The notes under the pieces were generated by a model. The model saw only the letters and a list, made by a program, of their open reading frames with translations. It had not been told where the DNA came from and did no database searches. A stretch of DNA of 64,000 nucleotides. Origin: Schizochytrium sp. TIO01. Lineage: Eukaryota > Sar > Bigyra > Thraustochytrida > Thraustochytriidae. Below, in pieces: positions 1-64,000 of this stretch. The first letter of the stretch is position 1, and each line of letters opens with the position of its first letter. The DNA lies in assembly GCA_004764695.1 (NCBI GenBank), contig SMSO01000037.1, positions 4,214,337 to 4,278,336 of the forward strand. Reading direction: 5' to 3'. Position numbers and translations under genes: made by a program.

Positions 1-1
1 A

Positions 2-1666
2 AATATGATTAATGGCATAATCCTCACTCATTGCCATGCAGATCATGATGCCGGTACTTTTCAAAAGATTTTAAAGGAAGGAAAAACTACGCTAATAACA
101 ACGAAGACCATCTATGAGAGCTTTATTCGCAAGTATTCTCTCATAAGTGGCTTCGAGGAAGCATTTTTGCAGTTGCTGTTCGAAAGTCGTCTTGTAAAAA
201 TTGGCGAAGATGTGCACTGGGGTGGTGGCACTCTACGCTTTTTTTACAGCTTACATGCGCTCCCTTGTATTGGTTTTGAAGTCATGGTAGCTGGTAAGCG
301 TTTCACCTACTCCTCGGATACCTTTTACGATCCCGAAGGTTTAGTTGCGCTTCGAGACAAAAACTATCTTTCTAATGCTCGCTGTGATGCCCTACTGAAT
401 TTCCCATGGGATTGTGATGTGATTGTACATGAAGCTGGAATCCCACCTATTCATACACCAATGAAGGCTCTTTCTGCACTCCCAGAAGATGTTAAAAAGC
501 GGCTATATATCATTCATATTGCGACTGCTAGTGCTGAGGGCTCCGAGTTCAAGTTAGCTCGTGCAGGCGTTGACAACACTATAGAAATCCCAATATCCAC
601 CTACGAGTATGCCACATCTGCAGCTATTCTCCAGCTCCTCCGATCCACGGATATTTTCCGCCACTTTTCGATATCTCAAGCAAGTGATCTCTTACAGCTT
701 TGTCGTCATCAAATATACAAAGCAGGCGAATATGTATGTAAAGCTGGAGATTTAGGAGATCGGTTTTTTGTTGTCCTGTCCGGATTTTGTAGGGTTGAAT
801 TTCCTGAAGGTTTTGGCGTAAATGCTAGTCTTGATCTTCACAAAGAACAGCGTGATGAAATCAGGGCAGGGCAGACCTTACAATTGAAAGCACACCAAAT
901 TTCACGAAAAGCAAGCGGGAACTCAGCAATTGCTAGTGTGCTATCTAACATGGGCACAAGCGAATCGTCGCTCATGTCAGGAGAAGAAGAGATTGTCAAT
1001 CACACCAAAGAATTTGGGCCTGGTGATTATTTTGGAGAACTCGCGTTATTGTCAGATGACCGTCGACGTTCTGCCGATGTTATTGCAACAACAAATTTAA
1101 CTCTGATCGAGTTGGACTCCCATGCTTTCCGATATTTACTTGATACAACACCTGGACTTGAATACCGTATGGAGAGACTTTCTCGAATCAGGTGTAGTTT
1201 GAGTTGGAAGGCAATCGGAGCAAACTCTGTCCTGTCTCGATTGAGGTCAACGCAGCGTTCTCAGCTTCAGTCAGTTCTGCAAGTCCAACATGTATCCGCA
1301 GGCACAAGGTTGTGGACAAAGGGAAAACCAGCTACGTGTGCATATTTGCTTGCAGGTGGGAAACTTGAAGTTCTAGAGATGCGTGACACCATGGGTGACC
1401 CATTTCGGGCAGGTGCATTTTTTTGTAACATTGCAAGTCTCATGAGCCACCGGCAGGTCAATCAGAGTCTAAACTCGAATCAAGAAAAGGATGATCGAAA
1501 GTTTTCTAGAAGCAAAATGAAACTTAAGGTAGTTTCCTCCAGAATCACGCTAGTGGCAAAGACAGATGCAGACCTGTATTACATTGAAGCCGATGATGTC
1601 TTGGAGTTTCTAGATTCAAACCCTGGAGTGTTTATTAATTTGATTGATAGTATTGTAATGGAATAA
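2..1666 (+). CDS. MBL-fold / cyclic nucleotide-binding phosphodiesterase-like protein (5' partial)
   Basis: The reading frame is open to the left edge, so the N-terminus is missing; the first in-window Met is at 5. The visible protein starts at a metallo-beta-lactamase metal site, HCHADH (residues 9-14 of the visible part), followed by SSDT (103-106), H142, H150 and H171, which fit the remaining metal ligands. Two cyclic nucleotide-binding modules follow. The first (about 215-385) holds a good phosphate-binding cassette, FGELALL...RRRSADV (343-358), and is split by an insert of about 70 residues. The second (about 410-545) has lost its cassette. The order MBL-cNB-cNB is that of Dictyostelium GbpA/GbpB (PdeD/PdeE), cyclic nucleotide phosphodiesterases activated by their own cNB modules. 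A cAMP or cGMP phosphodiesterase role is inferred. The gene ends 169 bp from the convergent sulfotransferase. Confidence 0.8.
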   Translation, partial: NMINGIILTHCHADHDAGTFQKILKEGKTTLITTKTIYESFIRKYSLISGFEEAFLQLLFESRLVKIGEDVHWGGGTLRFFYSLHALPCIGFEVMVAGKRFTYSSDTFYDPEGLVALRDKNYLSNARCDALLNFPWDCDVIVHEAGIPPIHTPMKALSALPEDVKKRLYIIHIATASAEGSEFKLARAGVDNTIEIPISTYEYATSAAILQLLRSTDIFRHFSISQASDLLQLCRHQIYKAGEYVCKAGDLGDRFFVVLSGFCRVEFPEGFGVNASLDLHKEQRDEIRAGQTLQLKAHQISRKASGNSAIASVLSNMGTSESSLMSGEEEIVNHTKEFGPGDYFGELALLSDDRRRSADVIATTNLTLIELDSHAFRYLLDTTPGLEYRMERLSRIRCSLSWKAIGANSVLSRLRSTQRSQLQSVLQVQHVSAGTRLWTKGKPATCAYLLAGGKLEVLEMRDTMGDPFRAGAFFCNIASLMSHRQVNQSLNSNQEKDDRKFSRSKMKLKVVSSRITLVAKTDADLYYIEADDVLEFLDSNPGVFINLIDSIVME

Positions 1667-1835
1667 TACAACAAATGCGTATGCATATTTTGCTGATCTT
1701 GAAGTGTGTATGTTTGTTACTGGTTAAGCCCATACACTAACAATTTCCTGTTAGTCAGTAACGCTGTTGAAACTTTATGTCGACCAAGTGGTAGAAAGAA
1801 GAGGATAGGAGTCGAAAATGACAAATAATTTACAA

Positions 1836-4355
1836 TCAATTTTGAAGCCAAGCAGGGAACTCAGACACAGTAAGTGTGTTACTGGGTTTCATTTTAGAAC
1901 CAGTAACTTGGATAGGAATATTAGCAGAGAGAAACAATCTGCGAAGCCTATCATTCCATGACTGGTAGTACGATTTTAGTTTCAACCGAGTGTCTGGTAA
2001 CATCTCACTGTGGTGGGATGGATGGAAGGCTTTACTGCGGTTGTTAACCACCCAATAACCATTATCGGCTAGAATCGGATGGTATTCGTGTGGTTTGAAC
2101 GGAGAAGCAACCACACCTGAAGATAATTGAAGCCCGATAGGTTTAGCTACAAAGTCTTCAACAATTCGCAAAGCATCGCTGGGCATTTCCCGGAACCGTT
2201 CAGCAAAAATGACAAGCATTTGCTCATCTGGAAATGATTCACGCCACTTTGAGAGATGCTCAGAATAATGTCCAACCCGAAGCGCACGATAAAGATATCC
2301 AGCATGGCGATTCATTGCCCGCGGGAGAGCTTTTTGTAACTTGGCTTCTGAACACTTGGAGTCTCCTGCTGCAAGATAACGAATGCACATGTGGAAATAA
2401 CTCGAGTGAAATCGTTCCACAGGATCTCGCAAGATGAAGACAATCTTGACTGACGGGGTTAGGCGCATTACATCCATGGGATTTGCAAGGTCAAAATAAG
2501 CTGGGGACTTATCGAAAATAATACGTCTTTTGAGAGCTTGCTTGTAATTCAGGTGCCCAAGAGTAGCATACAAGTACCATGCTCTAGACTCCTTTGAAAC
2601 TTCTCTCCAGGCAAAAGCGTTCGCGGCAGAGCTCTCGTCGCGCTCTTCTACAACAGCATTTCCAGCCTCTTGCATGCGTTTATCTCGGTAGTGAAGGCAT
2701 GGCGGGCGATCAGAACCTTGTCCGCGATTGGTGCAATCAAAAAAATGTGTTTCCAGGCCACCATCCTGTCTCCGAAAATTTGGGTTCTCATCTAGCCATG
2801 CCCCCATCTCGGCCGTTCCAGCCTTTTGCACACCAGCAATAAGAAGGCGCGGAAGGCAAGCTAAAACTGCAACGTTACTACGACCCTTTCGAAAAGATTT
2901 GGAACCATCTGGATCGCCTGACCTTGCCTTTGGCCAGCACGTTCCTGCGTCTGGCCATCGTTCTATAGTCGGGCAACTTGGAACTCCATTTGCGAGATCA
3001 TCCTGAGAAAGGACTACGGAGCCTAGGAGACTTTGCGCATTGCTGATTAGTTCAACAACATCTTCCACGAGGCGACGATGAACTAAAACACTACGTCGCC
3101 ATACAGCTACATGAGATGAACTTGCTCCATCTATCTGGACTCGAGGTACTCCATTGGATGGTGCAAAAAGTGTGTCCATTTTAAAGTCCACATGGCCGAC
3201 GAGAGAGTCACGGCCTGGTGGTGCGAGGCCGTCTTCATTTTCCTGGTGATCATGGCTCACTTCTGCTTGAAGAACTTGCACGTGTCGTTGTCGAGCCAAT
3301 GCAGGGAAAAGAGCAGCCCAAAATGCAGCACGCTCAAGTACGCGAGACTCAAGAATCGAACACGGAATTGTATCATGACCTTCTGCCCACTCGACAGAGT
3401 CATTAATGTAATTCGTAAACTTACAAGCAGGACGAGCCCAGGCAGTTGACGATTGTCGACGGTCTAGGCACAACGTGTCGATTCGGTGTTCGTCAATAAG
3501 ATGAGGAAACAGGTTTTCGAAATTATTGGTGAGAGGAGCTCGGAATGCGGAATTGATTCCTGAATCTGCAATAACCAGAATTTGGTACGAACCTAACCCA
3601 AAAAGGTTTTCCAACGAACTCTGTAAAAATGGGACTAGTAGGAGTAAGTGCACACTATCCAGAACAAACATGGGTGTTTGAGATACTGCGAGCTTCACTT
3701 CGTTCTGTATCGTCTGTGCGATGGTGTCTGTCAGGTCGTAAGTTTTCTTTCGAAGGCTCTCATTAATTGATGGGTGCATCACCTCATAGTCTGGCCTTCG
3801 TACAACTTTCATCAAGTCACGCACCAGAGATTCTGAGTGCGCTGCCCTAGCAGCAGATTGAATATCAATGTACTTTAGCACAGAACTGGATAGGTTTGTA
3901 TTTTTGGACGCAACAAACTCCAGAAGTGTCGGTGTATCCTGAGCAAGCACAACCTTGAAGAAGACAGCTTCCGTAATACTTGACTCCGAAGGCTTGCTCG
4001 GCTCGGCAGGTGAAGTCGCAGAGTTGGTATGCTTAATCTCATCGTTCCGAAGAGCTGCGATGTCCTGAGAAAACGGGCGAGCGATACTGTCTTTGTGTTC
4101 TCTGGCTGCAGATTCTAAGACTTGTGAAGATGGCCCAAAATTGATAAAGGTCATGGCCAGCATCCAGAATGTTCCAAATATGACAACCTTTACCATTCGA
4201 CTATAACAAAGCGATGTAGATGGATTCTCATAGTCCTTCGAGCGGCTCGCGGCCTTTGCGTCTCGCAATACCTTTTTTTTTCGAGTTAGCAATTCATCGT
4301 TCGGGTCAGCGTCCTCATCGCTGTCATCATATGCGGGGATTCGTGCAGACCGCAT
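1836..4355 (-). CDS. Type II membrane sulfotransferase
   Basis: An 839-residue protein with a short charged cytosolic tail, one membrane segment (about residues 54-73) and a long lumenal part, the layout of Golgi sulfotransferases. The sulfotransferase domain fills the C-terminal 340 residues. The PAPS 5'-phosphosulfate loop is IAGVQKAGT (506-514), with the catalytic Lys at 511. RIIFDKSPAYF (611-621) and the 3'-phosphate site FILRDPVERFHSSY (640-653) follow, then the helix GHYSEHLSKW (695-704) and a YFHMC-type core typical of heparan-sulfate (NDST/HS3ST-like) enzymes. It should move sulfate from PAPS to a carbohydrate; the acceptor cannot be told. Residues 115-460 match no family I recognise and may be a second lumenal module. 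The sulfated galactans of thraustochytrid cell walls are a plausible product, by inference only. Confidence 0.82.
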   Translation of the reverse strand: MRSARIPAYDDSDEDADPNDELLTRKKKVLRDAKAASRSKDYENPSTSLCYSRMVKVVIFGTFWMLAMTFINFGPSSQVLESAAREHKDSIARPFSQDIAALRNDEIKHTNSATSPAEPSKPSESSITEAVFFKVVLAQDTPTLLEFVASKNTNLSSSVLKYIDIQSAARAAHSESLVRDLMKVVRRPDYEVMHPSINESLRKKTYDLTDTIAQTIQNEVKLAVSQTPMFVLDSVHLLLLVPFLQSSLENLFGLGSYQILVIADSGINSAFRAPLTNNFENLFPHLIDEHRIDTLCLDRRQSSTAWARPACKFTNYINDSVEWAEGHDTIPCSILESRVLERAAFWAALFPALARQRHVQVLQAEVSHDHQENEDGLAPPGRDSLVGHVDFKMDTLFAPSNGVPRVQIDGASSSHVAVWRRSVLVHRRLVEDVVELISNAQSLLGSVVLSQDDLANGVPSCPTIERWPDAGTCWPKARSGDPDGSKSFRKGRSNVAVLACLPRLLIAGVQKAGTAEMGAWLDENPNFRRQDGGLETHFFDCTNRGQGSDRPPCLHYRDKRMQEAGNAVVEERDESSAANAFAWREVSKESRAWYLYATLGHLNYKQALKRRIIFDKSPAYFDLANPMDVMRLTPSVKIVFILRDPVERFHSSYFHMCIRYLAAGDSKCSEAKLQKALPRAMNRHAGYLYRALRVGHYSEHLSKWRESFPDEQMLVIFAERFREMPSDALRIVEDFVAKPIGLQLSSGVVASPFKPHEYHPILADNGYWVVNNRSKAFHPSHHSEMLPDTRLKLKSYYQSWNDRLRRLFLSANIPIQVTGSKMKPSNTLTVSEFPAWLQN

Positions 4356-5319
4356 TCTAGGAACCTATGTAAGTACTGCGCAAATTAATGCGTACAGAGT
4401 AGTGAAAGGGTAGTTATCCAGCTAGCTAGTACCAAGCAACCAACTCAAGGTGTAGTAAGGAGTGAATGGTCTGGTGTAGTACTCGTAAATAAAAGAATGA
4501 TTTAGCACGTACTCAGGACTAGTTTGATATTTAACAGACAAGCTCACCAACTTAATCTCTGAGTTTACTGGATCTCGTTTTCTTCTAAAGATATACTTTA
4601 TCGAACCCGCGTAAAGAAGCAAGTCTTTTTGAAATTCCTCTTCTTCGTAAGACCCTCCTACAATACAATAAGCGAATAATTTTACAAAAAGGTTGTCAAG
4701 TCAGGATATCAAATTACTATCACAATGCCAGAACTCTAGAATATTGTAAGAGACCCTTTTGGATAGGCATGCAAAGAAGGGTATGTTTGTGTAGACCTGG
4801 GTTTTGTTTGGCGAACAACACGTGAACAATAAGTCTAAACCAAGATGCCACGCGCCTCCCTCATGCACGGGACCAGCCGAGCAAGCAGTCAACGGATCAC
4901 GCCTTGCCTCCTAGCTGCCTGCCAAGCACCAAGCTCACGTCCACGATGCCAGCAGAGCCAGCTCGAGGGTTCGCGAGTGGGCTGGCAGCAGCCTCGGCAG
5001 GATTATCCCCTCGTTGATCCTGGAGATTGGTGTCTGATTGGTTGATTCCCTTTCGTCACCTCAGTACAATCGAAACTCTTTTTTTCATTGCTTCTTTCTT
5101 TTCACTCTTTATTAGACCCACCTAGCTACGTACTATCCAGCTAGCTTTACTCCAGAGGAGCCCACCTACGAGTACTTGGCCTCCATGTACTGCTCTCCTA
5201 ATGCTTCGCTAGCGACTTCGTCTTCCTCCAATTGCCGAGCCTGCTTCTTTTAGGGGTGCTTCTCACGGCTTAGCTACTGAGTTGATAGAATCAAGATAGA
5301 CCTCCACTCGAAGGAGTCG

Positions 5320-5452
5320 ACAAACAAACAAACACTACACTACACTACACTACACAAACAAACAAACAAACAAACAAACAAACAAACAAACAAACAAACA
5401 AACAAACAAACAAACAAACAAACAAACAAACAAACAAACAAACAAACAAACA
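5320..5452. repeat. (AAAC)n microsatellite with an (ACACT)n insert
   Basis: A run of about 25 uninterrupted AAAC units (roughly 5354-5452) is preceded by a short AAAC block and four to five ACACT units (about 5332-5353). The tract is purely repetitive and likely length-variable. No gene covers it. Confidence 0.95.
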
Positions 5453-5548
5453 ACGCTATCGCATGATCGGCGATGAACGACAGAGCGGCGAAGGACGAAA
5501 GTAGTCAGACTGGAGTCATTCAAGGCAACGCATTGAGAAACTACTAAG

Positions 5549-5625
5549 CAATGAACGAATCAAGCAATGAACGAATCAAGCAATGAATGAACGAATGAAT
5601 GAGGGAATGAGGGAATGAATGGAAG
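5549..5625. repeat. 16-nt tandem repeat grading into (AATG)n
   Basis: Two perfect tandem copies of a 16-nt unit (CAATGAACGAATCAAG, 5549-5564 and 5565-5580) run into irregular GAATGAATGAGG-type units. It looks like a minisatellite born from a tetranucleotide run. Confidence 0.85.
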
Positions 5626-7651
5626 GAGTCGAGGTCGCAGAATCGCAGGCTGCAAGAAGACGGAAGTGCAGGAAACTCGGTCACGGCACGAGGCACTTGA
5701 GTAGAGCGAGGCGTTGTTGCCGATTATCGTCACCAAATTAAAGGGATTCAGACTATGAAGCGAACTCGCATGTGAGGTCTTTTTCATTTACTGATACTAT
5801 ATCAATATACACATATGTATATGTTTAATGTAGGACCCTACATTTTCATTGAAAGAAGTTCTAATATGGATCATTGTGCTCCGATCTGCGAGGTGAATCG
5901 ATCAAGTGATCGAGGTCATGCATGCTCAAGCTTGAGTTCAAGTATTCAACTTTGCTGGCTTGATTGATGAATGTGTTATTGTAAGTTGTGTTGGTTCATC
6001 GTTGTTTGTTCAGTCTTTATTTCGATTTGCTCCTTTTTATTTTATTTTTAATTTAATTTTAAAACAAAAAGGTTTTCTGTTTTCCTGTTTATTGAAGTTC
6101 ATTTATTTTTATTAAAAACTTTTAAAACCCAGAATTTTGAATAGGAGTGTTAAGCTCGATCAATAATGATAATAATAATGACAGCGCATAACCTCATTAT
6201 CACTCCTCTAGCCCGAACCAAGTTATCTTCTCTGCTCAGGCTTCGTAAGCTGCCTGCCCGATCCCTTGACGTGGGTCTTATGAGCTCTACGTGATGAAGG
6301 GATAACAAAGCGAAACTCAAGGCTAAAAACAACTATCATTGACCTTACTTACTCCCTGGTCCAAATTGGTTACCAGCTTTTACAATTTATTTAATTATTT
6401 TCGAAATTTGAAAGAGCTGATAATAGTTAAAGTTCAAGTTGAAAAACATCATGACTAATTAAGATAAGTAAAGAAATAAAGGAATAAAAATCGTTCTACC
6501 TAGCTTTATAGTATAGCACATAAGGAATAATACAATAAAAGAGACTAAGAACTCCTATCTAAAGGGTATGTGTGTGCTCACATCACGTTGAAAGCTTCTT
6601 CATAGAAGGTTGCTTCTCCTGCTCTCCAAATTGTTGATTAGAAATCCATTGCGCAATTGAAAATCAAAGAAGCAAACACACGCAAGCGAGCAAGCGAGTG
6701 AACAGCATTGAAGTAAGTAAACACGCCATGCCCACACAGGTCTGAAGCTTGGCTCATTTCAAAGCAAAGCCTTGAAGAGCCAATTGAAAAAATGAACACT
6801 CTGCAGCGAAAGGCCAGATCTCATAATTCTTTGTAAGTAAATATTAGAGATGAGACGCCGAGTGTGATTAAGATCTCTTAAAGTTTTGGATAAGAGATTT
6901 ACTACCAAGCTAAACGATTGAACTCATTCGTTACTCTGAGAGCGCTCAAATGGCTGAAGAAGCCAAATAGCAATTTGGATGGCAGGTCTTCAGAGAGGTA
7001 GGCATAGGAGATATCTATCTACATATGGTAGGAAGGTAGAGACGCACACACAATCCATGGGCGTGCGAGCAAACAGGCACATGTAAAGCTAGCTAGGCGG
7101 GTGGATATGCCTTGCCTCACATTGGCCTCACGCTGGAGTTGGCGCCTCACTTTCCGAGGTGCTCTCCCAGAAGGAGCTACGCAGGGATTGCGACTTGACG
7201 ATAGCAAGCGTTGGAGATTTTGATGCTGTTGGAGAGGAATCTTCCTTCGTAAAGGCTGACTTCGCTGTCACGAACACGACCATATGGCACAACGCCAACT
7301 TGAAGAAGAGACACATCTGTGCTTCTGCTTTTGAGGTGACATCAATTTGACAATTCGTTGCGCAAGTTCTTTATGTCGCAAGGATGGATGCTAAAGTCAC
7401 CTATACACTGACCGTACATCAAACACGAAGTTGCATACCCACTTCTCGACTCGCGTCGCTCGTTTACTGGGTCGACGATGCTGCTAGGTGTTGATTAAAG
7501 TGCGATTAGCTGCACCTTAGTAGCAATGCGTGGTCAGAAACAGGCGGCTGTCAATGAGTTAGAAAAGAAGGGAATTATGTTATCTTCTTCTCCAAGGCGG
7601 AACTGAGTGAAAAATGCAAAAAGGAAGAGGCTAAATTTTGTGCTTGAAACG

Positions 7652-7659
7652 AAAAAAAA
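7652..7659 (-). terminator. Probable Pol III terminator of tRNA-iMet
   Basis: On the minus strand a run of eight T lies about 30 nt beyond the 3' end of the initiator tRNA gene. It is a normal Pol III stop signal, a little further downstream than usual. Confidence 0.55.
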
Positions 7660-7688
7660 TGAAGCCACAACTGGACTTCGAACTCATG

Positions 7689-7792
7689 TAGCGGGTGGCG
7701 GTTTCGATCCGCCGACTTTGGGGTGTTCCCTCCTGACCCTCGGAAGGGTCGGAGAATATGGGCCCCACACTCTACCTCTGAGCTAACCCGCT
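7689..7792 (-). tRNA. Initiator tRNA-Met (CAT) with a 32-nt intron
   Basis: Folds as a full cloverleaf of 72 nt once an intron is removed. The acceptor stem AGCGGGT/ACCCGCT pairs fully, with discriminator A. The D stem is GCTC/GAGT, the anticodon stem TGGGG/CCCCA and the T stem GGCGG/CCGCC. The anticodon CAT is at 7758-7760. Initiator marks are the A1:U72 end pair, the T loop ATCGAAA (A54 and A60 in place of T54 and a pyrimidine) and C33 before the anticodon, as in animal tRNAi. The intron (7725-7756) sits at the canonical place after A37 and forms its own GACCC/GGGTC hairpin next to the anticodon stem. This arrangement fits a bulge-helix-bulge substrate for tRNA splicing endonuclease. Confidence 0.93.
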
Positions 7793-8284
7793 GGTTGAAC
7801 CACCACGATGGGGTCACCGTAGACCTTATGATACAACATTTCTAGCAGTTGAATCGAAGTAGAAAAATGTTTAGTGAAATATAAAGAACAGACTATTATT
7901 ACAACGATTGAAAGACTAGAGGTTGACAAACATGACAAATATGAGATGCAGCAAGCAACATGAAATAACCTTGGAGTCTTCCAAACACAAAAGAGAAAAC
8001 TTGGTCATGTGGTTGGATATGACAGAATCTAGAGTCATGCTTTCAATTAGATTTGGATCAAGGAAGAATCGTTTCTGGCCCTTGCAAACAAAACATAATT
8101 TCATCTCCTTTTTTTAAATCCCTATCAATGGATTTAGGCCCATGGTTGCAATATAAACCGAGGAAGAATAAATAAAAATTAATTCATGGCGGTGCTCATG
8201 CAAAGGTACAACTTGATCAAGGAAAGGTGTATAGCGTACTCGCTGTTTGGGAAAGTAATTAATTTATAAAATCGAACACGAATT
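7793..8284. other. Spacer between tRNA-iMet and the SET gene
   Basis: AT-rich, no supported gene. It contains the 5' flank of the tRNA and the 3' untranslated part of the SET-domain gene. Confidence 0.6.
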
Positions 8285-9406
8285 TCAAGCATGGTAAACA
8301 GCCAGAGGGCTCGTCTTGTCGTTCGGAGTTTGCATGAAGTGCTCAGGCTCGCCATCAACAAATCCATAGCGAAAGAGGTAATCACGACCAGAGCCAGGAC
8401 CATAATTGATTAGAATTTCCTCGCCAGCAGTGACGGGTCGCGTGAGGCGAAGAGCAACACCAGATGGACTGCTGAGGTCCCCTGAGCAATCCGTTAACCA
8501 TGAGGAAGGCCGCTCCTGGCCACCGGCGAGCACAATCTCAGCGTTAGGTTGGTCAGAGTGGTTCACGAAATCCAAACCTGGGAGAATAGCAAAATCCCCG
8601 AGTGCGGCTGCCAAGGCTTGGTCCAAAGGGTTTTCTTTCTTCACTTGTCGAAAGTCAATGCCGCGGCTCAGGATTAATGAGAGCTCCTCGCGAAACAGCT
8701 CTTCGAAAGGCCAGTTCTGCTTTTGCGGGTCACCTCGCCCCCAGAGATAAGTTCCACCTTCCGCTTCAATAATTTGCAGAGCGTCAATTAAATCACGCTC
8801 AAGGGCTTCGCTGAAAGTGCCTACAAATTTATCATATTGTTGTGTTGCTGTGAGCAGAGACTTTTTGTCCTCGACAGAGAGTTTGGTCTGTACTGAAGGT
8901 GGCAAGAGCTTCTCCACATTCGCAGCAGTTTGGAAAGCACCGTTTCCAGGGCAGCAGTTCGGAAGATCTGCTGTCCAGGATGCCCAAGACTCGGAGGTGA
9001 AGCCCAAACCCTCTGCACGACGCTCCATCCAAAGGAAGAGTGCAAGCTCGATGGAGTTGAAGAGCGCAGGCTTGGCCGTGCGCAGTGACTCGTATCCCTG
9101 AAGAGCATCTGACGCAAAGCCAATGAGAGGAAATGTTGATGAAGCCAACACATTGGGTGCACTAAACACATAATCTGCTTTCAAGAAACCTACACAAGAT
9201 TGGTCGTCTAGGTCCTGACTCGCAAACACGCCCAGTTCGGGCTTGCCTGCGCTGGGAAACATCTGGCCACTGATGAGGCGACCAGCATTCTCCGCTCCAC
9301 GCTTACTTTCGCGCACTTCTACAGCGCTCGAGAGCACTCGCTTCCACCATACTAAGGACATGCTCTTGACAACTTCAATTGACCTTGCCTTTTTTAATCT
9401 GACCAA
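8285..9406 (-). CDS. SET-domain protein methyltransferase (SETD3/RuBisCO-LSMT class)
   Basis: A 373-residue protein with a SET domain interrupted by a long helical insert, as in the SETD3, SETD6 and plant LSMT group. SET landmarks are the start of the fold at GVFASQDL (59-66), ILSRGIDFR (245-253), the SAM-binding and knot motif LPGLDFVNHSDQPN (275-288), GEEILINYG (328-336) and RYGF (346-349). The NHS and the Tyr of INYG needed for lysine or histidine methylation are present. The C-terminal Rubisco-substrate-binding domain usual in LSMT is missing or very short, as the protein stops soon after the SET fold. The target is unknown; actin or a ribosomal or translation factor would be typical for the class. 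Confidence 0.82.
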   Translation of the reverse strand: MVRLKKARSIEVVKSMSLVWWKRVLSSAVEVRESKRGAENAGRLISGQMFPSAGKPELGVFASQDLDDQSCVGFLKADYVFSAPNVLASSTFPLIGFASDALQGYESLRTAKPALFNSIELALFLWMERRAEGLGFTSESWASWTADLPNCCPGNGAFQTAANVEKLLPPSVQTKLSVEDKKSLLTATQQYDKFVGTFSEALERDLIDALQIIEAEGGTYLWGRGDPQKQNWPFEELFREELSLILSRGIDFRQVKKENPLDQALAAALGDFAILPGLDFVNHSDQPNAEIVLAGGQERPSSWLTDCSGDLSSPSGVALRLTRPVTAGEEILINYGPGSGRDYLFRYGFVDGEPEHFMQTPNDKTSPLAVYHA

Positions 9407-10078
9407 GTATTTCTGCCTCAGCTCGAGGCTTGTCTTGCCTATCTGTCATGAGTAAACAGGTTGCAGCTTGAAGGAAACACTTGCTTTTTTACGCTATTCT
9501 AGTATAAAGTGACTATGTAATAGGTAGGTAGTAGTATTGCATAGTCTAAGAGTCTTCGAAGGCACATTCAACAACCAATTTGCAAAACTTATGCTAACGT
9601 GTGGCTAATAAGGCCCGATCGCTGATTAAAAACTTAATCCGCACTCAACGTTTTCATAAGTACAGGGCTGGCATCGCAGATTTGATCAGCCAAATGACGT
9701 CTGATGCTTTAAAATCTAAGAGGTATCTAGAATCATCTTCATGATAGAAGGATGTTTTCTTCTGTGGATATAGAAGTCGTGGAAGTGTTTAGTTATCAGA
9801 TAATTACTATATTCTCATTTAGAGGGTCAACATTACAAGAAGGCAACAGCAGTGTAGTGTTTCACTGGCAAACAAGATGATAAGAATGTACCTAACCCGA
9901 AATTGAAACTAAAATCTTCATAAGAGCACGAACTGGCACAACTCTTGCAAGATGAAGATTCGTTTTTATGAACGGGAGTACCTAGTCCTGGTTTTAAAAT
10001 TTACAGGCTAAGATGTATCTGTTTAATTCTTAATCTTAATTAATTTGAAATTTAATAATAATAAGTTTAATTAAAAAT
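9407..10078. other. Intergenic region
   Basis: The promoter side of the SET gene (transcribed leftward) and the 3' flank of tRNA-Sec. AT-rich, and I see no gene in it. Confidence 0.55.
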
Positions 10079-10086
10079 AAAAAAAA
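10079..10086 (-). terminator. Pol III terminator of tRNA-Sec
   Basis: Eight T in a row on the minus strand start directly after the discriminator base of the tRNA-Sec gene, the standard Pol III stop. Confidence 0.85.
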
Positions 10087-10173
10087 CGGGACCGAGGAGG
10101 AGTTGAACCTCTGACGCGCGAACGTCCACCAGGTTTGAAGCCTGGCCTCCCTGCCGAGGAAGATCACGCTCCC
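10087..10173 (-). tRNA. tRNA-Sec (TCA), selenocysteine
   Basis: An 87-nt gene with the anticodon TCA (10136-10138) in the loop CTTCAAA, closed by the perfect stem CCAGG/CCTGG. It has the oddities of selenocysteine tRNA: a six-pair D stem (CTTCCT/AGGGAG) with a four-base loop, a long variable arm (GACG/CGTC), a four-pair T stem (GAGG/CCTC) around TTCAACT, and a nine-position acceptor stem starting GGGAGCGTG, with discriminator G. Two acceptor positions do not pair (G5 opposite G, and T8 opposite T; a U-U mismatch is also present at the matching place in the human gene). It decodes UGA as selenocysteine. Its presence shows the organism makes selenoproteins, and it agrees with the SelD-like gene at 39-42 kb. 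Confidence 0.93.
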
Positions 10174-10449
10174 ACGCTGCCCTTACAGAGGCGTGGAAAG
10201 TCACACACCGGACACGGAGCAGCACTGGAAAAGGAGGACCATGCCAGTTTATAAAGCTGGTCTTACAGACTTTTTCAACGTTCGCTCCTCACTCATGTTG
10301 TGATCAGAAAAGTTGCAAGCTCCGGGAGAGTAGATCTGAAAGAATGGCTAGAACCCCCAACTCTGAGACTCTCGCTTTGTTTTGACTGTGTCCAAAGCAA
10401 GAAGCGAGGACGCAGGATATCACAGAAGGAGGAGAGTTTTCTCAAGACG

Positions 10450-11691
10450 ATGGCGGAAAATGTCTCTAAGAATGGCGTGGAAACTTGTCAGGTGACCATG
10501 GCTGCCAAACAGCAAGTACTCACAACTGAAGAAAACGACGAAAACCTTGGGGCTGACGCGGGAAACGATGCGGAGCCTCCGAAGTCGCTTGATTCTCAAG
10601 TTTGTAAAGAGGGGAATAATTGTAAAAACGAAGATCAAATGGAGACTAGGTTACTAGATAATTTGGAAAGAGTACTTGTTGAGGAGTTTGGTCTTGCGGC
10701 TTTTGGCAAAGTAATTGTGCAAAAGTGGTTGAAAAAGATAGCTGAAGATTCTCGAGGCCTCGAGCATGTTCGTGACTGGTTCTTGCTGTTATTGAATGAC
10801 CGCCGCCCCAAGAAAGAAAGTATCTCTGAGTGGCAATGGGGATGTCCGGACATTGTACCAGGTCTTCATGCTAGACCTTTCTGGGAAGCAGAGCGCAATG
10901 TTTTAGGATTTTTAAATGAGCTTGAAGCACATGTCGATGTTATTACAAACGAGCTTGAGGAGATGCAAGGAAAACCTGTTTTTCAGCCTTATCGTGCGCC
11001 AACTTGGGCCAACCCCAGTCGGCAAGCCAAAGATGGCATTGGCAGTCTTGGCCATTCCTCTGGTGATTGGAATGTTTGCTACCTTTTCCTTCATAATGTT
11101 GATTTTAAGGATAACCTTGCCCTGTTCCCTAAAACCGCAGAGTTGATTAAGAGTATACCAGGTTGGTATCAGCATGCTTTCTTTTCTGTTTTGGCACCTG
11201 GGACGCATATTGAAAAACACCATGGGCCTACGAATAAGAAGCTTCGTATTCATCTACCCTTAGTTGTTCCCGAAGGCGGCATGAGTGGTATTCGAGTAGG
11301 TCCAGAAAAGCGCATATTCCAGCGAGGCAAATGTATTGTGTTCGATGACTCATTTGAGCACGAGGCATGGAATTCCCATCCATCGAGAGGTCGCATTTGT
11401 TTGATCTTGGACATTTGGCATCCTGCGTTGAGTTTGCAGGAAGTGAATCTGCTCCGATTCTTAGAAAAGGCAAAGATGCATCGCGCGAAGCGCTTGTGTG
11501 AAGTTCAGGATAGCAACGAGGTCAGCCCTATATTGCAGAATTCCTTACAAAAGCCAAGCTCTGATGAACACCTCGACCAAATCAATGCCCCACATAACTC
11601 AAATGCTCTTCCTGAAAATGAAAACTTCTACGCGCTCCTAGACCGTACCAAAAGTATGCGGAAGAGACTAGAGCCTAATTCTGCTCCGTAG
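10450..11691 (+). CDS. Aspartyl/asparaginyl beta-hydroxylase-like 2-oxoglutarate dioxygenase
   Basis: The catalytic domain (about residues 205-330 from this start) matches the Asp/Asn beta-hydroxylase family. It has PFW before the domain, the first iron His in EKHHGPTN (H258), the 2-oxoglutarate region KLRIHLPL, FDDSFEHEAWN with the second iron His (H304), and the distal Arg in RGRICLILD. The family uses iron and 2-oxoglutarate to hydroxylate Asp or Asn, often in EGF-like modules. No transmembrane segment is visible, unlike animal ASPH, so the protein looks soluble. The frame is open from an earlier Met at 10300, but that stretch is basic and unlike a protein start. The Met at 10450 begins an ordinary acidic N-terminus and is preferred. 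The tRNA-Sec gene lies divergently 277 bp upstream. Confidence 0.82.
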   Translation: MAENVSKNGVETCQVTMAAKQQVLTTEENDENLGADAGNDAEPPKSLDSQVCKEGNNCKNEDQMETRLLDNLERVLVEEFGLAAFGKVIVQKWLKKIAEDSRGLEHVRDWFLLLLNDRRPKKESISEWQWGCPDIVPGLHARPFWEAERNVLGFLNELEAHVDVITNELEEMQGKPVFQPYRAPTWANPSRQAKDGIGSLGHSSGDWNVCYLFLHNVDFKDNLALFPKTAELIKSIPGWYQHAFFSVLAPGTHIEKHHGPTNKKLRIHLPLVVPEGGMSGIRVGPEKRIFQRGKCIVFDDSFEHEAWNSHPSRGRICLILDIWHPALSLQEVNLLRFLEKAKMHRAKRLCEVQDSNEVSPILQNSLQKPSSDEHLDQINAPHNSNALPENENFYALLDRTKSMRKRLEPNSAP

Positions 11692-13065
11692 AGAAAATCT
11701 ATTAGTAAATATCTTTTATTCAGATCACGTTGGGGCTGTCTCTATTTTTAAAGTAATGTGTCTTTGTGTCTATAATGCTTTCGCCTTTAAGCTCTGCGGT
11801 ATGAATGACGCATCAATTCAGATTTCCTGAAAGCTCAGCAAGAATTCCCGTGTCAAGGTCACAAACGATCTCTTTGAGTCTTTCTAACGATTAAAATATC
11901 ACAAACAAGGGGGCTGTAGCAGCAGCTAACATTCATCAAGTTCATTACTCCAACAACATGGTAAACTCAATCTGTACATATGGAACGCTCCATTAATACT
12001 CTGAAAAAGTCACGTTTTCAAGCAAGATAATGCACTCATTTGAAACAGCCAGCGGTCACCTACACACATAGTAAGAAAAACTCAGAGTTACCTTTCCAGG
12101 TCATCTGGCTGCAGATTTCATAGCCAATTATCCTGGGGAATGATAGGCTATTTATATCATATCTTTCCTGAGTAGTCCATTTTGTTAGACATGGAATATT
12201 ACGTAGGTATATATCTGCATTCATGAAGACTCCTATACTTCCATGATATTATGTCAATGTGTGCTCTAGGTGTCTTTTTAAAAATGACTAAGTACCATAC
12301 GAAAGCTACAGAAGAGACGCCGCGCTCTTCATGCGAAGTTATTTCTAATCTTCCGAAGTTACGTTTAACCGGCGCGGGAAGGTGTGTACTCTGGTACCCA
12401 GCAATATAACTTATGATATGCTACTAGTAGTATAGGACTGCTAATCAACTCATCTTCGCAAGTTTGTACTAGTAGCATCAATTTACGCGTTACATTTGAA
12501 TCAATCATGAACGAGAGGACATCAGCGCGGCAAGCAATCGACGTAACGAAAAAATAGCATCTATGAAGAGAAAGAAAAAAAAGTCTAATCTGGTAGGTAA
12601 CCAAGGCCAAGCTGCAGAAGTCAGTACCACAGGCAGTGGAGCGCATCTCTTGCTGCACAGGTAATCTCAAACCCCGTGCTCCGGCCGAGGCCGGCAGGCC
12701 ATATCTGCCTATTCTTCTGGAGCTTAGGACAAAGCTCGGCAGGCTAATACGCAGCAGAGAACTCTTGACAACAGATCATTGAATCTTACTTGCGCGTATC
12801 ATTCCTGCGACAGCTGATACCTTTGTTTTGGTTTCTGGATGCATTGTTACACGAGGTTAAACTAGTTTTCTTGTGCGGTGGCTAAATCTATCTTGCGGTG
12901 GCCGGCTTAGCTATCACATAGAACATTCGAACTAAGTGAGAGTTAAAATCAGAGTCCTGCATTTAGTTGGTTACTCTTGCAGGTTTTCATAGACAAACAC
13001 CGTGACAAATCTTATTGGTTCTTTTCTGCGCCCGGTCCCCCACGCGCGCACAAATCTTGGACAAA
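11692..13065. other. Intergenic region
   Basis: 3' flank of the hydroxylase gene and promoter of the kinase gene. No supported gene; a 101-codon frame on the minus strand (12365-12670) has no features. Confidence 0.55.
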
Positions 13066-14778
13066 ATGATGGATGATGAGGACTTCTTCAATGACGTTGG
13101 TAATAGTGAGATGAACATGAGTATGCATGTTACCCTCCTTCGAATTGGCCAGAAACCAGAACCTAAATACGGAGTGGCACTTTACATTGACCCAGAGGTA
13201 AAATTGCAAACCTTTCTGAAAAAAGCTGCTGATAGACTCGGCGTGAATGAGGCCATACAAGTTCTCAATGTTGATGGCGATGTTGTGGACGATTTTGTAC
13301 TGGTAAACAATAAAGAAGTGCTATATATTGTCACAGATGAAGACGACCCCCGATCAGCAAACCCAGAAACGGCGAGACAGGATGAGGCTGTGGATGTAAT
13401 GTCTGAGTCTGGTTCAAGTGTTACTTGGGGAGGTGAGCGCGTCGGAAGCTATATTCTCGGAAAATTTCTTGGGAGTGGTTCCTTTGGTAAAGTTCATATT
13501 GGTACTCATGTGATGACAAACGAACAGGTAGCTCTCAAATTCTTAAGCAAAAATCAAATGGGCAGCACCCAAGATGCTGAGAGAGTTTTTACAGAGATCC
13601 AATGTTTGAATTCTTTAGATCACCCAAATGTTATAAAACTTCTTCAGGTGATTCAGACGGCTGATGATATGGTGCTGGCATTAGAGTTTGCTAGCGGTGG
13701 GGATCTTAAAGAGGTTGTTGAACAGGGTGCTCTTGAAGAGGATCTCGCTTCACGTATATTTGTTCAGATCCTGGAGGGTGTGACGTATTGCCACCGCCAC
13801 CATATCATTCATTATGATCTCAAACTTGAGAATATTCTTCTCGCTGAAGTGCCAGATCACCTCTTGGAGCAGTCAGGGAAGAGTGAGAGAGCTATCGTAG
13901 ACGATAAAAGACAATCCCTATCTGGGTCGCTTAGCCCAGAAGAAAACGAACAGTTGGCACGGCGTAGACGGCTTCTGGGGCTGCAAGTTAAAATCACCGA
14001 CTTTGGATTGTCGCAGCTATGTAACCCCGGTCAGACATCTGACTATACTGCTGGCAGTCTAGCATATATTGCACCGGAGGTGTTTGAGACAAGCGAGACC
14101 GCCGGTCCGCCTCGCGATGTATGGTCGCTGGGGGTGATTTTGTTCACAATGGTATGCGGGCGACTACCTTTTTCTGGGTCCAGCTTTCATGAGGTCTCTG
14201 AGAAGATTCGCCGGGGTAGCTACTCATGGGAGAACACTGAAACAACAGTATCTGAATCCTTTAAGCAACTCATTGCCGGGATGCTCAACACAAACCCGAA
14301 TGAGCGTATGAATGTTTCTGAAGTTCGCCTCATGTCATGGATTGACCGAGGCCTTCCGCACACCCGTGGCGAGGGTCCACAGCCTCACAAAGAACCCGAG
14401 CCAGGAGGTTCTCAAACAGCAAGGTCACCTTCTCTTGAGAAACAAGCTCAGAGTGCAGCACCCGCAGCCGCAGAAACCATAAATTTAAGTATTTCCTCTC
14501 AGACAATACAAGGTGCCGCTCGGCCGGCATCCTCTAGCTCTTCACCCAAGGAACCACGAGGGGGTCATTCCAATCACGGCGTTCACCAATCCCATCGCCG
14601 GCTTCTCCCAAACCAAAGCCCCAAAGGTACTTCAGATCAGTCACGACCAAAATCAAGCCATTCGAGTAGTTCAGGAAGTGGAAAGCGCTTGCATACTGTT
14701 CAAATTTTAGAACGGAGGCCCTCTACAAGCGGAAGCTCTCGAAGCAAAACTGCAACGAGTCTTCCCCCAATTACGTAA
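13066..14778 (+). CDS. CAMK-like Ser/Thr protein kinase with HYD catalytic motif
   Basis: A 570-residue kinase. Residues about 20-90 form a small beta-rich module (ending DFVLVNNKEVLYIV) that looks like a ubiquitin-like or doublecortin-like fold; I cannot name it with certainty. The kinase domain (about 128-420) has the glycine loop LGSGSFGKV, the lysine in VALKFL, the alpha-C Glu in FTEIQ, DFGLS, YIAPEVF and DVWSLGVILF. The catalytic loop reads IIHYDLKLENIL, so the Arg of HRD is replaced by Tyr while the catalytic Asp, Lys and Asn stay. This makes it a non-RD kinase that should be active. An insert of about 50 residues separates the catalytic loop from DFG. The tail is Ser/Pro-rich and disordered. 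The overall look is that of the SNF1/AMPK-like CAMK branch. The start is placed at the Met followed by MDDEDFF; the frame opens 51 nt earlier. Confidence 0.83.
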   Translation: MMDDEDFFNDVGNSEMNMSMHVTLLRIGQKPEPKYGVALYIDPEVKLQTFLKKAADRLGVNEAIQVLNVDGDVVDDFVLVNNKEVLYIVTDEDDPRSANPETARQDEAVDVMSESGSSVTWGGERVGSYILGKFLGSGSFGKVHIGTHVMTNEQVALKFLSKNQMGSTQDAERVFTEIQCLNSLDHPNVIKLLQVIQTADDMVLALEFASGGDLKEVVEQGALEEDLASRIFVQILEGVTYCHRHHIIHYDLKLENILLAEVPDHLLEQSGKSERAIVDDKRQSLSGSLSPEENEQLARRRRLLGLQVKITDFGLSQLCNPGQTSDYTAGSLAYIAPEVFETSETAGPPRDVWSLGVILFTMVCGRLPFSGSSFHEVSEKIRRGSYSWENTETTVSESFKQLIAGMLNTNPNERMNVSEVRLMSWIDRGLPHTRGEGPQPHKEPEPGGSQTARSPSLEKQAQSAAPAAAETINLSISSQTIQGAARPASSSSSPKEPRGGHSNHGVHQSHRRLLPNQSPKGTSDQSRPKSSHSSSSGSGKRLHTVQILERRPSTSGSSRSKTATSLPPIT

Positions 14779-15291
14779 CTTATCACTTCTGAGCGGTGTG
14801 ACTCATTGCTCTGATAGAAATAGCTAATAAATCGTGTTTGTACTAACTGTCATATATATTCTGAAAGTATGTTCGTTTTACTTAAACAATTGAAAAGGCA
14901 GCTAATCACGAGTGTATATATCCAACGTCTCTATGCAGGATTACCGCGCTCTGTGCAACACTTGCTCTTTCCCTCAAACTAAGAAAGGTACCTTGCATTT
15001 ACTATTGCAACTACTTTCATATGCAAACGTGAATATAGTACAATTGGTGTTGGAAGCTGTGGGATACGCCCATATTGAACTTTCAGTTTGAGGTTGAGAG
15101 ACAAGATTTGCACTAACGATTCTAAGATGCTATATTCATAGTAAGAAAGCTTAGTAAGATATGAGTTATGTAAAATTAGGGAGTAAAATTGAATACTCAC
15201 GCACTGCAGTGCATAAGAGGTATCACAGATTAGAACATGCCAATAAAGTATTTAGTGGCATACATAGGTGGGAACACAGGTCTTAATATTC
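14779..15291. other. Convergent 3' spacer
   Basis: The shared 3' region of the kinase (plus) and ankyrin (minus) genes. AT-rich, with nothing else recognisable. Confidence 0.55.
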
Positions 15292-15954
15292 TTAAGCCTC
15301 ACGTTGCTCAAGGAATTCAACCATGGCACGGAGGCGCTCGCCCTCCTTTCCAGACTCGAGCATGTCTTCGTCCTCAAGCTCCTCTTTCATAGCTTGCAGA
15401 GGAGTAAAGCCATCCTCATTCTCAATTGAAAGATCACCGTTGTGCTCAAGGAGCAGTTTCATGCACTCAAGGCTCGTGGTGCAGTAGTGCAGTGCGGTAT
15501 CACCCTCATCGTCAGCCTTATTGACCTCAATCCCATCCTGCTCCAAAAGGAATTTAACAACCTCAACCCTGCCATAAGAGGCAGCAGCCATGAGTGGAGT
15601 GTATCCATTATCATCGTTGATATTGACGTCGCATTTGCCAGACACAACCAGCGCACGAAGTGTAGCAAGATCTCCGGAAGTAGCAAGAAGAACAATATTG
15701 TCTCCACTGGTGGCAGCATCGTCAAGCGCGGCTTCGTCAAGATCCACATCGCTAGAGTTTGAAGCAGATTCTGCGCCGTCGTCGTCCTCATCTTCGTTCA
15801 TTTCAACGCCGTCCATGCGTTTTGCAAGAGCAGCCAAATCGGATAGCGAGAGTTGCACCACCTCAGCATCGTCCTCTACAATCTCCACATTAGAGGCGGC
15901 CTGCATGGACTCATCGGTGTTGTTGTTGTTGTTTTCTGGGGAAGAAGAAGACAT
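15292..15954 (-). CDS. Ankyrin-repeat protein
   Basis: A 220-residue acidic protein. The first 90 residues are Asp/Glu/Ser-rich and disordered. From about 85 onward come three to four ankyrin repeats: a divergent one (NIVLLATSGDLATLRALVVSG), DDNGYTPLMAAASYGRVEVVKFLLEQ, DDEGDTALHYC...CMKLLLEH and a closing EDGFTPLQAM. No catalytic domain is present, so it is presumably a binding adaptor. Codon use is GC-leaning like that of well-expressed genes. It is transcribed away from the SAM-domain gene. Confidence 0.85.
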   Translation of the reverse strand: MSSSSPENNNNNTDESMQAASNVEIVEDDAEVVQLSLSDLAALAKRMDGVEMNEDEDDDGAESASNSSDVDLDEAALDDAATSGDNIVLLATSGDLATLRALVVSGKCDVNINDDNGYTPLMAAASYGRVEVVKFLLEQDGIEVNKADDEGDTALHYCTTSLECMKLLLEHNGDLSIENEDGFTPLQAMKEELEDEDMLESGKEGERLRAMVEFLEQREA

Positions 15955-16976
15955 TGCCTTGGCGTTGGTGGTGTAGTTGAAGTCTAAATAGAGTTTGTCT
16001 ACGTAGTCAATCGTTGATCTCGATAAACTACGAACTTCGAAGTGACCTAATCAATCTACTAACTGTTAGCAGAGAGAAGACAATCACAAACAGAAGTTTG
16101 TTCTAGGTCAGTCAAACAAGAAGCACTCTATTATCGCTGCCCTCGGTTCTGCAGCGAAGAATCAATCGTCACTAGCGTGGGTATTTATTTGATGGATTGC
16201 TTGCTCTCAGGGCTCTTTTCATTCCCTTTCCTTTCTTTTTTTAAAAATAAAATAATTAATGTCACATAGGTAGAATATAAGGTCCTCCTCCTTCACTTTT
16301 ATTGTCGCCTTTCAACTCTCTCCATGATCATTCATTCATTCTCTTTCTCACTCTTTTCTTCTATTCTTTGTGTTCCAGGTTGATTGGCCGCTCCGATTTT
16401 ACCCAAAATATCCTTTTTACTGTGGACATAAGAGGTAATTGCTCAACGGCTATTATTTTTTCAGACAAAAAAAAAAGGTTAACTTCGCAGGCAATAATTA
16501 GGTGTGGCTATGAGGAATGCTATTTGGAGAACATCTTATGCACGTGTCTAGGGAGAAGATTCCAAGAAATCAACCTAATTAAATCAGCAATGCAATAGCA
16601 CAAGCAAGAGCACAGAAAGAGATACGTGTATCTTATATGTTATGCCATGTTCTGCTGTTTTCGTCCTTTAAGTATTCAAAGGTAATTTCTTGCTCGTAAA
16701 ATAACAAAACTCAACGTAGTCTGCAGAAACTGCACAAGCATTAGTAGAAAGATCAAACGTTGTCTCAAATTTTTGATTGGATTGTGCCTTGCGACACTCG
16801 GGCAGAGAGTAGCAAAGAAATAAGGCGAGGGAAAGAGCTTTGTAAACAGACGTCCGACTTTCTGACCAGCTACAAGAGCACAAGCGATCACTCGCTTGTG
16901 TCTCACCCTATTTCTGTACAATTGCAAGTAGCTACCTATATAAGAACTCTTGTGCATAATATTTGTCAGCAAGACA
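15955..16976. other. Divergent promoter region
   Basis: Lies between the starts of the ankyrin gene (minus) and the SAM-domain gene (plus), so it should hold both promoters. It contains pyrimidine-rich tracts and no supported gene. Confidence 0.55.
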
Positions 16977-18191
16977 ATGTCTCGCAGTTCGAGCAAAAGC
17001 TCACTGAGGAAAGGTCAAGGCGTAAAAACCTCAGATAGATTAAGAGAGGAGAACATGCAGATGGAATACAACCTTCATAAGCTACGTAGTGCACTAGATC
17101 GTGAACGTGCAAAGGCTATGCCTGCATCAAACGGCCCAGGTCCAATTTGGCAGAGTGCCTCAGCACAAAAAGGCTCCCTACGAACCTATGCAAATGATGT
17201 TCGAGCATCAAGCTCCTCAAGTCGCCATGTATCGGAGAGAAAATCATCGTCCAGTCTTGACACTGCTGGATCGAGTTCGTCTCAAGCTTCGCCGACTGCG
17301 CGTAAAACGAAGAAAAGGGTCTTGCGTGGCAATGAATGCCTTTCATGGACTAAAGGTGATATTTTAGCTTGGTTGCAGAGCATTGGTCTCGGAAAACACA
17401 AATCAGTATTTTCTGAGAATGAGATTGATGGGTCTGTCTTGCTAGAAATTGGTGTAGATGACCTTGACTACATGGGTATTACAGCCCTTGCTCATCGAAA
17501 GACTTTGCTGAAAGAGGTTGCCCGTCTCAAGCGATGTGTCGACTCTGAGTCAGGCTCAAGACCCCAATCTCGGCAACTTCAGCCTTTACGTGATGGGTCC
17601 GCATGTGATAGTCCATCAACCGCTTATGCTTCTTGCGATGTAGTTGAGCAGAAGGCTCAACCAGGTGCGAGTACAGGAGGGTATCAGGGAGATATACTAG
17701 ATGAGGAGGCTGAACACGAAGCTTTCAAACGGGCTGTGGAAGAATGGCGTAACGCAGGGAAAACGCAAAAGCAACGAAGCGCGCGAGAGTCTAAAGATGG
17801 CTTTACATCAGATGGCCCCATGGTACGCGAGGTAATTATTCAGAGTGCACGTGAATACAAGACCTCGGATGATGAAACCGATCGTTCAGAAAACTCCCGC
17901 TGGGGTGGTGAATTAGATGAAGAAGCTGAAAAGCGCGCATTTCAAGAAGCGGTGCGTCAATGGAGAAGTGCAGGGGATTCAAAAATTGATGTAATCGACT
18001 ATTCATCACATAAACAAGATACTCAATGTCAACGAGAGGAACGCACGAAGGCAATGCTTGAAGAGTACGAAGCAAACTTAAAGAAGAAAAGTACAGGCAC
18101 AGATCAAAGGCTTGGCAAGCCGCAGATGAAAAAAAACACAAGTTTTGCAACTATTGACGTCTCTGGCTGGGACTTTGATGCCGCCTTTTAA
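16977..18191 (+). CDS. SAM-domain protein with a repeated LDEEAE...W motif
   Basis: A 404-residue protein. Residues 20-50 form a short helix likely to coil, followed by a Ser-rich linker. A SAM domain follows (about 122-186; starts WTKGDILAWLQSIGLG, contains IDGSVLLEIGVDDL and YMGITALAHRKTLL). SAM domains bind other SAM domains or sometimes RNA. After it come two copies of a 20-odd-residue motif, LDEEAEHEAFKRAVEEWR and LDEEAEKRAFQEAVRQWR, about 70 residues apart, each probably one helix with a conserved Trp-Arg end. The function of that motif is unknown to me. The start Met is the one directly before SRSSSKSS; the frame opens 27 nt earlier. Confidence 0.8.
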   Translation: MSRSSSKSSLRKGQGVKTSDRLREENMQMEYNLHKLRSALDRERAKAMPASNGPGPIWQSASAQKGSLRTYANDVRASSSSSRHVSERKSSSSLDTAGSSSSQASPTARKTKKRVLRGNECLSWTKGDILAWLQSIGLGKHKSVFSENEIDGSVLLEIGVDDLDYMGITALAHRKTLLKEVARLKRCVDSESGSRPQSRQLQPLRDGSACDSPSTAYASCDVVEQKAQPGASTGGYQGDILDEEAEHEAFKRAVEEWRNAGKTQKQRSARESKDGFTSDGPMVREVIIQSAREYKTSDDETDRSENSRWGGELDEEAEKRAFQEAVRQWRSAGDSKIDVIDYSSHKQDTQCQREERTKAMLEEYEANLKKKSTGTDQRLGKPQMKKNTSFATIDVSGWDFDAAF

Positions 18192-19312
18192 CGAGGATGT
18201 CTCTCCTCGTATTGGCCCTTTTCTTTTTCATTGTAACATCTACTTGTTTAAAACTTTGTTGCAACGTTTCGTTATGATAGAGATTTGGTTATGTTTCACG
18301 AATTTCCTATATGACGTACCGAAACAATCATGGAAATGGTTGTATAACAAATTTAGCTTCTGCACAACTATTTCTCGTTTAGAGTTCATGAGAAGTTCAA
18401 CAATATCAACTTTGTTAAGCTGACGGGCTGGACAAAATCGTCAGAAATTAAACGGCCACTGGAAAAATTTCAACATTACCAAACTAAAATTCAAAGTGGT
18501 TGAAAAGTACTGGTTTGTCATTTTTTGGCCCCTTCGCGCTCTCAGGTGCTCATTTTTAAAAGTGGGTTTCTCCATAGTATCTTTGAGTCTCGAGATGGAA
18601 CTCTTAACGAAATAGCCCAAATATATCTGAATAGTTTAGAACACGGTTTTCAGTGTGCACCTGTTCCACCCTAAAGGTGAGCATGAAAAGAGTCATATTT
18701 CTTATTTTTACTTAAGGTGGGACACTGCCTTAACATGCTTAATGAAGAATTTTTTAATTAAGATAATAAAAAAAGAAAAAGAAGAACAAGATTTTGCTAA
18801 TTTATGAAGTCTTTCTTTGCTTGTTGTTCATTTGTTTTAAAGCGAAATTTTCTTAATTCGTCTGAGGCCTTAGTTTTTTTCCCTTATGCGGGTCTCAAAC
18901 GGCAAACCTTGAAATCAAGGCTGGTGTTCCATATTTTCAGGAATTCATCGTTTAAAATAGTGTATCATCCACTGAAATATACGGTTTATATCCCACTAGG
19001 TATCACCTAAGATTATATAATATCGTGCCCCAAGTAAGCTCTTCTTAGGTACTGTACAGCTCAAATAAATGAAGGCCAATCAAGGCATATTCTCAAGAGA
19101 ACCGGGTCAGGCAAAAGAAGAAAACTTAATCGATTTGAAGAAGCATGTCCCAAGGAAGGTCCGAGCAACCTTGTACACGAGTTGACCAAAATCTGCACAT
19201 CCCGTTCGAAGTCCGAAATATAATTCCTCTAGACTGAAAACTTGAATCCATACGTGATCTCTCATATGTACTCTTCGAGTGATTGATAGGTTGTATTTGC
19301 ATGTTATGAAGC
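18192..19312. other. Convergent 3' spacer
   Basis: AT-rich region between the 3' ends of the SAM-domain gene and the EGF gene. No supported gene. Confidence 0.55.
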
Positions 19313-20212
19313 TCAAGTTGCTAAGGCATCAATAATAGAGCAGCTTTCACCTCTGTAGCCTGTGAAGCAAGTACAGACTCCAGTATCGTAGTCACAAATT
19401 CCACGATTTGAGCAGTCAACATGACAAAGATTTCCCGAGGCTCCTCCATTAACAGTATCGTCAGTAATTTCCCCAGTGATGAAATCCTGCAATTTGTTTT
19501 CACAGTCTGTCTCGTCTTCATCAGTCATTGGGTCATTTCCACTTGGACACCTTCGCTTCTCGCAATATGTTCCGAAATACTCTGGAAGCTGTGTTTCATC
19601 ATCAGCAAGTCCAACTGTCCAGCTGCTGTCGCAATAGCAGCCTGTAATCATATCTTCGTCCCAAGTTGTGGTCGTTGGGTATCCACCATACGATGTTGCC
19701 GATGTGAGGGGTTGGGCATCAGATTTAGTGGCCAGTTCTGCAAGAGTGAGGCATTGCCCGTGCCCATTGCAAGACACCGCATCGTCTTCAGTGCTCATTT
19801 TGCATGATCGACGTTCGCATGCACTGCCATCATAGCCTTCAAAGCACGTGCACACGCCTGTGAGGCGATTGCAGTATCCCGCATCGGAGCACTCAACCTC
19901 CTGGTGAGCTTGAGTTGCACTGATTGGAATATCTGCCCACGATTTACCAAATGGACAAACACGTTCCGAGCAATCTGGAGCAGGGTGTGGAGGTTGGAGT
20001 TTTCGGGCGAGCTCGGTGACACTGCCGAATCCCTCGTAGCACGAGCAGGCTTTGGTTTGAGAAGTGCAGGTCCCGTGGCCGCTGCAAGTGACGAGAACGC
20101 CGTCCACCATGGCTTGAAAAACGGAGCATTCGTACGAAGCTTCTGTGGCGTGCCATAGAACACTCCAGAGAAGTAGGGACGAAAGTCGAGACAATATCAT
20201 TGTGCTGGCCAT
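19313..20212 (-). CDS. Secreted EGF-module protein, SIG1/mastigoneme type
   Basis: A 299-residue protein with a signal peptide (about 1-25, hydrophobic core LLLWSVLW). The rest is a chain of Cys-rich EGF-like modules of the tenascin type: CSGHGTC...CSCYEGFG, CSDAGYCNRLTGVCTCFEGYDGSACERRSC, CNGHGQC...CYCDSSW and CSNRGICDYDTGVCTCFTGYRGESC. Between them lie stretches starting R-x-CP-x-G-x(4-8)-W or D, such as RVCPFGKSWADIP. This spacing is that of SIG1-like proteins of diatoms and the Ocm mastigoneme proteins of chrysophytes. An extracellular role, perhaps in the tubular hairs of the zoospore flagellum or in adhesion, is inferred. There is no membrane anchor at the C-terminus. Confidence 0.8.
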   Translation of the reverse strand: MASTMILSRLSSLLLWSVLWHATEASYECSVFQAMVDGVLVTCSGHGTCTSQTKACSCYEGFGSVTELARKLQPPHPAPDCSERVCPFGKSWADIPISATQAHQEVECSDAGYCNRLTGVCTCFEGYDGSACERRSCKMSTEDDAVSCNGHGQCLTLAELATKSDAQPLTSATSYGGYPTTTTWDEDMITGCYCDSSWTVGLADDETQLPEYFGTYCEKRRCPSGNDPMTDEDETDCENKLQDFITGEITDDTVNGGASGNLCHVDCSNRGICDYDTGVCTCFTGYRGESCSIIDALAT

Positions 20213-23200
20213 TGTTCTGATGGTGGCGATCCCGAGGGTCTCGCGACGACTTCGAGAGGGCGAGTCCCAAAACGTGAAAAACGTTTGATTCTAACGGGTC
20301 TCCTCTTTGTAGGGCCTTAATAAGGGTCTCGCTAAGTTACGCTACGATTTTTACTTATTAGTACTATTAATAGTACAGCTTATTAGGTATCCTAGTAGTT
20401 TTTTTTCATCATGAAGAAGCGAAGAGTATGTTCGGTCTCCAATCACAAAATTAATGAGCTTATCATGACAGTATTGGGTAGTATTTACTGCACCAAAACT
20501 TGGGGTGAATGAGAAGCATCTCGATTACTCTATAGCCTGCTTCCGCACAAACAACGGCAATAATTAAAAAGTCAAGGCGAAGCCTCTGTAGTTGAGCTAT
20601 TGATATTGTCGATGTTATTTACCTGACAGGCTTATTTGTTCAAGCCTAAATCTAAACTAACCAAGACGAGAGAAACAAAGAACACTTTTGTGATGCGGCA
20701 CTCCTCCCACCGGGGTACAGTCTATAGTTGACTGGCATCCAGACCTCCATATAAGGTAATCCAAATCTCAATTCACCAAAGAAACTTACGAAATGACTCT
20801 ATGATAGTCTTATACCACTAGTAGCTCCTGCTATGTGGTTCTCTACTTCGCAAAATATAAAATAGATACAATAATCAATGGCGATAGAACTATCGCATTT
20901 GCACAATTAGCAGTCACGACAAAACATTGGCGTTAACTGAGAAGTAGAGGGACAATTACAGCAAATTGGGCGATGCGAAATCTAAATAAAAAGAGTCGTT
21001 CACTCTAAATAAATTCCAATGACTCATCCTATGGCAAACTTGTAAGAGTGAGCTATAAAGCTCTAAGCTCTTTTATAGAGAAAAGGACTTAGCGTCTGCC
21101 ACCAGCATTGCATCACCGTCAAGGCTTTACCGTTCTCATTATCCCCACCATACCTTGACCGAACACATTTACTTCTTTCTATTTATCAGCGGAAAATGTG
21201 GTCACCATGGTGTCTGTGCCACTGCTATCCACGACTACACGAACACAATTATGCTCATTATCATGCTCGGATACTTGATCTGTGTTTGCCAAACTTCGTT
21301 AAGTGCACTGTTGGACCCAGAAAGTGAAGACTTCAAGTTAGTTGTGTACTCCCTGTTATCTCAAATGGCAATGCACGAAAGCTGCTCGTGCAAAGCACCT
21401 CCACGCGCGCGCACGAGCAGACTTGGTTTATGGAACTTCACTTCGTTAGCCCTGATCATTCGCAGATTGTCACGATCGGAAGCTTCTTGCGTCACCAAAA
21501 CGGTGCGAAGAGTTCTATGCAATTGTGGGCATGAAATGAAGCACGTCAAGGCCACAAACATAAATGAGAACATTGAGTTGCTCTACATTAACATATTCAA
21601 CAAGACGGAATCAAACAGCTCACTCGAAAGGCACACAGGCGTACTTGCTTGATTGCTTGATTGCTTATCAGCAGTGTGCTGCGCATATCATATAGGAAAG
21701 ACCATGCATTGCTTGCGAGCTGCAGTTGCTCTTCGGCCTTTGATTGTGCCTGTTTCGTTTTGTTGCCGCGCAAAAACTTACTGCGTGTAGTACCTGGGTA
21801 TAGTGCTCTTCGGGTCGTGTGCAAACTGCAGGTGCTCAGGTTTTGGCTCGCTCACATTCTACCAATTTGGTACATCTCGTCTACGGTCAAATGACAGGCA
21901 GCTAAGAGTCTTGCACTCCGGCGGCATTAGGACGTAGGAAGATACCTAAATTTCACGATGACAGAGCACGATGATAATTATCGAATTCTGAAGGCAAATT
22001 GAATTATGAGTGTAGACAGAACGAGGGGTTAAAATAAGGATTCTCAGCTCTTCAGTATGAGAGAACCATGGTTATCTTAAAAAACAGAAAAAACCATTAT
22101 TAGTATTGATGATGTTTATTTTTTAATCAGGAGCCTATAAATCATCATAATGTTGTTTCTACATGTTGTTTTAACATATTTTATAACTAAAAGACGAAAC
22201 ACCATCTTATAATAATAATCATCATAATAGTAATAAATGGGTACATAGAGCTAGAGTAAATGTTTAACTAAACATCTAACTAAATAACGAAATAAAGTGA
22301 AATGAAAGTTGCGCCTTCTTCTTTACTACTCTGCATAGGTACTATATAAGCTATTCTTATTGGTTTTGTTATTAATTTTAAAAATAAAAAATACTTTAAC
22401 TCATAGAAAGCCTCACTTATTAGGAGTATGGTATAAGATTGAGGTAGCATTCGAAGCGTTCTTGCTTCCTTCTGCTTTCTCTCGTGCTTTCTTTGGCCAT
22501 CTTTCCAAGTTGGATGTTTGGAATAAGGTAGTTTGCTCTGTTGTTTATATCAATAGATAGCATAGTAGTAACTACTCTAGGCAGGATAGGTAGGCCTTTA
22601 GGAATAAAAACAGTCAGAGAAAAGACAAGAGAGACAGACAAACAGACCCATTTGATCGACAGATCAACCCGCTCCTCTTTCCTAGACTTCGCCTCCTCAA
22701 AGCCTCTGCACTGCTCTGTGCTAGGCGAGTGGGCGTTTCTCTTGCTTAAGATTCACTCCTCTTCACCGTAGCACGTATCGCAACAGGTTCTACAGGCTCG
22801 CTCGCGTCGGCATTTGGGCACCGTTGTGGCGCTCGGGTTATCTATCTTACTCGTCGTCTTCTTCATCTTCATTCCCTTTGCCGGTCTAAGTTGTCACTCC
22901 CCTCGTTCTGAGATTTGTTTTCACTACTCCTGAGCTGCTTCTCTACAGCTCGGCGCCCTTGTCGTAGATTTGCTCTATAGTAGTAGCAAGGCTGGCTTGT
23001 TGCAAACCTTGTCCCGCTGGAGTTGCGATAAATACATCAGTAGATCTTTAGATAATACAAGTAGAAAACCTCAATATATACTCTACATTGTATATTTGGG
23101 TCGAACAGCCACCAAGAAGACAAGCTGTACCCTGAGCTTATACATACCAGCGTGACAAAGGACTCTTGTGGCAAGTTCAGTAGAATCATAGAGTCAAGTG

Positions 23201-23241
23201 GAACCTAAAGTTTAGGCCAGTTATTAAAGCAAGAGGAATCC
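20213..23241. other. Long intergenic region
   Basis: Three kilobases between divergent genes (EGF protein leftward, Q-rich protein rightward), which must hold both promoters. The longest open frame (21155-21652, 165 codons, plus) has no recognisable feature and an unusual composition, and I do not call it. The stretch 22080-22420 is very AT-rich. Confidence 0.5.
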
Positions 23242-25242
23242 ATGAGTCAGTACTCTTACCAAGCTCCAACAGGGGCTGCAAGCAACCCTTTTGGCGACGG
23301 CTCGCCAGCTTCTCAAATGCAACAGGCTGGCTACACCTACCAAGCGCCCGTAGGAGCTCCTCAACAACATCCAGTATCAGCACCAGTCCATGCTGCTGCA
23401 AAGCCTGCTCCGAACGGATCTTGGCAGTCTAACTATGACTCCTCCCAGGTTCGGGAAAACGTCACAGCTGCAATTAAAAAGGAACAGTCAATCGTAGTGC
23501 CGACAATGTCGGATAGCATGCTGCGTGAATTCAATGAACGCAACATCGCGCGCATGCAGCGTATGAAGCCTTTTGCAGAAGAGCAGAAAAAGGCCGAAGC
23601 AGCCAATCCCTTCGACCAAATCGAGGCTACTACTCCGACTGCAGCCTCAGCAGGCCATGTAGAGTCTATGCCTAAGTATTCGGCTCCGCAGCCTATTATG
23701 CAACAGCAGCAACCGGCACCCCAAGCTCAGGAAGTACATAGAGCGCCACCACGTAGCAGTCAAGAGGAAGATCCCATGCTTTTGGGTATTACCATCGGCT
23801 TTCTTCGCTATAAGCACGATCAGTCTGCGTCTTCTCCTTCTGCAGAACTGGCCAAGTTTGAGCAGATTGAGTCCGAAATCCGCATGAGGACTGGCTTTGG
23901 TTGGCCTACATACTGGCAACCGTATCATGGATCGTTTGCGGATTTTGTACATCGACACCCAGAGTGTTTAACTGTTATTGATGGTACCTATGTAGTGCTC
24001 AAGGAGCATGAATCCGAGGCACGCTCTCGACTCAGTCAAGCATGGAACACCGCGCCACTGAATACGATGCAGCCTCAACATCAACAGGCTCCGATCGATA
24101 TGTATTCTCAGTATAATGCTCCATCACAATACCATCCGCAACAACAGCCCCCCATAGCCCAACATGATTCTTCTTACGGAGCGTATCAACAGCAACAACC
24201 ACCTTATGGAAGCAATAATAATCCCTATGGTTATGACGCGACTCCTAACAATTATGCTCAACAACAGCAGCAGCAACAACAGTATGCCCCCGTGTACCAA
24301 CCAGAACCACCCACGTCTCAGTACAACTATAGCTCAATGGGCAATTACCAACAACCTCAATCATATCATCATCAACAACAGCACACCCCTGCTGTACCTT
24401 CAGCGCCATTGGCAACGTCAGGCCTTGACGATGGTTGGGTTCTCTTTGACAACGATTCTGAACTGAACGCACCGATTTCAAATCCGTTTGGTGCCAGTGC
24501 GTACACCAATGATTATTCTTGGGGCAACGAGACCGAGGATCCCCTCGCAGTGTTTTCGAGCTCAGCAAGTTCTGAGGCGGCAAGGCGAGAGGAAGAGGAG
24601 CGTCGTCTTCGCAAGGCTCAGAAGAAGGAGGAGCGTCGCAAGAAAAAACAAGAATCTGAAGATGAGGCTCTGGCTCGCAAGTTGCAAGAGGAAGAGGACA
24701 CTCGTGCTGCTTCCGAAACATCAAGGGGGGCCCGGGCTGAAAGCTCAAACTTTTCTTCAGGTGGCTTGAACAGTGGACCTGTGGGTACGAATCGCGTAGC
24801 CCTGACGCACGTGGAGGTCCGCGAACTTGCAGAAGAGGAGATTGGCAAGGACAACATTAGAATTCTTGCTGGGTTCTCTGTCACCAAGTTTGGTCGTGAA
24901 GGGCGTCCTCACCAACGCAAGATGTGGATTAATAGTGCCTTGACCCATTTGGCATGGGAGAGCTCTCAGTATGATGGCTCACACCGGGGTCTTGAACTCA
25001 AGCAGGTTGTTGGGATGCGTAGAGGTGAAATGACTCCTACAATTCGTCGCAGTACAAAGGATGCGCGCAAGGTGAGAAGTCTTTGTTTCAGTCTTGAAAC
25101 GCAGGCGCGTACACTTGACCTTCAGGCTTGCTCTGTCATTCAACGTGATGCACTATTTTCTGCGTTGGAGAAGGCAATTGCATTCAACCACCGTCATAAA
25201 CCGCGGCGCCTCGACAAATACCGCACTGAGCTTCTTATGTAG
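23242..25242 (+). CDS. Gln/Pro-rich protein with a charged coiled coil and PH-like C-terminus
   Basis: A 666-residue protein, not assigned to a named family. It starts with two copies of a YxYQAP(T/V)GA motif (residues 4-12 and 31-39) around an NPF tripeptide. More NPF motifs occur (for example residues 122-124 and near the PF of SNPFGAS), a mark of proteins that bind EH domains in endocytosis. Residues about 175-260 form a small folded module containing FADFVHRHPECLTVIDGTYVVL, winged-helix-like. Residues 270-400 are Gln/Tyr/Pro-rich and prion-like. A charged helix (445-490) includes DEALARKLQEEE, resembling a ubiquitin-interacting motif. The C-terminus (about 545-655) has a PH-domain-like pattern with FGREGRPHQRKMWIN and a final helix. 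It is probably a membrane-trafficking adaptor, which is an inference. Confidence 0.7.
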   Translation: MSQYSYQAPTGAASNPFGDGSPASQMQQAGYTYQAPVGAPQQHPVSAPVHAAAKPAPNGSWQSNYDSSQVRENVTAAIKKEQSIVVPTMSDSMLREFNERNIARMQRMKPFAEEQKKAEAANPFDQIEATTPTAASAGHVESMPKYSAPQPIMQQQQPAPQAQEVHRAPPRSSQEEDPMLLGITIGFLRYKHDQSASSPSAELAKFEQIESEIRMRTGFGWPTYWQPYHGSFADFVHRHPECLTVIDGTYVVLKEHESEARSRLSQAWNTAPLNTMQPQHQQAPIDMYSQYNAPSQYHPQQQPPIAQHDSSYGAYQQQQPPYGSNNNPYGYDATPNNYAQQQQQQQQYAPVYQPEPPTSQYNYSSMGNYQQPQSYHHQQQHTPAVPSAPLATSGLDDGWVLFDNDSELNAPISNPFGASAYTNDYSWGNETEDPLAVFSSSASSEAARREEEERRLRKAQKKEERRKKKQESEDEALARKLQEEEDTRAASETSRGARAESSNFSSGGLNSGPVGTNRVALTHVEVRELAEEEIGKDNIRILAGFSVTKFGREGRPHQRKMWINSALTHLAWESSQYDGSHRGLELKQVVGMRRGEMTPTIRRSTKDARKVRSLCFSLETQARTLDLQACSVIQRDALFSALEKAIAFNHRHKPRRLDKYRTELLM

Positions 25243-26560
25243 CAGAACAAATTATTTTTAATTTGATATCTTTAGGGTACTGAAAAATCACCATGCTGCT
25301 ATATTGCTATTCCAATTAGTCATTTATCACTTATCTCTAACTGTAATTACCTGCCTTGTGGTCTATTGGCATTTTGGCCAGTGATGTTCCTAATCTGAGT
25401 TCCTTTGATACTTAGTCCAGAGAATAGAGGTCTATAACAAGACTTATTTATCGCGTTGTATACTTTCACTGCTATCCATGATTATTTGGCGGAATCGTAC
25501 ACATTAAATCCACCAACTCGGTGTTTTAAATTTTCTTGGAGTATATGGACCCACGTAAGTCAGGAAGTAGCTAATATATAACTTCATTCTCAGCCTGGTT
25601 CGTAGCGTAGGAAGTCACCTAACCCTTGCGTAAGACAGATGGGTTAAAGCAATGTTAGCTCAAGAGAAATGCACGCCTTGAATCCAGCAGCCTCAATGCT
25701 CTTAATTTAGTCAGCTCTCAAGAACTGGTGTACCATTGGCCCCGACAAGTTTACAGAAGGGTTCTTACAAGGCCTAAATCCTCTGGAGAGTGTTTACTTA
25801 TAAATACTTCAATATTATCAAAGAAATAAACTTAAAAAGATCTGTCAAGCTCCCCATGTATCGGCTCCCTTCGTAGCTTTGTTGCACGGGTGAGCGAATT
25901 CAAGTTACCCCTCCCATACTTGAAATACACCTAAGGTTTGAGGGCAATTACAATAGGGCGGGGGAAACATACCGTCTGCAGATATCTTTGCTAACTACCT
26001 ACTACATACCAGCAAAGACACTTGAGAATTCGACCAGAAGAGAGACAAGAAACAAGGAATAGATACCGTGCTTGAGCAGTTGTGCAAAATTTGATATGTG
26101 CGGAGAGGTGGGGAAGCGCGAGAAAGTATGAATAGGCAGGAAATTACTCCATGATAGGCTAATCAATGCGTGTTAAGTAGGGAAAGGGAATTAACTAGGG
26201 AAGTAGTCCTTTCGTAAATGATGAACCTTCGAATTTTTCCTTTTCTTTAGTAGTATTACTATTAGTACCTATTACTAGACCCTTAATTTATTTTCTTTAA
26301 TTCATGGTACATATAGTCCCAGGCGGACAATAACTTCGCTTTTGGAGTAGTGCAACTATCATATATGATATGATATGGATATAATTTGATGTGCGATGGG
26401 CAATGAAGGGTAGTCAGAGTGGCCACCAGAGAAGTGCGGCTAAATAGCCCCGAGGAAGACATTTTACATTTGACTTCAGATCTCAGCAAACACGAAATCA
26501 GCGAGACCGGGCATCAAACACCAAATTGACATATCACGTTTGAAGAGACCCTAACCAATC
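25243..26560. other. Intergenic region
   Basis: 3' flank of the Q-rich gene and promoter of the first ABP34-like gene. No supported gene. Confidence 0.55.
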
Positions 26561-27943
26561 ATGGCTACTGAGATTCTTCCTGCTGCTGCTACTGAGCCCA
26601 TCTTCACCCTCGAAGATGATACTAAGCTTCTCAAGGAGCTAAACTCGAAGCCATACAAGGCTCAGGCCGTCTGGTTTCTCAACGCCTTTTGGAAAAAGGG
26701 CCCTGCCTTTGGCGACAACCTCGCCGAGGCCGAAAAGGTCTGGTCCTTCCACAACTCTTGCGTCGAACTCGATAGCAAGGGTGATGAAGGCAGCGAACTC
26801 GATGAAATGAAGGCCCACATCCTTCTCGAGCGCACCGAAGGTGCTCTCACTGTCCGCGAGCTCCGTGAGCGCCTGAAGGCCATTGACCTTGACTTCAACA
26901 AGTATGTCAGTCTTACGGAGTACCTTGTCACCACGTACGCTGTAGACTGGCGTGAGCTTGTCCATGCCCCGCAAGGCCAGGTTGATGAGGCCAAGCTCGC
27001 TCTTGCTCAGCAGAAGGTCGAAGAGGCCAAGCAGGATATTGCAGATTGCGAAACTCGTGCTAAAGAGGCCAAGTCTGCCGAGGCCCAAGCAGTGGCTGCC
27101 GAGGCCCAGGCCAAGCAGAATGAGGCTGAGGCGAAGGACTCTGAGTCCAAGGCCAAGGAAGCCGAGGCCAAGGCCCAGAGTGCTGCCGAAGAGGCCAAGA
27201 CCCAGGAATCTCGGGCGTTCCAGGAGGAGGAAATCTCCAAGGAAGCCGAGACCAAGGCTGTCCAGCTTGCTGAGGAGCAGGTCGCTGTGCAGAAGCAGGT
27301 CGAGGAAGCTCTCGAGGCCGTCACCCGTGAAGAGAAGGCCTTCCACGATGAGTGCAACGCCCTTGACACCACCGCCAACGACGAGTCCCTCGGAATTGTT
27401 GCTCGCAACAAGGCCAAGAACGAGCTTGCCCAGCTCCAGCAGACCGACCCGATCCCTCTTCAGCGTGCTAAGATTAGCCAAGAGGCTGTTGTTCGTCGTC
27501 AGGAGCGTGCAACCAAGTCTGCTGCCAGTGCACGCGCTGCTGCAGAGTCTGCACGTGTTCAGGCTGAAGAGGCTCGCAAGATTGCCGTGAACTCTCGAGA
27601 GCGCTCTGAGGAGGCTGCCTCCCAGGCTACATCACGTCGTCGTGGTGCAGAGAAGGACGCTGAGAAGGCTTCGAATGCTCGTGAGCAAGCTGAGGACGCT
27701 CGCCAGACTGCTGTCAAGTCTCGCGAAGATGCCAACGCTGCTCTGCAAAAGTCTACCGAGTCATTCCAGGCGGCACAGCAATTTCTTGACAAGGTCAAAC
27801 GTGAATGTGCGGGTGCCGGAAAGGGCAAGCTGTGGTGGCTTGACCGTGAGTTGGAAGAGGCCAAGAAGTACATGTCTCCTGCTCAACTTGCACGCTTGCA
27901 GGCCGCACCTCCTTTGCAGGAGGATCAGGTTGCTTCTGCGTAA
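26561..27943 (+). CDS. ABP34-like calcium-regulated actin-bundling protein, copy 1
   Basis: A 460-residue protein. N-terminal and C-terminal parts match Dictyostelium 34-kDa actin-bundling protein: KAQAVWFLNAFW (33-44), an EF-hand loop DLDFNKYVSLTE (109-120) with all calcium ligand positions filled, and the C-terminal signature LWWLDRELEEAKKYM (about 426-440). A second, degenerate EF loop is seen around 71-82. Unlike the 295-residue Dictyostelium protein, about 270 residues of Ala/Glu/Lys-rich coiled coil are inserted in between. It should cross-link actin filaments, with calcium turning the activity down. Codon use is strongly C/G-ending (GCC, GAG, AAG, CTC), unlike the neighbours, a sign of high expression. 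Most of the gene is nearly identical to copy 2 about 2.7 kb downstream. Confidence 0.86.
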   Translation: MATEILPAAATEPIFTLEDDTKLLKELNSKPYKAQAVWFLNAFWKKGPAFGDNLAEAEKVWSFHNSCVELDSKGDEGSELDEMKAHILLERTEGALTVRELRERLKAIDLDFNKYVSLTEYLVTTYAVDWRELVHAPQGQVDEAKLALAQQKVEEAKQDIADCETRAKEAKSAEAQAVAAEAQAKQNEAEAKDSESKAKEAEAKAQSAAEEAKTQESRAFQEEEISKEAETKAVQLAEEQVAVQKQVEEALEAVTREEKAFHDECNALDTTANDESLGIVARNKAKNELAQLQQTDPIPLQRAKISQEAVVRRQERATKSAASARAAAESARVQAEEARKIAVNSRERSEEAASQATSRRRGAEKDAEKASNAREQAEDARQTAVKSREDANAALQKSTESFQAAQQFLDKVKRECAGAGKGKLWWLDRELEEAKKYMSPAQLARLQAAPPLQEDQVASA

Positions 27944-29263
27944 GAGAGATGAGAGGCCTGCGAGGAAAACTTAAATGCAGGGACCGAGACTGGGAAAGAT
28001 GGAACAGACCTACTCGGCAAGCTGGGTAACCTCATCCTGCCGATCATCGTTCGAGCGACCCTTTCTTTCATCGAACCGCTGGTACACGTGCTACTAAACG
28101 TACTACTTACTATCTAGGTACCTACCTACCTACCTACCTACCTACCTACCTACTGTGACGGTTAGAAAATAGTTATTACAGACCACAGCTATCACCAAAA
28201 CGAACATCACTAGTAATAGCTAATGACCCAATAATAGGTGTGTAAAAATGAAAATAATTTTAAGATTGTCCGCCTTTTCCTATTGTTTTTCCTTCTTTCT
28301 TCTCTTTTTTTTTTTTCTTCAAAATTTAGACTTACGTTAGCTTGCAGAATGTTTAGGAATAGACCAACCCTAGGAGGTCTAAGCAACCCTCATGAAGTGA
28401 TTTTTAAAGTAATCATCAATGGAAATAAAGTCTTAATAGCCCGAACCAGCTGACATTGTATGTTGGTAAGAGTTCGCCGTTTACGTTGTACGGTGGGTAG
28501 AAAAGTTAGCTGCTGTAAAAAAGTAAAACTTAAAAATCAAGAGTCAATGATGGTTAAACTTCAAAAGAACCATTCTGTGAGGTAACTCCAAGAGGTATGT
28601 CAAAGTTCTTCCTTATGACCTTTTTTCTTTTCATTTTTACCAATCGACACACAAGAACCAAAAGTAGAAAAGAGCGCTTCAACATGTACAAAGAGGGTAT
28701 TACTTTGCACAGAGGCGCAACATGTCCCACTTGAGGATGCTGAGGCGAAACGGGTCCCAATGTTTTTTGTTTTGGGAGGATCCAGCACTTAACTGCTGCC
28801 AGTATGCCTGATTGTGATACGAGTAGCATAAAATAAAAATTAGGCTAGCACCATCTTGCTAAACAGACACCCTTGGGTAAGTCTATTGGACAACTGACTT
28901 TGACCGTGCAGAATCATGTTTGCTCGTCTGGAAAGATATGATAAAGGAGAAAGAGAGAAAACAACATGCTCCATAATAAAGTTGTCTTGGGGAAATGACC
29001 AAACCAATACCCACCTACTCAAAATTGGAAGCAGTAGATTTTCCCTGTCAAGCCTTCTATCTTAGTTGTTGAGCTAGTAGGATTAACTGGGATGTCAAAT
29101 TAGATTGGCAAACAAGGTCAGTCCAAAAGGCTTGAAAAACGGAAGGCTTGAGAAATCGCAACACAGAGAATGCAAGCAGCAAATCCAGATTGACCTTGCT
29201 TGCAAAAGCAAATCTACAATAAGCGCAAGTGCAACTAACACCAGATTTCTTGAATATACAATC
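27944..29263. other. Spacer between the two ABP34-like genes
   Basis: Holds the 3' end of copy 1 and promoter of copy 2. It is not repeated outside the pair: the sequences upstream of the two copies differ. It contains a (CCTA)n run. No supported gene. Confidence 0.6.
28119..28153. repeat. (CCTA)n microsatellite
   Basis: About eight tandem CCTA units downstream of ABP34-like copy 1. The same tetranucleotide, in shorter runs, is scattered through many spacers of the window. Confidence 0.9.
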
Positions 29264-30742
29264 ATGGCTACGGAAGTGAGTGCTACCCCGGATATTCCCG
29301 TTGCTGTTGACCCGGCAACCTCGCTCGAGGATGATACTAAGCTTCTCAAGGAGCTAAACTCGAAGCCATACAAGGCTCAGGCCGTCTGGTTTCTCAACGC
29401 CTTTTGGAAAAAGGGCCCTGCCTTTGGCGACAACCTCGCCGAGGCCGAAAAGGTCTGGTCCTTCCACAACTCTTGCGTCGAACTCGATAGCAAGGGTGAT
29501 GAAGGCAGCGAACTCGACGAAATGAAGGCCCACATCCTTCTCGAGCGCACCGAAGGTGCTCTCACTGTCCGCGAGCTCCGTGAGCGCCTGAAGGCCATTG
29601 ACCTTGACTTCAACAAGTATGTCAGTCTTACGGAGTACCTTGTCACCACGTACGCTGTAGACTGGCGTGAGCTTGTCCATGCCCCGCAAGGCCAGGTTGA
29701 TGAGGCCAAGCTCGCTCTTGCTCAGCAGAAGGTCGAAGAGGCCAAGCAGGATATTGCAGATTGCGAAACTCGTGCTAAAGAGGCCAAGGTTGCCGAGGCC
29801 CAAGCAGTGGCTGCCGAGGCTCAGGCCAAGCAGAATGAGTCCGAGGCGAAGGACTCTGAGTCCAAGGCTAAGGCGAAGGAAGCTGAGGCGAAGGACTCTG
29901 AGTCCAAGGCCAAGGAAGCCGAGGCCAAGGCCCAGAGTGCTGCCGAAGAGGCCAAGACCCAGGAATCTCGGGCGTTCCAGGAGGAGGAAATCTCCAAGGA
30001 AGCCGAGACCAAGGCTGTCCAGCTTGCTGAGGAGCAGGTCGCTGTGCAGAAGCAGGTCGAGGAAGCTCTCGAGGCCGTCACCCGTGAAGAGAAGGCCTTC
30101 CACGATGAGTGCAACGCCCTTGACACCACCGCCAACGACGAGTCCCTCGGAATTGTTGCTCGCAACAAGGCCAAGAACGAGCTTGCCCAGCTCCAGCAGA
30201 CCGACCCGATCCCTCTTCAGCGTGCTAAGATTAGCCAAGAGGCTGTTGTTCGTCGTCAGGAGCGTGCAACCAAGTCTGCTGCCAGTGCACGCGCTGCTGC
30301 AGAGTCTGCACGTGTTCAGGCTGAAGAGGCTCGCAAGATTGCCGTGAACTCTCGAGAGCGCTCTGAGGAGGCTGCCTCCCAGGCTACATCACGTCGTCGT
30401 GGTGCAGAGAAGGACGCTGAGCAGGCATCCCAGGCTCGCCACAGCGCCGAAGAGGATGCTGAGAAGGCGTCCAATGCTCGCGAGGGTGCTGAGAAGGCAC
30501 GTGAAGGTGCCGAAAACGCTCGCGAGGAAGCTAACGCGGCTCTGCAAAAGTCTACTGAGTCATTCCAAGCTGCTCAAGCCTTTCTGCAGCAAGTTAAACG
30601 TGAGTGTTCTGGTGCTGGCAAGGGCAAGCTGTGGTGGCTTGACCGTGAGTTGGAAGAGGCCAAGAAGTACATGTCTCCTGCCCAACTAGCACGGCTCCAG
30701 GCTGCGCCTTCCCTCAAGGAGGATCAGACCTCCGTCGCATAA
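29264..30742 (+). CDS. ABP34-like calcium-regulated actin-bundling protein, copy 2
   Basis: A 492-residue paralogue of copy 1 with the same plan: KAQAVWFLNAFW, the EF-hand DLDFNKYVSLTE, a long Ala/Glu/Lys coiled coil and the C-terminal LWWLDRELEEAKKYM. The first 20 residues differ. Then 29330-30421 match 26615-27664 almost base for base apart from a 42-nt in-frame insertion (14 residues, one more KAKEAEAKDSES unit). After that the coiled-coil end diverges and is longer here, with extra heptad-like units (AREGAEKAREGAENAREEA), before the end converges again. The frame opens 159 nt earlier, but the Met at 29264 aligns with the start of copy 1 (both begin MATE). Codon use is strongly biased, as in copy 1. 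Confidence 0.86.
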   Translation: MATEVSATPDIPVAVDPATSLEDDTKLLKELNSKPYKAQAVWFLNAFWKKGPAFGDNLAEAEKVWSFHNSCVELDSKGDEGSELDEMKAHILLERTEGALTVRELRERLKAIDLDFNKYVSLTEYLVTTYAVDWRELVHAPQGQVDEAKLALAQQKVEEAKQDIADCETRAKEAKVAEAQAVAAEAQAKQNESEAKDSESKAKAKEAEAKDSESKAKEAEAKAQSAAEEAKTQESRAFQEEEISKEAETKAVQLAEEQVAVQKQVEEALEAVTREEKAFHDECNALDTTANDESLGIVARNKAKNELAQLQQTDPIPLQRAKISQEAVVRRQERATKSAASARAAAESARVQAEEARKIAVNSRERSEEAASQATSRRRGAEKDAEQASQARHSAEEDAEKASNAREGAEKAREGAENAREEANAALQKSTESFQAAQAFLQQVKRECSGAGKGKLWWLDRELEEAKKYMSPAQLARLQAAPSLKEDQTSVA

Positions 30743-31731
30743 ATGTACGCACAGACCTTCGTTTCAGCGACACTGACCACATAAGATTGAAAATAAAGAG
30801 TTCGCTAATTACAAGTACGAGAAAACAAACACTTTCCTTTAAATTTACATTTTTGGTTTAACCTTGCCTTCATCCCTCACAATTAATTATCCGACGTTTG
30901 CAACTTGGTTCATGAGAGCAGCACACAAAACCCTTGTAACTCAACGCCAGACACAAAAATTATTCTGCTTCCCTGTTAAATTTTATCTACAATGGCATTT
31001 TTGGTAGGATAGAATTCAAGTTATAAAGATAGTAGACGTCTCATAAGGCCACGAAGGATCTACACTTGAAGGTTGTTACTTAGAGCCCTACTCAATTTTC
31101 AAGTATGAAACGTTTGATAGCACCGCTTACGAGCTCTGCAAGGGGAATGCCAGAGCTAGAGCAGTGCAATCACACCCACTTTAGTGTGAAGTTAGTTCAA
31201 GTTCTGAATATTTCCCACTTGACTCACTTACTTGAATTCATTGGGAATTTTAATTGGCGCCTTCCTATAAAAACAATCTACACACATTGAAGTACTCATA
31301 CACTTGAGCGACACCTACATCTATTCGTTGCCACTGTCGATTGCGGGTGATAGCGCTGATGTATCATAAAAAATACACATAGATTCTATGAGCTGATGCA
31401 GCAGCACAGACCTACTTTTCTACTTTACTGGTAAATTCCACAGAGAAAAATCACAATTTGTCACATAAACTTTTCTTTAAAGAATGGAAAATCATGCTGG
31501 TAAGCTTGTAAGTCTGTTTCGATCAAAGGTGAAGAAGACTAACGGCGCTCTATACTTCTTGCTGTGATGATGATGGAGCAGCCATAACACCAGGCAAAAT
31601 TTCACGTAGCGGGTTGAAATGTATTTGATGCTGTATTCCTAAATGTATCGTATTTAGACTGTCCAGGCTACACATACGTGCGCATATGCATGTAGCATGT
31701 TAGGGCTGAATGTATGTGTCTTTACGTAATA
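30743..31731. other. Convergent 3' spacer
   Basis: AT-rich region between the 3' ends of ABP34-like copy 2 and the sideroflexin gene. No supported gene. Confidence 0.55.
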
Positions 31732-32724
31732 TTACAACCCTTTATTGTAGAAGACCTTATCCTCTGGACGAAAGCCAACACATTTATCTTGTAGCTCAGG
31801 TTCCAGATCTCTGAACTGAATGTCTCCGTGATCTCGAAAGAGGCTCAATGACACTGGCAAACCAACCAAAAATGTCAAGGAGACAAAGCTAGCTTGCGCA
31901 GCCATGCGAAGTCCCGGTCGATTTCGGATAGCCGGGACGAGTTTTTCTGCGGCCAAAAGAAGCAGAGGAGAAAGTACAAGAATTGGCATAGGAAGAACGA
32001 CACGAGATACCGCTGTCTCCGTTAGTGCCTTCTTCGCAGCCACGACAGAATGGCCAAGATATTTTCCAGCTTCGTCGCTGACGGTAATTCCCGTAACCAG
32101 CTCCTTGTGACGCATTAAAGTGACATTGAGAATATTTGCAGAAGCTACTGCAACGAAGGGAATAAAACGACGCATCATAGGGGCGTGCATCTTCTCTACA
32201 AGGCGGTCCATTACGAGGGAGACACCAATAGCAGAAGACACAGCAACAGAATATCCAACTACGAGATCCTGATTGCTGGACGGTGCAGACATATTACGAT
32301 TGCAGTAGTTGACTGCAGCATTGTGACTCTGGTTCGCCCATTGCCAGAATACATTTTGAGCTGGCGTATTGGCAAGAAGCATACCAACAACGATCGGAGT
32401 CCCGAAAGGAACAAAACCAGACATGCGGAATGGGGGCAGGATTGCTTCACCAGAATCTGGGTGAATTGTACTCTGGACGATCTTCCTTGCAGTCCATAGC
32501 TCTTCGTCGGTTAGTTGTTGCCAGCCTAATTCTTGCTTTTCATACATTCGTAGGATTCTCTGAGATTCTTCAAGAGAAATCCCAAAGAATGTTTTAGGCA
32601 AAAGGGTTCGAGGGTCTACTTGGTTCACAAACTTAAGGAGACGTCCAGCGAACTCGCTCTGGTCAAATTCATCTTTGTCCAGAGAAAACTCTTTGGCACG
32701 AAGTCGTTCCACCGCGGCAAACAT
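31732..32724 (-). CDS. Sideroflexin (mitochondrial amino acid transporter family)
   Basis: A 330-residue protein, the usual sideroflexin length (about 320). Family motifs are DPRTLLP (37-43), the conserved HPDSGE (88-93), PPFRMSGFVPFGTPIVVG (97-114), NQSHNAAVNYCNRN (131-144) and the closing helices with AEKLVPAIRN and LPVSLSLF. Four to five membrane helices are visible. Sideroflexins sit in the inner mitochondrial membrane; SFXN1 and SFXN3 carry serine into mitochondria for one-carbon metabolism. The substrate of this copy is inferred. The protein is complete at both ends. Confidence 0.92.
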   Translation of the reverse strand: MFAAVERLRAKEFSLDKDEFDQSEFAGRLLKFVNQVDPRTLLPKTFFGISLEESQRILRMYEKQELGWQQLTDEELWTARKIVQSTIHPDSGEAILPPFRMSGFVPFGTPIVVGMLLANTPAQNVFWQWANQSHNAAVNYCNRNMSAPSSNQDLVVGYSVAVSSAIGVSLVMDRLVEKMHAPMMRRFIPFVAVASANILNVTLMRHKELVTGITVSDEAGKYLGHSVVAAKKALTETAVSRVVLPMPILVLSPLLLLAAEKLVPAIRNRPGLRMAAQASFVSLTFLVGLPVSLSLFRDHGDIQFRDLEPELQDKCVGFRPEDKVFYNKGL

Positions 32725-34259
32725 CGTGCCTTTACAATACCCGACGTTTGTCCAAAGTTGTATACCTTTCTATTCTTGGCACCTGGAGAGAGCTCCGTTT
32801 GACACGGTAAGATCTACCACAATGAATGCCACTGAGTACTTTGTTTGCTTGCTTTCCTCAAGATTGATCTTCCTCAGCTCGCGCTTCACTGCGACTGAGA
32901 TAAGTGTTTGCCTCGAGTTTTGTTGGCCCATAAGTTGCCAGTGCTCAAGATCCTCGGTGTCTGCCTGTTTATCTGTTGCGCCAGGGACGCGGCCTTCCTC
33001 CCAATACTCAGCTACTATTCCGCTTACATAAATCTATGCGACGGTGACGATCTTTAAGGGTTCTCTTGGTTGGTAGGTAATTGCCGTAGTAATGTTTGGA
33101 GCCATCTCTGTGTCCCTCGCAGTGCTGGTAGGCAGCAAGAGCAATGACATGCGCACGGATGATTGGTATGGACTTTAGATCCCGAATCAGGTAGATATTG
33201 AACAGCACAGGCTCTTGGACGTGCCTATCTATCTTATGGCATGCTTCCCTTTCCGAGAGACCCTACAACTTGAAGAAAGACATAGTAGGTTCTGACTAAT
33301 GTTGAGTTATTTCAATTTGTTTTGTTTTCTTAAATCTTTATTTCGATCCTTTTAGATTGAAAAATAAAATCGTGATGCGCCTATCATCAAGAAATTAATT
33401 TATCTTTAAACTCAAAACAATCACTCGATAAAGGAACTAACTTTGCAGCGACGACTGTGCTCGTTTCTCTCTCGTGCTTGTGTTTCTGGCCACGACGACA
33501 AAGTAGAGGCCGTAGCTACGAGGCAGTTCGTATTTTGTAGCAGACAGAGGCCGCACAACGAGGCATGGCGAGCGACAGCGACAGGGCTGAGAACGAGCTG
33601 TCTCTTCCCGATCGTTAAATTAATCCTAGTATTGCCGAGTCCCAAGTTCAAAGCGAAGTTATCGAATTGGATGCGAATTGAAGAATGACGATTACCTACT
33701 TAGGCACTCAGGCTGTCCCATAAAACGAAGAGACGAAAAAAAAACGCAAACGCGTCATCTTGTACTTTAATCGAACCTCCGAGCTTATGAAAAAGGCATC
33801 GCTTCCTTGCTGTTACTCGGGTGGAATGGTTCCCATGAAACTTTCACAGAATAGCTTGAGAGAGGTACCTCCTATCTATCTATCTATCTATCTATCCGTC
33901 ACTTGCTCCATCTCTTGATTTTCGTTTATTGATGCTCGTGGTACAAGCACTGTTTGACAGTGGTACGTACTGGGGCCCTAACTAGCTATAAACTTGTGCT
34001 AGTGCTAAAGTTACTCCTCTTGCAACTAAGAGCGCTACTAAGTGCTACAGTACCCAGTAGGCGGTGCTCAGTACTCTGAGTCCTGTGAGCAGAACAGAAG
34101 GGGCCACCATTGATGGTGGTGCACGAAAGACGGCCAAAGCAAACATTGGCATCGGTCTTTGGAGTTGCGCGGACAAAACGAAGGGCGTGCAGACGAAGGA
34201 AGGGCGTATATTGTAGGCAATTGTTTAATTTAGATAGGGTTGATAGAACTCGTTTCAAC
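32725..34259. other. Divergent promoter region
   Basis: Between the starts of sideroflexin (minus) and DPH4 (plus). It contains a (CTAT)n run at 33872-33896. An open frame continues upstream of the DPH4 start to 34110 but looks non-coding. No supported gene. Confidence 0.5.
33872..33896. repeat. (CTAT)n microsatellite
   Basis: Six tandem CTAT units in the spacer upstream of DPH4. Confidence 0.9.
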
Positions 34260-34914
34260 ATGAACTTGGACCATTATGAGCAGCTGGATGCTCCTCGCGA
34301 TGCTTCCCATGTAGAGTTGCGTAAGAAGTACCACGAACTCGTGCTCGTTTATCATCCAGACAAAAATACAGGCCCAGCAGGGGATTCCGGCCAAATGGTG
34401 GCTAAATTCCAGGCAATTCAAGATGCATGGGCAATTCTTGGAGATGTTGAGAAGCGAAAGGACTATGATGCACAGCTTTCTGCTCAGGAAGCGCCAGAGG
34501 CTGCTGCACAAGAAGTCGACCTTGATGACCTTGAATGGGACGGTGCTGCACAAATTTTCATTCATACATGCCGCTGTAGTGACAAAATACACATATCTGA
34601 GGATGATTTGGATAAGGTAAGTTCTTGTTGGATAATTCACAATAGCAATGTAACACATAGATTGATAAAAATACCACGTCTAGTATTGAAAAAGTTTAAT
34701 TATAAGGGCGAAACATTCTCTAAATATTATCCATGTAATGGCAAGGAATGTGAATATTAACAATAAGTGGTACAACCTTTGCGAATGCTCATACACGTTT
34801 TAATGCTAATGATTCAATGCGCAGGGTTGTGAGATTTTTGAATGTCCAAGTTGTTGCCTCCGTATCCGTGTCGCATTTCAAGTCGATGAGGAGGCTGATG
34901 ATGAAGCCCGTTGA
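34260..34914 (+). CDS. DPH4: DPH4 (DNAJC24-like J-domain/CSL zinc-finger protein), two exons
   Basis: Two exons, 34260-34616 and 34825-34914, join in phase 0 to give 148 residues; human DNAJC24 has 149. Exon 1 holds a J domain (1-75) with the HPD tripeptide in YHPDKN (32-34) and the first half of a CSL zinc finger, TCRCSDKIHISEDDL. Exon 2 supplies the second half, FECPSCCLRIRV, so both Cys pairs are complete only after splicing. DPH4 donates electrons and works with DPH3 in diphthamide synthesis on elongation factor 2. The reading frame of exon 1 runs on into the intron for 48 codons, which hides the true end. Exon 2 overlaps the 3' end of TELO2 on the other strand by 37 bp. Confidence 0.9.
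34617..34824 (+). other. Spliceosomal intron of DPH4
   Basis: A 208-nt intron with donor GTAAGT and acceptor GCGCAG, phase 0, AT-rich compared with the exons. It is supported by the completion of the CSL zinc finger across the junction. It is the only intron in the window that I can support strongly. Confidence 0.88.
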
Positions 34915-37835
34915 GCTGGAGAAAGCATTCGATTCAGAAGCGAGGCCTGCTCCCTGCAAGAAGTATCCGGATCGCGCTGCATGACAAGTTGCACCCATTC
35001 CTTAGAATCTCCAATACTTGCTAACCAGTCGTCATCTTCTGAAAGAACTGCCACAGGGACCACTAATAGAATTTGTGCTAAGGAAAATAAGGCTGCTCGA
35101 CGGATTTGCGCGTCATCATGGCGACGCAAGCTCCATAGAATTTTGTACAAGGCCCGGCCCATTCGACTAGTATCTGGAGCATGTTGTGCTGCTGCTAAAA
35201 TGGATGCAAGTGCAAATAGGAACTTCGCCAGAACTATCGGCTCTTGCATTCCGGGAGTTTTTAAAGTAGCAAGACCACTATTGAGCAAAGGGTAAAAGAA
35301 CACAGGACCGGCTAATCCTGAAAACCTACTCTTGCGCTCAATTGGGGCAGGAGTTTTGCGTTGCCCCCAACGTCGTATGACTCGTCCTACCTGTTTAATA
35401 GGTGGTTTGACCATGTTACTTCCTGCTGGGATCTCCCCTGTTTCGGACAATACATCTTGCTCCTGGAACGCTCTAGATGTGCCCTTTTGTAAACCCTGTG
35501 CACCTAAAACGAGCGCCTCCAATGCACAGATACGAACCGAAATAAAAGTTGCTCGTTCTTGCGTAGCTTCGGCGATAAGTACACTAGCTGCTGCAGGTGG
35601 CGCCGTTTCGATAAGAGCCACTAAGGCCTGCATACGGGAGTCCGCAAACCCATGTTGACTAAATTTATTTTCCAAGTGTAAAAGGAGATGGGTTAGCTCG
35701 CCAGCAGACCGGTTTAGATCTGCAGGACGCCTATATATTAGGTTTGCAAGACCTTGCAAACTCGCTTGAAAAGATGCAAACTCCTTCCCTTCTTGAAATA
35801 CTTTTATAGCATCGTGTAAGTAAAATGGTAGTAGTGATTCATCGATTTCGTTTCCTTCGTCTATTCCACTTTGCTCCTGATCTCTGGAGCCCGCCTCGGG
35901 CACCCCTACATGCCGTGAGGGAGCATCTTCGTCATCGCTATCATGCTCTGAATCGTCATCGTCATCATCACTACTGTCATCCCAGATATTGTAGGACTTG
36001 GTTGGTTTTGCTACGGTTCCAGACATTTCCTCAACTGCTTTTTCAGCTGCAGAGGATTCTGTTTGTTGTGACGCGAAAGCAAAATTATCGCCCTCAACTT
36101 CATCACCATTAGTTTCGCTTCCCTCCTCTAAATCAGTATCAATGTCCCAAAACAATTTGCTTCCGGGTGGTGCAAATAAGAATCCTGGCATTGACTCAAT
36201 TTCCTGAAACACCAAAGGGTGTTCAGGACTTGAGATTTTTGAGATTTGGACAGCCATAAGCATGCCTAATATGCGGATATCAGGGTTTGCAGCTTCGAGA
36301 TAATGTTGCACCCCTGTGACCACTCGCAAAAGTACTCCAGATTGGTGAATCTCCTTTGCGTTCATAAGCAGTAAGAGATTATACAATGCTCCACTTACGA
36401 ACGAAAGGGTTTCTAAATCACTATTTGACACAAACGAGCGATCACTCCAAATACTAGCAATATGGCGAGTTTGATCAAGAAAGATATTTGCCTTGGATTG
36501 GCCTTTTGAATCAATCTGCTCTTTAATGGATACTTCTCTCAGGTAATGGGTCAAACCCCAAAGAGCAGCACGTGGAATTGTACGAGGTCGCAGGAATAGT
36601 TTACGGAAGGCAAAGTCTTGCATATGACCTGACTTACGTATTGATTCAAAAGGGAAGATTTTGCTTACAAGGTCTTTTGCATCGCCCGGGGTTTTGCACG
36701 CAGCTCCGCTTATCCGCAAAATAGCCTTCCACAAAGTCTCGCGGGAGTTCAGGGGGAGTGACTCCAGGATAGTTGCATGGCCCAACAGTGTACTCTCCCT
36801 TACTAAAACCCTGGCAACTACATCACTTTGACCAATAGCCACCCATTTAGCTATGAGCTGGTTTTGGACATTTGTAATATTCGAGATATCCTGCGAAAAG
36901 AGAGAATGAATTACAAACTCAAAGTATTTGAGCCGGTCAAACGCAAATGCTTTATTAGCAAGAGGGCCACAGAGATAGTCAGGAAGACTGGCAAGGGTTT
37001 TTACTAGTTCTTCAGGTAACCCGATTGCTTCCGCGACACTGGCAAGGCTTTTGAGATTTCTGTGCTCCAAAATAGCAGGTGCTAGAAACCTGCTGGCAAG
37101 GGCAAATGTGTGACGTCTAACAATGTCATCAGCTCCGTGCCCTCCCGTTCCTAACCCCAGCCTCTGCGCATTACGTTCTCGTTCTTGACTAATCTGTCTG
37201 TGCAAGGCTATTAGGGTCCTTTGACATCCAAAGAATGCTGCGAGGCACGAAGTGTCTTCTCCCTTGCTACCGGATACCTCTACAGTGAAAAGTTGTGCGA
37301 GTCTTTTACGTTCTTTGTCTGTCATAAGTGTTTCAAAGCTGCCAGCCAAGACTAAAAATTTTGCTTGAACAGATGCCAGGCCTTGTACATATCTCCTCAG
37401 AGGTGAAGTTGCCTTAGCTAGTGACAGTTCAGGCACCTGACGAGGCGTATTATCCTGAGTCTCGCCTTCAAGTTGCGTTGTTCTCCACAGAATAGTTATC
37501 TCTTTACTTAAGGCCCGAAGTTGCTCTAAAAGTTCCAGAACTGCTACAAGGTCGCCGAGGTGTGGTCCGTCAGAATTTAACGCGGCCTTTTCTTTCTCCA
37601 GCCCGCTCACACGCTCCTGCGCATCATGGAGAATCTCGAGCAAAGATGCAGAAGCTGCACCAAAAGCCTCTAATTCTCTATCAGCAGAAGCCCTCTCCAT
37701 GTTTAAGATGTCTTGCTCAGTCCCTCGCTGTTGCTCGGAGGCACAAATGATTTTAAAAAATCGCTCAAGAGACCTGTTCGTATGCAGATGGCCACGGTGA
37801 TTGTGCGCGCGGTTCTTTCTATGTTTGTATCTCAT
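34878..37835 (-). CDS. TELO2: TELO2/Tel2-like telomere length regulation protein
   Basis: A 985-residue helical-repeat protein. The C-terminal third carries the TELO2 domain: LPFYLHDAIKVFQ (about 665-677), ANLIYRRPADL, then ELTHLLLHLENKF and MQALVALIETAP, followed by VRICALEALVLGAQGL. After a linker come ALYKILWSLRRHDDAQIRRAALFSLAQIL and a short tail. An acidic stretch (SSDDDDDDSEHDSDDED, about 620-637) precedes the domain, as in animal TELO2 where CK2 sites recruit R2TP. With TTI1 and TTI2 it helps PIKK kinases (mTOR, ATM, ATR) fold. The first 45 residues are His/Arg-rich; the Met at about 37700 (MERASADREL) may be the real start. The 3' end overlaps DPH4 exon 2. Confidence 0.85.
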   Translation of the reverse strand: MRYKHRKNRAHNHRGHLHTNRSLERFFKIICASEQQRGTEQDILNMERASADRELEAFGAASASLLEILHDAQERVSGLEKEKAALNSDGPHLGDLVAVLELLEQLRALSKEITILWRTTQLEGETQDNTPRQVPELSLAKATSPLRRYVQGLASVQAKFLVLAGSFETLMTDKERKRLAQLFTVEVSGSKGEDTSCLAAFFGCQRTLIALHRQISQERERNAQRLGLGTGGHGADDIVRRHTFALASRFLAPAILEHRNLKSLASVAEAIGLPEELVKTLASLPDYLCGPLANKAFAFDRLKYFEFVIHSLFSQDISNITNVQNQLIAKWVAIGQSDVVARVLVRESTLLGHATILESLPLNSRETLWKAILRISGAACKTPGDAKDLVSKIFPFESIRKSGHMQDFAFRKLFLRPRTIPRAALWGLTHYLREVSIKEQIDSKGQSKANIFLDQTRHIASIWSDRSFVSNSDLETLSFVSGALYNLLLLMNAKEIHQSGVLLRVVTGVQHYLEAANPDIRILGMLMAVQISKISSPEHPLVFQEIESMPGFLFAPPGSKLFWDIDTDLEEGSETNGDEVEGDNFAFASQQTESSAAEKAVEEMSGTVAKPTKSYNIWDDSSDDDDDDSEHDSDDEDAPSRHVGVPEAGSRDQEQSGIDEGNEIDESLLPFYLHDAIKVFQEGKEFASFQASLQGLANLIYRRPADLNRSAGELTHLLLHLENKFSQHGFADSRMQALVALIETAPPAAASVLIAEATQERATFISVRICALEALVLGAQGLQKGTSRAFQEQDVLSETGEIPAGSNMVKPPIKQVGRVIRRWGQRKTPAPIERKSRFSGLAGPVFFYPLLNSGLATLKTPGMQEPIVLAKFLFALASILAAAQHAPDTSRMGRALYKILWSLRRHDDAQIRRAALFSLAQILLVVPVAVLSEDDDWLASIGDSKEWVQLVMQRDPDTSCREQASLLNRMLSPAQRASSSASSST

Positions 37836-39258
37836 ACCCCTTCAAGCAGAGGTTAAACAAAATGAATGGAGAAAATAAAAAGTTATACCTAGGTAGTATG
37901 ATAGATGAATACTAGTTTCAAGTACTAAATACAAACAAATCCATAAGATTGTGAATATTAATCTAGAGCATTAATAACCTGTGTATCAAGTCAGAACTAG
38001 ATGAATGTGTGAGAGTCCCAAACTCTTACCTTTATTGTGGTGCCCACCTATTAAATCAGAAGTTGTACTCTCAGAAGGTTGAGGTGAAGTGCAGGTCGTT
38101 CTTCCTTATATTGAGAACCAGTGAATATTAAATTGTGAGATCGTTCAAAGCTTCCTCCAGGATCTCTAGATGAATTCCAATCAATAGAGTATCTTAAAAT
38201 ACAAGCCGGTTGGATTCTGGTGCTTACACGACTTTGCAGTCGTACCAAAATTAGAACTAGCAGTATCTTCTAATTTTTCAAAGGGGGGACTTCTTGTTCT
38301 ATTCAACATACAGAATTAGTAGATCAATGAAAGACCACATTATCAACAAACAAAACAACCAAGTATTAACATTGCATTGTTTATCCATGGCCGAGTCTTC
38401 CGTTTCGCTTCATGTTCTGCAGCTCGAAGCTCTCTTTTTCAAGGTTTCCTTTAATTATTATTCAAGATCTAAAGTTCTGAAGTAGCGTTTCACAACTCAA
38501 ATTCACACTCATTTTTTCGTTTCTATTCTAAAAGCTACACAGAATGAGGTCAAGGTGAGGCTTGTAAGAGTTTAGCACTCAGAAAGGAGCAAGATCTCAG
38601 CAATTGCAAATAAATTAACTGTAGAATTTGAGGTGATGTGTTTGTTGCACTACATCATACATCGTAAAATAATTTAAAAATAAAGATGGTGGACAGACGA
38701 CAGAGTCGACCTAAAGAGGTGAGTTGAAATTTTGAGGAGTATGTGACAAGAATCACTTAATTATCGCAAACAAAAAAATCTATTCGATATCAAAGCGACA
38801 GGAAAAGGATGACAACTATTTGTGTAGGCAATACTGCTGTAGTAAGTTGCTTTTCCACAAGGTGAAGTCGTAGTTCAAATGTATCATGTCTTAACTACCC
38901 AATGAAGTCCAAAAGTATAGTCAGCCTGGCGAAGCGCATTTTGATATGGGCTATGAAGATATATCGATAAGCAGGTGGAGTTCTTTCTCATCTTTTGACC
39001 CAGGCGCTAGTAAAGTCTGATAGTGGGTTAGTCGTCGTAAGGTATGAAGATTCGGTCTAAGCGTTACTAGGCCTAGTTAGGCAATTATCCCTCTTCCTTT
39101 TCATTCAAGTTTGTTCATGGTCAAGAGGGCACTAAGTAGTATCGGCTAAATCCCTAGTCGCTACTAATTAGAGATTGCTGGTAAAAGAACTCTTGCTTCT
39201 TTCCGGTAGTAGTCAGGTATTGCAAATCTCCGTGCATCGAGTCCGCAGGCCCAGCACC
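37836..39258. other. Divergent promoter region
   Basis: AT-rich region between the starts of TELO2 (minus) and the NDH-SelD fusion (plus). No supported gene. Confidence 0.55.
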
Positions 39259-42200
39259 ATGGGTGCTACTCTGAGCAGCCTGAGGTGGCTTGCGCTCGGG
39301 CTTTACCACGCACCACTCTCTCTCTTTCCCCTGGACTGGGTCCGCATCCTCGTAGAGGTCTTTGGACTTCAAGTTTCCGCACTCTTGCTGTTTCCTGCGC
39401 ACAGCTCTTCCTGTTGCTCGGAAAAAGATAACAAATACTACAAGGATATAGATAAAAGCAGCATAAACTCAAGTTCATCTTGGGCCGTCCGAGTCTACCA
39501 GGATCTGTGCTCTCTGCACGAGACTTGCAGAGTTCTTTGGGGCATCGAGCTTGACAGGCGCATGGAAGAGGCGCTTGTCTACAGAACCCAGAGCAGTAGT
39601 AGCAATACTTTTCTTGCTTTCAACCAGAGTGGATATTACAGTGGTGGTGAATCAGGGCATAGCTTGGGCAACAACCGTGGAGTAGACAACGTAGGAAGCA
39701 GTTTGATAAGGAAACCAAGTGGAAATTGCCTTCGTAGCAATTGTAGTAAAGGTTGGCAATCTCAGGGAGTTGCGAGTGCACTCTTTGGTGGATCACTCTC
39801 GGGAACGGTTTCTCATCTCTTGGGTCGCCATAATAAGCAACATCAAAAGAGCCTCATCCGAAGTGGACTAGCAGGACTTCTTTTATCTCCTTTGACGTGG
39901 CTGTTTTGGGGAGGTAGCTCTACATCCCGGTCTCAATTCGGATTTGGCGTTGGATCTTTGTCGCCAATATCTCCGAGAGTTTTCGGTCTCCCTTCAAGAG
40001 CAGACACTATGATGAAAATGCAGCAACATGAAGTAGGTCCAGTAAGCAGGGATCTTGTTCTAATTGGAGGCGGTCATGCTCATGCATTTGTGGTGAAAAA
40101 TATGGGTATGAAACCCGAACCAGGACTCTCCGTTACCCTCATCACGCCCGAGGTCGACACCCCTTACTCAGGCATGCTCCCAGGCCACATCGCGGGTGTT
40201 TACACTCGCGAAGAATGTCACATTGACCTGGTACGCCTTTGCCAATTCGGACATGTGCGACTTGTGCTAGCTTCAGCCACATCCATTGATCTTGAGAACA
40301 AAGTTGTCCATCTCGATGACCCCCGAAGACCTCCGATTCGTTACGACGTTCTCTCAATTGATATTGGATCTGCACCGCAGATGCTTGAGGGTTCAGCAGT
40401 CGCCTCTGCAACATTTACAGCAACACCTGTCAAGCCTATATGGCGCTTTTCTGAGCGCTGGCAATCTCTTGTAGACTGCATCGAAGCCAAGGCAAATCTT
40501 GTTAACTCCTCGTCCGCAGATGCCATGAACGGCAGAAACCAAAAGAAAGATGGTGATATCGCTGATGGTCAGGGAGATGGAAAACGCTGCAGCACTTGCA
40601 CAGGCTCAAGAACCTTTCACAATCGCAGTAGTTGGTGCAGGTGCTGGTGGCGTGGAATTGGCCCTGGGAATGCAGCATCGCTTAGAGGGCATTGTACAGG
40701 ACAAATTAAAAGTCCAATTTGTGTTAATCAGTAACAAGAATGTCGTATGTCCTTCGCATAACAAAGGTGTTCAGAAGCGTTTTGCAAGAATCCTCAAAGA
40801 ACGTGGCGTGAATGTCATTTATGACTTTGAGGTTGTAGGCTTGGAAGAGAAGCGCCTTCGAGCCAAGGATGGACGTATCGTCAATGTTGACGAGTGTATT
40901 TGGTGCACAAACGCCAAGACGCAGGAGTGGATGGGCGCGTCAGGCCTGGCAGTAGACAAAGGCGGCTTTGTTCGAGTTAAACAAACCCTAGAGTCTGAGG
41001 ATACACCAAATGTTTTTGCTGCAGGTGATTGCGCGAATATGCTCGAACACCCGCGCCCGAAAGCTGGCGTTTTTGCAGTACGTCAAGGCCCACCTCTTGC
41101 TGCTAACCTGCGCCGAGCTATTCGTAATCTGAACCGCCGTTCATCTCAGGCTGCAGAGCCTTTGGAAGAATATATTCCTCAAAAGTCCTTTCTGGGCCTC
41201 ATTAGCACAGGCCGACCCTACTGTGTGGCGTCGCGTGGTGAAATGTCCATGGAGGGTAAGTGGCTATGGAAGATGAAGGACTACATTGATCGCAAGTGGA
41301 TGGCTGGTTTTACGACGGACCTCCCAGTTATGAACAGTGATCTAGAGAACCACAACAACGAAGACGGTCATGGATCCGAAGCGGATAGTCTTGAGACTTT
41401 AACTAAGGCTTCACTTATGCGATGTGGCGGATGCGGTGCAAAGGTTGGTAAGTCGGTCTTAGACCGTGTCATGCAGAACTTGAACCCACCTACTCGACCA
41501 GAGGTTCAAGTAGGACTTGATGCGCCTGACGATTGTGCTGTTGTACAGTTCGACAATACAAATCCGCGAGCACCTCGTGTTGTGCAGACTGTTGACTTTT
41601 TCCGTTCTTTCATTGACGACCCATTTGTATTTGGTCAGATCGCTGCTAATCATGCCCTAAGCGACTGCCATGCAATGTGCGCAGAAGCTGTCACCGCTAT
41701 GGCAATCGCTGTTGTGCCATTTGCCGCAGAGCCTGTTGTTGAAGGTGTCCTCACCCAGCTCATGGCTGGTGCGTCTGTAGCTCTTGAGGAAAGCAAGTGT
41801 GCTCTGGTTGGGGGTCACTCATGTGAAGGAAAGGACCTTGCACTAGGCCTCTCTGTAAGTGGCGTCGTTGAGGCTGGGGATCAACTTCTCACGAAGGGCG
41901 GAGTCCAGGATGGAGATGCGCTTGTTCTAACAAAGGCAATCGGCACCGGGACGATTTTTGCAGCAAACATGCGTGTCATGGCGAAAGGCAGCTGGGTCCA
42001 GAGCGCCATCAATAGTATGCTTGTTTCAAATAAAGAGGCAGCCATAACAGCCAGAGATCACGATGCAACTGCTTGTACTGACATCACTGGCTTTGGAGTC
42101 ATGGGCCATCTTATTGAAATGATGCAAGCAAGTGATTCTGACCTTATTGCCAATGTGGAGGTTGACGAAATTCCCTATCTTGAAGGCGCCATCGAATGTG

Positions 42201-42472
42201 TGGAATCGGGGGTATTCTCTTCTTTGCAACCGCAGAACACTCGCTTAAGGCGCAGTGTTCTCAACCATTCTCAGGCGGCAGCTTCGTTTCCAGCAAAGTA
42301 TCCCTTGCTCTACGACCCTCAAACCTCTGGAGGTTTGCTCATCAGCGTTCCTGCCGCACAAGCTGATGGTCTTGTAAAAGCTCTTCAAGAGAAAGGGTAC
42401 TCCAAGTCTTCTATAATTGGCCACATCCAACGCGGCGACACGGAGGGTGGCCATCGTGTCAAAATCACTTAA
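39259..42472 (+). CDS. NDH-SelD fusion: FAD/NAD oxidoreductase joined to selenophosphate synthetase, frame broken
   Basis: An N-terminal extension of about 250 residues with hydrophobic stretches comes first (possible organelle targeting or membrane anchor). Next is an NDH-type flavoprotein module: RDLVLIGGGHAHAFVV binds FAD, and IAVVGAGAGGVELAL binds NAD(P). The C-terminal third is SelD: CGGCGAKVG with the catalytic Cys near 41432, DAPDDCAVV, QTVDFFRSFIDDPFVFGQIAANHALSD and DPQTSGGLL. It makes selenophosphate from selenide and ATP for tRNA-Sec charging. The flavoprotein half may supply reduced selenium. The active site has Cys, not Sec. The two halves are in different frames: frame 1 carries the protein to about 40540 and frame 2 from about 40550 on, so one base too many (or a tiny intron) lies in the linker. 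NDH-SelD fusions are known in bacteria and some protists. Confidence 0.85.
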
Positions 42473-43097
42473 TACAGGAACCAAATAATAATAATAATAA
42501 TCTGCAAAGCTTAATCTTATATTGATAAGTGCATAAACTGCGGATTGCTAACTGGGTATATGCAGCACGAGCGAGGGTCAAGCTTACAGGTTGACCTGTT
42601 GTTATCTTTCGAAATTTCCTGGCTCGATTTCACTTGAACTTCTTAGCAAGAGGGGAGTAAAAGTAATTACGAATGAGCGCAATAAAGAAGATAAACGTTT
42701 GAAGAATGTAACATGTGGTGGCATTAGTGTCTTCTTTCTCTGTTCCCTTTTTCTCATTCAAAAAAAAGTACAATTCAAAATCCGATATTTCAATCTAAGC
42801 GCGTTGCCTTCGAGAGCCGCATTTTACGTTGAATGAGAATGCTCAATTTGAGATACATCATCTCCCACAAGTAGACTACATGTTTGTGAATTTGAACTAA
42901 AAACATTAGAATTGCAAAATGAAAATGTCCGCATTCGTCGATGAGATAGGTCAGACAGGAAAGTGAAAACATTATAAAAGAAGCAGGAAGGTACCATGGT
43001 AAAGTAAAATTGAAGAATTGAGTAGAGATGGTAAGCATAATTTCTCAAAAAAAAAAAAAAAATCTCCTCAAAGCTCGACATGTTAGAGCTTAGCATA
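42473..43097. other. Convergent 3' spacer
   Basis: Between the NDH-SelD gene and the small RIIa-like gene. It includes a run of 16 A at 43047-43062 (a T run on the strand of the RIIa-like gene). No supported gene. Confidence 0.55.
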
Positions 43098-43379
43098 TTA
43101 CGGGTTCGCCCAAGAGAGTTTGTGCTCCTCCACTACACGAATAAGAAAAGCGACTGGATCGCTTGGTTGCTCAACAACGATACGTTCATACAAATCTTGC
43201 AAAATTTTGTTGCAGCCACTAGATTTGACGTACGCCTGCATTGCATCAAGAGCTACCTGAGTCGCGTCCACAACCTTTCCTCCAGGTGCAGTAGCTAGGG
43301 CCGCCTCGAGAGCTGGGTTCGCAGGCTCCTTGCTCTCTTGAGTTTGTTTTACACTCGTGCTCATCATAATCCAGCCCAA
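43098..43379 (-). CDS. Small RIIa/DPY-30-like docking protein
   Basis: A 93-residue protein. The C-terminal half, AYVKSSGCNKILQDLYERIV then VEQPSDPVAFLIRVVEEH, fits the two-helix dimerisation and docking fold of RIIa/DPY-30 modules, where the P-x-DP-x-x-FL turn joins the helices. Such modules occur in radial spoke proteins, sperm-tail proteins and flagellar adenylate kinases, and they bind amphipathic helices of AKAP type. A flagellar role is inferred. The first 25 residues are polar. The start may be the Met at 43364 (MSTSV) rather than the first one. The gene is short but the motif and ordinary composition support it. Confidence 0.68.
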   Translation of the reverse strand: MGWIMMSTSVKQTQESKEPANPALEAALATAPGGKVVDATQVALDAMQAYVKSSGCNKILQDLYERIVVEQPSDPVAFLIRVVEEHKLSWANP

Positions 43380-44507
43380 CTAAGTTGTTCAACTTGACGT
43401 TCCCGTATATCCTCTGAATCTTTCTTATTTGCCAAAGGCTCTCTCTCGCGAACCTGCGGAATTTGCACAATGACGGGGTTCTTAGTCTCGTTCATCATCA
43501 TATAGGTACCTTCTAGTACCTAGTTTATGCTCATAAGCAGTGCTTATGAGTACGTAGGTGATTACTACGTAATGCTATCGCAACATTTTGAAATCCGCAA
43601 ACGGAACTAAAACTTTATAACTCCAGAACTACACCCTAGTGTTTTCTTAGTAAGCAGCAGGGGGTTATCATCAATCGCTGCAACCTTTTTGATAACCTTG
43701 TTGATGATTGGGATAGGCTCTATAAATGATTCATCACGGATGCTATGACCATCTGAAGGATTACTGACATCCCCGAATTACTACTACTTTTACTGCATGC
43801 TCCACATCTAGATAATGTACCTACGCACCTACCACGATATTGCTAATAATTTAGCTTTTTCATTTTTATAACTTATTTCCGAGTCGGCCTACTTTAATTT
43901 CTATTTTTTTTTTTAAATAAATTTTAATATTTTAAACCGGAGACGGACTGGCTGGGAATATACGAATAATAGAGACATCAAAACAGGCTAAATGTGAGGC
44001 GGCCCATATACTTGGATTTTCCTTGTACTGCATATCCAGAAATAAAACAAGCTGCCCAAGAGTACCAAAGATGCCTGAGACTTTCAGTAAAAACTAGGTT
44101 CTAAAAGTCTGGAATTGTGATAGAAGGAGACTGTTTTGGCTTGCGTGTTTACCCTATTTTGTCGAGTTTTATTTTTTTAATTAAAATTATTTATTAATAA
44201 TTTTATTTTATTTTATAAATGAGTTGCCTCTAAAGATTTTTAAGTAGGTATTAGGTAGGTACCAAAGGTATAGGTAGGTACGAACCTTGCGCATTAAATC
44301 AACAAATCAACTTCTTCAGGGCTTCAGGGACCTAGGTACTAGATTTTTCAACAGTGCAAAGGTCTGCTAGACTTAGGCACAGACGGAGGGGCAAAAGGGC
44401 GTGGGCAAACATACGTTTTCTTCAGCATACTCAAAGTTACAATCGATCGCTTGATTTTAAATTTAAAGTTATTTGCGAGGAAACGAGGAAAGTATTCCTA
44501 AAGCATC
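43380..44507. other. Divergent promoter region
   Basis: Between the starts of the RIIa-like (minus) and Mpo1-like (plus) genes. Very AT-rich at 43850-43930 and 44160-44220, with TAGGTAGGTA-type repeats at 44245-44285. No supported gene. Confidence 0.55.
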
Positions 44508-45149
44508 ATGGGTCATGGCTTGTCAACATTCGGCGACCAGGCTGCAGCCAGCTTTGTTGCCATAGTTCTTGGGTGCGCTGTTATGACTCCCGATCTGTTT
44601 GATTTGAAGAAACAGTTCGCGTTTTATGCCTCGTATCACACTGATCATCATAATCAGCTGGTTCACTTCGCGTGCATCTGGCCAATTTATTGGAGCACCA
44701 TGGCAATTTTGCACAAGACTACACCATTTGCAGGTGTCAAAGAGGGTGAAGACCCAACTACGCTGCGCTGTAACTGGGCTACTGTTGCAACAGCAATTTA
44801 TGCTGGCTATTATCTTTTGATGGACCGCTCTGTCGGTGCGGTTGCAGCAGGAATTGCTGTCGGATGCTACTATACTGCAGGCAAGTGGGTAAAGAAAGAT
44901 CCCCGTAACTTTAAGCGTGCTATCGGCATTAAAGTTGCTGCATGGATTGCTCAGTTCCTTAGCCACCGTTTTTGCGAGGGCCGAGCACCTGCTCTCTTGG
45001 ATAACCTTTCACAGGCTTTACTCATGGCGCCTCTATTTGTGGTTTTTGAAGGTGCGCAACAGCTCGGATTTCGACCTGAGTTTTTTGCTGAGGTTCAGGA
45101 CTTAGTAAGCCAAAACCTTATTGACTTTCGCAAGGCACAACTACAATAG
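44508..45149 (+). CDS. Mpo1-like 2-hydroxy fatty acid dioxygenase (DUF962)
   Basis: A 213-residue membrane protein of the Mpo1/YGL010w family, which has a length near 200. Landmarks are LFDLKKQFAFYASYH (30-44), the His cluster YHTDHHNQLVH (43-53), and the second His motif SHRFCEGRAPALLDNLSQALLMAPLFVVFE (152-181). The His residues bind ferrous iron. Yeast Mpo1 sits in the ER membrane and shortens 2-hydroxy fatty acids by one carbon in the breakdown of phytosphingosine. Three to four membrane segments are visible. The family role is well supported; the substrate here is inferred. Confidence 0.88.
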   Translation: MGHGLSTFGDQAAASFVAIVLGCAVMTPDLFDLKKQFAFYASYHTDHHNQLVHFACIWPIYWSTMAILHKTTPFAGVKEGEDPTTLRCNWATVATAIYAGYYLLMDRSVGAVAAGIAVGCYYTAGKWVKKDPRNFKRAIGIKVAAWIAQFLSHRFCEGRAPALLDNLSQALLMAPLFVVFEGAQQLGFRPEFFAEVQDLVSQNLIDFRKAQLQ

Positions 45150-45387
45150 GTCTGATTTCAGTATTGAAGTTGGCTAATTAACTAGCTAGCTTCCTTCATA
45201 GCTCCTGATTTTGCCTCATAAATTGAGAAGTATGTCGCGTTGCAATTTTTTCTTGAAGTCGTCTCCTGCTCTTGTTACTATGTAGGATCAATCAATCCAT
45301 GAAACATTCTCTTTTTCAAAATCAATGGTCTCAATTATTATGTCCCTCAAAAGGCAGCTTCATGGAGCTATCTATAACATGGCTAAA

Positions 45388-47034
45388 TTACTTGTTATTT
45401 TCTGATGGTGTCTCCTGCTTTACCTCTTGATAAGGCCCTCCCTCTGCTTCACTTTCAATTATTTTCTTTGCTTCATCCTGTTCCTTAGTTTCACCATCAC
45501 CAAAATCTACACCAACTTTCCTGGAGGATTTTCTTCTTTTGTTATTGTCAAGGAAAAAATCCCGTAAAGAACTGGAACTCAATGGCTGGTGAGCTAGCTT
45601 TACTTCTGTACGTTCTTGGTCTCCCTGCTCGTGCTGCCTCTGCTGCGTACGGCCCTCTCGTTTCTCGGACTCTTCTTGTTCGGTCTCGTGCTCGGTCTCG
45701 CGCTCTGTCTCGTGCTCAGTTTCTTGTTCAGTTTCTTGTTCAGTTTCTTGTTCGTCCTCTGTAATATTTAAACTTCGAGCAGAGTGGTTTGCTTCATTAA
45801 GAAACTTGGCCGTAAGAGACTCCAAGTCTTCCGGCACCACCTCGGAATTGCGTCGACCTTTAGCGAAAGAAGCAATTACCATTGCTTTTACCTGAGCGCG
45901 TTTGATCTTTTGATCTAGCTCATGTCGCTTTTGCTGGGCGATCTTTGAGGCATAGAGAATCGAGCGAGGCTTGAACCATCGGTCTGACATGTGCATTATG
46001 TTGTCCATTATGGCAGCTGTGTAAGCGCCTAGAGGAAGGTCATTCGGGTCATCATCGAATGGATTCTCCATTTGGCCCGCAAGTTTAGCCAGGCCGTTGA
46101 GTACACAGCTACACACTGTGCAAATCAGGGCCACTGCAATCGGGGACCACCCTAAACTTAGCAAAGAAAATGGCAACGAGCCGAGAAATAAAAAGATCAC
46201 AAGATCAAGAAAGACGCGATGCATATCAGGAATCGGTGTACTTTTAATGCGCAGACAGTTACCAAAACAGTCGTTGAGAAGCTGAATTTTAGGTTCCAGA
46301 ACAAGGTTCACCGTTGATGCATCAATCGTTCCGTCGTTCATCATCATAACCACGGTTCCAGACATGAGATCGAGAATCGCAAGAGGACGATCTTGGCCAG
46401 AGTGTTGCAAAACATATGATAAGTCAGCTTGACTCAAAATAAGCTTCAGCTCGAGCTGATCACACTCCGATTCATCACGAAGACAATTTTTCATTGCAAT
46501 GGGAAAGGCCATAGTGTACATTGCAAACGACATCGACGTTGATTTTTCGTGATTGTATGCCAAAACAGATCGTACCAAGTCACGACTCACAGTTGTAAGC
46601 CTACCCCATGCAGTTCTACCCTCCCACCAGCGTAGCATCCCTTCACGCTGTCGAAAAGCAACCATTAAACCAACGACCCAACCAAGAATATCTACGTAGC
46701 CCATAGACCCAAGTAGTGCAGCGCCTCCGCCAAGCTCAAAAACAGCAGCAAGAGCAATTCCAACATGATATAACGCAAATGCAGCTACTCGCTTTTGTGC
46801 AAATAAATGCAACACACCAGTAGCAGATAACATGAGTGATGGTTTCTGGTCACGAGCTTTCAAAATGCGCCTATCTACGTCAGAAATAGTATGCTTCGCA
46901 ACGTCAAGTTCATGTGCGATTTTCACGGTATCGGCTCGATCAAGAATGGCTTGACCCATCGGAGAGACTGCAGAAGAGGCTGTTCGATATCGTTTTGCAG
47001 CCCCACGATTTCTATTATAGTTTGAGGACCGCAT
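45388..47034 (-). CDS. Bestrophin-like anion channel
   Basis: A 548-residue protein of the bestrophin/RFP-TM family. It shows RQREGMLRWWEGRTAWGRL (128-146), the Pro-x-Pro-like stretch STPIPDMHRVF (265-275), SLPFSLLSLGW (286-296) and the nearly invariant calcium-clasp motif QMENPFDDDPNDLP (321-334). Membrane helices lie at about 85-125 and 270-315. Family members are pentameric chloride or bicarbonate channels; plant and algal ones sit in thylakoid membranes, others in the plasma membrane. The C-terminal tail (350-548) is charged, with a Thr-Glu-Gln-Glu repeat, and probably disordered. It is convergent with the Mpo1-like gene, 238 bp away. Confidence 0.87.
   Translation of the reverse strand: MRSSNYNRNRGAAKRYRTASSAVSPMGQAILDRADTVKIAHELDVAKHTISDVDRRILKARDQKPSLMLSATGVLHLFAQKRVAAFALYHVGIALAAVFELGGGAALLGSMGYVDILGWVVGLMVAFRQREGMLRWWEGRTAWGRLTTVSRDLVRSVLAYNHEKSTSMSFAMYTMAFPIAMKNCLRDESECDQLELKLILSQADLSYVLQHSGQDRPLAILDLMSGTVVMMMNDGTIDASTVNLVLEPKIQLLNDCFGNCLRIKSTPIPDMHRVFLDLVIFLFLGSLPFSLLSLGWSPIAVALICTVCSCVLNGLAKLAGQMENPFDDDPNDLPLGAYTAAIMDNIMHMSDRWFKPRSILYASKIAQQKRHELDQKIKRAQVKAMVIASFAKGRRNSEVVPEDLESLTAKFLNEANHSARSLNITEDEQETEQETEQETEHETERETEHETEQEESEKREGRTQQRQHEQGDQERTEVKLAHQPLSSSSLRDFFLDNNKRRKSSRKVGVDFGDGETKEQDEAKKIIESEAEGGPYQEVKQETPSENNK
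45676..45754. repeat. 12-nt coding minisatellite in the bestrophin tail
   Basis: On the coding (minus) strand this encodes (E-T-E-Q/H/R)n. The last three units are identical at DNA level (period 12 nt) and the others vary at one or two bases, so it is a coding tandem repeat still expanding. Confidence 0.88.
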
Positions 47035-49279
47035 CTTTGCGGCCAGATAGAGCGAATGAACCTCAGTGATCGAAACTTAGATTCCTATGCAATTCAGTTT
47101 GAGTATAGGTTCAACTTTAATGCTTCGTGTGAATTCTTCTTTCCCTGGAAAAATAGGCAATTTGAGACAATTCAGTCTCCGTTTTGCAATGTCTTAATGT
47201 ATTCTTGATTATGCAGAAGGCGGCTTTAACAGCAGACTCTCACAAGAGTCCCTTTCTTACTGCCCCTTGAGGTATGAAGCTAATCCCACTGCTCTAGCCA
47301 GATCCTGTCTCCTCGTCCGTAAAATTTTCGCGCACGAGTTATACTGCAACAATCGCTCGCAGTTGCTTACGGCGAGTACTGTTCTACCTTATGTACATTT
47401 AGTTGAAAAATAGAGCTGAGTTACAGTTGCTTAGGAGCTCTTGTTGCAGCAAGGTGACGTTACTGCTAGATTATTTCTTTGTTATATCAATCGGGCACAC
47501 CTGTCTGAACTTGTGGTGAGTTCTAATGTTTCAAAGTGTTCACGTTGACTACTTGTCGCGAGTACTGCCTTGCCTGCAAACCCTTTTGCACCTCAAACCT
47601 CAGTACTAGAAGGAATAGGACCGCTAGAATAGGATCGCTGTTTCAAAAAGCTATGAGTAGACTCAAATTCCTAGTTATAGCACTGTGTGAGTGTGTGTTT
47701 TGCCGAGGCAAAGCAGTGCTTGTACCTCCTTCTCACAATATTGATGATGCATCTGTTGAATAGTTTGAATAGCAAGGAGGGTTGAAGGTGGAAATACCTA
47801 CTCTTATAATTTCACCTGAAAGCAATGCTAGTACTAGGATAGTCTCGCAAACGGATCTATAACGAGGATATCATGAAAGATGAGGTTGGTGCGCAAACTT
47901 CACGTTCAGAAAAGCGTCAACATATTGAAGAAAATAAAGACCAAAATCATAGGAGAGACATAGGGGAAAGAAGAGAAAAGCAAGTAAGGAAAAAGAAGAA
48001 GAAATACAGAGATAGAAAGAGAAGGACCTAATCTCCAAATGCCAAACAGCGGAGAGGGATGCGAGGGCACAAACTATCTATGGGCCCCATTCATCCATCA
48101 TCCATCCATCCCTAGCAGAAGAGAAGTGGGAGAGCTAGATAGGACAGAAATGGCGAGCAGGTTATTTGTTTGCTTGAGCACTGCAGGTACGTCAAAGAAT
48201 CAGACAGACTCTCTTTCTTTCATTTGTTTGAGTCATGCCATGCACGAAAGGCAGGAAAGACAAATCGTTTGATGAATAAATACAAAAAGTTAGACTTCTA
48301 GTTTATTGAGACGGAGAAAAGCAGCTTTCAGGACAACCCTTGCCGGGGTGCAGCCTCAAGTACAGGGCTGGATCTAGGTCATGGCTGCAACAAAAACACG
48401 GCAGGCTCTGTGCAGATCCATATGCGGACGGTGTGCAATAGATTACTGTCTCATTTTTCTATGAGGCCCAGCTAAAGGGCGAGTCCTGAGGACATCTGTG
48501 AGCGTTGGATTCCCTATTTTCGTGACTTTTTCTTTTGTTTACACCTTCTTCTTTCTGTCAATATACTTAGTCACAAGTCTTCACTTTGGCTTTTTATGCG
48601 GACATGAACAGGAGAAGCGAGTCCAGAGAGGCGCACCTCAAACCCAGGGTGACGTAAGTCTCCCGAACAGTGACACTAGTCGTATTCTTTAATGAGAAGA
48701 ATACGTCTGGACCAGAGGCTAGGTCCAAAATCGAAGACTATAGAGGGTTGTCAAACTCAAAAGAAGGAGCCACGAGAAGGCGTCTATCGCGAGCCGTATG
48801 TTCTACTGGGGATTTACTAAACTAGGCTGGAGCATCATGTTCTAAAAGTCGCCTTTCGGACTCGAAAATGATGACTTTAATCTATTTTATACCGTCTGGG
48901 TTGCTGTTTTTAAAAACAGCAGCCTTCTTATTCAACGCCATGGATCAGAAGGGGCCGTACTTCGTCGGACACACAAATAAAAAATATATTTGCAAAGTAT
49001 CTAGCTGTTAGCTCCCTCAGCAAGATTTCCTGATCCCAGGGTTCAATGAACTAACGCACGCATAGTTTGATAATTCTTCGTGTATACAGACATGAAATCA
49101 TGATAGACACAAACAATCCATACAATGGCTTTGATACAGCCAGTCTGGAGAAGGGAAATAATGACAAGTCTATTATCGTTTTACTTAGTTTCAAAAGTTT
49201 GGCTAGGTCTCTCCCGAGCATGGGCTAGGAGATTAAAGTGGGTCTCTCCCGAGCATGGGCTAGGAGATTAAAGTGGTTT
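47035..49279. other. Long intergenic region
   Basis: Holds the bestrophin gene promoter side (upstream of 47034) and the 3' flank of the PE methyltransferase gene. Purine-rich at 47920-48030. No supported gene; the only distinct element is the 35-bp tandem duplication next to 49280. Confidence 0.5.
49206..49275. repeat. Perfect 35-bp tandem duplication in the 3' UTR of the PE methyltransferase gene
   Basis: Two identical 35-bp copies (49206-49240 and 49241-49275) end 4 bp beyond the stop codon of the gene on the minus strand. Each copy contains complementary arms (TCTCC and GGAGA around 13 bases) and can fold as a small hairpin in the mRNA. Confidence 0.95.
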
Positions 49280-51835
49280 CTAATTTGTGGGAGATTTGCC
49301 AGCAGTTTTTTCACAACGATATACGAACGCAGGAGGTAAATTTGCCCATACAATATTGGATCTCTCGACCTTTTCAAATGTCTCATCTAAAAGCGCTTTG
49401 AAATTCTGACCAGCAGGGAGGACCAAACCTTGGAGGTATGCAAATGTGCAAAATCTCCCACCTGGGCGTAAGGCAGCGTAAACCTGAGAGAGAATTTTTT
49501 GTTGAAGCGAACGCGGGAAAATGGCCCAGGGCAGACCGCTGATCACTGTATCTGCATGATCGATGCCACGCTCCTTCAGAACAGATACAATACGTTCGGC
49601 GGATTCGAGCAGGAAAGATTCCTGGTTCTCAGGAAACCGATCTTTCAACCGGTCGACAAATTCTTTGGAAAGCTCGAATGCCAGATAGGTGGTGTTTTCA
49701 GATTTCCCTAGATGCTTGATAATCGCTGCAGAGAATGGACCTGTGCCTGGCCCAAGCTCAACAACTACTGCGTTATCTCCAAGATACATCGTATCACACA
49801 TTGCTTCAGCTAACTGCTCTGAACTTGGCGCAAGCGCTCCCGTCTCAACGGGATGTTTGACCCAGTTTGCCAAAAACAGGGCCGCTTCGCTTCGGCGAAA
49901 TTCTACAACCTTGGTATGGATTGCACGACCAAGTGCTGATGAGTTAGTGCGCACTTGCTGTTTATATACGGCCCGCAGATGGGGTTTCTCAATGACATTG
50001 AGGAATGAAATCATAATTCCATGGCCAAGAATGGCGACAGCCAATACTTCTGCTGAAGATGCGAGCATAGCAAGCCCATACATCCATAAGTGACCAAGGT
50101 AGGTGTCAGGATTATTAAGATAGCGATACAAACCATCATACGTAAGCGCAGGTGGCGCACCTTGCTTAAGGCGCGCCGGGGGGAGAAAGAAGTCACCATA
50201 GAATGTACCAAAGTCGCCAAGGACCTGGTAGCATGCTTCATGAGACCACAGTGACACCAATAGCAGAATTGCACCAAAGAGGTACTGGCAGATGATTACA
50301 GGGTCGAGGAATCGCTCTGGGAACTTGGTAAATCGAAGGGCACACATGATGAAACTGGATGTCTCTAAACCTTGGAATAAAAGATAAATTCGTTTCCAAT
50401 TTTCAAATGCATGGAGCCGCGAGCGGCCAGCAGCGAGGTAGTGTCGAGTCCACGTTTTATCTCGCTCCTGACGAACAAGAATATACCCTTTTGCCATGGC
50501 AGACAAAACACGAACACCAATAGCAAGCAAAATTAAGGGCATTTCTCCTTCAAAAGGCCCTCCCGGGAAAGAGCCTACCCAAATAGTCGAGATAAAGAGC
50601 AAGATAGCTAAGGTGAGCAAAACGTCGGCGGCTCGGTAAACATCAAAATGCCGCAAGAGATAAATGTAGGAAACACCTACTGAGGTAACTTCATGGAGTA
50701 AACCCATACCTTCTTTAACAGCCTCTGTCTCGACATGAAAAATAGGCTGTTCGTTTCCATAGAGCTCATCTACATGGGGTGCTTCAACAAACACGAGGAA
50801 GATCATTTGGGAAAAGTGGAAACCCATAGCACACGCAAGGACGGGATAACTTCGGGAGAGGAGTGCACACCCATACGTCCATCCATAGCCAACAGTGTAC
50901 ATTGGATGCGGGAATAGACCAAAGACTCCGTTGTACGTGAGTTCGGTATTTCCAGTACGCATGAAAAAGAAATCAAACCAAAACCATGCCGGGTCGCCTG
51001 CATGGGTCATGGCGGACATCTTGCTACCTAAACTGACCACAATAAGGAAGACACCAATCACATCGATGACAGGGTTAAGGATTGGCCAATCAAACTCAGA
51101 CCGTCCAAGACTTCCATACTGGATTGCCATGAGGGTAAACGCCACGACATCGTTGCTCTCAACCAGGATAACAAGGCTTCGGAATGCAACCCAAGCTGCG
51201 AATGAGGGTGGGAGACTGCTATCGTTGAGAACTTCTCGTTCTTCGGGCATGGTCTGTCGCAAAACCCAGCTCCAGAATGCGTTTTCTGTCGTGAATGGCA
51301 TTCGCCGAAGCCTTTGAATCCACTCTGTGAGCAAGCGTTGCTTGCTTTGTTTGTGGAGAAGCCAGCCCAGACCGCAGTTGTAGCCGAGGCGCCACAGGAT
51401 TGCAATAATTAATGTGATACCAGGGAGCTGAGGCCAGAAGAAAGCGCAAACAATGGACACGAGAATACCGGCATAGGCGACGAGGGTTGCAAAGGTATAC
51501 CATTTGGTAAATAAACTCTGGAAAAGGCTGTGCGTCTTTGGCACGTCAAAGACTCGTTGGCCGTCAAGAGTGATGCCGACATCTTGCTGCGAGGCAAACC
51601 GTTTTCGTGCTGCAATTCGCTTTGCACGAGGCATGCTGGACTCTTCGGAGCTGGACTCGATCGTGCTCAGTTGGTCTCGCCTCGCGAATTCACCCGATTT
51701 CTCTGTGAGATGGCCGTCCGATTTCTCACAGTAGTCCGTATCTTCTTCTTGCGCAGAAAACTCTGCCATCGAGGATTCCCCAGTCGAGAAAAAGCTCCCT
51801 CCTGTGGTCCCCTCTCCGGCACCGCGCCGCCGCAT
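49280..51835 (-). CDS. Cho2-type phosphatidylethanolamine N-methyltransferase fused to a PmtA-like methyltransferase
   Basis: An 851-residue protein with three methyltransferase-related modules. After a disordered N-terminus (1-95), residues 105-640 resemble yeast Cho2: many membrane helices and two PEMT modules. The first reads LTYNGVFGLFPHPMYTVGYGWTYG...FVEAPHVDELYG (299-360) and the second LTYDGLYRYLNNPDTYLGHLWMYG...VIEKPH (564-619). Residues about 650-845 are a soluble Rossmann methyltransferase close to bacterial PmtA of the Sinorhizobium type: FLANWVKHPVETGALAPSS, motif I VVELGPGTGPF (691-701), then SGLPWAIFP (766-774) and LRPGGRFCTFAY. Both kinds of enzyme add methyl groups from SAM to phosphatidylethanolamine on the way to phosphatidylcholine. 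Yeast Cho2 (869 residues) has no such domain at its end. The reading frame is continuous across the junction. Confidence 0.87.
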   Translation of the reverse strand: MRRRGAGEGTTGGSFFSTGESSMAEFSAQEEDTDYCEKSDGHLTEKSGEFARRDQLSTIESSSEESSMPRAKRIAARKRFASQQDVGITLDGQRVFDVPKTHSLFQSLFTKWYTFATLVAYAGILVSIVCAFFWPQLPGITLIIAILWRLGYNCGLGWLLHKQSKQRLLTEWIQRLRRMPFTTENAFWSWVLRQTMPEEREVLNDSSLPPSFAAWVAFRSLVILVESNDVVAFTLMAIQYGSLGRSEFDWPILNPVIDVIGVFLIVVSLGSKMSAMTHAGDPAWFWFDFFFMRTGNTELTYNGVFGLFPHPMYTVGYGWTYGCALLSRSYPVLACAMGFHFSQMIFLVFVEAPHVDELYGNEQPIFHVETEAVKEGMGLLHEVTSVGVSYIYLLRHFDVYRAADVLLTLAILLFISTIWVGSFPGGPFEGEMPLILLAIGVRVLSAMAKGYILVRQERDKTWTRHYLAAGRSRLHAFENWKRIYLLFQGLETSSFIMCALRFTKFPERFLDPVIICQYLFGAILLLVSLWSHEACYQVLGDFGTFYGDFFLPPARLKQGAPPALTYDGLYRYLNNPDTYLGHLWMYGLAMLASSAEVLAVAILGHGIMISFLNVIEKPHLRAVYKQQVRTNSSALGRAIHTKVVEFRRSEAALFLANWVKHPVETGALAPSSEQLAEAMCDTMYLGDNAVVVELGPGTGPFSAAIIKHLGKSENTTYLAFELSKEFVDRLKDRFPENQESFLLESAERIVSVLKERGIDHADTVISGLPWAIFPRSLQQKILSQVYAALRPGGRFCTFAYLQGLVLPAGQNFKALLDETFEKVERSNIVWANLPPAFVYRCEKTAGKSPTN

Positions 51836-53324
51836 CTTTTTCAGGTCGTGTGGTGGTTGTTCTGCTCACGGGGATCTAGTTTATTGTGGTTTGTTATCTC
51901 TTCTCTGCGCTTAGTTGTGGTTGTTGTTGTGTTAATTGTTTCTGGTCGATACAGTACCGCTATTTTACTCTGGCACCCCCCTGGAGAAGAATATGACAAC
52001 AACTGCGACGGATAACGAGGAAAGGGCTGGGCGCCTTCCCTCTTTGGTTTCTGCGTCTAGAAAGGCGAAAGAGAAGTAGGTACTACCTACCTGCCTGACC
52101 AAGTAAGTACGTAGTTTGTGGAGCTTTTGCCTGGGCTTTACTTTCTAGGCGTGGTTGCACGAACCAAAGAAATACAAATAGCTAGATAGATAGATACCTG
52201 GCGTAGCTAGTGACAACTAGCTTACTAGTGAGCTAAATCAAAAGTTAGCGCTAACTTCTGTGCAAACTTTCAGTTTTTGGTGCTTTTACTTTGGCCAGCA
52301 GGGCACTATCGCCTGTGCACTTCAAGTTACTTACCTCGTCTGGCGTCAGCTTTTCAGCTGTTTGCCAAGTGGGTACCTATGGGGTGTAGTATCTATGTTG
52401 TGATGCTATGTTTTGCAATGCACTGGGAAGAGAAGGATATCCGGCTCGGAGTCCTCCCTCTTCTCTGTCCTTCCTTTTGCGGCGTTCTTTGTTTGCAAGC
52501 AAGTAAGCAAGCAAGAATAGGAAAAAGAGGAGAAGGAGAAGAACAACAACTTGAATAAGAAGAAACCCCTCCTGTCTCTCCCTTTCTTTCTACCTACCTC
52601 TAGAGAGGGGATAGATAGTATGGGAGGGAGAGCACCTGTCTTTCCTTTCTTTCTTTATTCCTGAACTACTACGTAGTAGGCATCCATCCACGTGTTTGCA
52701 GCTCTGTGTTGTGCGTAAGCCTCTGTCTGTACGTGGATTTTCTTCAATGGCGGCGTGGTAAACGCAGGCTCTAAGAGTCTGTCTGGATGGTCTGTTCTAC
52801 AATGTAGAGATAGATCAATCTGGATTTGGATTTCTCCAGTTGGCACAAGCATTTTCCTGTTCCCTTGTGTTCGTAGTATTTAAGTTTTAATGTTTCTTAT
52901 TTTGTTTTTCTATTTTCTTCGTCTTCACTCTAGAGTAGCTAGTGCCTACTTAGGTATCTAGGTAGTAGCTGGTATTATCTATTAATGCCACTACCACTAA
53001 TAATCATGTTGTCAATGTCAATAGATCAAGCAGCAGGATGTGCGTGCATGTTAGTTCTCTGAGACACTCCGCCCGAACTGGTTATCCTTATAGACTTATG
53101 GCTTTGAGCACCTAAGGCGGGAGTATCAGGAGTGAGTGAAGGTTGACATTTATTTCCCTCTCGAGCTTGGCCAAGTTTCAAGCCCTGCCTGACACTAGAT
53201 AGGTACATGTTGTTCTTTCACCTTCCGGTAATGTTTTTATAACCCTGTCTAGTACCCCTTACTATCTACCTACCCTACTACCGTTGAATAGTCGAAGAGA
53301 ATGAATGGGAACAGGAAAGAGCCC

Positions 53325-53372
<48 letters not shown>

Positions 53373-53381
53373 AAGAGAGAA
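53325..53381. repeat. (GAAA)n-(GA)n microsatellite
   Basis: Seven to eight GAAA units run into about eight GA units. Open frames across it (Arg/Lys/Glu only) are artefacts of the repeat. Confidence 0.92.
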
Positions 53382-53853
53382 CGAGTCCTGGCCAGGGCCT
53401 TCTTTCCCAAGTCCTTCCTCACAAGGTTGCATTTCGAATTGGGCCCGGTTCTAGTTGGCAAGGAAGAACAGAAGCGAGAAAGCCAGGATCGGATGGGCTG
53501 CTATCCTCAACAATGATCATGGGGTTTGCTTAAGGCCTGTATGAAAAAGAGCGTAAGCAAGGTAAGTCAAAACGAGGATGACTGTCATGCTTCAACTTGA
53601 GTTCACCGTAGTACTAAAAATAGGATTGAATGAGGAATAGCCTTTGACTATTACCACTACTAGGAAAAAAACATGGTATAACCTACTACTATGGTTTCTT
53701 AGCTTTCTTCTTTTGCTTTCTCGAAACTGGGGTAATAAAGAAAAAAAAAAAAAATATATATAGGCCAATCTATACTATCAATACATGTTCTTTACTATTG
53801 CATTTTTACTTCCAAAAATTAAATACCATGTATACAAAAGCAAAACCAAATTT

Positions 53854-53859
53854 AAAAAA
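53854..53859 (-). terminator. Pol III terminator of tRNA-Arg
   Basis: Six T on the minus strand about 7 nt past the tRNA 3' end. Confidence 0.7.
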
Positions 53860-53865
53860 GTAAGC

Positions 53866-53939
53866 AATCTCCGGCGGGACTTGAACCCACGATCTCCTGA
53901 TTCGTAGTCAGGCACCTTATCCAACTTGGCCACGGAGAC
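53866..53939 (-). tRNA. tRNA-Arg (ACG)
   Basis: A 74-nt cloverleaf without intron. The acceptor is GTCTCCG/CGGAGAT (one G-T end pair), the anticodon stem CCTGA/TCAGG with loop CTACGAA (anticodon ACG at 53903-53905), and the T stem GTGGG/CCCGC around TTCAAGT. The D arm GGCCAAGTTGGATAAGGT is typical of eukaryotic tRNA-Arg. A34 would be edited to inosine to read CGU, CGC and CGA. Confidence 0.93.
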
Positions 53940-54512
53940 TCCATTTCATGTTGAAACCAAACGATTGCTTACATATTTATTTTACCTGATTAAGTATACT
54001 AGGTTGGGAGGAAGGTTGGTAGAGCTGTAAATGTAGAAGAATTCGATAGCTGCAGCCGAATTGGTAATCTTTCATTTCCATCGCAGACATCCGCCCTCAA
54101 ATATATATTTATGCAGTTGCAACTATCTTTAGCATTGGTTTGCAATGCTTGTATGTTTTATGGCTCTTATAATCTTACAAATATATTCATACCTCTCCTG
54201 GTGTCTCGCTTTTGAAAAAAAATATGTACAATGAAAGCTAGTGCAATGATACAGGAGTTTGTTTATTTGTTTTCGTCGAGTAAAAAGTTTGACGTTTCTC
54301 GCATCTAGGCAACACACTCTCAAGTTGCTTGATGTAATCGGAGTGAAAGACTACTATTATAGCTTGTTGCCATTTATTGGGCTTTTTATCTACTATGCAT
54401 TAATCATACAATTGCAACCGCCACGAAAGGATAAAAGAAGAGAGCGCAGAATAGAGAACACGACAGCCGCAAAAGCCGAAAGGCGAACGGCGAAAGGCGG
54501 AAGACAAGGGCA
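53940..54512. other. Promoter region of the GCP6-like gene
   Basis: Between tRNA-Arg and the GCP6-like gene. No supported gene; a small plus-strand frame at 54259-54615 overlaps the GCP6 start and has no features. Confidence 0.5.
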
Positions 54513-57500
54513 ATGGACAGTGGTGTTGATGTCCGAACTAGCCTGCGCAAGGTCGGCTGCGCGCTGGGAGCGGCTGAGAGAAGTGCCGAAAAGCGGTTCT
54601 ACTCGCATCTATTGACGACCAGAAGACAAACGCCACCTCGCAGGGACCAACCTAACTCAGCACACAAGCACCAAGAAGACCAAAGGGAACAGCAGGAGCC
54701 AACTCAGCACCCCTCGCAAAACTATGAGCGGTTGAAACAAATAGATCAACAAACACAAAAGGAACAAAACCTGACACTGCACACGGAGCATTCACAGAAT
54801 GTAGGGTCGCGTAAAATGGAGAACAACCTGTGCCCCGATGGCGAGGATAAACAGGCGCCCCGCGCTGATTTTGACATGCAGAGAAAAAAAATCCATGGAG
54901 TTCTCAGGGCATTCGAAATAAACATGCGACGCCAAGATTATGAGCGTGCTGCAGATACTCTCGATGCGTGCGTCAGGTATTTAGAAAATACATATTCTCG
55001 TCAATCTGGACATGATATATTAGTTCTACTCACATCGCTTGCTCGAGAACGGAAAAGTGATGAAGACAATACATGCTCAGAACCTTCTCTCTCGAATATC
55101 TCTGATCAGCTACTGGCAGCGAGCATGGCAGCAGCTGGCAGAAATAAGCTTGCCATAGCACATGACTTCACTCGAAGCCGCGCCCCCGAAGCTAAGGATA
55201 CACTCCTTGCGCCCTACTGGCCAGCTCAATCAGTGTCAGGTACACTTCTTAGTACCACATTGGCACCAGCACCAAGTCGTCTCCTTGAAAATTCTGCTGA
55301 AGGTCCAGCAGCACCTCTACGAGTCAATGTACAGACAGTGCCAAAAGTACGCTCACGATTTCCCCCAGCGGTAGATGGCAAGGAAAACTGGGCAAACCCA
55401 GCCCTCTTAGGCCCAACATTGTTCTCTCAAGAAATTCAGAACAAAAATAAAATCACACATTCGATCTCGCCTGACTTTGCTGCTTTAGAACATGCAACCC
55501 ATGAGTCGAAGGGAAATGGCTTTGCACATAACGAGGACCGGCAGGATAATCTGCTAGGAGCGCTTGTTTCCAAGGCTAAACTTCCCAAGTCCTTGGACAT
55601 AATTTTGTCTTTGCCTCGCCTCGATACAGAATATGATGGGTTTGCACCTGACCCACTAGGCTCTAAGATTGCCGAATCTAGACAGCTCAGGGCTTTGGAC
55701 GAGGTGCTTCGCTTTCATCACTCAAGCGAGCATACCTTGGCGCCGAAACAGATAAAACCACCAACATCAAGTAGGAGAGTAGATTCTGAAGACCTTTGTG
55801 AAGTTGAGTGGCTCGAAAAGTCTGATGATGTATGGCTTCGCGCCGTCAACTCCAAACCAGAGCAAGGCGTCCTTCTTGGTTGGGAGGAAGAAATACCAAG
55901 CAGCTTTATAGCGTCCCAGCCACAGTCAGACGCCGAGAAGGCTTTGCAATATAACTCGCACGCTGTTCTATCTTCAGAGCGTGGGGACAGGTGGTTTGAA
56001 TACCTGATACAGAAAAGTGGGTGTTTTGAGCAGACACGTGTAGTTCCTACTATCTCAGAAGTCTCGTTACGTCGAGATATAATGTATGCTCTTCTGGGAA
56101 TACCAAGCAGCTCATTTGTTCTCTCTGCAGACCTTATGCTGCACCCTTGCGAATCAAGGCTCACAGCAACTACAAGCAGGAGCATTCGCTCTGTTCTTGA
56201 ACGTATTGCAAAATACGGTAATCTTTACCTCTCACTCACAGGACTGTGCTACTCAAGTACGCTTTTAGCAGGTGTTGAGATTGCTGATGTCATTGCAGAG
56301 CGTATTGATGTTCATCTTTTGGCCCATCAGCGTCGGGTGGGAATGATTCTTCGAGATGAGGTGTTTGCACCTTCTGAATCGTCTCTGATTAACCTTACCT
56401 ATCGCATTGAAGGGGAATTGGCGCCAACATTGCAACGCCTAGATTTTCTTTTCTCTAACGCAGCCCAACTTGAGGATACAATCTGCGTACTAGAGCACTT
56501 TTATGAATCCACTTTGAACACAGGGTCTTCAATTCGCTCTGTAGAACGTGATATGCTATGGTCTTGCCTAGAGCGGGTCATCCATGTGCTCACTAGCTGG
56601 GCATTTAGTGGGTCTGATGCGCTCGAGCACTTTGAAGGAAGCTTTTTTCATCACACAGGTGAGAACAGTGACGGAAGCTTGACACATGAACAGCTTCTTA
56701 AAGCTATCGCAGACTTTTCTTTGCCTTACGCGCTACGAGTGCCCCGATTTTTCAAGTCATCACTACGTGGAGTTTACTCTGTTGAAGTAGCGCACAGGGC
56801 GGCTTTATGTGGGTCCTTACTCCGGTTGCTTCGTGATATGCCTGATTGTGCACCGTTTTTTGCGCTTTGCACTCGTAAACAAGACCAGGCCAAATTTCAG
56901 GCCAGTGCATTGCGTGCTGGGCGCGAGTATGGTACTGTTGTTTTGCAAGAAACTATGATGGCTGCAAGTTCGCGTAAGCGTCACCTAATAGCTGAGATGG
57001 AGCAACTCTGTAGCCTGAAGGAGGCCGAGCGCTTAGCATATGAGAAGCAGCAGCAGCTCGATGCGTGGAACACATTGGAAGCATCACGCGCAGCAGCAGA
57101 AGCTGTCAACGCTCGTTTTGTTGCACAAAGTTTAGAAGAGCAGGAGCGTTTGGATGCTCAACGCAAAGCACGACTTGAAGAATTTCGAGTTGCTGCAGAA
57201 GAAGCCCGCGCTGCAAAAGTTCGAGCTCGACTCGAACGTCAACGGCTTGAGCGATTAGAACAACCAGTGGACATCACTTCTACCATTACTGAAGACCAAC
57301 GGCGAGAGGCAGAGGAATACTTGCTTGAGCAATACCGTCAACTTGAGCAGGAGCAACTTGCTAAGGGCGTTGAGCTTGACGCAAGAATTCTCCAAGCAAA
57401 GCAAGAGCTTGACACAAACCTTCTAGCTTTACAGCAACGACCGATTGGTCAGCTGAGTACATCGATTGCAATTCAACAGCCACCTGGAGGTAGCTCAAGT

Positions 57501-60038
57501 GCTGACGCTATTATTTATTCCAACAACTCTACAACCAGCTACCTTAGCCGCCCAAGCATTCGCATAGTCGGATCTCCTTCTTATGAGTCTCAAACATTAG
57601 GCAACGACATAGCAGCCCCGAGCTCGGTACGTATAGTTGGGCCTTCTTCGGGTGGAGATGGCCACGATATGCGTGCTGCTCTGGGGCACGAAGGTTTTGC
57701 AGATAGCCCAAATCAATCGCAGCAGCGTTCGTCTGTGCGCATCGTTGAGGATTCAAAACATAACATGCGATCAGAAGACGTAGGAGACGAGCAGCAAAAG
57801 CCATCAATTCGGGTTCTGCCTAACTCCGGTGGTGGTGAAGGATCAGATGCAAGGAACGCAATAATTGGCATGTCTACTGAAGGAGTTTCGTTTCAAACAC
57901 CTAGTGGCACTCTCCAGACTATTGAAGCCGTCGAGGAACCATTCGCCGATGCAGCTGCAAAGCCATCAGAGGCGCGTGTAGCCTGTCTGATGGACGCAAG
58001 TACCCAACCAGACTCGGTTTTACAAGAGGAATCAGAGTTTAATACCAACGCCATGAGCAAGAATAGCGTCTTCTCAGGGTCTTCGCTTGCTGTCGACAAG
58101 ACCGAGACTGCAAGAAGCTCTGGCCCAAGTCCGGAGACAATGCTTGAGTTTGCTACGGATTACCAAGAGTCACCAACGGTAAATGCAGAGTCTGGAGCTG
58201 AGTCATTGAAACTATCAGTGGATCCTATCGACTTATGTAGGAATCGACATAGCCACGAGGCAAAGGGTATTGAGTGTACTCTTCCCGAGGATGTTGATGA
58301 TCCAGAAGTGTCTCTGTCTACCGCATGTATTTATTCAGAATCTGAAGACAATCACTCACTTTCCTTTCACAGACCTGCGCTGCATGCTCGCATCCAGCAA
58401 GAGCCAGGTGGTACAAGTTCTCTACATCTCGGATCATCAGATGAGATTGGATCGCAGGAAATTCAGAGACATAGTGTTCGAGTGACACAAGCTCCGGGAG
58501 GTGCTCAATCAAGTACCAATGCTGTGCCTGAGCGTCTTCACGTACGCGTACAGCAAGAGCCAGGAGGTTCGAGCTCACTGAATGCAGGGCAGTGGAAAAA
58601 TGAAGCTGCGAATTCCCCCAGGCACAAACCTAAATCGTCTGTAAAGATTCAACAGAGCCCCGGAGGTGCTTCTACGTTTGCGTTTGATGCTGGTCCAGAA
58701 CGTGATCGTTCCTCCGTTCATGTGACTCAGCCAGCAGGTGGGCGCAGCACAATTGCAAACCTTTTAGAAGCTAGAGGAAACTCTTTGCCGCTCAAAGGTA
58801 CTGAAGCTCGACTCATGGGTATCGAAGCTGTACATCGTATAAGGGAAGCCATGATCAAAGCTACGCCGCTCCGCTATGGAGATGCAATGTCTTCTGATCT
58901 ACAAGAATGCAGACAGGCGCCAGGAGGTGTAGCAAGCAAGACGATTTCAGATTCACTGGAAGATCTGGGCTGTGATGATTCTTCTTGTGGGGCACTCGAT
59001 GCTGCAATTGAGCTGGCACTTGTTGAACCTCTCTTGCAACAATGTGATTTGGTTGAATCTGCATTTATAGCTGTAGTTGTGCGCCAGTCTAATCTGCTTG
59101 AAGCTTTGAGTGGGATTCGTAGCTCCATCCTCATGGCTCAAGGGGAGCTTTTCAATGGAGTAGTTGAGCGTCTGCATGATATGCGGCTTCGGCAGGTTGA
59201 CTTTTCTGCGGGAAAAGGTCGGGTTCTGCAAGAAGTCCTAGATTCTGAGCTTGATTCGCTTGACCTTTGGTCTCGAAATTTCGCCCCTCATTTCAAATAC
59301 AAAACCAGCCTTACTGGGGATGGGAAACTCCCTGTTGAAGGAGACTTCTCAGATTTCGAATTTATTGAAGCAGACTATGAGCTTGCATGGCCTCTCTCAT
59401 TTATTGTGCGGAAATCTGACAGTGCGGCTTACCCTCGGATTCACCGTTTCCTACTTCGGCTAAAGTATGCTGGGGCACTTGTTCGACAGGTTTGGAAACG
59501 CCTTTGCGAAACCAAGGGCTATCGGCGTCTATCAATATTCACTTGGCTATCTATCCGCTGGCAACAAGTTCGCAATCTGTTGTCCAATTTGGAAGACTAC
59601 CTGATGACACAGCTGTTATCCGAGCATTGGACAGCTATGGAACGTTCCTATCGCGCACCGTGCTCATCATTTAAGCATCCAAATGAACTTCAAGATGTGC
59701 ACCATAGGTTTATCTCATCTGCATTACGAACCTGCTTCCTAGATGATTCCGCGGTTTCCAAGGTCCTTTATGAATGCATAAGTCGAACAATGCAGCGAAC
59801 AGACACGCTCGCAAAATACAGTCTTAAACTGCTTGATCAGATTACAGATACACCGGGTAGTGCGTCTATGCATTGGGAAGTACCAAAGGAGCTACATGCG
59901 GCATGGAATGAATTTCAAAAGACACAAACTTTTTTATTGAGAACAGTTCAATCATACTCACGAAACGCCATTTCTCCCGATAGCGCTGCTCAGCGAATTC
60001 TCATGCATCTGAACTTTAACAACTTTTTCCTTGCCTGA
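54513..60038 (+). CDS. GCP6-like gamma-tubulin complex component with PGGxS repeats
   Basis: An 1841-residue protein. The N-terminal GRIP module lies at about 510-800 (DIMYALLGIPSSSFVL, then YGNLYLSLTGLCYSSTL and LYRSL-like helices). The C-terminal one (about 1430-1841) has YELAWPLSFIVRKSDSAAYPRIHRFLLRLKYA and the gamma-tubulin-binding helices that follow, LEDYLMTQLL and HHRFISSALRTCFL. The two modules are far apart, as in GCP6, where a long insert separates them. The insert holds a coiled coil (about 825-970) and then the PGGxS array. GCP6 sits in the gamma-tubulin ring complex and caps microtubule minus ends. The first 100 residues are low-complexity; the Met at 54816 (MENNLCPDG) is an alternative start. 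It is convergent with the aminopeptidase gene, 167 bp away. Confidence 0.84.
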   Translation: MDSGVDVRTSLRKVGCALGAAERSAEKRFYSHLLTTRRQTPPRRDQPNSAHKHQEDQREQQEPTQHPSQNYERLKQIDQQTQKEQNLTLHTEHSQNVGSRKMENNLCPDGEDKQAPRADFDMQRKKIHGVLRAFEINMRRQDYERAADTLDACVRYLENTYSRQSGHDILVLLTSLARERKSDEDNTCSEPSLSNISDQLLAASMAAAGRNKLAIAHDFTRSRAPEAKDTLLAPYWPAQSVSGTLLSTTLAPAPSRLLENSAEGPAAPLRVNVQTVPKVRSRFPPAVDGKENWANPALLGPTLFSQEIQNKNKITHSISPDFAALEHATHESKGNGFAHNEDRQDNLLGALVSKAKLPKSLDIILSLPRLDTEYDGFAPDPLGSKIAESRQLRALDEVLRFHHSSEHTLAPKQIKPPTSSRRVDSEDLCEVEWLEKSDDVWLRAVNSKPEQGVLLGWEEEIPSSFIASQPQSDAEKALQYNSHAVLSSERGDRWFEYLIQKSGCFEQTRVVPTISEVSLRRDIMYALLGIPSSSFVLSADLMLHPCESRLTATTSRSIRSVLERIAKYGNLYLSLTGLCYSSTLLAGVEIADVIAERIDVHLLAHQRRVGMILRDEVFAPSESSLINLTYRIEGELAPTLQRLDFLFSNAAQLEDTICVLEHFYESTLNTGSSIRSVERDMLWSCLERVIHVLTSWAFSGSDALEHFEGSFFHHTGENSDGSLTHEQLLKAIADFSLPYALRVPRFFKSSLRGVYSVEVAHRAALCGSLLRLLRDMPDCAPFFALCTRKQDQAKFQASALRAGREYGTVVLQETMMAASSRKRHLIAEMEQLCSLKEAERLAYEKQQQLDAWNTLEASRAAAEAVNARFVAQSLEEQERLDAQRKARLEEFRVAAEEARAAKVRARLERQRLERLEQPVDITSTITEDQRREAEEYLLEQYRQLEQEQLAKGVELDARILQAKQELDTNLLALQQRPIGQLSTSIAIQQPPGGSSSADAIIYSNNSTTSYLSRPSIRIVGSPSYESQTLGNDIAAPSSVRIVGPSSGGDGHDMRAALGHEGFADSPNQSQQRSSVRIVEDSKHNMRSEDVGDEQQKPSIRVLPNSGGGEGSDARNAIIGMSTEGVSFQTPSGTLQTIEAVEEPFADAAAKPSEARVACLMDASTQPDSVLQEESEFNTNAMSKNSVFSGSSLAVDKTETARSSGPSPETMLEFATDYQESPTVNAESGAESLKLSVDPIDLCRNRHSHEAKGIECTLPEDVDDPEVSLSTACIYSESEDNHSLSFHRPALHARIQQEPGGTSSLHLGSSDEIGSQEIQRHSVRVTQAPGGAQSSTNAVPERLHVRVQQEPGGSSSLNAGQWKNEAANSPRHKPKSSVKIQQSPGGASTFAFDAGPERDRSSVHVTQPAGGRSTIANLLEARGNSLPLKGTEARLMGIEAVHRIREAMIKATPLRYGDAMSSDLQECRQAPGGVASKTISDSLEDLGCDDSSCGALDAAIELALVEPLLQQCDLVESAFIAVVVRQSNLLEALSGIRSSILMAQGELFNGVVERLHDMRLRQVDFSAGKGRVLQEVLDSELDSLDLWSRNFAPHFKYKTSLTGDGKLPVEGDFSDFEFIEADYELAWPLSFIVRKSDSAAYPRIHRFLLRLKYAGALVRQVWKRLCETKGYRRLSIFTWLSIRWQQVRNLLSNLEDYLMTQLLSEHWTAMERSYRAPCSSFKHPNELQDVHHRFISSALRTCFLDDSAVSKVLYECISRTMQRTDTLAKYSLKLLDQITDTPGSASMHWEVPKELHAAWNEFQKTQTFLLRTVQSYSRNAISPDSAAQRILMHLNFNNFFLA
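57461..58945 (+). repeat. Array of eleven PGGxS-type motifs inside the GCP6-like protein
   Basis: Protein-level repeats with consensus (K/R)xSV(R/K)(I/V)xQxPGGxSS. Seven copies keep the core (IQQPPGGSSS, IQQEPGGTSS, VTQAPGGAQSS, VQQEPGGSSS, IQQSPGGAST, VTQPAGGRST, CRQAPGGVAS). Four between the first and second keep mainly the VRIV start. Spacing is about 80-90 bp in the later part. The DNA copies are diverged, so the array is old and kept by selection on the protein. The PGG-x-SS core is that of SPIRAL1 and Jupiter/HN1-type microtubule-binding proteins. Confidence 0.8.
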
Positions 60039-60205
60039 TGAAAATGGCCATATGTCAAATGTGCCACTTTAAATCATGCACTGAACTTTGAAATATCATT
60101 TCAAAAACGATTCAGTCTAGAATCAATTCATAAAGTTTTGTAGTGTAAAATATTTGAATATACTAATCTCTGTTTTAAAGTTGTTATTCTTGGTTTTGGG
60201 GATGC

Positions 60206-62954
60206 TTAAATATCTTGCAAGAAGGCAACAATCTGTGGAGCTTCGTTTGCTAAGCGGTCAATACGTGCTTGGACGGTTTCAATGGCAGTGCCCAAAGCTT
60301 GTGCCGCTGCGCCTTTATCATGAGTAGAGAAGAACTCCACAACCTCATCGAGCTCTTCTTGGGTGCGCATGCCTCGAACTGTTCCTCCAACAAAACTGCC
60401 CCCAAACAAAACCAATTGATCCATACTTTGCATAAATGGTATCATATTGCTCCTTAAGACGAGACCACACCACTTGTGTGGCCTTGTTTGAGTTAGCACA
60501 GAGTGTGTTGACCACTAAAGCAAGATCTTGAGCCCGGATCTGGTCGCCCATGGCATAGTCCACCACACGTCCTACAAGATCCTCGTGGCGTGTGAAGCTT
60601 GCGATAGTAGCAAGGAGGTCTCGTTTTTCCTCAGCCAAAAGCTTTCCCTCACCTTGCGTGAAACGAGTGAAAAGAAGATCATAGAGTTCTACAGGAGCAG
60701 TTTCATCCTTCGCTGCAAGCTGAAAGATGGCAAGGCGGACGTTTGCAGGCAAAACCTTGCCTCCTGTTTCTGCGTAATGATCCTTCGTCAACTTCACCGC
60801 CTTCTCGAAAAGGTTCGATTCTGATTCCGGGAGAGCTGAAGGTGGTGCTAATGCAAGAGCTTTCAGAACGTCAACTCGCAAGTTAATTTGCGCCATAGAT
60901 TCCTCTTTACCATCTGGCACCATGAGTGTCAGTTCCTTCATGATTGGTGTGCAGCAGGGCACAAGAACCTTATTGGCGAACTCGTCAAAAAAGTCTTCGT
61001 CACGATACAACTGAGCTAGGTTCTGAAGTCGCAGGACCATTTCCGACAAAACATTTGCATCCTTCTCAACCAAGGTGGGCATAAGGCCACAGAAGATTTT
61101 GAGTGGCACTGCCATCATAGTATAGCCAGCGACAGCACAGTAAAATGCATCGCGGACAAGACCTAGTCGATCAACGTTGGAAAGCCCAAGTCCGGCCGGG
61201 TCCAATGCTGAGATTGAAGCATCAGTATCTTCGCGAGATTTCATTTGTGTCAACAGTCGATCCCACTGGGCATCGGTATAGCAAACACGATAAAAGCCAC
61301 TCATGTCAGCGTTGAGGTTGAACCATTGACCTTCGTTATCAAGCTGAGTTACAGTTGCCGACATCCGGTCCCAGGAGGCCTTGTCACTGAGGGTTTCACG
61401 TTTCTCAGAACTTGAACTAGAAATCATCTTTACAGGCACAGTCCACTGGGCTTGGTCACAGTCAGCAGTCTTCGTCGGGCTATATAAATAGCGCTCTTGG
61501 TGGACCGAAACGATACCATCCTGTTCACGAAGAATTAAAACAGGATACCCCTCTGTAGAGGTCCACTCTTTCATTAGAGAAACAATCTCGCCCTCGGAAA
61601 CGTGGTCTTTGTTGGCATCTTCGATAGCAGTCAGGAGGTCTCCAAGCTCAGCATTTTCATAGGCGTGGCGCTCTAAGTAAAGACGGATACCGGTCATGAA
61701 ACGGTCATGCCCCAGAAAAGATTCGAGCATACGAATAATGGAAGCACCCTTGGCATAAGAAATGGCATCAAAGGCTTCACTGATGGCTGCTTCATCACGT
61801 ACTTTTACGCGCACAGGATGAGTTGACTCAAGTGAGTCAAGGTGAAGGGCCATGGCCTGGACATCTTGCACAAAGATGGACCATACGTTCCATTCAGGGA
61901 AAATGTGATTAACGGCTGCGAATTCCATAAAACGAGCAAATCCTTCATTCAAAAACAGATCTTCCCACCACTCCATGGTAACAAGGTTGCCAAACCATTG
62001 GTGGGCCAGTTCATGGCATACAACGCGGGCAACCGAAAAGCGCGATCCAACAGAGGTAGCAGATTCGTCAACCAACAGACGTGCTTCGCGGTAAGTAACG
62101 CACCCCCAATTTTCCATGGCCCCAGCTGCAAAGTCAGGAATTGCCAAAAGATCTTGCTTCTGCAGCGGATAGTTAACACCGTACTCACGCTCGTAAAAGT
62201 CAAGGGCCTTGCATGCAACATCAAGAGCAAATTTTCCCTCAGCAGAACGGCCAAGAGGAACGTAGACAGAGCCTAGCACCCCACGCTTACTGTACGCAGC
62301 AACAACATCAAACTCGCCCACCACAATGGCAAGCAAATATGTGCTCATCTTGGGTGTAGGGGCGAATTTCCACATCTTGAGATTCTCCTCCTGCATTGTA
62401 TTTGTCTCAATGACTGGAGTATTACTGATACAGAGACGGTCAGCTGGAGTTGTCACTGTTAGCTCGAAGATAGCCTTGATGGACGGGTCATCAAGGCACG
62501 GGAAAGCCCTGCGCGCATCGGTTGCCTCGAATTGAGTTACAGCCATGCAGCGGCGTTCACCAGAGCTCGAAGTATAAAATGAGCGATACAGCCCAGCGAG
62601 GCAGTCGGTGAGCTTGCCCTCGAAATCGATCAAAACATGCGAAGGGCCCTGCTGGGCCACGGCATCCTCGAATTGGAAGGTTACGATGGAACCCTTGTTA
62701 TCGATGCGAGTCTCTTGCGACACCTTTTGGGTTCCATCAGGAAACAAGAGTGTTGCGCCGTTGGGAAACTCCAGATCTTTAGCATGCAGAACTACCTCGG
62801 AGTCCCTGCTTCCATCGTATTTGTTGCTCAGGCCGGAAAGTTCGATATTGGCTGTGCCGCGAAATTCGTATGCATCAAGATTAATGAAGAATTCAAGCGT
62901 GTACTTGGATGGTGTGAGCCATCTGCTCGGTTCGTTGTCAAGCCGCATCTTCAA
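60206..62954 (-). CDS. M1 family aminopeptidase (puromycin-sensitive type), frame shifted near the 3' end
   Basis: A zinc aminopeptidase of the M1 family: the exopeptidase motif GAMENWG (278-284), the zinc site HELAHQWFG (314-322) with the third ligand E337 in LFLNEGFARF, and then the ERAP1_C-like helical domain to the end. It removes N-terminal residues from peptides, and the cytosolic puromycin-sensitive type is the best match (no signal peptide). The main frame runs from 62954 down to about 60410 and then reads into a basic tail ending at 60345. The normal family ending (SFVGGTVRGMRTQEELDEVVEFF and on to 60206) lies in another frame. One extra base, or a short intron, is needed between about 60405 and 60440; a run of five G lies there. 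Confidence 0.88.
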
Positions 62955-63795
62955 AACTGTGTATCAATAGATCGGTTGAACGTTTTATACAGCATACATC
63001 GCATTTGAGCACGACACATTGGAAACAGGTTAGTGATGTGTGCCCAGAAATCATGGTTGTTGGAATAAATAGGTTGTCTGAGAAAGCTACCTGACTTCAA
63101 GATGCAAGTTGCGAGATGAGAGGTGCGTGCATAAGTGAAGATAATAACGAAGGCCCAGTGAAGGATATGAAGAAAATCTCATACTTTCTCAGATGAAGGT
63201 ATGCACTTACGCAGTTACTGAGGGCACCAGTAGACGCCTAGTAGCAGGTCTGCCTTGCAAGTTTGAACGCACTTTGTTCAAGACTGCTCAAGTTACAGGG
63301 ACAGCGTGAGAGTCTAGCAAGGTTATGCTTTTGAATCTAAACGTGGACGAAGCCCCAAGGAATTCGCTGGTAGGTATTAGAGGACTTATATAACCCTAAT
63401 ACTAAGCATTTGGATGTCCAAACACCCTATACACTGGTTTAGCACCCTAGCAACATAATAATCTGTATTATTTGGTGTTCTGGGGTTAATAGAGAAAGAA
63501 AAGATAGAAACTTGAGAAGGGCATTCCTAACTTTATTTGTTTAATCTTATTTTTAGATTTCAAGTTTCTTTAATTTAAAAAAAAGTTTTTACATTGTAAC
63601 AATAAATACTGTACCTATCCTGAAGTAATACCTACTAGTACCTACTTTCTAGTAAGCCAAACCAATAAACATATACAAAGCAATAAGGACTTGAAGACAA
63701 ACAATCAAAGCAAACCGTCTCACGAGCTCGTGAGCGGTGCGGAGCTCGTGAGCGGCGCAAGCTCTGGAAATAAACATTCTGCTTGTGCAGTAAAG
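62955..63795. other. Divergent promoter region
   Basis: Between the starts of the aminopeptidase and TFIIE-alpha genes. It contains a duplicated 14-bp GAGCTCGTGAGCGG (about 63724-63756) overlapping a 12-bp palindrome CACGAGCTCGTG, about 40-70 bp upstream of the TFIIE-alpha start. Confidence 0.5.
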
Positions 63796-64000
63796 ATGTC
63801 ATTGCAGCACGCAAAAACACTTGTGCGTACTGTAGGGCGCGCCTTTTACGACGATGATGTTGTTATGGTCCTGGACGCGCTCACACGCGAGCCTTTCCTG
63901 ATTGACCACGAGAGTGCAGGTCGTTCCCCCCTTGAAGATAAGTTTGGACTCCAGTCAAAGCAAGTCCGACGATCATTGATGGTTTTATACGAGGACTGCC
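63796..64000 (+). CDS. TFIIE alpha subunit, 5' part (runs off the window)
   Basis: The first 68 codons of the general transcription factor IIE large subunit. The winged-helix start of the family is recognisable: LVRTVGRAFYDDDVVMVLDAL (residues 9-29), then LQSKQVRRSLMVLYEDC (about 52-68). TFIIE-alpha recruits TFIIH to RNA polymerase II. The reading frame is still open at the right edge, so the 3' part, including the zinc ribbon, lies outside. The start is the only Met before the conserved part. Confidence 0.82.
   Translation, partial: MSLQHAKTLVRTVGRAFYDDDVVMVLDALTREPFLIDHESAGRSPLEDKFGLQSKQVRRSLMVLYEDC

What the first reader, a model, noticed from the sequence alone, without database searches (positions are those of the whole stretch)
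49280..51835. Single protein joining a Cho2-type PE methyltransferase to a bacterial PmtA-type methyltransferase
Seen in the sequence: two membrane PEMT modules (HPMYTVG...VEAPH and NPDTYLG...IEKPH) followed in the same uninterrupted frame by a Rossmann methyltransferase with VVELGPGTGPF, SGLPWAIFP and RPGGRFCTFAY. Known: eukaryotes usually make phosphatidylcholine with Cho2 plus Opi3 (or PEMT), while PmtA is a bacterial enzyme. Inference: one protein may carry out all three methylations, the membrane part doing the first step and the soluble part the later ones, or the PmtA part may replace Opi3. I know of no described fusion of this kind. It would also suggest a bacterial (probably alphaproteobacterial) origin of the tail.
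Basis: partly seen in the sequence, partly recalled or inferred. Interest (0 to 1): 0.75.

Follow-up and report, generated by a model that had tools for sequence, protein, structure and literature searches.

The report
Two lipid-methylating enzymes in one protein
In a marine single-celled thraustochytrid, the membrane enzyme that starts making phosphatidylcholine is joined in one protein to a second, bacterial-type lipid methyltransferase; the joined form also occurs in relatives and probably gives one protein two different active sites for the same pathway.

Summary
Window 49280-51835 (minus) is one uninterrupted 851-aa ORF with two Cho2-type PEMT modules and a PmtA-like Rossmann methyltransferase. 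It is no artefact: ten database entries carry the fusion, among them an MMETSP-transcript cluster differing at 2 of 851 residues and Hondaea fermentalgiana. The tail was found in 0 of 109 other Cho2-type proteins, some incomplete. Fused Cho2 halves group together, tails form one clade: probably one fusion event.

The tail belongs with PmtA/OlsG, not rRNA dimethylases; best solved-fold match is Agrobacterium PmtA. Its nearest bacterial relatives are Planctomycetota, Lentisphaerota, Acidobacteriota and actinomycetes rather than alphaproteobacteria.

The proposed division of labour is not supported. The tail's groove (Gly767/Phe798/Tyr800) matches Bradyrhizobium PmtA, which mainly makes monomethyl-PE (PMC12139422), and the genome has two PLMT-like (Opi3-equivalent) ORFs. 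Most likely both halves serve the entry step, PE to monomethyl-PE, and PLMT-like proteins finish. Activity is inferred, not shown. Verdict: a new architecture of known enzyme kinds.

The parts
49280..51835 (-). whole fusion ORF, 851 aa plus stop
51653..51835 (-). N-terminal residues 1-61, predicted disordered, poorly conserved
   Evidence: pLDDT under 50; residues 1-84 are 54% identical to Hondaea and 18-37% to the five other fusions that cover them
50741..51583 (-). Cho2 module 1, residues 85-365 (PEMT profile match 50753-51061, residues 259-361)
   Evidence: keeps 46 of 52 columns that are 90% conserved in unfused Cho2
49916..50740 (-). Cho2 module 2, residues 366-640 (PEMT profile match 49958-50287, residues 517-626)
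49889..49957 (-). junction, residues 627-649, overlapping the end of module 2 (RTNSSALGRAI...); the same stretch is seen in tail-less P0133, P0135 and P0137
   Evidence: helix 634-648
49301..49888 (-). Pmt-type Rossmann methyltransferase tail, residues 650-845
49739..49759 (-). SAM motif ELGPGTG, residues 693-699
   Evidence: E and three G invariant in 16 of 16 fused-type tails; maps on AtPmtA 58-64
49535..49537 (-). Gly767, groove residue (AtPmtA Ala128, BdPmtA Gly130)
   Evidence: PMC12139422
49442..49444 (-). Phe798, specificity residue (AtPmtA Ile159, BdPmtA Phe161)
   Evidence: PMC12139422
49436..49438 (-). Tyr800, groove tyrosine (AtPmtA Tyr161, BdPmtA Tyr163)
   Evidence: PMC12139422

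Best explanation
This is the thraustochytrid form of Cho2, the ER-membrane enzyme that adds the first methyl group to phosphatidylethanolamine (PE). A bacterial-type phospholipid N-methyltransferase (Pmt) was joined, probably once, to its C-terminus, directly after the last membrane helix. The membrane half most likely makes monomethyl-PE (MMPE), as Cho2 does elsewhere. The Pmt half sits on the cytosolic face, held there by the membrane part rather than only by its own N-terminal helix, and most likely also methylates PE to MMPE, perhaps on to dimethyl-PE. The two PLMT-like proteins in the genome would then complete phosphatidylcholine. Shown here: the single ORF, transcript-derived relatives with the fusion, the single-origin pattern, kept catalytic motifs in all three methyltransferase units, a predicted PmtA-like fold, and groove residues equal to those of the MMPE-making BdPmtA. 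Inferred: activity, substrate, order of steps, location and topology.
Against: The Ile/Phe rule was made on S-type Pmts; the tail is only 25% identical to AtPmtA and lies in another branch where Phe is almost universal (114 of 115 and 78 of 80), so it may not predict the number of methylations there. BdPmtA with Phe still makes much DMPE (28%, PMC8590670). Asp106 of AtPmtA, needed for activity, is Ser745 here. The tail scores better to OlsG, an ornithine-lipid enzyme, than to PmtA, as do 7 of 7 relatives scanned, and it is far below both cut-offs. Fused rows keep 86-94% of the residues near-invariant in unfused Cho2, whose own median is 99% (the columns were chosen on the unfused set), so module 1 has drifted somewhat. 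Two enzymes for one step in one chain is an odd reason to keep a fusion. The PLMT assignment rests on a recalled reference sequence and on ORFs whose PEMT match stops short of the profile end.
Confidence: 0.5

Rival explanations
1. Complete three-step enzyme: the Cho2 half makes monomethyl-PE and the Pmt half carries out the second and third methylations, so that one chain turns PE into phosphatidylcholine.
For: Some Pmts use MMPE and make phosphatidylcholine (BdPmtX1, M. extorquens Pmt2; PMC8590670 passages). Fusion of successive enzymes is the usual logic of fused pathway proteins, and this genome has another likely case in the CDP-alcohol route.
Against: Phe798 is the residue of the mono-methylating S-type Pmts (PMC12139422). 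Two PLMT-like ORFs are present for steps 2 and 3.
Confidence: 0.2
2. The tail methylates another amine-bearing lipid (lyso-PE, a sphingoid or other amino lipid), and the fusion only places it at the ER membrane.
For: Best named family is OlsG, an ornithine-lipid N-methyltransferase. The closest relatives carry only automatic names, mostly phospholipid or PE N-methyltransferase where any is given.
Against: OlsG score 89.9 against a cut-off of 350; ornithine lipids are said to be absent from eukaryotes (PMC12493201, abstract start in the listing). The fusion partner is a PE methyltransferase.
Confidence: 0.15
3. The tail no longer catalyses; it binds SAM/SAH or the membrane and regulates the Cho2 half.
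For: Asp106 equivalent is Ser745.
Against: That Ser is the commonest residue in the wider family (89 of 115 and 49 of 80). SAM motif, Glu721, Ala746, Phe798 and Tyr800 are kept in 16 of 16 fused-type tails and the NxPPA end in 15 of 16; the tail is the most conserved part of the protein.
Confidence: 0.1
4. Assembly or gene-model artefact joining two neighbouring genes.
For: None found.
Against: Uninterrupted frame, transcript-named fused proteins P0001 and P0003, same architecture in Hondaea and other entries.
Confidence: 0.01

Closest known systems
Cho2 / PE N-methyltransferase (two PEMT modules; fungi, kinetoplastids, plasmodiophorids, red algae)
   Same: Two PF04191 modules in the same order with the same motifs; 72 of 78 near-invariant residues kept.
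   Different: The members compared end in a short tail or in other, unrelated extensions, for instance a SKICH match in P0142; here the C-terminus is a class I methyltransferase.
Agrobacterium/Bradyrhizobium PmtA (S-type bacterial phospholipid N-methyltransferase; PDB 9ko3)
   Same: Top structural match; SAM motif, Glu84, Ala107, Tyr161 and NxPPA kept; groove triad as in BdPmtA.
   Different: Bacterial enzymes are free cytosolic proteins; only 25% identity; Asp106 is Ser; different branch of the family.
OlsG, ornithine lipid N-methyltransferase (Singulisphaera)
   Same: Best NCBIfam match over the full tail (1.7e-25).
   Different: Score far under the cut-off; 0 of 199 genomes from the phylum of a Rhodopirellula genome had a match over it either, so true OlsG is a narrower group that I could not compare residue by residue.
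Plant PLMT / yeast Opi3
   Same: Same pathway, steps 2 and 3; two PLMT-like ORFs in this genome.
   Different: Single PEMT module, separate genes; not part of the fusion.

Membership tests
Cho2-type PE N-methyltransferase | two PF04191 modules in one chain | tested here: met
Cho2-type PE N-methyltransferase | motifs PHPMYxxGY/VExPH (module 1) and NNP/ExPH (module 2) | tested here: met
   but Gly287 of W-WGDFF, conserved (1.00 rounded) in the unfused rows that cover it, is Phe in this protein and in Hondaea
Cho2-type PE N-methyltransferase | PE to monomethyl-PE activity, ER membrane | not testable with these tools
   needs expression in cho2 yeast
S-type PmtA | SAM motif E/DxGxGxG | tested here: met
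   ELGPGTG 693-699
S-type PmtA | Glu84 and Ala107 equivalents | tested here: met
   Glu721, Ala746
S-type PmtA | Asp106 equivalent | tested here: not met
   Ser745, in 16 of 16 fused-type tails
S-type PmtA | groove tyrosine (Tyr161) | tested here: met
   Tyr800, 16 of 16
S-type PmtA | N-terminal amphipathic membrane helix | tested here: inconclusive
   helices 634-648 and 650-660 predicted; moment 0.50 for 634-648, but no 18-mer of that region exceeds the tail's own 95th percentile
S-type PmtA | NCBIfam NF045881 above cut-off 250 bits | tested here: not met
   51.3 bits: may work like a Pmt, not filed as PmtA proper
OlsG | NCBIfam NF041658 above cut-off 350 bits | tested here: not met
   89.9 bits
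rRNA adenine dimethylase (KsgA/RrnaAD) | Pfam RrnaAD or TIGR00755 above cut-off | tested here: not met
   15 bits of 24; 21.2 of 171

The most novel reading that the evidence does not exclude
One eukaryotic polypeptide carries two unrelated kinds of PE-methylating active site, an integral-membrane Cho2 site and a bacterial Rossmann Pmt site, that act on the same lipid in the same membrane leaflet and hand the product from one to the other, making the fused protein the single gate (or, in the strongest form, a complete PE-to-phosphatidylcholine synthase) of the methylation route in thraustochytrids.
Probability: 0.35. Interest if true: 0.75.

Novelty: new variant of a known kind. Interest (0 to 1): 0.55.

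Why it matters
Thraustochytrids are of industrial interest for DHA, part of which they carry in phosphatidylcholine (PMC6353168 and PMC10523756, abstract starts in listings). How they make phosphatidylcholine is unsettled: one study reports that a PEMT gene was not identified in Aurantiochytrium sp. SD116 and suggests that PE methylation is not a key route (PMC10523756, passage); another speculates that PEMT is overexpressed in the cold (PMC9530390, passage). The fusion gives a concrete gene for that route and a clean test of it. It also shows a bacterial-type phospholipid methyltransferase taken up by a eukaryote and joined to the eukaryotic enzyme of the same pathway, so two unrelated solutions to one kind of chemical step can be compared within one protein.

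Tried and rejected
Rejected: gene-model or assembly artefact. rRNA dimethylase tail: below cut-offs, and in a profile search of solved structures AtPmtA comes first (5.2e-23) with rRNA dimethylases far behind (6e-9 at best). Alphaproteobacterial origin. A degenerate Cho2 half that the tail replaces: 72 of 78 near-invariant residues are kept, though this is fewer than in most unfused proteins. A second Pmt gene in the genome: only weak other matches, E 0.05 or worse to the tail itself and 0.001 or worse to the OlsG model.

Limits and dropped rows: one search scored only the 7996 candidates sharing most words, so the spread of the fusion is a lower bound. Among the 109 tail-less proteins some are incomplete (P0134 ends inside module 2 and groups with the fused ones), so absence is not tested in those. 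One search uses 7 of the 11 fused rows (window included; near-copies and partial rows left out) and 33 of 109 others. The 67 rows are my pick out of 224, and bacterial rows were best hits to the tail, which favours its own branch. Of seven alphaproteobacterial rows, six lie across the supported branch; the seventh, L105 (Sphingobium, end branch 2.5), fell unresolved on the tail's side and I left it out. My note gives the repeat unit as 36 bases; recounted it is 35.

Full report
WHAT IS THERE. Window 49280-51835, minus strand, is one open frame of 851 aa from ATG to stop. Pfam finds PEMT (PF04191) in two stretches and generic class I methyltransferase models over about 691-796. NCBIfam names for the tail (about 650-842) are OlsG (1.7e-25), PmtA (9.3e-14) and, far behind, KsgA (1.5e-4), none above its curated cut-off. 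The window lies in a 64.06-Mb, 37-contig genome with one match to the protein. The organism is very probably a thraustochytrid: the best named relative is from Hondaea fermentalgiana (85% over the tail, 69% and 75% over the two Cho2 modules), which NCBI places in Labyrinthulomycetes, Thraustochytrida. I think it is Aurantiochytrium or near it, but no call names it.

IT IS REAL AND SHARED. Searching the tail region of the full-length protein returned 12 proteins; 10 (P0001-P0010) carry PEMT and tail together, 2 (P0011, P0012) are DHH-domain proteins with a similar methyltransferase. P0001 is a cluster of two sequences (JGI and MMETSP) named as a complete transcript ORF and differs from the window protein at residues 52 and 845 only; P0003 is named as an MMETSP peptide. 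So the junction is very probably transcribed. P0006, P0007 and P0010 lack the N-terminal part. Searching residues 85-640 returned 117 proteins (7996 candidates scored): 8 are fusions already seen and 109 are not. A profile of the tail family finds the tail in the 11 fused rows (window included) and in 0 of the 109 others, some of them incomplete; the 109 include fungi, Leishmania, Spongospora and red algae (names). The close tail-less proteins P0133, P0135 and P0137 keep the same linker (R-x-x-S-[TS]-A-[VL]) and stop soon after it, so the tail looks added to an ordinary Cho2 C-terminus. In a tree of 40 Cho2 halves the seven fused rows fall together (SH-aLRT 99) with P0134, a 561-aa protein that ends inside module 2 on a 1903-base contig; P0133 and P0135 lie beside them (90).

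WHERE THE TAIL COMES FROM. In plasmid records the alphaproteobacterial matches listed are about 26-35% identical (40 of 186 records listed). In a 124-row quick tree and a 67-row careful tree the fused-type tails are one clade (100; 100/100), and alphaproteobacterial Pmts lie across a strongly supported branch (99; 100/99), except that one of seven, the very long L105, fell unresolved on the tail's side in the first and was left out of the second. Holding the tails and six alphaproteobacterial rows together lowers the log-likelihood by 24.7, p-AU 0.022, a rejection but not an extreme one. The exact sister group is unresolved. One acquisition by an ancestor of these thraustochytrids is the simplest reading.

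HOW IT MOST LIKELY WORKS. Watanabe and colleagues (PMC12139422; I read the abstract, sections 7 and 9 and passages of others) propose that the groove tyrosine activates the amine, and show that Ile or Phe at the neighbouring site governs how far an S-type Pmt goes: AtPmtA with Ile makes phosphatidylcholine, BdPmtA with Phe mostly monomethyl-PE. BdPmtA has Gly130/Phe161/Tyr163, the same triad as this tail. By that rule the tail, like Cho2, serves the first methylation; some dimethyl-PE is possible, since BdPmtA makes 28% in E. coli (PMC8590670, passages). The rule may not carry over to this distant branch. The PEMT model finds three matches outside this gene: an ICMT (L005) and two ORFs (L004, L006) that resemble plant PLMT (42% over 77 and 31% over 143 residues to a recalled Arabidopsis sequence). 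Plant PLMT is described as OPI3-like and taking only mono- and dimethyl-PE (PMC8353235, passages). So the likely route is: PE to monomethyl-PE by the fusion, with two different catalytic sites; then PLMT-like proteins. Candidate CDP-alcohol (Kennedy) enzymes are also encoded, so methylation need not be the only route. Activity, topology and hand-over between sites are inferred.

WHAT IS KNOWN. Six paper searches asked for this fusion or for phosphatidylcholine methylation in thraustochytrids (open-licence PMC only) and their listings show no description of it; four others served other points. One paper states that a PEMT gene was not identified in Aurantiochytrium sp. SD116 (PMC10523756), another speculates that PEMT is overexpressed in the cold (PMC9530390); I read passages in both. 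The Hondaea protein is in public databases under the name phosphatidylethanolamine N-methyltransferase. The parts are known families; the combination appears to be a new architecture.

VERDICT. Observation confirmed; interpretation partly supported. The surprise is real but moderate: two known enzyme kinds for one pathway in one chain, kept across thraustochytrids, with residue evidence that they may do the same step rather than successive ones.

Noticed in passing
L151:292-1959 (+), own genome contig C30 near 2085830-2087500: A 555-aa ORF carries a CDP-alcohol phosphotransferase domain (96-192) and then a cytidylyltransferase domain (405-508): a likely second fusion of successive phospholipid enzymes in the same genome.
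   Followed up: partly
L152:898-2727 (+): 609-aa ORF with two cytidylyltransferase stretches and a C-terminal half that Pfam does not name.
   Followed up: no
window 39175-42472 (+): Two overlapping frames: a weak pyridine-nucleotide oxidoreductase start in the first, its continuation followed by AIRS/AIRS_C (selenophosphate synthetase-like) domains in the second; the frame change may be an intron. ARAGORN calls a tRNA-SeC at 10088-10171.
   Followed up: partly
window 49206-49275: A perfect 35-base unit repeated twice, ending four bases short of the stop codon of the fusion gene, on its downstream side.
   Followed up: no
residues 226 and 287 of the fusion (window about 51160 and 50977): Leu226 of unfused Cho2 (98%) is Glu in the eight fused rows that cover it; Gly287, conserved (1.00 rounded) in unfused rows, is Phe only in this protein and Hondaea among ten fused rows.
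   Followed up: no
window 26561-27943 and 29105-30742 (+): Two neighbouring ORFs with closely similar coiled-coil-like proteins, apparently a tandem duplication.
   Followed up: no
P0011, P0012: DHH/DHHA1 phosphoesterase proteins joined to the same Pmt-type methyltransferase: another fusion partner for this family, or fused gene models.
   Followed up: no
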